Part shown: piece after piece, positions 1 through 28,131 of the stretch
How positions within the stretch are numbered: the stretch's first letter is position 1
Layout: every line of letters starts with the position of its first letter
Virus record (IMG/VR): IMGVR_UViG_3300042540_000633
Coordinates: 1 to 28,131 of that record
DNA: 28,131 bases
Source of the DNA: a virus
Direction: 5' to 3' (one strand)
Translations under genes and position numbers: made by a program
Notes under the pieces: generated by a model
Seen by the model: the letters and a program-made list of their open reading frames with translations, nothing else
The model's database searches: none
What the model was told of the DNA's origin: nothing

Positions 1-151
1 CGCGGGGGGGGGGGGGGGCCGCGCGCCCCTAGACCTAAAACGGCTCAAGCCTAAGAGGTCTGCTGAATGTTCTTGCAGTGTAACAACTAGCATCAAGCAT
101 CTCGCCTAAACCCCTCCGATCAGAGGAATCTACCTAATAGGTTGCGACAGG
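1..151. other. Left edge, non-coding, with poly-G tract
   Basis: The window opens with 15 consecutive G (4-18) flanked by CGC and CCGCGCGCCCC. The rest of the stretch up to the stop of the 1766-aa gene has no convincing gene. On the minus strand a GGAGGGG (about 107-113) precedes a 21-codon ORF (ATG near 93), but the spacing is long and nothing else supports it. The poly-G may be a real end-proximal feature or an assembly or sequencing artefact at a contig end. Confidence 0.5.
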
Positions 152-3100
152 CTAACGATTCTTTCCTTCATCAACCGAATAATCGTGACGCCTCAACATT
201 GCCTCTAGGATCGCTCGCTCCCGATCCTCAAGATCCTCAACAGCGAACATGTAATCGTTGAACAAACGCTGAGCAGCAAGCGGCCCCTGACCAGGCATAT
301 AGTTCACTGGCGAACCAAGCGTAGCCTTCACAATAAAAGCTGCTACGTTGGAGCGCCACCAATCACGAGAGAACAAGTCAGACTCGCCAGAACGAATCTC
401 CTCAATCACGGACGGAAGATCAGCACGAGTGGCCTGCCGATACTCTTGCGGCAACTGCTCAGTCCGATACGTCTTCTCTTCCATAGCGCCAGGAAGCGGG
501 ATCGCATTAGAAGCTCGACCACCAAGACTCATCATCGTCGGGCTAAGCGGAACCATCCTAAAGAAATGATTCACAACATACGCGCCAAACTCTGGACTAA
601 TCACATCCTCAATCGGCAAACCAAACTCGTCCTTAGCGGCACCAAGCACAGTCCGATCATCAGTCTCAAACGCTGTACCACCAAGACTCGCAGACGCTAG
701 GCTCAAACCAATAAGCGCACTATTTGTCCAAAACGGACTAATGCCGCCCTGAAGAAAACCAATGGCTCCACCCTCACTACCAACAGGACTAACCGTAGCC
801 TGAGGCCACCAGTTACCAAGATTCGCACCACCAACAACTTGCTGCACACCACTAGGCGTATCAATGTAATCAGAAAAGAACGGAACAAACGACTCGCCCC
901 ACGGAACCGACACGCCCATCCGCTCCTGATAATCACGCCCAACCTCACCAAGCATCTGCATAAACAATGCGCGCTTCGGATACTTAAACGGCATCGTGAA
1001 AAACGTCAGCTTCAACATATGCGCATACCACTGCCAGAACGGAATCGCGATACGCATCGCAGAAGCAAACTGTCCACCCTTATGAAGATCACCAAGGAAG
1101 TTAAACGCCTGCTCAGTGAACTCATCCATCAGCGTCGCATAATTCGGATCGCGACGAGACATCGCCTCAAGCATCTCTACCGACTTATCATTCAAGCGTC
1201 GAGCAGAACGCAAGAACAACACGCCCTGCTCACTCCGCATCGCCTCAGGATACGCGCGGTGATACCACACAGCCAACCGCCCAAAGTCCTCACTGATGCC
1301 ATTGAAGTAACGCATCATGTTCATCCAATGCGCAATCGGCTTAAACGCGCCCTTCGTGTCAGCAAGCGGATCAGTAATCTGCTCGTAATACCGCTGACGC
1401 AACTCAAGCGGAACAGGCAAAGCGCGCTTTGACCCATCACTAAGGCGCACAGGCTTACCCGCAATCGCCCTTGCCGCGTAATACATAGCTCGCGGCCCAG
1501 CCCCACCCTGAATCGCCAGAATCGTAGAACCAATCGTATTGTTAATCGCCGTACGCGGAAGAACATTCAACGTAATCGTGCGCCACAAACGAGTAATACG
1601 ATCAAGCTTCGAACCAATCCCACCCTTCTTAAACGTAAACGACTCGTCAGCAATCGCTTTCTGAATGCCATCGTAAACACTACGCGGCATCAAGTAATAA
1701 TCACCAGGAGCCTCTGGATCAATAGTGCGAGCATCAATCGTACGCATCACAAACACACCAAGATCCTGATTACTCGAAGCGCGAGAAGCACCAAACGACA
1801 AGCGCCCAGACACCGTGCGGGCATTCGGATCAGCAATATTCAACACAACCCAATCATTGATATCCGTAAGATCAACACGACCAGACAACTTAGGCTGCTG
1901 CATAATCCGAGCAAGCGCACGACGAAGCGCCTCATTACCACCAAGAGCCTCATCACTCTTTGCCAACGCAGACAACTCTGGATCATTCTCAACTTCACGC
2001 TGAGCGCGACGAAGCGCATCATTATTAAACCGATACGGAATACTCGTCGCCTGCACAAGCTGATTCAACCGAGCCTGGAGCGTCTGCGCAGTCTTGACCT
2101 CAATCGTGTCGCGAAGAAGATTCTCCCACAACTTCGCACTCTCAAGACCATTGATAAACGTATACCCAGTGCTGCTAACAAACCTGCCCTTACGAATAAA
2201 CGCTTGCTCATTCGTACTCAGCTTCTTATCCGACTCAATAACCAGTGCGCGACCAACATCCTCATAATCCTGCGACTGAACAAGATGCAACAACGGATTC
2301 TGATCACTAGCCTCTAGGCGACTAATGAATGCATCAAGCGTTTCAAGCCTAGCCCGATCAACCCTGAAGAACAACTCGCGACGAGTCTTAATCTCCATAA
2401 CTGCGAACCGCTCGGAAACATCCAACGCAGCCTTGACTTCAAACGTATCAAGCACCTTACGATTCGACTCAATGATCGCGCGCTTCAAACGACGATCACG
2501 AATACGCTCAGCCTTACGCGCAGTCCTACCAGCATCAAGCGCCTCAAGCCGATTATTCCTAGCCGCCTCAGCCTTATCAACCTTAGCCTGAAGCCGAGCA
2601 ACCTGCTTCTCATCAGGATTCGGGAACGACTGATACGCCGCAAGCTTAGCCCTAGCATCAGCAAGGCGCTCCTCAGCTCGAACAAGATTACCCTCATTCA
2701 CACGACGCAACCCGCCACGCTCAAGCGCCGCAGCCTCAACGCCACGAGCCTCAGTAGCCGTCGCAACAGCACGCTCAGCAGCCTCATACTCCATCCGCGC
2801 CTGCGGAGTCAACAACGCCTTCTGCTCATCCGTCAACGCAACGCGCGCAAGATCATCAACCAAACCAATACTCGCACCACGAGAACCAATCGTACGAATC
2901 TTCGCAGCAGCCAACTCCTTACGAGCAGCAGCAAACACATCAGCCAACTCGCGATTATTATTCTGCAACGCCAATCGCTCAGCAAGAACCAAGTCTCGCA
3001 TCATCTGATTCATAACCTCGCGAAACCGCTTACGACTCTTAGCAGGCCCATACTTACCCCAACCAGTCTCACGCGCACGAGCCTGGATAACAATCCCAAG

Positions 3101-5452
3101 ACGCTTCAATCGAGCCTGCACAGCAACAAGCTCAGCAATCGGCTCATTACGCTCGCGATACAACGCTTGAGCGCGACCCTCCAAACCATCATCACTAAGG
3201 CGACGATCCATCGCAACAAGACGAATGTAATTCGCGCGACGAGCCTCCTCAGGACTCATACCCAAAGCCTTCGCCATATGCGCCTCAATGATCTCAGCAA
3301 TAGGCTTCACACCAGCACGAAGCCGAGCCATCACAACAGGATCAATCTCAACAGCATCCAGCTCGCGCATACGCGCAATCTGATCAACCAGCCGACGCTC
3401 CTTCTGCTCGTCGTACTTAGCCGCAGGGCCACCCTCTTCTTCTTTCCTCCGAGCCATCATCGCGCGATGATCCTCAAGCTCAGCCTCAAAAAACCGTGCA
3501 ACATACGCTGGCGTAACCGCAACACCATCAGCATCAACAGCCGGATAAATCAGATTGAACGCTGCACGATCCTTCACAAGCTCACTCGAACCCTCACCAA
3601 GAAGACGAGTAATTGTCGCGCGCAACTCCAACCCCTCACCCTGCGCAACATTCACATCAAACCGCTGCTGACGCTGCGCCGCTTTCTTCTCCAACCGCTT
3701 CCGATACCACGCAATACGCCTAGCCGCAGGAGCCTTCGCAAACTCAGTAACAAGAGTCCCAGCAATACCACGACCAGCACGCCCAATCATAACCTCAGGC
3801 GTAACATCAACCATCTCACCAGTCTCTTCAAACCGGCGCTGCTGCTCCTCATAAACATCACGAGCAGCCTTATTCTCAGCAGCCGTCGCAGCACGCTGCC
3901 GCGCAACACGCGCATTCTCCGCAAGCCGCTGACGCAAAGCAGACTGACCAACAACACCAGGACTAGGCGAATACTCTGGAAGCGGCACCTCTTCCGGCAT
4001 ACTCGGAGCAGCCTTAGCCTCCTCGCCACGCACAGTAATAGCTCTGCCACGAGCAGCAAACCGCTGCGCCCTCGACCCAGCAAACCCAGCGCGAGCGCCA
4101 ACACCACCACCAACACTAACGCCCTTCGCCGCGCTCATAAAGATCGTCAACGCATCAACAGGATTATCCCGAATAAACTCGCCAACAGCCGCCCAAAAAC
4201 CACGCTCATCAGCAGCCCGATCCGCATACACATACGGCGAAATAGCCGCCTCAAAAACCCGACTACCTTCCTCCGTATCACCACGAAACGCAGCCGCAGC
4301 AGCCGCATCAACAATCGCCTTCACACCAGCAGGCGCAGCTCCAACCTCACCAATCTGCCGAACAACAGACCGGAAAAACAACTTCTTATTATTGTTCTGA
4401 TTGACCGCTCGATACACCTTCTCACCAAGCGGCAACTCGTCCCAATCACCAACATCCCAACCATTCTCAACCGCAGTACCACGAAGCGCCACCAACGCAT
4501 CCGCCGAAAACGGATTACTATCAACCAACGCAGCATCAAGCTGACTAGGCGTAGCACCCGTCTTCCCATACTCAAAGATATACTCAGTGCCCTCATTCGA
4601 ATCAGGAATAACAATCGGAGCCTTACGAGTCACATCCACATAATCATTCGACCTCGTCGCAACATTCTGAATCTCCGCATTCACATCCTTAACACGCGGA
4701 GGCGTAGGCGAAACAACATCATAAGCCTGCCCAAGACCAGTAGGCATAATCACAGGCGGCCCCGGAAGACCAGCAGGCACCTCTCCAAACGCCTCAATCG
4801 CAACATCCGTCAACGGCTTAGTCTTCTTCAAACCAGCAGTAACAGGAGCGCCAGCACCACGCGCACCACCACCCGTCACCTGCCCAGGCTCAACCTTCAT
4901 CGCCTCCCGAGCTTGCCTAAGTTTTTCCCGAGAATCACTCGTATCAACACCACGACCAAGCCACTTCTCCGTCGCAAACCCAAGAGCCTCGCGACCCGGC
5001 TCAGTCGTCACAAACAACGATGCAGGATTAAGAACCGTCGCCGCCCCAAACAAAGCAGACTTAATGCCCTTACCCGCCTCAGCATCAATCGCATCAAGCG
5101 CAGACGCAAACTCATTACTAGCGCCACCACCAACCTTCTTACGCTCAGCCGAACCAATACCAGGCTTCAACAAGCCAACGCTTTCTAGCGCGACACGCTC
5201 ATCCGCCTCGTCCGCCAGCTCGCGACCAGTGCGCTCAAGATACAAGTCTCGACGCGCCTTCTGCTCATCCGAAAGAATGTCAGAGAACTGTCCAGTTGGA
5301 TCAAAAACAAGATTAGACGAAAACGAAACCGGCTTAGCTTGCGGCCTCGGCTTAGGCTTCGGCTTCGGCTTAGGACGAACAGTCTCTACCGCCTCCTTCT
5401 CACCAGCTGCCAAACGAAAAGCAAGGCTACTCTTAGGCTTCTGCTTTGCCAC
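152..5452 (-). CDS. Giant internal virion / DNA-ejection protein candidate (1766 aa)
   Basis: I infer a large internal protein that is packaged in the head and ejected with the DNA, by analogy with the big ejection proteins of podoviruses. The evidence is size, composition and position at the end of the tail-gene block after two other alanine-rich candidates. Residues 24-42 form a lysine-proline repeat (PKPKPKPKPRPQAKP). The middle (about 500-1100) is very rich in R, A and E and is predicted helical or coiled coil. The last 450 residues are more hydrophobic and aromatic, with segments such as PFWQWYAHMLKLTFF and GISPFWTNSALIGLSL that could contact membrane. I see no lysozyme or transglycosylase motif. 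The start is GTG, 17 nt after the upstream stop, with no SD but with TAGAAT six bases before it. Identity as a virion protein is likely; the exact role is inference. Confidence 0.7.
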   Translation of the reverse strand: MAKQKPKSSLAFRLAAGEKEAVETVRPKPKPKPKPRPQAKPVSFSSNLVFDPTGQFSDILSDEQKARRDLYLERTGRELADEADERVALESVGLLKPGIGSAERKKVGGGASNEFASALDAIDAEAGKGIKSALFGAATVLNPASLFVTTEPGREALGFATEKWLGRGVDTSDSREKLRQAREAMKVEPGQVTGGGARGAGAPVTAGLKKTKPLTDVAIEAFGEVPAGLPGPPVIMPTGLGQAYDVVSPTPPRVKDVNAEIQNVATRSNDYVDVTRKAPIVIPDSNEGTEYIFEYGKTGATPSQLDAALVDSNPFSADALVALRGTAVENGWDVGDWDELPLGEKVYRAVNQNNNKKLFFRSVVRQIGEVGAAPAGVKAIVDAAAAAAFRGDTEEGSRVFEAAISPYVYADRAADERGFWAAVGEFIRDNPVDALTIFMSAAKGVSVGGGVGARAGFAGSRAQRFAARGRAITVRGEEAKAAPSMPEEVPLPEYSPSPGVVGQSALRQRLAENARVARQRAATAAENKAARDVYEEQQRRFEETGEMVDVTPEVMIGRAGRGIAGTLVTEFAKAPAARRIAWYRKRLEKKAAQRQQRFDVNVAQGEGLELRATITRLLGEGSSELVKDRAAFNLIYPAVDADGVAVTPAYVARFFEAELEDHRAMMARRKEEEGGPAAKYDEQKERRLVDQIARMRELDAVEIDPVVMARLRAGVKPIAEIIEAHMAKALGMSPEEARRANYIRLVAMDRRLSDDGLEGRAQALYRERNEPIAELVAVQARLKRLGIVIQARARETGWGKYGPAKSRKRFREVMNQMMRDLVLAERLALQNNNRELADVFAAARKELAAAKIRTIGSRGASIGLVDDLARVALTDEQKALLTPQARMEYEAAERAVATATEARGVEAAALERGGLRRVNEGNLVRAEERLADARAKLAAYQSFPNPDEKQVARLQAKVDKAEAARNNRLEALDAGRTARKAERIRDRRLKRAIIESNRKVLDTFEVKAALDVSERFAVMEIKTRRELFFRVDRARLETLDAFISRLEASDQNPLLHLVQSQDYEDVGRALVIESDKKLSTNEQAFIRKGRFVSSTGYTFINGLESAKLWENLLRDTIEVKTAQTLQARLNQLVQATSIPYRFNNDALRRAQREVENDPELSALAKSDEALGGNEALRRALARIMQQPKLSGRVDLTDINDWVVLNIADPNARTVSGRLSFGASRASSNQDLGVFVMRTIDARTIDPEAPGDYYLMPRSVYDGIQKAIADESFTFKKGGIGSKLDRITRLWRTITLNVLPRTAINNTIGSTILAIQGGAGPRAMYYAARAIAGKPVRLSDGSKRALPVPLELRQRYYEQITDPLADTKGAFKPIAHWMNMMRYFNGISEDFGRLAVWYHRAYPEAMRSEQGVLFLRSARRLNDKSVEMLEAMSRRDPNYATLMDEFTEQAFNFLGDLHKGGQFASAMRIAIPFWQWYAHMLKLTFFTMPFKYPKRALFMQMLGEVGRDYQERMGVSVPWGESFVPFFSDYIDTPSGVQQVVGGANLGNWWPQATVSPVGSEGGAIGFLQGGISPFWTNSALIGLSLASASLGGTAFETDDRTVLGAAKDEFGLPIEDVISPEFGAYVVNHFFRMVPLSPTMMSLGGRASNAIPLPGAMEEKTYRTEQLPQEYRQATRADLPSVIEEIRSGESDLFSRDWWRSNVAAFIVKATLGSPVNYMPGQGPLAAQRLFNDYMFAVEDLEDRERAILEAMLRRHDYSVDEGKNR

Positions 5453-5458
5453 CCAAGT

Positions 5459-5464
5459 ATTCTA
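5459..5464 (-). promoter_or_regulatory. TAGAAT, putative leaderless -10 box
   Basis: TAGAAT, then six bases (ACTTGG), then the GTG of the 1766-aa gene at 5452. No SD is present between the boxes. No clear -35 is visible. Confidence 0.5.
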
Positions 5465-5468
5465 GCGG

Positions 5469-6836
5469 CTAAGTAACGCTACCGCCGACCCCACCCATAA
5501 ACGCGCCAGACGTATTCACGTTAAGACCAGCAGGAGCAAGAACAAACTTGCGCACCCACGCCTGCGCATTCCGACGACTCATACCCTGATTAACAAGCTG
5601 CGCAGAAATCTGCCTTATGATCTGCTGAGCCGTCGGCTGACCAAGCTGCTCCTCTCCCTTTTCCGCACTAATAGTGTCAACTCTATTCTCCGGTACCGAA
5701 CTCTTAGCCTGCTCAATTGCCTCCGCCTCAGACATGGCAACAAAAGTCTTCGGCAACTTCTTAAGACCGTCAATTGGATCAGTAAAGTAAACCGTATACT
5801 CGAACTTGCCAGTCGGCACAGTCGCGCCAGTCCACTGATCAAGATCCGCCAAAATCTGAGCTTTCGTATTCTTAATAGCCTTAGCCTTATCCTTACCCGC
5901 CTTCGCGCCAGCATTAGCAGCACTCTGCGCAAGACGCTGCCAACCCTGCTGAAGCCTCTGCGTATCAACTTGACGCTCCCACTGATTCTCCTCAGCAGTC
6001 AACCCAAGACGCGCCTCATTCTGCGCAAGCGTACCCCGACTAATCGCACGCTGAATCTCAGTATCCTGAAGATCACGAAGATACTTCGCCGTATTCGCAC
6101 TCAACTGCGCCGAACGCTCCATAAGCGCCTTACCCAACGCGCCCTGCGAAGCACCAATAAGACGCTGACCAATCGCCTCAGCAGCAGGCTGATACCCCAT
6201 AAGCGGCGCAGAAAGATTCGCCAACTGCCCAGCAACCAGCGGATTCGCACCAGCAGCAAGCCCAGGATCAGCACCAGCCGCAGCCAACGCAGCGCCACCA
6301 GCCGTCTGAGCAGACCCAGCAAGACGACCATACAACGAACCAAAGCCTTGAAGCCCAGCTCTCTGTTGAGCAGCAATATCACCAAGCCGCCCACTAAGCG
6401 CACTCGTCAGCCCAGTCAAGCCTGCTTCTTCTCGCGCCTGCTGCTGGCGAAGAATATCCTCACTAGCAACACTCAGAGCAGCTAGCTCTGCCGCTTCCTT
6501 GCGGAGCTGTGCAGGAGTCTTGAATTCTGCGGCAAGCGGATTGTACGCAGCAGGAGCGTTCGACTGCTGATTGTTATTGTTGCCGCCACGACCACCACCC
6601 GAACCAGCGCCTCGACCACCAGCACTAGCACCAGACGAAGCCCCGCCCTGCGTGGCTTGATTCTTAGCGGCCTTTGCGGCGTTAGCTGCTTCTTGCCGCG
6701 CGCTAATACCAGAATACTTTTTCTGCGCAACAGGCCTACGATTTCCACGCTTCTTTTTGTAAGGAGTGTAGTCTCCAGAATTGGGATCGCCAAGAACCTG
6801 AGTATTGGCAGATGGGTTAAGGTCAAACTGCGGCAT
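5469..6836 (-). CDS. Putative internal virion protein, Ala/Gln-rich (455 aa)
   Basis: Not recognised by family. Residues 1-60 are basic and polar (KKKRGNRR). About 60-95 is a low-complexity Gly/Ser/Asn linker ending in NNNNQQS. About 100-330 is a long alanine- and glutamine-rich helical region. A small mixed alpha/beta part (about 345-400, containing FEYTVYFTDPIDG) precedes a C-terminal tail. This composition and the place between the tail-collar and giant-protein genes suit a podovirus ejection protein, but that is inference. The ATG at 6836 follows the upstream stop by 17 nt. It has no SD, but TAGACT lies six bases before it. An alternative role is a tail-associated assembly protein. Confidence 0.65.
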   Translation of the reverse strand: MPQFDLNPSANTQVLGDPNSGDYTPYKKKRGNRRPVAQKKYSGISARQEAANAAKAAKNQATQGGASSGASAGGRGAGSGGGRGGNNNNQQSNAPAAYNPLAAEFKTPAQLRKEAAELAALSVASEDILRQQQAREEAGLTGLTSALSGRLGDIAAQQRAGLQGFGSLYGRLAGSAQTAGGAALAAAGADPGLAAGANPLVAGQLANLSAPLMGYQPAAEAIGQRLIGASQGALGKALMERSAQLSANTAKYLRDLQDTEIQRAISRGTLAQNEARLGLTAEENQWERQVDTQRLQQGWQRLAQSAANAGAKAGKDKAKAIKNTKAQILADLDQWTGATVPTGKFEYTVYFTDPIDGLKKLPKTFVAMSEAEAIEQAKSSVPENRVDTISAEKGEEQLGQPTAQQIIRQISAQLVNQGMSRRNAQAWVRKFVLAPAGLNVNTSGAFMGGVGGSVT

Positions 6837-6842
6837 AAGTCT

Positions 6843-6848
6843 AGTCTA
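6843..6848 (-). promoter_or_regulatory. TAGACT, putative leaderless -10 box
   Basis: TAGACT, six bases (AGACTT), then the ATG of the 455-aa gene at 6836; no SD in the interval. Confidence 0.45.
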
Positions 6849-6853
6849 CCAAC

Positions 6854-7975
6854 CTAATACTTCTTATTGCCCTTATACCGACCAGTAATCAGCGAATTAA
6901 TGTACGCCTTCTGCTGAGCAGTCAACTGGTACGCAGGATTCTTCAACAGCCTACGCAGATTCTCGCGAATCGCCGCATCATTCGTATTCCGCTCAAGCGT
7001 CACATCACCAATAAGCGTCATAAACTGACCACCCGGCCCACCACTAAGCCTACCCGGAGGAGGCGGAGGAGCCTGGTTGTACCCAAGAGATACCGGAGGC
7101 GGAGCGGCGGCAGGAGCGGCAGGAGCAGGAGTAGCCGCAGGAGCAGTCGGAGCAGTCGGAACAATATCCCCAGCAACCTTAGACAAGTCCTCAAAAATAG
7201 TGTTATACAAATCAGCATACCGCTGATCAATACCCGCATACTCCGAAGCAGCACTCAACCCAAGATTACGAAGCGCACCCTGCAACGCACTAGCTTCCTG
7301 CGCAGAACTCGACGCGCGCATACCACTACGCCCAACACCAGACCGAGCAGCCACATCACCAATGTTGTATTGGCGACCCTGACTCGTAAGGTTCGTAGAC
7401 CCAACAAGCGTAGACCCATACCCAGCCTCACCAGGCATGATCTCAACAAACTCCATTTCAAGATCACCAATCGGCACAACGGTACCAGTGCTGGTCTTGT
7501 AGACCGCGCGCCCAGCATCATCATAACCAGACTGCGTAATACCAGTTAGCGACGAGTTTGTGCGAGACTTGAAAACAGGATTACCGTTAGCGTCACGCTT
7601 GATGCTTAGACCATACTTTGTTCCAAGCGCATTCTGCTGACCGCGAAGAACATAATCAGTACGAGTGAAACGCGGATCAGAAGTAATTTGTCGAGTCCAC
7701 CAATTAGCATCAACAACAGGCGTAGACGCAGCAGCCGGTGGCGTTGGCGGAGCAGCAACACTAGGAGCAGAAGGAGGAGTCGGCGGCTTCAGCGTAGTCG
7801 TACCATCAGCATTAAACGAAACAGCAAACGGAGTCCTACTTCCGCCCGGTCGCCTAGGAGTAGTCGGAGGCTTATACCCCGCCTTAATCGCCTTAGGCGA
7901 CCCTGGGCGTACGCCTTCCATTCCCTTAGGCGTATTCGTCTTCTCGACTTTAGGGATCTTGATAGCAGGAGCCAC
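6854..7975 (-). CDS. Pro/Ala-rich putative virion protein (373 aa)
   Basis: Function not recognised. The N-terminus is basic (KIPKVEK). About residues 35-90 are proline-rich with PPTPP-type runs. A polar central part follows (about 90-245). A second Pro/Ala tract (about 270-315, with APAAPAAAPPPV and PPPPPG) leads into a C-terminal helix ending in GRYKGNKKY. Such disordered tracts are common in phage internal and tail-assembly proteins. The start is GTG in a TAGTG overlap with the stop of the 85-aa gene at 7975, which implies translational coupling. The neighbours, tail collar upstream and ejection candidates downstream, make a virion role likely. Confidence 0.65.
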   Translation of the reverse strand: MAPAIKIPKVEKTNTPKGMEGVRPGSPKAIKAGYKPPTTPRRPGGSRTPFAVSFNADGTTTLKPPTPPSAPSVAAPPTPPAAASTPVVDANWWTRQITSDPRFTRTDYVLRGQQNALGTKYGLSIKRDANGNPVFKSRTNSSLTGITQSGYDDAGRAVYKTSTGTVVPIGDLEMEFVEIMPGEAGYGSTLVGSTNLTSQGRQYNIGDVAARSGVGRSGMRASSSAQEASALQGALRNLGLSAASEYAGIDQRYADLYNTIFEDLSKVAGDIVPTAPTAPAATPAPAAPAAAPPPVSLGYNQAPPPPPGRLSGGPGGQFMTLIGDVTLERNTNDAAIRENLRRLLKNPAYQLTAQQKAYINSLITGRYKGNKKY

Positions 7976-8232
7976 TACCTACCGCCTATCATCCTAGCCC
8001 GAGTCTCCACCCCACCAAGAATATTGCCCTTCATGCCACTAGCAACATCCGAAGGATTCGTCACAGCTCCCATCACAGCAGCAGGCGACTGATTCATAAT
8101 GCTCGTCGTTTTCTTATCGCCAAGTTTCTTTAGCGAGTTGAGGAGGATTTTGCGCGGGTCGGTTTCGGGGTTCGCGTTGGGTGCGGTCGGTTTGTAGTTG
8201 ACGCGCTGGGGTGCGTAAAGAGTAGAAGCCAT
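7975..8232 (-). CDS. Small hypothetical protein (85 aa)
   Basis: Unknown function. The protein is polar at the N-terminus (NPETDPRK), with a basic helix around residues 28-42 (ILLNSLKKLGDKK) and a Gly/Met-rich C-terminus. No signal peptide or membrane segment is visible. It starts at an ATG overlapping the stop of the tail-collar gene (TAATG) and ends overlapping the next gene (TAGTG). It therefore sits in a tightly coupled string of five genes from 10732 to 6854, probably co-translated with tail components. Confidence 0.7.
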   Translation of the reverse strand: MASTLYAPQRVNYKPTAPNANPETDPRKILLNSLKKLGDKKTTSIMNQSPAAVMGAVTNPSDVASGMKGNILGGVETRARMIGGR

Positions 8233-8663
8233 TATGCCTTCACCACGTACTTTACATTAGTTGTCGGGTCACTAAGCGTCGGAACTCGAAAGTTCGTATT
8301 TGTAGTAGAACCAAACTTAGTACCTAGAACAGCAAACAAACGTGGATACTCCGCCCTCTCAAGATAACGACCATCACATTGTACCCAACCCTTCGGAGCA
8401 GTCCACGTATCATCATCAGCAAACAACATAATCATGCCACTCTGATTCAACACGCCAAACGGAAGCGCCTGCGTAAGCGCCACAGGATTAGAGTTCATCA
8501 CAGCCTGAGCAAGCGGCCCCGTGTCGCCAATGCCAAACCGAACCTGCTCAATCTGCTGATGCGTCAACGGCGTTTGACGATCAAGCGGAATAAGACGCGA
8601 ATCCGGCGGCCCCTGCAACGGCTTTACCGGAGGCATAGCGGGAGAATCAAACCTCTTAGCCAC
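8232..8663 (-). CDS. Tail collar domain protein (143 aa)
   Basis: The C-terminal half carries the phage tail-collar signature: residues about 89-125 read GWVQCDGRYLERAEYPRLFA and then KFGS...FRVPTLSD. This is the pattern of the microvirin-like/T4 gp12-type collar fold (Pfam Phage Collar), found in fibre tips and short tail fibres. The N-terminal 60 residues are Pro/Gln-rich and probably link it to another tail part. The start is GTG in a TAGTG overlap with the stop of the hub gene. At 143 aa it holds a single collar domain and no shaft, so it may be a tip adaptor rather than a complete fibre. Confidence 0.85.
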   Translation of the reverse strand: MAKRFDSPAMPPVKPLQGPPDSRLIPLDRQTPLTHQQIEQVRFGIGDTGPLAQAVMNSNPVALTQALPFGVLNQSGMIMLFADDDTWTAPKGWVQCDGRYLERAEYPRLFAVLGTKFGSTTNTNFRVPTLSDPTTNVKYVVKA

Positions 8664-10732
8664 TACGCCACACGACCAGGACGAAGCTGATTATACCCAT
8701 TCGTAATCTCATACAACGCAAACGCTGGCGGACTGTCCGCCGTCTGAATCGTATACGTCAACGCCTGAGCAAGCGACTGGTGATCATAACGAGTCACATT
8801 ACTCGTCGTCGCCGTAGCACTCGTCGTCCCAATCGTCGCAGACTCGCCAATGCCATCAAGCCCCTTTGTCGCCGTAACCGTAAACGAACCATTACTTGAA
8901 CTCGGATACAACGTACTGCTAGGAATAGTCGAACTCGACGGGTAAATAGGTGTACCACCAATAAGCTGATACGTGAACAACGTATGCCGATACCTACGCT
9001 TCTGAGCAGGATCACCCTCAGCATAAGCTCGCGTAATGATCCGAGCATTAATTGTCTGCCCATCCGCATCCGTCATCGTCTGCGCAGGCGCGACAACAGG
9101 ATCAATCCTCATAACTCGATCCGTACTAGACGTAGCCGAATTAGCATTATACTTAATCGCGTAAATACGATTCGTCGTCTGATCCGAATCCGGCGTAGCA
9201 CCAGCAATCTCAAGCTGTCCAGCCTGCACGCGAGTCCACCCAAACGATGCGCGCAAGTCGCACAAGAAGCCACCACTAGCCATACTAATGTAGTAGTGCG
9301 AATCATTAATGTTTGCCGAGCCGTACACGCCAAGCGTCACACCCGTAGGCGCGAATACGTCTGGCCCGTCAAAGACGGACTGGTCAAACGTAAACAACGT
9401 ATCACCACTAAGAGACTCGCCCCACAAGTTCGCAATCTTCTTCGTCATCGTATTTACAAGCGAAGCGCCATCAGTCAAGTAGATTCCATCGGCAGCCGCA
9501 AAAAACACTCCAGCCGTCGTACGCTGCACACTTTTCGGACTAATGCAACCAACCTGCTGAGAGAATGCGCGAATACCAGCCGACAAGCCGCCTCGACCAA
9601 GCGACGTGTCCGTTACGCCATCATCCTGCGTAAGTAGCGTGCCACTCAGCATCACACAATTCTTCGTGCCAAGTACCATCATGTTGCCCGAACCGACCGG
9701 GACAAGCGCAACAACCTGCTCAATATCCTCAATGTCAATATAATTCAACTTAGGAAAACCCATCCTAGTCGCCTGGACTAAGCCATCAACAGTTCCGGCA
9801 ACACCAGAAGTCGTTACGGGAACGCTGCCATTATGCGTAACGGGAGTCGCGTCAGCTGCTTCTCTGACACTCCAAACAATACGATTCGGATACTGCGTCG
9901 AAGTGCCAGACACCGCATCAACAAACCGGACGTTGCCCATCACAATGCGCGAATCACCACCAGAAGTAAACGTGCCAACACAACCAGCCGCAGACAAATA
10001 ACGCCCATCACTCTTTGCACCAACCATCGGCAAGACGGGATAATACGCAATAGTCGTATACAAGATTGGACTAGCAGTAGTGCCTCGTATCGGCGGAGGA
10101 TCAACAGTTACTTGAGTTGCCGAATCCTTACGAAGCACACGCCCCGTGTATTCATTCGTCCCACCATTCGACAAGTGAATATACCCGCCAATAGCAACAT
10201 TGCTTGTTGCCGTAGCGCCTAGCGTCAAAAGATTGTTGCCAGCAATTGTGGTAGTTGTGACCGCGCCCGTATACGTCGCACTCGTCGTGGCAAAATCGGC
10301 ACCACCACACCACGCCACCGGACTACTTCCCGTCGCACTCGTAACGGGAAACACAATCGAGTCGCCATACACAGTCGGCTGACTAAGCGAATCAGTAAGA
10401 ATCCCACTTGTATACGTTGAAATTGGCTGCGCCGTACTTGCAAACGACAAGTTGCCGAACTGCGCGTAACCACCACTAATCGCAGCCGGATACAAGTACG
10501 AACGCCCATCAATATTTGCGCTACGCTGCGACCCGATCTCAACGGGACTCATCGTTGTCGCCGCACTAAGCGCAGTTTCAGAAGCTCCCCGCTTTGACAA
10601 CGAGCCACTATTCGTAATTACAATGTTTGTAGCGTCATACACCGCACCATCAGGAATCAAGTGACGCGGAACGTCACGAACCATCCCCGTGAAGAAGTTA
10701 GCGTGGCTGGCGTACTGAACAGTACCGGCCAT
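8663..10732 (-). CDS. Tail hub/nozzle-like protein (689 aa)
   Basis: Probably the tubular tail or hub protein that caps the podovirus tail (T7 gp12 / P22 gp10-like role). The N-terminus shows a pattern typical of this group, in which a tail-docking segment (FFTGMVRDVPRHLIPDGAVY) is followed by D-A-T-N-I-V-I and SKRGASET. The rest is Gly/Ser/Thr-rich and beta-strand-rich, as expected for the propeller and barrel domains. It directly follows the gp11-like adaptor gene, the order seen in T7-like tails. The ATG at 10732 lies three bases after the upstream stop, with no SD, so coupling is likely. Role from context is fairly sure; the exact family is not. Confidence 0.75.
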   Translation of the reverse strand: MAGTVQYASHANFFTGMVRDVPRHLIPDGAVYDATNIVITNSGSLSKRGASETALSAATTMSPVEIGSQRSANIDGRSYLYPAAISGGYAQFGNLSFASTAQPISTYTSGILTDSLSQPTVYGDSIVFPVTSATGSSPVAWCGGADFATTSATYTGAVTTTTIAGNNLLTLGATATSNVAIGGYIHLSNGGTNEYTGRVLRKDSATQVTVDPPPIRGTTASPILYTTIAYYPVLPMVGAKSDGRYLSAAGCVGTFTSGGDSRIVMGNVRFVDAVSGTSTQYPNRIVWSVREAADATPVTHNGSVPVTTSGVAGTVDGLVQATRMGFPKLNYIDIEDIEQVVALVPVGSGNMMVLGTKNCVMLSGTLLTQDDGVTDTSLGRGGLSAGIRAFSQQVGCISPKSVQRTTAGVFFAAADGIYLTDGASLVNTMTKKIANLWGESLSGDTLFTFDQSVFDGPDVFAPTGVTLGVYGSANINDSHYYISMASGGFLCDLRASFGWTRVQAGQLEIAGATPDSDQTTNRIYAIKYNANSATSSTDRVMRIDPVVAPAQTMTDADGQTINARIITRAYAEGDPAQKRRYRHTLFTYQLIGGTPIYPSSSTIPSSTLYPSSSNGSFTVTATKGLDGIGESATIGTTSATATTSNVTRYDHQSLAQALTYTIQTADSPPAFALYEITNGYNQLRPGRVA

Positions 10733-10735
10733 ACG

Positions 10736-11437
10736 CTAACCCTGCCGCTGCGTAAACGAGTAGTACGTTGAATTATCGTGGAACGGACGACGAGGATTAC
10801 GCAAGTAACCATACGGAATCGTCTTCGCCGAACGACCCTGGCGACGAGTAAGCCACTTCTGGAAACGATCCATACCAGCCACAAACTTAGCGTCAAGCGC
10901 GTTACTAAGGTTCTGATCCTCGCCAACAGCATCAGCAAGTCGAGCAGCAGCTCCAATCGTGATCAGCCAATGCCACTGCGACGGAATATCCTCCGGGACA
11001 TCACCGTCATTAACAAGATCCGTTGAAGTCTGAACATAGTAAATCTTCAACGTATCGCCAGTCTGCTGCGGAACAGGCCACAAGCGAATCGTGTCCAACC
11101 CGAGAAACGCATACTTACGAGTAGCACCAATCGGATTTGTCGCGTTCAACGCAAGCAGTTCGTCCGCGCTTGACTGTTCAAGGATATACGAGTACGTTGA
11201 ACCTAGGCCAAGGTACTCAAGATACTGAAGCGCACCAAAGTCAGAAATGCTCCAATCGGACGAAATATCGTACACCGACTGGCCAGTCGTCAGAACCTTG
11301 CTGACCTGCGTTACCTTAAGCTGGGCGCTAACAACGATGTCATCAATCGCATCATTGACATGCAGTCCAGCTTCGGTTTCATTATCGTTTAGCGCAAGGT
11401 TCTGAGCGCGCGCCTTAAGCTGAGCAAACGTAGCCAT
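10736..11437 (-). CDS. Head-tail adaptor / tail tubular protein A-like (233 aa)
   Basis: Resembles the T7 gp11-type adaptor that binds the portal and starts the tail tube. Residues 8-40 have the pattern RAQNLALNDNETEAGLHVNDAID, where other members have a helix with W/N-D-A-I. A mixed beta region follows with TTGQSVYDISSDW and the strand I-R-L-W-P-V-P (about 120-126), then KIYYV. The C-terminal helix ends in a basic arm. It starts at an ATG in a TAATG overlap with the upstream Cys-rich protein; a weak GGACGAG precedes it. The next gene downstream is the hub/nozzle protein, supporting the assignment. Confidence 0.8.
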   Translation of the reverse strand: MATFAQLKARAQNLALNDNETEAGLHVNDAIDDIVVSAQLKVTQVSKVLTTGQSVYDISSDWSISDFGALQYLEYLGLGSTYSYILEQSSADELLALNATNPIGATRKYAFLGLDTIRLWPVPQQTGDTLKIYYVQTSTDLVNDGDVPEDIPSQWHWLITIGAAARLADAVGEDQNLSNALDAKFVAGMDRFQKWLTRRQGRSAKTIPYGYLRNPRRPFHDNSTYYSFTQRQG

Positions 11438-11820
11438 TACTCGTCCATGCCCTTCGGCCTGAGCGGATCAAGACCACGATGCATCGTGTCATGCATCTCC
11501 TCACGCACCTCACTCGAACACGTAGGACACAAGCCGCGCGACACCATGCTGATCACTTCCTCCTCAGTACGCATCGGATACCACTCCTTCGCGTACGGCT
11601 TCCAAGCCTGGAGGTTCGTAATGTCAGGACGAGCGGGAAACGTCGCAAGACACACGCCACACGCCTCACCCTTCGAGAGTCGCTCAGCATCCTCAGCCTG
11701 ATGCTCGCCCTTCAGATACCACATGATGCTGCGCTGAGGCTCGCCCCACGAGTAATCGTACGTTTCCTCAGCGTGCGCTTCAATCGGCCTACGCCAAGAC
11801 TGCTTCTCAGTAATGATCAT
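11437..11820 (-). CDS. Cys-rich, probable zinc-binding protein (127 aa)
   Basis: Unknown function. Two CxxC knuckles, CGVC (about residue 54) and CPTC (about 98), are separated by about 40 residues and probably bind one zinc. The N-terminus is polar with tryptophans (SWRRPIEAH, YDYSWGEP). Its start overlaps the glycosyltransferase stop (ATGA) and its end overlaps the tail adaptor start (TAATG), so it is coupled to both. It could be a virion-assembly factor or a helper of the glycosyltransferase; the sequence does not decide. Confidence 0.7.
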   Translation of the reverse strand: MIITEKQSWRRPIEAHAEETYDYSWGEPQRSIMWYLKGEHQAEDAERLSKGEACGVCLATFPARPDITNLQAWKPYAKEWYPMRTEEEVISMVSRGLCPTCSSEVREEMHDTMHRGLDPLRPKGMDE

Positions 11821-13382
11821 GCTAGTGCAGTAGTATACCTGCTCCGCAACGACTCATTACCAACCATGCGATCCTGTTTCACATGAAACATACTGCGACG
11901 AATCATACGCTTCCGTTCAGTCTCGTCACTGAGAAGCTCAACGACCGCACTACTAAACCCCTTAGCGTCCTTGATTCTGATAATCGAATCGTCTGGCACT
12001 CGCTTATACGCCTCAGCATCACTAGCGACGAGCGCAGCACCACTCATCGTGAACTCAAGCCACTTGAGATCACTCTTGCACCGAGTAACATCATTGTCTA
12101 CAACTGGCGCTAAACCAATCGTCCACTTAGACAACACGCGCCGATACGCCGCCACACTAGGCGTAAACCCAATATGCGTATACGCAAAATCCCACCCAGG
12201 GTCAAGCCCAACGATCTGAACCTCAGCACCATTCATGCTCGCGTACCGCATCGCATCCTCTACAAGGTGCATGTCGCCAAGATGATTCGCGCTAAACACG
12301 CAGCCAACGATTCGCTTGCGTGATGATGGTTTGATCCAATCAGCCGGATCAACCGTGTTCTCACACAACACCACATTCGGATTCACCTTAGAGTAAACAT
12401 CAACCAGAGCTGGCGTGGCGCAAATAATGTAGTCGGCTTCTTCAACCATTCGCTTATGCGACGCTTGGCGACTCGCCCACACATCACCATTCTTCTTGTG
12501 ATACGCGCCAACAACACTTCCCAGTTCGCTCGACAAGTAATTGTCATCCACGTCAATCACGCGCTTCTTCCCAAGCTCCGCACCAGTATCCCAAAACTCC
12601 TGCACATCACTATTCGGATACTGATACACCCACGCTCGCGCCTCATGCGAATCACGCGAATCAAGACTCATCCGCACAACACTCCGAGTCGTACGCGAAG
12701 GCAACTCGCACCGCACATACCCAGTACCCTCAATACGCCACTCATAAAACACCGCAGGCACTGACTCTCGAACCTCGTACGGCGCAAGATCACTCCAAGT
12801 CATACGCATACGCGCAGCCTCACGCACCGTCGAGCGATGCAACCCATCATGGCGCTGCCGATACCCGTACCGCGCCAGCGGAGCCGGAGCCAACCGGCAC
12901 CCCGCCTTCGCCAAGCGATACACAAGATCCCAATCCTCAATCACCGAATCAGTCCAACCACCAACACGCCGCAACCAATCCGTCTTAATCATGATGATCC
13001 CACAAATGTTCTGATCCTGAACACGAAGCGGCGACCACGGCTCAGCATTAAACCTAAACCGATCAGCTCCAAAACCAAGCATCCACGGATAAGAACCATC
13101 GTAATCAATCGCGGCTTCCCACAAACGCCACAACGTCTTAGAGTCAACAACATCATCAGACCCCATGAGAAACACGTACTTCGTCTTCACCATGCTCAGC
13201 GCACCATTCAACGCCGTAGCCATCTCATGCTTCCCAGCATTCTTCGCAATCATCACCTGGACACCACGAGGCAACGAGCGAAGAGTCTCGCGAAGAAGAT
13301 CCTCATTCTCACCATGCCACGGGATCAGAACCGTCACATGACGACGCACAGCCGCCTCATACGCGGCAATGTTGTGATGCAT
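11817..13382 (-). CDS. Two-domain glycosyltransferase, GT2-like + GT4-like (521 aa)
   Basis: The N-terminal half looks like a GT-A (GT2) transferase: VTVLIPWHGENEDLL at 16-30, a metal-binding SDD within FLMGSDDVVD (75-77), and the ED-W-D acceptor-base region in SVIEDWDLVYRL (about 149-152). From about residue 240 there is a GT-B (GT4-like) part with RVIDVDDNY, then MVEEADYIICATPALVDVY and CENTVDP. The C-terminus has the nucleotide-sugar lobe motif KWLEFTMSGAALVAS. The likely role is transfer of sugars to a virion protein or other acceptor; the acceptor is unknown. It starts at ATG two bases after the upstream stop without an SD and overlaps the next gene by ATGA. A parS-like 16-mer lies in its last codons (MFHVKQ). 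Two fused transferases inside the structural operon is notable. Confidence 0.85.
   Translation of the reverse strand: MHHNIAAYEAAVRRHVTVLIPWHGENEDLLRETLRSLPRGVQVMIAKNAGKHEMATALNGALSMVKTKYVFLMGSDDVVDSKTLWRLWEAAIDYDGSYPWMLGFGADRFRFNAEPWSPLRVQDQNICGIIMIKTDWLRRVGGWTDSVIEDWDLVYRLAKAGCRLAPAPLARYGYRQRHDGLHRSTVREAARMRMTWSDLAPYEVRESVPAVFYEWRIEGTGYVRCELPSRTTRSVVRMSLDSRDSHEARAWVYQYPNSDVQEFWDTGAELGKKRVIDVDDNYLSSELGSVVGAYHKKNGDVWASRQASHKRMVEEADYIICATPALVDVYSKVNPNVVLCENTVDPADWIKPSSRKRIVGCVFSANHLGDMHLVEDAMRYASMNGAEVQIVGLDPGWDFAYTHIGFTPSVAAYRRVLSKWTIGLAPVVDNDVTRCKSDLKWLEFTMSGAALVASDAEAYKRVPDDSIIRIKDAKGFSSAVVELLSDETERKRMIRRSMFHVKQDRMVGNESLRSRYTTALA
11875..11890. promoter_or_regulatory. parS-like 16-bp near-palindrome
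   Basis: TGTTTCACATGAAACA has perfect 7-bp arms (TGTTTCA/TGAAACA) and differs by one central base from the widely conserved bacterial ParB-binding parS consensus TGTTTCACGTGAAACA. It lies in the coding sequence of the glycosyltransferase, where it encodes MFHVKQ, the kind of peptide typical of intragenic parS sites. Whether ParB binds it is unknown; no parA or parB gene is in the window. Confidence 0.55.
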
Positions 13383-13384
13383 AA

Positions 13385-14029
13385 CTAAGCGGGAATCTCG
13401 CGCTGAAGCGAAGCATTCTCAGCAGCCTCAGCCGCCAACTCCACCTTCAACGCCTCAATCGCCTTCGGAATGTCGTACCGAGGACGCTCACGCTGAAGCT
13501 CGTACGCGATCACATAATCAGGATCGTACCCGCCCTCGCGAATCATGTTGCAAATCAGCGCACTCGTCGGCTGACCCTTCTTGCCCTGCATCTGCTCGTA
13601 CGTCGGCCACGGCGGATCAAGCTTCTTACCCGTCACCTGAATGTAGTGATTACCATTGCTGGCATCCTCCACAAGGCGCTTCTCCGTATACGCTCGATCC
13701 TCCTCATTCGGGATCGTGTCCGTATCAAACACGCTGAACATCAGGTCAGGATTCCAACCATCATGCGCCTGACCATTCACCACACCAACAACCGTCGTAG
13801 GCGTAGCGCCATACGCAATAGCCGTGCCATCCTCGCGGCGACCAAAGCCAAGCCAATGCTGCTTAGCCATCTCAGCCTCCTCAGGACGCACAAGACCATG
13901 CTGAAAATCACACTGAATCGCCGCCACAACAGTCTGCGGAGTCATCGTCCCATTAGTCGTCAGAACCATCTGAACCTTATCGGGACGAGCAATAAACGTG
14001 TAATTAGCGTGGCGACTGACAAAACGCAT
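13385..14029 (-). CDS. Hypothetical protein following the capsid gene (214 aa)
   Basis: Not recognised. It begins with a small beta-rich part (RFVSRHANYTFIARPDKVQ) and has a motif-like central stretch (WLGFGRREDGTAIAYGATP, FSVFDTDTIPNEEDRAYTEK). It ends in an acidic/alanine helix (LKVELAAEAAENASLQ) that may form a coiled coil. It has a strong SD (AGGAGAAA, 5-6 nt from ATG 14029) similar to that of the capsid gene, so it is likely produced in quantity. Position right after the capsid gene suggests a head-completion, decoration or head-tail protein; this is inference only. Confidence 0.7.
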   Translation of the reverse strand: MRFVSRHANYTFIARPDKVQMVLTTNGTMTPQTVVAAIQCDFQHGLVRPEEAEMAKQHWLGFGRREDGTAIAYGATPTTVVGVVNGQAHDGWNPDLMFSVFDTDTIPNEEDRAYTEKRLVEDASNGNHYIQVTGKKLDPPWPTYEQMQGKKGQPTSALICNMIREGGYDPDYVIAYELQRERPRYDIPKAIEALKVELAAEAAENASLQREIPA

Positions 14030-14060
14030 TAGGTTTCTCCTGGTCGGTAGAAGAGTTGGA

Positions 14061-14098
14061 CTAGGAGGGGAGCCACCACCACGGGACTCCCCTCCTAG
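14061..14098 (-). terminator. 12-bp perfect hairpin after the capsid gene
   Basis: The arms CTAGGAGGGGAG (14061-14072) and CTCCCCTCCTAG (14087-14098) are perfectly complementary with a 14-nt loop. On the transcript this lies 11 nt past the capsid stop and about 30 nt before the next start. No T-run follows (TCCAACTCTTCT), so it is either a T-less terminator/attenuator or an mRNA-stabilising 3' hairpin. Confidence 0.7.
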
Positions 14099-14109
14099 AT
14101 TGGGTTGGC

Positions 14110-15267
14110 TTAGTAGCCGGTGATGCCCGAGATGATAGCGTGCTTCTTCTCGCTACCAAGCTCGAACGACCACTCGGTGAGGTACTCCTGCTTCACGGAG
14201 TCCTCATCGTTGGCCTGACGATCCGGCTTCAGCACCGTGTCGCGCAGAGGACGCATCGTCACGTCCTCCATGTCCACGACCACGCCGATGCCGCCGTACT
14301 GGTTAGCGGTGGACTGGAAGTCGTACCAGTCGCGCTTCACCATGATCTGCACCTTCGCACCCGACGCGCTCTGGTACTCCTTCAGCGACACGCCGTACGT
14401 GTCAATGCTCGGAGCCGGAGGAGCGAGCTTGCCCTGCGGGAACGAGGACAGAGCCGACGCGACGAGCGGCGAGCAGAACATGACCTTGTTCTGCGAGCCG
14501 TAACGGAACGCCTTGCGGAGGAACGTTTCAAAAACGCTCTCCGTCAGCGTGCCAACGCCGGTCGTGAGGTTCGAGGTGACGTACTGGTAGATACCACCGA
14601 CGTAACCAATCGGGGCGCTACCGCTCGTGTTCAGGTCGCGAACGCCCCAGAACAGCGAGTTCTCAAGCTGACGCTTATGCTCAATCAGCTTCTTCTTCGC
14701 CTCGTTAGCAGGCTCCGGGCCGCCATACAGCTTCGACGCGACCAGCGTGTTCGTAAAGCCGAACGGATCACGCTGGATCTGCGCGTAGTTGTAGTTGGCG
14801 ACCTTCTTCGTCTGCACGAGGGTACCGAGGGTTGCGCCCTCAGCAGCCGCGTTGCCGATCTTCACGAGGTCAATGCCGCTCGCAGCCGAGAGAGCAGTGA
14901 CTCCGCCAAGAGCGCGCGTGACTGTGATGGCGTTAGCAGCCGTAGCCGAAACGACAGCGTTCTCGCCCGTGGAGGCAAAACGCACAACGTCGTTCGGACG
15001 GAAGTAACCACCCGTGCCGGTAGCGACCGAGATGTTCGTGTCGCCAGAAGCCGCAGACGCAGCAAGCGTCGTAAGGCGCGGCATCAGCTCGTCGCTCAGC
15101 CACTCGACCTTCTGCGAGTAAGCTGCGCGCTTGCCGATCTTCTGAAGCATCGTCGTCAGCGGAGCCTCGTCCGGCTCAAGCTGCGCGATGGTGGGGGACA
15201 TATCAACGACGCGCTGGTTCGACAGAATGTCCGCGTCGTCAACGACCCCAGTGAGGATAGTAGGCAT
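14110..15267 (-). CDS. Major capsid protein, SU10-like HK97 fold (385 aa)
   Basis: Matches the SU10/DUF5309 type of major capsid protein by motif recall. There is an N-terminal arm (SPTIAQLEPDEAPLTTML), then the block KVEWLSDELMPRLTTLAA (about 54-71). A beta-insert follows (SGDTNISVATGTGGYFRPND), and the protein closes with the family-like C-terminus EKKHAIISGITGY. The length is normal for the family. The gene has a clear SD (CAGGAGAAAA) 10-12 nt before ATG 15267. Its codons end mainly in C or G (AAC, TAC, ATC, ACG), unlike the T/G-ending codons of the tail and ejection genes, consistent with high expression. It is preceded by the scaffold gene and followed by a strong hairpin. Confidence 0.9.
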   Translation of the reverse strand: MPTILTGVVDDADILSNQRVVDMSPTIAQLEPDEAPLTTMLQKIGKRAAYSQKVEWLSDELMPRLTTLAASAASGDTNISVATGTGGYFRPNDVVRFASTGENAVVSATAANAITVTRALGGVTALSAASGIDLVKIGNAAAEGATLGTLVQTKKVANYNYAQIQRDPFGFTNTLVASKLYGGPEPANEAKKKLIEHKRQLENSLFWGVRDLNTSGSAPIGYVGGIYQYVTSNLTTGVGTLTESVFETFLRKAFRYGSQNKVMFCSPLVASALSSFPQGKLAPPAPSIDTYGVSLKEYQSASGAKVQIMVKRDWYDFQSTANQYGGIGVVVDMEDVTMRPLRDTVLKPDRQANDEDSVKQEYLTEWSFELGSEKKHAIISGITGY

Positions 15268-15352
15268 AGCCTAAGTTTTCTCCTGTGTAGAGAGGTTTAC
15301 GGGATTCTGCGGTTGTCCAACGGTCGGGTTGGGCCACACATGGTCAGAACTG

Positions 15353-16237
15353 CTATCCATTCAGGATTGCAGCATTGATCTTAGCAGCATAATCCACCGG
15401 GCCAGTGTCAGCCACGCCCTGACGCGACTGCGTAAACGCGCTCGGCTGCTCAACTGCCTGCTGCTGAACGGGCTGCTCCTGCATACGAACAATCGCATAC
15501 AGGCTCTTTACGCCATTCTGAATCTTCTCCGGCGTATCCATACCCTGCGGAAAGAATGCTAGATGAAGCTGATCCACGGGAATGTTGTCAATGTACGCCT
15601 GGATCTTCTCCGAGTAGTCGGCAAGATCAGGGATCTGCGACTCAAGCGACTCAAGGCTAGACTCAAACAGCGTCTGCGTCTGCTGATCACGAAGCGGAGT
15701 GATCTGCTCGCGCAACGTAGCCAGCTCGTTCTCGTACTGCTGACGGATCTGCTGCGTCTGCTGCTGAACGTACCACGCATTCGCCTCAGCAGGCTTAGTT
15801 TCAAACCAATGCTCCCACAGCGAGTTTACAGTTTCAGACGGGATGCGATTCGCGTTCGCCATCGCCCACTGCGCAGCAGCACCAGCGTCACGCTCAGCCC
15901 AACCAATAAGCTGCTCTTCGTTCTCAGGCTCGCCATTGAACGTCATGCCCCACGGCTGAACCGCGTCCTCTTCCTCATCATCCTGCATCAGCAGTGCTTC
16001 GAGTTCGGAAAGGCGCTGGTTTGTCTGCGTGTTGTGCGACTCTAGATTCTTGTACGCCTCAACAACATCATCAACGCTCTTGAACTTGCCAAGGATCAGT
16101 TCGTCAGCAACAGGCTGCTCATCAGCGACAGGCGCTTCGTCGCGTGTCTCAAACGGATCATTCCGCGACTCGCCACCATGCAGAATCGCATCAGCAATCG
16201 GGTCGCGCTCGTCAGTAGTCTCTTCAAACTCGCTCAT
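15353..16237 (-). CDS. Capsid scaffolding protein (294 aa)
   Basis: Acts as the inner template for procapsid assembly. Evidence: it lies between portal and major capsid genes, is strongly acidic at the N-terminus (residues 1-45 rich in D/E), and has a long Gln/Glu helix predicted as coiled coil (about 165-225, for example QQIRQQYENELATLREQ). Its short C-terminus (DYAAKINAAILNG) could be the capsid-binding helix. A good SD (CCGGAGGACAAG) directly precedes ATG 16237. No protease motif is visible. The 85-nt gap to the capsid gene holds only a weak 5-bp hairpin near 15317-15332 and the capsid SD. Confidence 0.85.
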   Translation of the reverse strand: MSEFEETTDERDPIADAILHGGESRNDPFETRDEAPVADEQPVADELILGKFKSVDDVVEAYKNLESHNTQTNQRLSELEALLMQDDEEEDAVQPWGMTFNGEPENEEQLIGWAERDAGAAAQWAMANANRIPSETVNSLWEHWFETKPAEANAWYVQQQTQQIRQQYENELATLREQITPLRDQQTQTLFESSLESLESQIPDLADYSEKIQAYIDNIPVDQLHLAFFPQGMDTPEKIQNGVKSLYAIVRMQEQPVQQQAVEQPSAFTQSRQGVADTGPVDYAAKINAAILNG

Positions 16238-16271
16238 CTTGTCCTCCGGTCGGATAGTCGGTTAGTCGGAA

Positions 16272-17978
16272 TTACTGGATTGGTTGGCCGGAACCGGCCC
16301 CGAGAGCAGCAAGAATCTCCGGCGGAATGCTAGGAGTCCCAGGCGCTGCGCCCATTGGGGTTGTCGGTTCCGGCTGTGACTGACCCGGCCCTCCGACCAA
16401 AGGCGGGTTCTGCACCTGCTCGGCGTTACCAAGATACTCCTTCGGATCTTCGTCAAACGCCTGAATCACATCTTCTGCGACTCGACGCATATTCGGAGTA
16501 ACGCCACTCTGAGTAAGAAGCATGTAGTTCTGCCCAAACCAATTCGCAAACGCAAGAGCCTCAGCACGACGCTCCTGCCGCATCAGACTCTCATTCGCAT
16601 CCTCAACACGATAATCGTACTGACCCTGAATATCCGTCGGCGACACGAGCTTCCAATCATTCTCAGCCTCACGATCAATACGCACCGCGACCGGGCCGGG
16701 AAGGAGCTGCTGGTTAAGCGCGATCTGTTGTTCGCCTGCTCGACGCATTGCGTACATGATCTGCTGCTTCATCCTGATGATGCGCTTTGCTGCCATGTTG
16801 CTGATGACAGAAATACCAGTTGCGGTGGTCTGGTCAATCTGCGTGTTAGACGCGCCACTCAGATAGCCAACTGCGCCCGTGATGTTCTGAAGATCACCCT
16901 TCAGCATCTCCTCAGCCTGCACGCTGGGCTGAAGAATGCTGATATTCGGCTGGAACGCTTGCACCTGATCCGGGCGCAGCGGAATGACAGCGCCAGGATA
17001 CAAGCGAATGTCTTGCTGTTCAGTGTTCGGGTCAACGAACATGGCAGCGTTCGCCATAAACTTGGAGTTGTCAATGCGCTGATTCTGAAGCTCCCACAGC
17101 GCAATCTGCAAGTCACTGATGATCTCAACGATGCTCTTGCCACGAAACATAAACGGGGTCGGCATGATGTTCGCAACGGTGAACGGGAACTCGCCGTGCC
17201 AGAACGGGCTGGCACAATCACGAATAATGGTGTTGCGATTGGCGACGACGGTAAGGCGCATCATGTTGCCGTCACGCCACCACCACTCCACAACCTCAAC
17301 ACGATTACGACGCTCCTTATCATCAGGAGAAATTGTCGTCGTCATCTCAACGATCTTGTCAAGATTCTCATACACACCAGACGCTTCAAGACTCCGCTTC
17401 GACTCGTACGTGCGAAAGAACACGTACTCAGCATCATCAAGACTCGTAGCGTTGGAATCCCACAAGAAGTGATTGACATCAACGTTGACAAAGCCTGGCT
17501 GCTGCCGATGCGGAACCGTCTCGTACGGCTTGCGCATCCCGAGCGGATCAGGCTTGTAGTTCGGAGTCGGTACCTTGCGCCACTCTTCTAGCCACGGAAT
17601 CTTTGCCACACTAATGCCACGAATCAGAGCCTGCTTCACAAACAGTGCGTACTTCTCACCAAAGTTATCCTTGTATCGCTGCTGCTTCAGAATAAGCGTC
17701 AGCATGTCAGCGCCATCTTCGTACTGCGGCTGAGCTGCGATTACGCGCACATCAGGATCATCATCAACAATGTTGGACTCGATAATGTCAATGATCTGGA
17801 GTGCGTAAGGCGGGTGCAGGTCACTTTGCCATTCACTATTGGATGGCTTGATGATTGCGTTGTAACCGTCGTCGCACTTCTTGTAGAACTCGCGATTCTG
17901 ACGATGCTTCTGGTCGGACTGGCTCCAGCACTTTTGAAAGCGGTCTAGGAGTTTTTTCTGGTCAGAGGATTCAATCAT
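16272..17978 (-). CDS. Portal protein (568 aa)
   Basis: Forms the dodecameric DNA-entry vertex. It has the layout of P22-type portals: an N-terminal helical region with the conserved-looking EWQSDLHPPYALQIIDIIES (about 49-68), then VDVNHFLWDSNATSLDDAEY (about 170-189). The wing/stem part is PFMFRGKSIVEIISDLQ, followed by the tunnel helix AVGYLSGASNTQIDQTTATG (about 382-401). The C-terminus is proline-rich and probably disordered. The length is usual for podovirus portals. ATG 17978 overlaps the stop of a 14-codon ORF (ATGA); no SD is seen. TATGGT sits eight bases before the start, slightly outside the spacing of the other leaderless-type boxes. Scaffold and capsid genes follow directly. Confidence 0.9.
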   Translation of the reverse strand: MIESSDQKKLLDRFQKCWSQSDQKHRQNREFYKKCDDGYNAIIKPSNSEWQSDLHPPYALQIIDIIESNIVDDDPDVRVIAAQPQYEDGADMLTLILKQQRYKDNFGEKYALFVKQALIRGISVAKIPWLEEWRKVPTPNYKPDPLGMRKPYETVPHRQQPGFVNVDVNHFLWDSNATSLDDAEYVFFRTYESKRSLEASGVYENLDKIVEMTTTISPDDKERRNRVEVVEWWWRDGNMMRLTVVANRNTIIRDCASPFWHGEFPFTVANIMPTPFMFRGKSIVEIISDLQIALWELQNQRIDNSKFMANAAMFVDPNTEQQDIRLYPGAVIPLRPDQVQAFQPNISILQPSVQAEEMLKGDLQNITGAVGYLSGASNTQIDQTTATGISVISNMAAKRIIRMKQQIMYAMRRAGEQQIALNQQLLPGPVAVRIDREAENDWKLVSPTDIQGQYDYRVEDANESLMRQERRAEALAFANWFGQNYMLLTQSGVTPNMRRVAEDVIQAFDEDPKEYLGNAEQVQNPPLVGGPGQSQPEPTTPMGAAPGTPSIPPEILAALGAGSGQPIQ

Positions 17979-18019
17979 GTACGTGTACCATAAAGGCGGT
18001 CAACGTCGGCTGCAGTCAT
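17975..18019 (-). CDS. Micro-ORF, 14 aa, coupled to portal
   Basis: Encodes MTAADVDRLYGTRT and ends in TGA overlapping the portal ATG (ATGA). TAGCAT lies six bases before its ATG. It may be a leader peptide that delivers ribosomes to the portal start. It resembles the 9-aa ORF at 18978-18949 (MSDAEIDRI), which argues against pure chance. Too short for certainty. Confidence 0.35.
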   Translation of the reverse strand: MTAADVDRLYGTRT

Positions 18020-18023
18020 AAGA

Positions 18024-18935
18024 TTATGCTATCCCGACCACAGTAAGAGAACGCCACGCTACCACTCCATTGCCAGACGTGCGATACTGGAGCGTGAAAG
18101 TGTTTGTTCCTCCGGTTAGCCCAGCGAGCACCATAACGCGAGTTGCAGTCATCGCGTTTGTGCTGTTCACGTACGCGGCAAACCCATCTTGCGCTGCCAG
18201 TGTAGTGGCACCAGAAACCGCCACACCCATGTAACAATCGACTGCGGAGCCAGTCGTATACATCAACGTGCTGATTGACACCAAAGCGGTAGATCCAGTC
18301 ACGAGCGTAACCGATGGGTTGGTACCAGGAGTGCCTCCAAGCGTAGCCGTATACGCACCTGTGAATGTACCAGTGTTCGTTTGGTATCCGTTCACAGGAG
18401 TCGTGCATACCCACACGCTTCCGTTATACACAGTCGTAACACCAGTCGGAACCGCAGTGGTGCTACCAGTGGCGGCTGGGACAGTCGCAGCAGTCAGGTA
18501 CGCAGTCATCCCCTCAGTGGGAGACGTGATAGCGGCATCTCGAGCGGCTTCATTAGTAAACACCAAATCATCCGGCACGAACGCCGAGCCAATGTACGTC
18601 CACCAACGCTTTGTATCAGTCTCAAAAATACGCTGACCAACAAACGGAGTAGACGGTCGCGTAGTTGAAGTGCAAATAATGACATTGCCCATCGGCTGCC
18701 ACGCATTACCACCAGCCGCATTCATAAACACCATAATCTGACGCAAATCAGAATCCCAAACACACTGCCCAACCGTAGGCGAGAGAGCTGTACGCTGGAC
18801 GGTTGTTACTGTCTGAAACTGATCATTCGCTGTTTTGATACCAACGTCCATTGTGTTCAGCGCGGTGCTGTCAATGGGTGTGGTGGTGGATGGGAAGTCT
18901 ACGAAGCCACCGCTGTAGGGTCGAGTGTAAGGCAT
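18024..18935 (-). CDS. Fibre / spike protein with jelly-roll-like C-terminus (303 aa)
   Basis: Probably a virion fibre or spike. The N-terminus (MPYTRPYSGGFVDFPSTTTP, then LNTMDVGI) is the attachment type often seen in phage fibres. Two short repeats follow around tryptophan/aromatic cores: GQCVWDSDLRQIMVFMNA (about 77-94) and GQRIFETDTKRWWTYIGS (about 118-135). The C-terminal 140 residues are Gly/Thr/Ser/Val-rich beta strands ending in NTFTLQYRT and WRSLTVVGIA, like C1q/TNF-type trimeric heads. The ATG at 18935 has no SD and no TANNNT box at 6-7 nt. It shares its MPY start with the fibre gene upstream. Receptor binding is inferred. Confidence 0.7.
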   Translation of the reverse strand: MPYTRPYSGGFVDFPSTTTPIDSTALNTMDVGIKTANDQFQTVTTVQRTALSPTVGQCVWDSDLRQIMVFMNAAGGNAWQPMGNVIICTSTTRPSTPFVGQRIFETDTKRWWTYIGSAFVPDDLVFTNEAARDAAITSPTEGMTAYLTAATVPAATGSTTAVPTGVTTVYNGSVWVCTTPVNGYQTNTGTFTGAYTATLGGTPGTNPSVTLVTGSTALVSISTLMYTTGSAVDCYMGVAVSGATTLAAQDGFAAYVNSTNAMTATRVMVLAGLTGGTNTFTLQYRTSGNGVVAWRSLTVVGIA

Positions 18936-18948
18936 AAGCGGTTAGGGG

Positions 18949-18978
18949 TTAGATCCGGTCGATCTCAGCATCACTCAT
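18949..18978 (-). CDS. Micro-ORF, 9 aa, between fibre genes
   Basis: Encodes MSDAEIDRI in the 47-nt gap between the two fibre genes. It is listed because it aligns with the first nine residues of the 14-aa ORF before the portal (MTAADVDRL). No SD is visible. It may be a relic of a longer gene or a short coupling cistron. Confidence 0.25.
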   Translation of the reverse strand: MSDAEIDRI

Positions 18979-18982
18979 GACG

Positions 18983-19531
18983 CTACGACGTGCGGCCGAT
19001 CCACGTTGCGCTTAGGTTGGTAATAAAAGACGTGGCTGAACCGTTGACTGTAACTGTCCCACCCGCACCGTGGCCGCTAAAAATCTGCACATAGTCGTTA
19101 GCGGCTAGCGAAATGGTAAACGCGATTGCCGCAGCATAATTTGTGCCAGTATAAGTCTGGAAATTCTGCCAATACTGCTCTGTTCCGTTGTTCTTTTTTG
19201 CGTAAAAGTTGACTTGCGAAAAGGCACTCGTCCCATCAATCCTTATTGATCCAGTAAACAAATAGACTCCAGCCGTCGGAGCCGTAATCCGCGATGGATT
19301 AGTAACGCCTTCCCACATGCCGTCAGTATCAAATTCCTCAGTCGTAAATGGAACGGGGTCGTTGACGGCAATAGCAGCCGAGGTGCTTGTCCGGTACACG
19401 CGACACATCGGCGGCACGAAAAGATCGTTGATGCGGCTTTCATGGTCAATAATGTCACCAACAATCACATTATGAGCCGCACTCGTATACGTCTGAAGCG
19501 TCGTAACCGTACTAGGAGCAACATAAGGCAT
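18983..19531 (-). CDS. C1q/TNF-like fibre head protein (182 aa)
   Basis: After a 45-residue N-terminal part (MPYVAPSTVTT...DHESRINDLF), the remainder matches the C1q/TNF-like jelly roll common in phage fibre tips. Its landmarks are PFTTEEFDTDGMW (about 61-73), the hallmark SRITAPTAGVYLFTGSIR (about 80-97), NFYAKKNNGT, then NDYVQIFSGHGAGG and a final strand LSATWIGRTS. Such domains form trimeric heads that bind receptors or glycans. The gene starts at an ATG in a TAATG overlap with the 37-aa gene; a GAGGAT lies 12 nt upstream. It sits in a spike/fibre cluster between terminase and portal. Confidence 0.8.
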   Translation of the reverse strand: MPYVAPSTVTTLQTYTSAAHNVIVGDIIDHESRINDLFVPPMCRVYRTSTSAAIAVNDPVPFTTEEFDTDGMWEGVTNPSRITAPTAGVYLFTGSIRIDGTSAFSQVNFYAKKNNGTEQYWQNFQTYTGTNYAAAIAFTISLAANDYVQIFSGHGAGGTVTVNGSATSFITNLSATWIGRTS

Positions 19532-19644
19532 TACGCAAACACATCCTCACCGTCGAAACGAGACACATCAAACGTAAACAAGGCTCGATCACGATCATCA
19601 AAACCACCAGCAAGCGACAACGCAATCTGAAGAGCAATCTTCAT
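19531..19644 (-). CDS. Small gene of the spike cluster (37 aa)
   Basis: Encodes MKIALQIALSLAGGF followed by DDRDRALFTFDVSRFDGEDVFA. It is overlapped at both ends: TAATG with the spike-base-like gene upstream (19644) and TAATG with the C1q-like fibre gene downstream (19531). That arrangement, codon use like its neighbours and conserved-looking spacing support a real gene. The first 15 residues are hydrophobic, and phage spike and lectin proteins often begin this way, so it could be a shortened spike subunit. The function is unknown. Confidence 0.65.
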   Translation of the reverse strand: MKIALQIALSLAGGFDDRDRALFTFDVSRFDGEDVFA

Positions 19645-19913
19645 TAGACCAGTCCCAGCATATTCGTAGCCGTACTAGCCGTAGTCACCAGACGAGCGCG
19701 AATCGGAAGAATCGAACCAGCCGCAACATTCTTAAACGTCACAGCCGAAGCGTCACCATCCAGCTTGGCAACAACATCACCGCTTACGCCAACGTACACG
19801 GCGCGAGTAACAAACGACAACTCGTTCGTGTCGTGCGGCGTAATTGCGAACGCGCTATTAGCGGGAGCCTGCGTAGCAGGATTGCTCTGAGAGTAATTAT
19901 TGGTCGCTGGCAC
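19644..19913 (-). CDS. Spike-base-like protein, copy 2 (89 aa)
   Basis: Resembles the small spike base proteins of gene transfer agents and phages (RCAP_rcc01079 type), which sit at head vertices under a spike. Diagnostic stretches are FAITPHDTNELSFVTRAVYVG (about 22-42), GDASAVTFKNVAAGSILPIRAR (about 53-74) and the C-terminal TTASTATNMLGL. It is a paralogue of the gene directly upstream. The start is GTG 19913 with TATACT seven bases before it and no SD. The end overlaps the 37-aa gene. Confidence 0.7.
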   Translation of the reverse strand: MPATNNYSQSNPATQAPANSAFAITPHDTNELSFVTRAVYVGVSGDVVAKLDGDASAVTFKNVAAGSILPIRARLVTTASTATNMLGLV

Positions 19914-19920
19914 GATTAGG

Positions 19921-19926
19921 AGTATA
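19921..19926 (-). promoter_or_regulatory. TATACT, putative leaderless -10 box
   Basis: TATACT, seven bases (CCTAATC), then the GTG of the 89-aa spike-base-like gene at 19913. This is one of the best matches to a sigma-70 -10 in the set. Confidence 0.55.
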
Positions 19927-19943
19927 CCAAGAGTTCGGACGCA

Positions 19944-20225
19944 CTAGTAGAGAGCAATGATGCGAGTAGCGTCCGTACCAGTCGCATACACGCGCCGAGC
20001 GCGAAGCGGAACCACAAAACCAACCTGGAACGTAAACGTCACCGGGTTGGCATCGCCCCACAAAAGAACACGAATATCCGTAGTCGAACCACCAGTTCCC
20101 TTATGAATATTCAATGCTCGCGGAATCTCATCAAGATCCGTCGTATCACTTGGCGTAATCGCTACCGCGCGAGTGTACGGCGAAAGAATGCTCTGTTCGC
20201 TAGACGCAAAATTATTAGTAGGCAC
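19944..20225 (-). CDS. Spike-base-like protein, copy 1 (93 aa)
   Basis: Paralogue of the next gene: both begin MP-TNN (MPTNNF / MPATNNY) and share A-x-AITP-x-DT, RA, GDA-x-x-VTF, P-x-RAR and T-x-x-x-AT. The longer ORF upstream (to 20285) is rejected as the start because it runs inside the preceding gene. The GTG at 20225 reproduces the N-terminus of the paralogue and overlaps the upstream stop by 11 nt. The family is the GTA/phage spike base type, probably a vertex or head-spike component. The tandem pair suggests duplication followed by divergence. Confidence 0.7.
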   Translation of the reverse strand: MPTNNFASSEQSILSPYTRAVAITPSDTTDLDEIPRALNIHKGTGGSTTDIRVLLWGDANPVTFTFQVGFVVPLRARRVYATGTDATRIIALY

Positions 20226-20547
20226 CAGTACCGCCACCCATTGGCATATCGCCCATAGGAGCAGCATTACTAGTATCCGCGCCACTCATCATCGGCGTAA
20301 GCGGCGCGCTAACAGCAGCCTCACCAGCCGGATTCGGCGTAGGAAGCGAAGCAATAAGCATCATAATCTGCTTATTCATCTCATCCTGAATCTGCATCAT
20401 TTGAGCAGACTGAGCCTGAGCAAGCTGCGCCATACCAGGCAGAGCAGCAGCAGCAGGAACACCACCCATCGGAGCCGGAGGCATCGGAGCCGCCGGAGGA
20501 GCCATCATTGCGGGGCCTGCGCCCATCATGTTCGGAGGTACGCTCAT
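20215..20547 (-). CDS. Met/Pro/Ala-rich protein (110 aa)
   Basis: Low-complexity protein: residues 1-45 are almost entirely M, P, A and G (for example MMAPPAAPMPPAPMGG). A short helix follows (about 46-70, QAQSAQMMQIQDEMNKQIMMLI), then a second Met/Gly/Pro tail. This implies disorder around one amphipathic helix. The function is unknown; similar proteins occur among phage assembly factors. ATG 20547 has TACACT seven bases upstream and no SD. Its end overlaps the first spike-base-like gene by 11 nt, which couples the two. Confidence 0.65.
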   Translation of the reverse strand: MSVPPNMMGAGPAMMAPPAAPMPPAPMGGVPAAAALPGMAQLAQAQSAQMMQIQDEMNKQIMMLIASLPTPNPAGEAAVSAPLTPMMSGADTSNAAPMGDMPMGGGTGAY

Positions 20548-20554
20548 ACGATTT

Positions 20555-20560
20555 AGTGTA
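20555..20560 (-). promoter_or_regulatory. TACACT, putative leaderless -10 box
   Basis: TACACT, seven bases (AAATCGT), then the ATG of the 110-aa gene at 20547. Confidence 0.45.
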
Positions 20561-20564
20561 GCAG

Positions 20565-20888
20565 TTACGCCTTCTCCGAATCCATCTCGGACTCGACTTC
20601 TGCTTCTACTTCGCTTGTATCAGGCTTCTCTTCCGAATCTTCCTTGTTCTGCATGTAGTACGCGAGGGCTTCGCCAATCAGCATCTGATACTTCGCGCAC
20701 TTCGGACACTCCTCGTACGACTCTTCGCGAGCTTCTTCACGCATCGGCATTTCTTCCATGTCGCCTTCGGGCTTGTCGTACGACGAGTCTTCGCTCATCA
20801 TGTTTTCGCGACGCATGGGCTTCATGCGCATCAAGGCGATGCTGACGGTCGGAGCGTTCTTCTTCTTGAGCTTATCAAGCGGAGCCAT
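20565..20888 (-). CDS. Acidic small protein with CxxC (107 aa)
   Basis: Unknown function. It has a basic start (DKLKKKN), a Met/Arg-rich part (RMKPMRRENMM), and then a strongly acidic stretch with a single CPKC knuckle near residue 61. The C-terminus is almost all E/D/S. It starts in a TAATG overlap with the 143-aa gene. The charge pattern suits a chaperone-like or assembly protein, but no family is recognised. Confidence 0.65.
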   Translation of the reverse strand: MAPLDKLKKKNAPTVSIALMRMKPMRRENMMSEDSSYDKPEGDMEEMPMREEAREESYEECPKCAKYQMLIGEALAYYMQNKEDSEEKPDTSEVEAEVESEMDSEKA

Positions 20889-21319
20889 TACTTACGATTG
20901 TCCTTTGGCGTTCCGCCTTCGCGACGTTCCTTGCGCTTGCCAAGAACCTTGCTTAGAACCTTTGCACCTTCGCGCACTTCATCGCGCTGATTTGTGGGGT
21001 ACTTTGGGCGCGAAGAAGACGACCCTGGCCCTTGTGCTTTGTTGTAATTGCTGCGATTAATGTTTGAAACGTCTTTACGTCGGGCAGTTTGAGTTGCGCT
21101 AAGAAGAAACCCGCCAGGCCCAAAAACAGAATTGTCAATATTTTCAGAGTTATAAGTTCCATTCGTACCAAAATCCGCTGGAAGGTCTGGGCCGAGTCCG
21201 CGAGTATCAGTGTAACCACCAGTGCTAAACGGGCGATTCTTGCCACCAATATACGGGTAAGTTGCAACTGGTCGGCGCTCACCACGAGCCATAGATTCGG
21301 TAGGAATGCGCTCTGCCAT
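20888..21319 (-). CDS. Hypothetical basic polar protein (143 aa)
   Basis: Not recognised. It is rich in Gly, Asn, Arg and Ser with little hydrophobic content, so probably largely disordered (GGYTDTRGLGPD, FGPGGFLLSATQTARRKD). The C-terminal 35 residues are very basic (KVLSKVLGKRKERREGGTPK), suggesting nucleic-acid or acidic-partner binding. ATG 21319 has TATAGT six bases upstream and no SD. It is coupled to the acidic 107-aa gene downstream; a basic/acidic pair could be a complex, which is inference. Confidence 0.65.
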   Translation of the reverse strand: MAERIPTESMARGERRPVATYPYIGGKNRPFSTGGYTDTRGLGPDLPADFGTNGTYNSENIDNSVFGPGGFLLSATQTARRKDVSNINRSNYNKAQGPGSSSSRPKYPTNQRDEVREGAKVLSKVLGKRKERREGGTPKDNRK

Positions 21320-21325
21320 GTAAGA

Positions 21326-21331
21326 ACTATA
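21326..21331 (-). promoter_or_regulatory. TATAGT, putative leaderless -10 box
   Basis: TATAGT, six bases (TCTTAC), then ATG 21319. The context TAGGGTATAGTTCT is nearly repeated before the next upstream gene (TAGGTTATAGTTCT). Confidence 0.55.
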
Positions 21332-21333
21332 CC

Positions 21334-21486
21334 CTAAGATGCCCTGCGACGACCAGCAGCCGCCCTACGCTGAAACTCTGCGGCACCAAGTTTCTTGCGA
21401 CCAATATACGCAGCAAGCGCCTTAGGATCGCGCGAACCCTTTGCGCTCAACGACTTCACTAGCTTGTCGTATTTCGACATACCCAT
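21334..21486 (-). CDS. Small basic phage protein (50 aa)
   Basis: Encodes a 50-residue protein with the pattern MSKYDKLVKSLSAKGSRDP, then ALAAYIGRKKLG and EFQRRAAAGRRR. This K-x-L...AYIGRKK-x-G...F-x-x-x-AAxGR arrangement is one I recall from small proteins near phage terminase and portal genes; the function is unknown to me. Two ATGs are possible: 21486 (with TATAGT seven bases before it) and 21480. I choose 21486 because of the box. It is too short for many gene callers but clearly coding in composition. Confidence 0.75.
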   Translation of the reverse strand: MGMSKYDKLVKSLSAKGSRDPKALAAYIGRKKLGAAEFQRRAAAGRRRAS

Positions 21487-21493
21487 GCGCAGA

Positions 21494-21499
21494 ACTATA
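21494..21499 (-). promoter_or_regulatory. TATAGT, putative leaderless -10 box
   Basis: TATAGT, seven bases (TCTGCGC), then ATG 21486 of the 50-aa gene. It lies just before the end of the WGGDAG gene. Confidence 0.5.
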
Positions 21500-21501
21500 A
21501 C

Positions 21502-21831
21502 CTACTTACCAGACTCTCGAAGTTTACGAGCAAGACCAGAAGCCCACGACGCGCCAGCATCGCCACCCCACGCTTGATGCGCAACATACCCCGGAGTCTC
21601 CTTACCCGGAGTACCCCACCCAGGCTTACGATCTACCGCGTGCCTGCTGAAGAATGAGTGCATACGCATCACATGATCACGAGTCAGTGGCGATCCAGCC
21701 GCGATTTTTCGGGCGCGCGTAGCAGTAGCAGGCTCAAACCCCCCGCCAGCCTTGCCCTTCGCTACGAGGTCTAGGCCTCGGCGCGCAGCAGCGCGAGCGC
21801 CAGCCGGAGGAACAAAACCATTACTACTCAT
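21502..21831 (-). CDS. WGGDAG-domain phage protein (109 aa)
   Basis: Contains a conserved phage module in the order ARAAARRGLDLVAKGKAGGG, RARKIAAGSPLTRDHVMRM, FFSRHAVDRKPGW and WGGDAGASWASGLARKL. I recall this pattern as a stand-alone protein or as a domain fused to prohead-protease, portal-region or other head proteins; its biochemical role is not established to my knowledge. Two starts are possible. ATG 21846 adds MYSFR, but the bases encoding that extension contain TATTCT exactly six bases before the second ATG, so I take 21831. It lies next to the terminase, as expected for a head-assembly gene. Confidence 0.75.
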   Translation of the reverse strand: MSSNGFVPPAGARAAARRGLDLVAKGKAGGGFEPATATRARKIAAGSPLTRDHVMRMHSFFSRHAVDRKPGWGTPGKETPGYVAHQAWGGDAGASWASGLARKLRESGK

Positions 21832-21837
21832 GCGAAA

Positions 21838-21843
21838 AGAATA
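21838..21843 (-). promoter_or_regulatory. TATTCT, putative leaderless -10 box deciding the start
   Basis: TATTCT, six bases (TTTCGC), then ATG 21831 of the WGGDAG gene. It argues that the upstream in-frame ATG at 21846 is not used. Confidence 0.45.
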
Positions 21844-21860
21844 CATGCTACGGTTGCGTG

Positions 21861-21912
21861 GCGGCTAGGAGAATCTAACCCTCACCCGCTCACTCGCGGA
21901 TCTCCTAGCCGC
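21861..21912 (-). terminator. 12-bp inverted repeat over the terL stop
   Basis: GCGGCTAGGAGA (21861-21872) and TCTCCTAGCCGC (21901-21912) are perfect complements, with a smaller CCGC/GCGG hairpin nested in the 28-nt loop. The right arm contains the terL stop codon (21905-21907). No T-run follows, so it may be a T-less terminator, a processing site or an mRNA-stabilising element. Confidence 0.6.
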
Positions 21913-23509
21913 GCCCAACAACAAATCGTGGCGCGCGCTTCTGCATTGAGGCCTCCACTACTGGCTTTGGTTTTTCGGCAAGACGAATTGGTGATTGTGC
22001 TTCTTGCTGCCACACCGCTTGCGCACCAGCCATAGCCATCACAAGGTCGTCGTGACAACCCTCATCCGCTTCTGGGCGCGGCTCCTTACCATTCCGATCC
22101 CTGAATACGAACGTCCGCAGCTCGTCAATCAATAGTTCACTCTTGATCCGACCCGGCTCGTCACGAATAGCGGCTTGCATCGCGGCGAGCATCATTGGTC
22201 GAGTCGCCGCAGTCGTGTTCCACCCTAGTGTCTGATCCATCCGCGCTTTCATATGGATCGGATTGCGTGGTCGCCAGATATGCGGATACCCCATCACGTT
22301 CTTCAGCTGGGTAAGTACCGCTGCTCCCGGCCCGTTACGCTCCACGGCCAGCATCGCATCGTTATACAAGCGCCCGAGGCGCGCCAAGTCGTCTGCGAAC
22401 TCGTCAACATCCGCGCGATACCGGATTTCAGCGACTTGCTCGCCATTATCAAGGCGCAAAACCTCCGCAACCGAGTAATCTGACCCCGCACCAGCACCAA
22501 TGCGGGATTCTCGACGCTCATACTCGTCAAAACTCACCGATCCAGCCACATCAGCAAAGATTAGGTAGCGAACACCGGCTTGTGGTGTCTCCCACATGCG
22601 CATTCCGCCCCGCGATTCCTCATAAAACTCAATCCGACCACCAGGAACCGGCATTCCACGCACAAAACCACGCTTCTTGTGTGGTATGGCGGCCAGATTG
22701 TCAAGAAAGTTAAAGAATTGGCGGCCTGTTGTCTCACAAAACTCGCCCAGAACACGAATCTTGTACGCCGCAGAGTCCTCACCCCACTGCTGCTTCGCAT
22801 CCTGCACCCATTCTTGCGTAATCAAAGCGCGCTGAGCCTCTTTGGACACGCGCTCATTGGTGAAACACGGCGCATCAAAGGCGCTCATGTGGACTGGGTA
22901 CCAGCCAGAGTCTTTCTGGAACGCTTTGTAGAACGTTCCGGCGGGTCGAGTCGGGTTCCCAATCAGCAAAACACGCGCCTCGTCGGCGGTAAGGAAACCT
23001 TCCGATGCTTCGTAGATAGCTTCGTCAATACCACTGGCTTCGTCTACGACAAGCATCATGCGGGGAGAGTGATGACCCTGAAAACGCTCCGGCTTGTCCG
23101 TCGAAAGCCCCATCGCGAACCAGTCCGAGCGCACTTCTAGCGAAGACTTGAATATCTTGCCAAAAGCATCCTTACCACCAGGAATCTTTGAGTGTCGCAC
23201 GGCGATCTCACGCCACAAGAGCTGCTCAACCTGACTCCACGTAGGCGCAGTGGTGATAACGCGGCACGGGCCTTCCGTCATAAAATCCAACACAGCCGTC
23301 GCCGCAGTTGCCGTCTTACCAACACCATGACAAGAGCGAACAGCGACACGCTTGTGCTTACGAAGCGCCTTTAGAATCTCGCGCTGCTTTGACCAGGGTT
23401 CGAAACCAAATAGATTCTTGGCTTTCCACACTGGGTCAGCCATTTTTGCGCGCAACTCTAATGCGGCACGATCCATCTCGTTACTCAATGCTGATCCACC
23501 GATCCACAC
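21905..23509 (-). CDS. terL: Terminase large subunit (534 aa)
   Basis: ATP-driven DNA packaging motor and nuclease. ATPase: Walker A SCHGVGKT (59-66), Walker B MMLVVDEASG (151-160), coupling motif GNPTRPAGTFY (about 184-194). RNase-H-like nuclease: Asp in LIFADVAGS (D320), GSDYSV (D344), Glu in AVERNGPG (E390), and the late acidic pair in CHDDLVMAMAGA (487-488). The length is normal. The start is uncertain: GTG 23509, a TTG at 23476+12 with GGTGG upstream, or ATG 23476; all keep the motifs, and the residue numbers above use GTG 23509. It follows terS by about 20 nt. Confidence 0.95.
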   Translation of the reverse strand: MWIGGSALSNEMDRAALELRAKMADPVWKAKNLFGFEPWSKQREILKALRKHKRVAVRSCHGVGKTATAATAVLDFMTEGPCRVITTAPTWSQVEQLLWREIAVRHSKIPGGKDAFGKIFKSSLEVRSDWFAMGLSTDKPERFQGHHSPRMMLVVDEASGIDEAIYEASEGFLTADEARVLLIGNPTRPAGTFYKAFQKDSGWYPVHMSAFDAPCFTNERVSKEAQRALITQEWVQDAKQQWGEDSAAYKIRVLGEFCETTGRQFFNFLDNLAAIPHKKRGFVRGMPVPGGRIEFYEESRGGMRMWETPQAGVRYLIFADVAGSVSFDEYERRESRIGAGAGSDYSVAEVLRLDNGEQVAEIRYRADVDEFADDLARLGRLYNDAMLAVERNGPGAAVLTQLKNVMGYPHIWRPRNPIHMKARMDQTLGWNTTAATRPMMLAAMQAAIRDEPGRIKSELLIDELRTFVFRDRNGKEPRPEADEGCHDDLVMAMAGAQAVWQQEAQSPIRLAEKPKPVVEASMQKRAPRFVVGRG

Positions 23510-23530
23510 ACTAGGGGATGGATCATTGGA

Positions 23531-24073
23531 TCACGCAGCATCATCAGGCTCAACCACGACTTCTTCCGCCTCAATCTCAAGCGCCTTCTGCGCATCCTCA
23601 ATAGGAATCTGCGCCAACTGCATCAACGAAAGAGTCTGCGGCCCAACCTCATGCTCCACCACCTCCTGCTTATGAAACCCAAAGCTACGTTCAAGCTGCC
23701 ACGCCGCAGGTTTCCAATCACCCTCCTCCACAGCCTCATTCATCACACGAAGATTCCGCTTCATATGCTTCTTCCGCGCCTCATAAAACCTATCCGAGAA
23801 CTCGATATACGAAGGTTTCTCACGCAAACGCCCACCACGAAGTGCTGTCACAAACGTATGCTCCGACACGCCCAGCACACGCGCAATCGCAGACTCGAAC
23901 GCGCCCAGGCTCGCCATCTCAATAGCCTCCTCCATCTGCTCCGCACTCAGCTCGCTAGGAGTCACACTATTCCTATAAGCACTAGTAAGAAAAGCAGAAT
24001 CATCAAGACCAAACTTCTCAATGCCAGTCTGCTTATCCTCACGCTGCATCTTCAAATCAGCACGCTTAGTCAC
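23531..24073 (-). CDS. terS: Terminase small subunit candidate (180 aa)
   Basis: Recognises the packaging site and feeds DNA to TerL. The basis is position immediately upstream of terL and architecture: a helix-turn-helix-like segment (EMASLGAFESAIARVLGVSEHTFVTAL, about 52-78, which ends in an ALRGGR turn), a basic helical middle (RFYEARKKHMKRNLRVM) suited to the oligomerisation core, and an acidic C-terminus (EAEEVVVEPDDAA) typical of TerL-binding tails. The start is GTG 24073 with GGAG six bases upstream, overlapping the stop of the 53-aa ORF (GTGA). TerS sequences vary widely, so the family is not named. Confidence 0.85.
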   Translation of the reverse strand: MTKRADLKMQREDKQTGIEKFGLDDSAFLTSAYRNSVTPSELSAEQMEEAIEMASLGAFESAIARVLGVSEHTFVTALRGGRLREKPSYIEFSDRFYEARKKHMKRNLRVMNEAVEEGDWKPAAWQLERSFGFHKQEVVEHEVGPQTLSLMQLAQIPIEDAQKALEIEAEEVVVEPDDAA

Positions 24074-24231
24074 GAACGCTCCAAACCATCAAGACTCACA
24101 TTGATACCCGTCAACACTCTAAACGACACCCAAGCATCATACTCGCACGCCGCATAAACCACCACCTTGCCAAGCTCACCACTAGCAAACCAGCAACGAA
24201 ACACCCACGTAGACCACGACTCGTACTCCAC
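24070..24231 (-). CDS. Small protein coupled to terS (53 aa)
   Basis: An open frame of 53 codons beginning GTG GAG TAC GAG and ending in a GTGA overlap with terS. The protein is aromatic-rich (EYESWSTWVFRCWF) with alternating hydrophobic residues (GKVVVYAACEYDAWVSF), suggesting a small beta-rich fold. TATCGT lies seven bases before the GTG, matching the spacing seen at other genes. An in-frame stop lies 11 codons upstream of the GTG, so the gene cannot extend far. The function is unknown. Confidence 0.5.
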   Translation of the reverse strand: MEYESWSTWVFRCWFASGELGKVVVYAACEYDAWVSFRVLTGINVSLDGLERS

Positions 24232-24238
24232 ACTTGCT

Positions 24239-24244
24239 ACGATA
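24239..24244 (-). promoter_or_regulatory. TATCGT, weak leaderless -10 candidate
   Basis: TATCGT, seven bases (AGCAAGT), then GTG 24231. If real it would start the terminase transcript. Confidence 0.3.
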
Positions 24245-24250
24245 ACACTC

Positions 24251-24414
24251 GATCCGCCTCAAAAGCGGAGACCTAGCCCGTCAGAGGGGCATCGGATCAG
24301 TGCGCCCTCCACCCTCAACAACGAACGCACTGATCGCAGGTGAGCAGCCAAACCTGCAAGCAACCCTGCGACACATAGTTGCCTTCCCCCAGTGAGGGGG
24401 GGGAAAGGGGGGGG
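24251..24414. promoter_or_regulatory. Structured non-coding region upstream of terminase genes
   Basis: Consecutive inverted repeats lie head to tail. These are GATCCG...CGGATC (24251-24256/24293-24298), GATCAGTGCG...CGCACTGATC (24295-24304/24326-24335, perfect 10 bp), GCAGGT...ACCTGC (24336-24341/24352-24357), GCAAC...GTTGC (24360-24364/24378-24382) and CCCCC against eight G (24386-24390/24396-24403). The last is followed by AAA and another eight G (24407-24414). The first two compete for the same bases. Position next to terS makes a pac/cos site, origin or late control RNA the main candidates. Confidence 0.5.
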
Positions 24415-24443
24415 AGCAAAAACCGCTTGCAATCACACCACCA

Positions 24444-24479
24444 GGTTTGCTGAATGATTGATCAACAAAGCAACAAACC
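24444..24479. promoter_or_regulatory. TTGATCAA-centred dyad, operator/origin candidate
   Basis: The 8-bp palindrome TTGATCAA (24458-24465) is flanked by GGTTTGCT (24444-24451) and AGCAACAAACC (24469-24479), which are imperfect complements. The surrounding 24415-24530 is A/C-rich on the plus strand, with no gene I can support. It could bind a dimeric regulator or initiator. Confidence 0.35.
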
Positions 24480-24532
24480 ACCCGTCACAACGCCATTAAG
24501 AAAACATACCCAAAAAACAACACGCCCTCCGT

Positions 24533-24721
24533 CTATTCAACATGTGCGCGCGAGCGGGGGGTTGGTTCCTGGGTGTGCTCGGAGCTCCGGCGGTGCTGGT
24601 GCCTGGCGGGTGCAGGGTTCGGGGTGTTGTCCCCACCACGCAACGCCACGCGCAAACCCGAATCCCCGCGAGAGGCGGAAGGGTTTCCCGGTTGCCGTGT
24701 GTTGCGGTTGCGTTTGGGCAT
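24533..24721 (-). CDS. Doubtful Arg/Pro-rich ORF (62 aa)
   Basis: Starts ATG right after the T-tail of the hairpin at 24757-24728 and encodes MPKRNRNTRQPGNPSASRG followed by an R/P/G/H-rich sequence ending HTQEPTPRSRAHVE. There is no SD, no TANNNT box and no family signal. Composition could equally be read-through of GC-rich non-coding DNA. It is listed because the 24232-24771 gap otherwise has no gene and a small basic protein cannot be excluded. Confidence 0.25.
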   Translation of the reverse strand: MPKRNRNTRQPGNPSASRGDSGLRVALRGGDNTPNPAPARHQHRRSSEHTQEPTPRSRAHVE

Positions 24722-24727
24722 AGAGAA

Positions 24728-24757
24728 GCCCCGTCGCCAGACGTTGCGCGACGGGGC
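24728..24757 (-). terminator. Intrinsic terminator after the 171-aa gene
   Basis: GCCCCGTCGC (24728-24737) pairs perfectly with GCGACGGGGC (24748-24757) over a 10-nt loop. On the minus strand it is followed by TTCTCT. It lies about 15 nt past the stop of the 171-aa gene. Confidence 0.75.
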
Positions 24758-24771
24758 TAGGTGGGTGCGGT

Positions 24772-25287
24772 CTAGCTGGTAGGGGTGAGCTGGTGCGCTG
24801 CGACTAGCTGCGCGTACTGATCCGCGATACGCGCGGCGAAGGCTTCCACGTGTTCATTGTCGCCGATGCAGATGGCGTAGGGGTCGTGGGGGAATTGCGG
24901 GGTGCCGTCCTCTGCGTTTGGGGTGGGGACGTGGAAGTATTCGTCACTGCCTGCGCTTAGCTCATCACGGAGAGCTACGCCGTTATGGTAAGTGCCTACG
25001 CCAACGAAATAGGCGTAGTCTCCGCCGTATGTGTGCGGATCGCCGGTTTCGGGGATATCGTCGCCAATGCCAATGGTGGCGCAATTGCCGCCAGACATAT
25101 ACAGGTCTGCGTTGATGCCGCGAGCTGCGATGCAGTCGCGGAGATGACGCATATCTATCAGCTGGGTGGGGACGCGTCCGGTGCCGGTGCAGGCGCTGCA
25201 CATGTAGCGGGTGCCGAATACGGTTACGTACGTGCCGTCTGAGCTGTAGCAGGCATCGCACCGTTCCCAGTTTTTGAAGCGGTTCAC
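24772..25287 (-). CDS. Zinc-ribbon early protein (171 aa)
   Basis: Unknown function. The N-terminal 35 residues hold two knuckles, CDAC (10-13) and CSACTGTGR (about 30-38), of the DnaJ-like zinc-ribbon type. The rest is Gly/Asp/Tyr-rich with an HTYGGDYAYFVGVGTYH stretch and ends in an amphipathic helix (HVEAFAARIADQYAQLV). It starts at GTG 25287, with GGAGG in the shared leader about 9 nt upstream. It is a single-gene transcription unit bounded by its own promoter and terminator. Such small zinc proteins are common in phage accessory regions and often bind nucleic acid or host proteins, which is inference. Confidence 0.7.
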   Translation of the reverse strand: MNRFKNWERCDACYSSDGTYVTVFGTRYMCSACTGTGRVPTQLIDMRHLRDCIAARGINADLYMSGGNCATIGIGDDIPETGDPHTYGGDYAYFVGVGTYHNGVALRDELSAGSDEYFHVPTPNAEDGTPQFPHDPYAICIGDNEHVEAFAARIADQYAQLVAAHQLTPTS

Positions 25288-25296
25288 TTAGAAAGA

Positions 25297-25350
25297 CCTC
25301 CGATAGTTGGACTACGTGCGTATTGTCGGCGATGCGGGTGAGCTTTGCAA
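25297..25350 (-). promoter_or_regulatory. Promoter and shared leader, unit 3
   Basis: TTGCAA (25345-25350), 17-nt spacer, GACAAT (25322-25327), then 12 nt to the leader CCAACTATCGGAGG (25297-25310) carrying the SD of the 171-aa gene. The -35 region and the leader recur at two other unit starts. Confidence 0.65.
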
Positions 25351-25416
25351 GTGGTGGCGCGTGGCGAGCTGCTAAGCCCTGGCGGGCGGTTCGGGCGCGT
25401 CGAGCGTGGCACGGTT

Positions 25417-25440
25417 CAGCAGCAGCGCAGCAGCAGCAGA
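25417..25440. repeat. CAG/GCAGC microsatellite, boundary 3
   Basis: CAGCAGCAGC followed by GCAGCAGCAGC and AGA. It uses the same 11-bp unit as the repeat at 26394. Here it lies between the terminator and the promoter. The whole 25288-25503 gap holds no gene. Confidence 0.8.
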
Positions 25441-25452
25441 CAACGCAAAAGA

Positions 25453-25477
25453 CACCCCGCTAGGCGTAGCCGGGGTG
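25453..25477 (-). terminator. Intrinsic terminator after the 32-aa gene
   Basis: CACCCCG (25453-25459) pairs with CGGGGTG (25471-25477). Inside, CTA pairs with TAG around a GGCG loop, leaving one bulged C. On the minus strand TCTTTTG follows. The architecture is the same as that of the terminator at 26353. Confidence 0.8.
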
Positions 25478-25503
25478 CCTCTATCGTGCGGTGTATGTTG
25501 CCG

Positions 25504-25602
25504 CTAGTCGCGTTTAGCGGGGAGGTACAGGAGGGCTAGGAGGGGAATCGCAGGCGCGACGATTAGCGCGGTCAGCTTCAGGGTGTCTATTAAGTCAGTC
25601 AT
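25504..25602 (-). CDS. Single-span membrane peptide (32 aa)
   Basis: MTDLIDTLK is followed by a hydrophobic stretch of about 18 residues (LTALIVAPAIPLLALLYL) and a positive tail PAKRD. One transmembrane helix with the basic end probably in the cytoplasm. A longer in-frame ORF exists upstream, but the ATG at 25602 overlaps the stop of the preceding gene (ATGA) and is preferred. It is the last gene of its unit, directly before a terminator. Holin or host-membrane modulator are possible; neither is shown. Confidence 0.6.
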   Translation of the reverse strand: MTDLIDTLKLTALIVAPAIPLLALLYLPAKRD

Positions 25603-25943
25603 GCCGTACCGTTCGGCGCGTCGTGGCTGATCCCTTCCACGTGACGATCGCAGGTCTCGTATGCCTGCTGCAAGCTGGGTAGGTAATCCTCGACCCACGT
25701 GCGCACCTCACGCTCTACATCACTAGCGTAGACCCATGACGCGCAGCGGACTACGTGCCGAGCGCGGAAGCCCTTAGCCGTTCGCACGATACGCACGTCG
25801 CCACTCTCAGAAAAGCGAACGCACGTTACAGCGTCGCCGTGATCCTCCCACCGCTGCAACGTGCCACGCCTGCTACCAGGCAGCGGGGTGAACCCTGCGA
25901 AGCGAATTAGCGCGTGATGCGCGCCGATGGTAGCGGCGGTCAT
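25599..25943 (-). CDS. Hypothetical early protein (114 aa)
   Basis: Not recognised. The N-terminal two thirds look like a small beta-rich fold (FAGFTPLPGSRRGTLQRWED, VTCVRFSESGDVRIVRTAKG), the rest a helix (REVRTWVEDYLPSLQQAYE) with CDRHVEG at the end. No CxxC pair is visible. It overlaps its neighbours by ATGA on both sides (25943 and 25602), so it is the middle gene of a three-gene coupled unit. Confidence 0.65.
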   Translation of the reverse strand: MTAATIGAHHALIRFAGFTPLPGSRRGTLQRWEDHGDAVTCVRFSESGDVRIVRTAKGFRARHVVRCASWVYASDVEREVRTWVEDYLPSLQQAYETCDRHVEGISHDAPNGTA

Positions 25944-26266
25944 GCCTGCACCTGCGCTTCACGATTGCGCCGCTCAACTGCGTACGGGTTCAGCGCGTCG
26001 CTGATAGCGTCGCGCGACTGATGCACTGCGTAGTAAAGCTCACGAATGCTAGTAAATCCTTTATCCGTGCCACTGCCGACGAATCCCGGCACGTCGTGGA
26101 TATGTCCCGCGTCAGTGTCTCGACATACATAGCGCAGCTGCCCGTATGGGCTAGCCATGCAAAGCCCCCGCACCTGCTCGGGCGTGCATACGCCAGTGTT
26201 TACTAGCAGCCCCGCGTAAGACGCTAGCACGCTAGCTACGCGCTGATGCGTAATACGTTCGGTCAT
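25940..26266 (-). CDS. Hypothetical early protein (108 aa)
   Basis: Not recognised. It begins MTERITHQRVASVLASYAGLL, has two isolated cysteines (GVCTPEQVRGLC) and a Gly/His-rich middle (YVCRDTDAGHIHDVPGF). It ends in a basic helix (NPYAVERRNREAQVQA). The longer in-frame ORF up to 26422 would translate the terminator hairpin and CAG repeat, so it is rejected; ATG 26266 follows GGAGGAATC in the shared leader. It is the first gene of the three-gene unit. Confidence 0.7.
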   Translation of the reverse strand: MTERITHQRVASVLASYAGLLVNTGVCTPEQVRGLCMASPYGQLRYVCRDTDAGHIHDVPGFVGSGTDKGFTSIRELYYAVHQSRDAISDALNPYAVERRNREAQVQA

Positions 26267-26270
26267 GATT

Positions 26271-26328
26271 CCTCCGATAGTTAGGGTACCGATAGGTGCA
26301 GTATGCGCGGAGCTGCGGCGGAATGCAA
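26271..26328 (-). promoter_or_regulatory. Promoter and shared leader, unit 2
   Basis: TTGCAT (26323-26328), 17-nt spacer, CATACT (26300-26305), then 14 nt to the 15-base leader CCTAACTATCGGAGG (26271-26285). It drives the three-gene unit 26266-25504. Confidence 0.7.
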
Positions 26329-26352
26329 GCGCGAACGCCTGCCAAATGCGAA

Positions 26353-26384
26353 CGGCACCCCGGCTATCGTAGCCCGGGGTGCCG
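26353..26384 (-). terminator. GC-rich terminator after the gp88-like gene
   Basis: CGGCACCCCG (26353-26362) pairs with CGGGGTGCCG (26375-26384). GCTA/TAGC extends the stem around a TCG loop with one bulged C. Only GTTCGC follows on the minus strand, so there is no T-run. Confidence 0.7.
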
Positions 26385-26393
26385 CCATGATTC

Positions 26394-26420
26394 GCAGCAG
26401 CAGCGCAGCAGCAGCGCAGC
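26394..26420. repeat. 11-bp tandem repeat, boundary 2
   Basis: Two exact copies of GCAGCAGCAGC (26394-26404, 26405-26415) plus GCAGC, ending two bases before the stop codon of the gp88-like gene. Confidence 0.85.
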
Positions 26421-26422
26421 AA

Positions 26423-27238
26423 CTAGGCAGGCTGTAGGAATCCTCGACTAGTGCCACGCTCACCCGCTAGCCTACCCTTCGCGCGCAGCCCAACGATTAC
26501 GCCGCGCGGATCAGTAAACCGCATCTCGTGCGCGTCACCGTCAATCACCGGAATGGTATCGCCCCACGGTGCGCGCCACGTTGCGGGTAGCGCGTCACCC
26601 TTCGCAGTGTCAAACACTACAGCCACGCGCGCACCAGCTTGCAGGAATCGGCGCGCAGCTACACCATCACCGCCGGGATACGAATACGTGATATCAATAC
26701 CCGCCTCTAGCGCGTCCGGCTTGGGACGCTTCGTGTATTCGTAAACCGTCGCATATTCCTGAATGACTGCGACTAGCTCGGGCGCTACACGGTGCCACGC
26801 TACGTCCGTCGTGCCATTCATTCGGACGGCTAGGCGCAACCCTTCCCGCTCGGCTTTGCGGCTAGCCGCTTTCACTTCGCGGATTAGCTGCGCTGCGAAT
26901 CCTTCCGGGTCAAGGATCATCAGCGCAGCGCGTCGAATCCTTGCCGCCTGCGTAGCGTTCCACCCGCTAGCGTCAAGATTGATACCGCCATAGCCCGAAG
27001 TGTTCAGACACCCGTAGCGGCACTCTGCCGTTGACCAGGCGCAAAGATTCGCGCCGCTGCTAGTTGCGGGTGCTGCGTACAGGATGACCGGCAGGTATCC
27101 GCGCTCACGATTCCCCTTGGCAAGCTTTGCCGATTCGTACGTGAGCAGGTACCCGTCACCCTTCACGGGGTAGTGTGCGTTCACCGCCGCAAGCGTGGCG
27201 CGTACGTTGCTGAGGGTATCGGCGCTAGCCCTAATCAC
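26423..27238 (-). CDS. gp88-like Cys-motif protein (271 aa)
   Basis: Resembles the 'gene product 88' family of actinophages by recall. An N-terminal YESAKLAKGNRERGYLPVIL leads to APATSSGANLC, and then C-x6-C-x3-C (C66, C73, C77) followed by LNTSGYGG. A helix-rich middle follows (ARIRRAALMILDPEGFAAQL), then AVRMNGTTDVAWHRVAPEL and a YEYTKRPKPD stretch. The family has no firm biochemical role; the three cysteines could hold a metal or Fe-S cluster. GTG 27238 overlaps the zinc-ribbon gene by 8 nt and gives the family-like N-terminus; the open frame continues to 27529 but only inside that gene. It is second in a two-gene unit. Confidence 0.7.
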   Translation of the reverse strand: MIRASADTLSNVRATLAAVNAHYPVKGDGYLLTYESAKLAKGNRERGYLPVILYAAPATSSGANLCAWSTAECRYGCLNTSGYGGINLDASGWNATQAARIRRAALMILDPEGFAAQLIREVKAASRKAEREGLRLAVRMNGTTDVAWHRVAPELVAVIQEYATVYEYTKRPKPDALEAGIDITYSYPGGDGVAARRFLQAGARVAVVFDTAKGDALPATWRAPWGDTIPVIDGDAHEMRFTDPRGVIVGLRAKGRLAGERGTSRGFLQPA

Positions 27239-27488
27239 GGAACAATCCCATAGCTGCGGCATCCTCGAGCATGCTGGCGATACCGTCAATATCATCGCCC
27301 AAGATATCGTGCATGGCAGTGGCGGCATCCGCCATGCCGCGCAACGGATAGCCGCGCTCCGCGTGCCATTCGCACGCATCGCACCCGAGGATGCGCGTGC
27401 CGTCAAGCTGTAGCCCGTATTCGTCAGGCTCATGCAGGCAATCAATGTCCCACGGTTCGCCGCACTTCGTGCAGTATGTGTCCGCCAT
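27231..27488 (-). CDS. Small zinc-ribbon protein (85 aa)
   Basis: Starts MADTYCTKCGEPWDIDCLHE and has a second knuckle GCDACEWHAERGYP (about 35-48), so CxxC...CxxC probably binds one zinc. The C-terminal half is acidic and helical (MHDILGDDIDGIASMLEDAA). ATG 27488 is preceded by GGAGGAAACA in the shared leader. It is first in a two-gene unit and overlaps the gp88-like gene by 8 nt. The function is unknown; a nucleic-acid or protein-binding role is the usual guess for such ribbons. Confidence 0.75.
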   Translation of the reverse strand: MADTYCTKCGEPWDIDCLHEPDEYGLQLDGTRILGCDACEWHAERGYPLRGMADAATAMHDILGDDIDGIASMLEDAAAMGLFRD

Positions 27489-27493
27489 TGTTT

Positions 27494-27549
27494 CCTCCGA
27501 TAGTTAGGATGGCACGACGCACGGTACACGTATGCAGTGCGGAACGCAA
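27494..27549 (-). promoter_or_regulatory. Promoter and shared leader, unit 1
   Basis: TTGCGT (27544-27549), 17-nt spacer, TACCGT (27521-27526), then the 15-base leader CCTAACTATCGGAGG (27494-27508), identical to that of unit 2. Confidence 0.65.
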
Positions 27550-27583
27550 GGGATCAGAGCTGCTGATTACGCGCCAATAGAAA

Positions 27584-27612
27584 GGGGGAACCGGCGCTAG
27601 TCCGGCTCCCCC
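27584..27612 (-). terminator. Intrinsic terminator after the 74-aa gene
   Basis: GGGGGAACCGG (27584-27594) pairs with CCGGCTCCCCC (27602-27612) with one mismatch. TTTCTATT follows on the minus strand. Confidence 0.75.
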
Positions 27613-27616
27613 AATA

Positions 27617-27637
27617 CAGCAGCAGCAGCAGCAGCAG
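27617..27637. repeat. (CAG)7 microsatellite, boundary 1
   Basis: Seven exact CAG units directly upstream (plus-strand sense) of CACAACTA, between the stop of the 74-aa gene and its terminator. Confidence 0.9.
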
Positions 27638-27642
27638 CACAA

Positions 27643-27867
27643 CTACCAGCAGTCAAGCGCCGCCGATTGCATTAGCCTAGACCCTGGCAGTAGCGAACGA
27701 CTAGCCTGCTCCCCTGCCACGAAGTATCCCCACTCGGGGTGCGCTATTGCGTAGTCGCGCAGGTTATTCGTCGTGACGCTAGTCCACTCTGGCAGGTGCC
27801 TAACGGCAACTAGCATTCGCGCAGAGTCTGGCACAAGTAGGCTCACGGTCAGATTGCGCCGACTCAC
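27643..27867 (-). CDS. Hypothetical early protein (74 aa)
   Basis: Not recognised. Beta-strand start (RRNLTVSLLVPDSARMLVAV), then LPEWTSVTTNNLRDYAIAHP and a hydrophobic core WGYFVAGEQ. GTG 27867 overlaps the stop of the upstream gene (GTGA). It is the last gene before the (CAG)7 repeat and terminator. Confidence 0.65.
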   Translation of the reverse strand: MSRRNLTVSLLVPDSARMLVAVRHLPEWTSVTTNNLRDYAIAHPEWGYFVAGEQASRSLLPGSRLMQSAALDCW

Positions 27868-28127
27868 GATGCCTCTTTCGTGTACGCCTCAGCCTCAGCT
27901 ACTGCGTCGCGTTCAAGTGCGCGTTCCATCATGCCGATCAGCTCGTCAGCGCACGAGATCAGGGCGCGACGCTCATGCTCCCATAGCATGTACCGCTGGG
28001 ATTCGATCACACTGAGCAGCGTGCGTACGTGGTCGCAGAGTCCTGGGTGCTTGTGGTTGGCGGGGCAGATCCAATCACACCGGTTGAGCATGTCGGTTAC
28101 CTCGTCTTCCCAATCAGTTGCGCTCAC
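27864..28127 (-). CDS. Hypothetical early protein at window edge (87 aa)
   Basis: Not recognised. Acidic start (SATDWEDEVTDML), a Cys/His cluster C-x3-C-x8-C-x-H (RCDWICPANHKHPGLCDH, about 16-33) that could bind zinc, then a long helix (about 35-87). GTG 28127 lies four bases from the window end. The sequence there, CATCGTGAG, is the same as at the next junction, where GTGA overlaps the previous stop, so an upstream gene probably ends here too. An earlier start outside the window cannot be excluded. Confidence 0.6.
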   Translation of the reverse strand: MSATDWEDEVTDMLNRCDWICPANHKHPGLCDHVRTLLSVIESQRYMLWEHERRALISCADELIGMMERALERDAVAEAEAYTKEAS

Positions 28128-28131
28128 GATG

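Follow-up and report, generated by a model that had tools for sequence, protein, structure and literature searches.

Organization of the early region

The three early units of the phage analysed here are separated by similar sets of short elements, which raises the question of whether these boundaries serve only to regulate the genes that follow or also delimit units that can be exchanged between phages. The window (W), i.e. the whole 28,131-bp virus record, to which all coordinates refer, encodes all relevant genes on the minus strand. In the direction of transcription the order is a first gene (27864–28127), a 74-aa gene (27643–27867, with its stop codon at 27643–27645), boundary 1, unit 1, boundary 2, unit 2, boundary 3, unit 3 and a final terminator, downstream of which lie the genes for the small (23531–24073) and large (21905–23509) terminase subunits. 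Searches of this region for tRNAs and Rfam families found none.

The first-pass annotation described a kit consisting of a repeat, a hairpin, a TTGC promoter and an identical leader at each of three boundaries, and all of these parts are present on the minus strand. At boundary 1, a (CTG)7 tract (27617–27637) lies directly 3' of the stop codon of the 74-aa gene and is followed by a predicted terminator-type hairpin with a U-rich tail (27584–27612), a putative promoter, TTGCGT-N17-TACCGT (27521–27549), and the leader AACTATCGGAGG (27494–27505). At boundary 2, an imperfect CTG tract (26393–26421), composed of the 11-bp unit GCAGCAGCAGC in tandem and again directly 3' of a stop codon, precedes a hairpin (26353–26384), a putative promoter, TTGCAT-N17-CATACT (26300–26328), and the leader (26271–26282). 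Boundary 3 begins with a predicted terminator hairpin with a U tail (25451–25479) and continues with an imperfect CTG tract of 24 nt (25416–25439), a putative promoter, TTGCAA-N17-GACAAT (25322–25350), and the leader (25297–25308). The repeats of the annotation, i.e. (CAG)7, two copies of an 11-bp unit and a related 24-mer, were located at these positions. Boundaries 1 and 2 are transcribed repeat first and hairpin second, and boundary 3 has the reverse order, as had been reported. A further predicted minus-strand terminator hairpin (24727–24758), without a CTG tract or leader, closes the cassette region. The folding z-scores are -3.2, -2.7 and -3.4 for boundaries 1 to 3, respectively, and -4.3 for the last terminator. 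Hairpins 2 and 3 have CACCCCG, GCTA and TAGC in common together with one bulged base, which is a G in the transcript and a C, as previously noted, on the plus strand. In hairpin 1, the base changes seen in relatives preserve pairing.

Unit 1 encodes an 85-aa protein with CxxC motifs of the zinc type (27231–27488), for which no homolog was found in the relatives compared, and a 271-aa protein of the GP88 family (PF17338, phrog_1617; 26423–27238). The first two proteins of unit 2, of 108 aa (25940–26266) and 114 aa (25599–25943), were found among the relatives only in contig L028, whereas its last product, a predicted 32-aa membrane peptide (25504–25602), is kept along with boundary 3 in seven phages. 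A search with this peptide as the query found no new contigs. Unit 3 consists of one gene for a 171-aa CxxC zinc-type protein (24772–25287), in place of which L075 has an unrelated gene for a 288-aa protein.

Related phages

Relatives were found by scanning viral contigs with the leader, with a promoter-leader pattern and by terminase alignment; they are metagenomic contigs throughout, mostly fragments, and their genes were called by simple chaining of reading frames. Scanning the viral contigs with a 14-mer of the leader gave 58 loci, most of which were chance matches, and a locus was kept only if it had two leaders or a good promoter. The gapped promoter-leader pattern was too loose in both the viral and genome collections, with L075 and L156 emerging among noise, and an 18-mer located 3' of hairpin 1 gave three chance matches (L312–L314). 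Boundary modules are present in L028, L038, L047, L075, L156, L324, L329 and L350, most of which are among 39 terminase relatives; the leader is absent from many of the latter. The contigs of L075, L038, L156 and L047 are also represented by other cuts, namely L316, L319, L331 and L332, respectively. No DNA-level match to the 6.1-kb region was found in cultured phages. The contigs are about 39 kb, and their best terminase matches, including those from Arthrobacter, Curtobacterium and clostridial phages, are below 60% identity. The GP88 and terminase matches suggest an actinobacterial host.

Leader and promoter

The 12-mer AACTATCGGAGG occurs exactly three times in the 28 kb, each time on the minus strand, at boundaries 1 to 3 and 4–9 nt upstream of a start codon. 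It consists of AACTATC followed by the Shine-Dalgarno sequence GGAGG. In W and the relatives it is invariant in 16 of 17 copies, that of L324 having one mismatch, and it precedes many different gene families, with one to three copies per phage (most contigs being incomplete). A leader variant, AACTATCGGAAGG, lies upstream of a homolog of the L324 gene in L328, and another leader, CCTAGACCTGAGGAGGTCACGCAATG, stands ahead of one gene family in L038, L047 and L329.

The TTGC promoters were not picked up by a sigma-70 scan. The pattern TTGNNN-N16..18-NANNNT is present at 17/17 leader copies in W and the relatives, and a stricter pattern, which was picked after the data had been seen, matches at 15/17 copies as compared with 0.3% in shuffles. 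Unlike the near-invariant leader, the promoter spacers are alike only between orthologs.

Replacement of genes between conserved boundaries

W and L075 are nearly identical in their 5' flank (27856–28130, 95.6% identity) and in their 3' flank, which extends from 24770 onward, at the last terminator, through the terminase genes (94%). Between these flanks, only two blocks are common to both: 1) a boundary 1 block (27491–27650, 93%), which begins at the stop codon and ends 3 nt short of the start codon, and 2) a boundary 3 block (25296–25604, 87%), comprising the membrane peptide, hairpin, tract, promoter and leader. The intervening genes have no match, the replacement junctions lie at start and stop codons, and L075 lacks both boundary 2 and unit 1. 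L156 and L350 share boundary 1 (89.9% over 149 bp), boundary 3 (92.3% over 209 bp) and the sequence from the last terminator (92.4% over 1,290 bp), while all genes between the boundaries differ. Since both pairs belong to one phage group, the two swaps are not fully independent events. The first-pass annotation had proposed searching related phages for the leader and comparing gene content, and this comparison found the modules kept and the genes between them replaced.

Boundary 2 of W is shared with L028, L047 and L156, with neighbouring genes that differ in L047 and L156; between W and L047 it is 84% identical, neither adjoining gene matching. W, L047 and L156 contain the whole of unit 1 (promoter, genes, CTG tract and hairpin), which L038, L075, L324, L329 and L350 lack, and the slot between boundaries 1 and 2 contains the 85-aa and GP88 genes in W but a DNA polymerase III beta clamp gene in L047 and L156. 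The gene F3 is opened by boundary 2 in L156 and by boundary 1 in L075 and L038, which implies an indel of one entire unit running from leader to leader. The start-to-stop swaps in two near-identical pairs, together with the presence or absence of a whole unit, strongly support a reading of these units as insertable or exchangeable gene cassettes, the former having been suggested by the annotation.

Comparison of the contigs indicates that the parts of a boundary move separately. 1) L324 and L350 share a leader and gene but have unrelated promoters; the two diverge 12 nt upstream of AACTAT. 2) Boundary 1 of L047 has kept its promoter and leader, while the hairpin and tract are missing. 3) The boundary 3 hairpin of L156 and L350 is unrelated to that of W, while the tract and the part downstream are conserved. 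4) In L038, the hairpin and tract of boundary 3 are found at the end of another unit. In addition, the 74-aa gene upstream of boundary 1 has been swapped (27650–27856 in W) with a 5' junction that has no module, and genes were gained or lost at module-free borders elsewhere in the relatives. The modules are therefore not required for exchange.

The CTG tract

Sequences of window size generated as a first-order Markov control contained on average 0.015 CTG/CAG tracts of at least 4 units, and no tract reached 7 units, whereas the boundaries of W contain two tracts of at least 4 units in addition to the array of 11-bp units. The boundary 1 tract, with conserved flanks, has 7 perfect CTG units in W, L075 and L156, 5 in L038, 4 in L329 and 8 in L350. 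Since copy number varies (4–8) at this orthologous tract, the annotation's proposal that the microsatellites are points of slippage is supported. Its other proposal, that they are points of recombination, gained no such support: several clear junctions fall outside the tract, at a start codon, within the leader or shortly before the -35 element. The tract is missing where the hairpin is missing (boundary 1 of L047, and L324), and some hairpins have no tract (in L329 after the membrane peptide, and the final terminator). In the more distant L337, which lacks the leader, GCTGCGCTGCTGCTGC is found immediately 3' of a terminator. CTG runs are also present in the GP88 relatives L062–L067, but without the leader and not at such boundaries. 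Pairing of the tract with CAGCAGC located 3' of terminator 1 was considered and dropped because this partner is absent in L329 and L350. No description of trinucleotide repeats at phage terminators emerged from a search of the literature. Most likely, the tract is a non-coding element that is prone to slippage and is either tolerated or under light selection next to terminators; a role as a recombination point is possible.

Proposed function of the boundaries

We consider it probable that these are stop-and-restart boundaries that delimit exchangeable early units and combine a PeSL-like promoter-terminator arrangement with an SAS-like leader (see below), a reading that draws on their observed anatomy, the orthologous conservation of each boundary, start-to-stop replacement, presence or absence of whole units and CTG length variation. 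Each boundary would close one early transcription unit and open the next, with the hairpin stopping the upstream message and the vegetative-type promoter and fixed short leader providing the next gene with its own transcription start and a strong translation start; the untranslated leader would be very short and its ribosome-binding site strong. We infer promoter and terminator activity, a translational role for the leader and use of the modules by recombination. Because each boundary would make its unit self-sufficient, expression would survive the gain, loss or exchange of genes, and the boundaries would stay at fixed sites as the gene content between them turns over. Sequence common to the boundaries of different phages may provide homology usable for recombination, and homologous recombination is plausible because the L075 contig also encodes a single-stranded DNA-binding protein, a RuvC-like resolvase and an exonuclease; a search for RecT in nine contigs found none.

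A serious competitor, which we place slightly below an even chance, is that the modules are selected regulatory elements only and that genes are exchanged at any position by illegitimate recombination, with selection then retaining intact units. The two readings agree on regulation and differ only on recombination. A purely regulatory role fits the precise replacement of the 74-aa gene with its module-free 5' junction, the gain and loss of genes at module-free borders in the relatives and the finding that the modules are as similar as their flanks, as expected for vertically inherited elements. It is less easily reconciled with junctions inside modules, in the leader in L324/L350 and just upstream of -35 in L047, or with the leader-to-leader endpoints of the unit 1 indel.

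It is unlikely that exchange takes place in the CTG tract itself or that the tract is a recombination hotspot, e.g. through strand annealing or slippage. Tracts of variable copy number are present at boundaries 1 to 3, similarity at boundaries 1 and 2 has its upstream edge within the tract or no more than about 18 bp away, and at boundary 3 the tract is where similarity picks up again behind the swapped hairpin; however, such edges do not discriminate, since a common repeat lengthens alignments by itself. Other junctions are located at start codons and in the leader, and genes or parts were exchanged without a tract at boundary 1 of L047, in L324 and at boundary 3 of L329. A role of the tract in RNA, where a CUG hairpin in the 3' untranslated region would stabilise the message or help termination, is similarly doubtful: the coding strand always reads CTG beside terminators, but the predicted CUG pairing is weak, and in W, L028, L075, L156, L350 and L337 the boundary 3 tract is 3' of the terminator and would therefore be outside the upstream message.

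We regard as rather improbable the stronger proposal that each boundary is a dedicated cassette-exchange site, at which phage recombination proteins act on the conserved leader or CTG tract to swap whole early units in place and slippage of the microsatellite tunes exchange or expression; if true, it would mean site-targeted shuffling of accessory genes in phages for which such a system is not known. That the repeated leader is merely a good ribosome-binding site reached by convergence is very unlikely, since only GGAGG is the Shine-Dalgarno core, whereas AACTATC beyond it is identical, or in L324 within one change, in 17/17 copies before unrelated genes, and the exact 12-mer is found at no other place in W.

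Comparison with known systems

In T4-like phages, PeSL (promoter early stem-loop) elements were reportedly described by Arbiol et al. 2010 and Comeau et al. 2014. The stop-and-restart boundaries proposed here resemble them in that a predicted stem-loop terminator and a promoter occur together in an intergenic gap and gene content at the elements differs between relatives. Unlike PeSLs, they occur in phages that are not T4-like myoviruses, are unrelated in sequence, include a fixed Shine-Dalgarno leader and a CTG microsatellite, and keep a distinct promoter allele at a fixed site for each boundary. Morons are prophage genes with their own promoter and terminator; unit 1 is similar in having its own predicted promoter and terminator and in being present or absent between the boundary 1 and boundary 2 leaders, but here the boundaries persist and the contents change, and the comparisons made here brought no integrase or prophage context to light. 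In two papers that describe PeSLs (PMC4503421, PMC3950731), a terminator stem-loop and promoter lie between exchangeable genes, and modular shuffling was proposed.

The Start-Associated Sequences (SAS/ESAS) offer a second comparison; they are known from Cluster K mycobacteriophages (PMC3203893) and from Cluster EF Microbacterium phages (PMC7302621). The SAS is a 12–13 bp motif (13-bp consensus GGGATAGGAGCCC) located in large intergenic gaps before the start codons of non-structural genes of different families, conserved well past the Shine-Dalgarno core and present in about 10–19 copies per genome, and the ESAS consists of 17-bp imperfect inverted repeats just upstream of it (PMC3203893, PMC7302621). 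The leader AACTATCGGAGG is likewise strongly conserved at the ribosome-binding position of different gene families. However, the SAS consensus had no matches with up to 2 mismatches, no ESAS-type inverted repeat of at least 8 bp was found upstream of the leader, and the leader is present in only 1–3 copies per phage (most contigs being incomplete) and is paired with a terminator and CTG tract. Because the leader differs from the SAS in sequence, inverted repeats and copy number and the phages are not T4-like, the modules are neither SAS nor PeSLs of the T4 group; what is new here is a PeSL/SAS-type arrangement to which a variable CTG tract is added.

W/L075 and L156/L350 provide two unusually clean experiments of nature, in which the backbones are near-identical and every gene between fixed boundaries was replaced, and they illustrate how early accessory genes may turn over without loss of expression. 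Promoter-terminator shuffling, known from T4-like phages and suggested for the haloarchaeal HGTV-1, would thus extend to a further phage group, one in which it is joined by an SAS-like leader and by a trinucleotide repeat of variable length that could be assayed directly.

The slot between boundaries 1 and 2, which holds a GP88-family gene in the window (26423–27238), is occupied by a DNA polymerase III beta clamp gene (PF02767/PF02768, phrog_947) in the metagenomic viral contigs L332 (4083–5270) and L331 (157–1344). A replication factor, the beta clamp, is here an exchangeable cassette.

The gene immediately 5' of boundary 1 (27643–27867) shares only about 35% protein identity with its counterpart in contig L075, and the DNA on either side is 93–96% identical. 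The difference is a precise gene replacement; the 5' junction of the replaced gene carries no module. At boundary 3, a 32-aa membrane-type peptide, MTDLIDTLKLTALIVAPAIPLLALLYLPAKRD (25504–25602), is kept in seven phages, and it remains together with the boundary while the genes preceding it vary.

A second leader, CCTAGACCTGAGGAGGTCACGCAATG, was observed 5' of a single gene family (MPTYTTITEN...), in L319 (about 2640), L332 (about 6400) and L329 (about 1500), accompanied by a promoter-like sequence of its own. Elsewhere in the window, a purine-rich G tract of repeated AGGGGGGGGAA (24395–24415) sits in the long gap from the last terminator to the terminase genes, and a 15-G run (4–18) at the extreme start of the record probably arose as an end artefact during sequencing or assembly.

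Small CxxC zinc-type proteins are abundant among the cassette genes (window 24772–25287; L316, 5885–6751; L350, 5385–5588), some with weak matches, under the curated cut-off, to the DnaJ CXXCXGXG motif.
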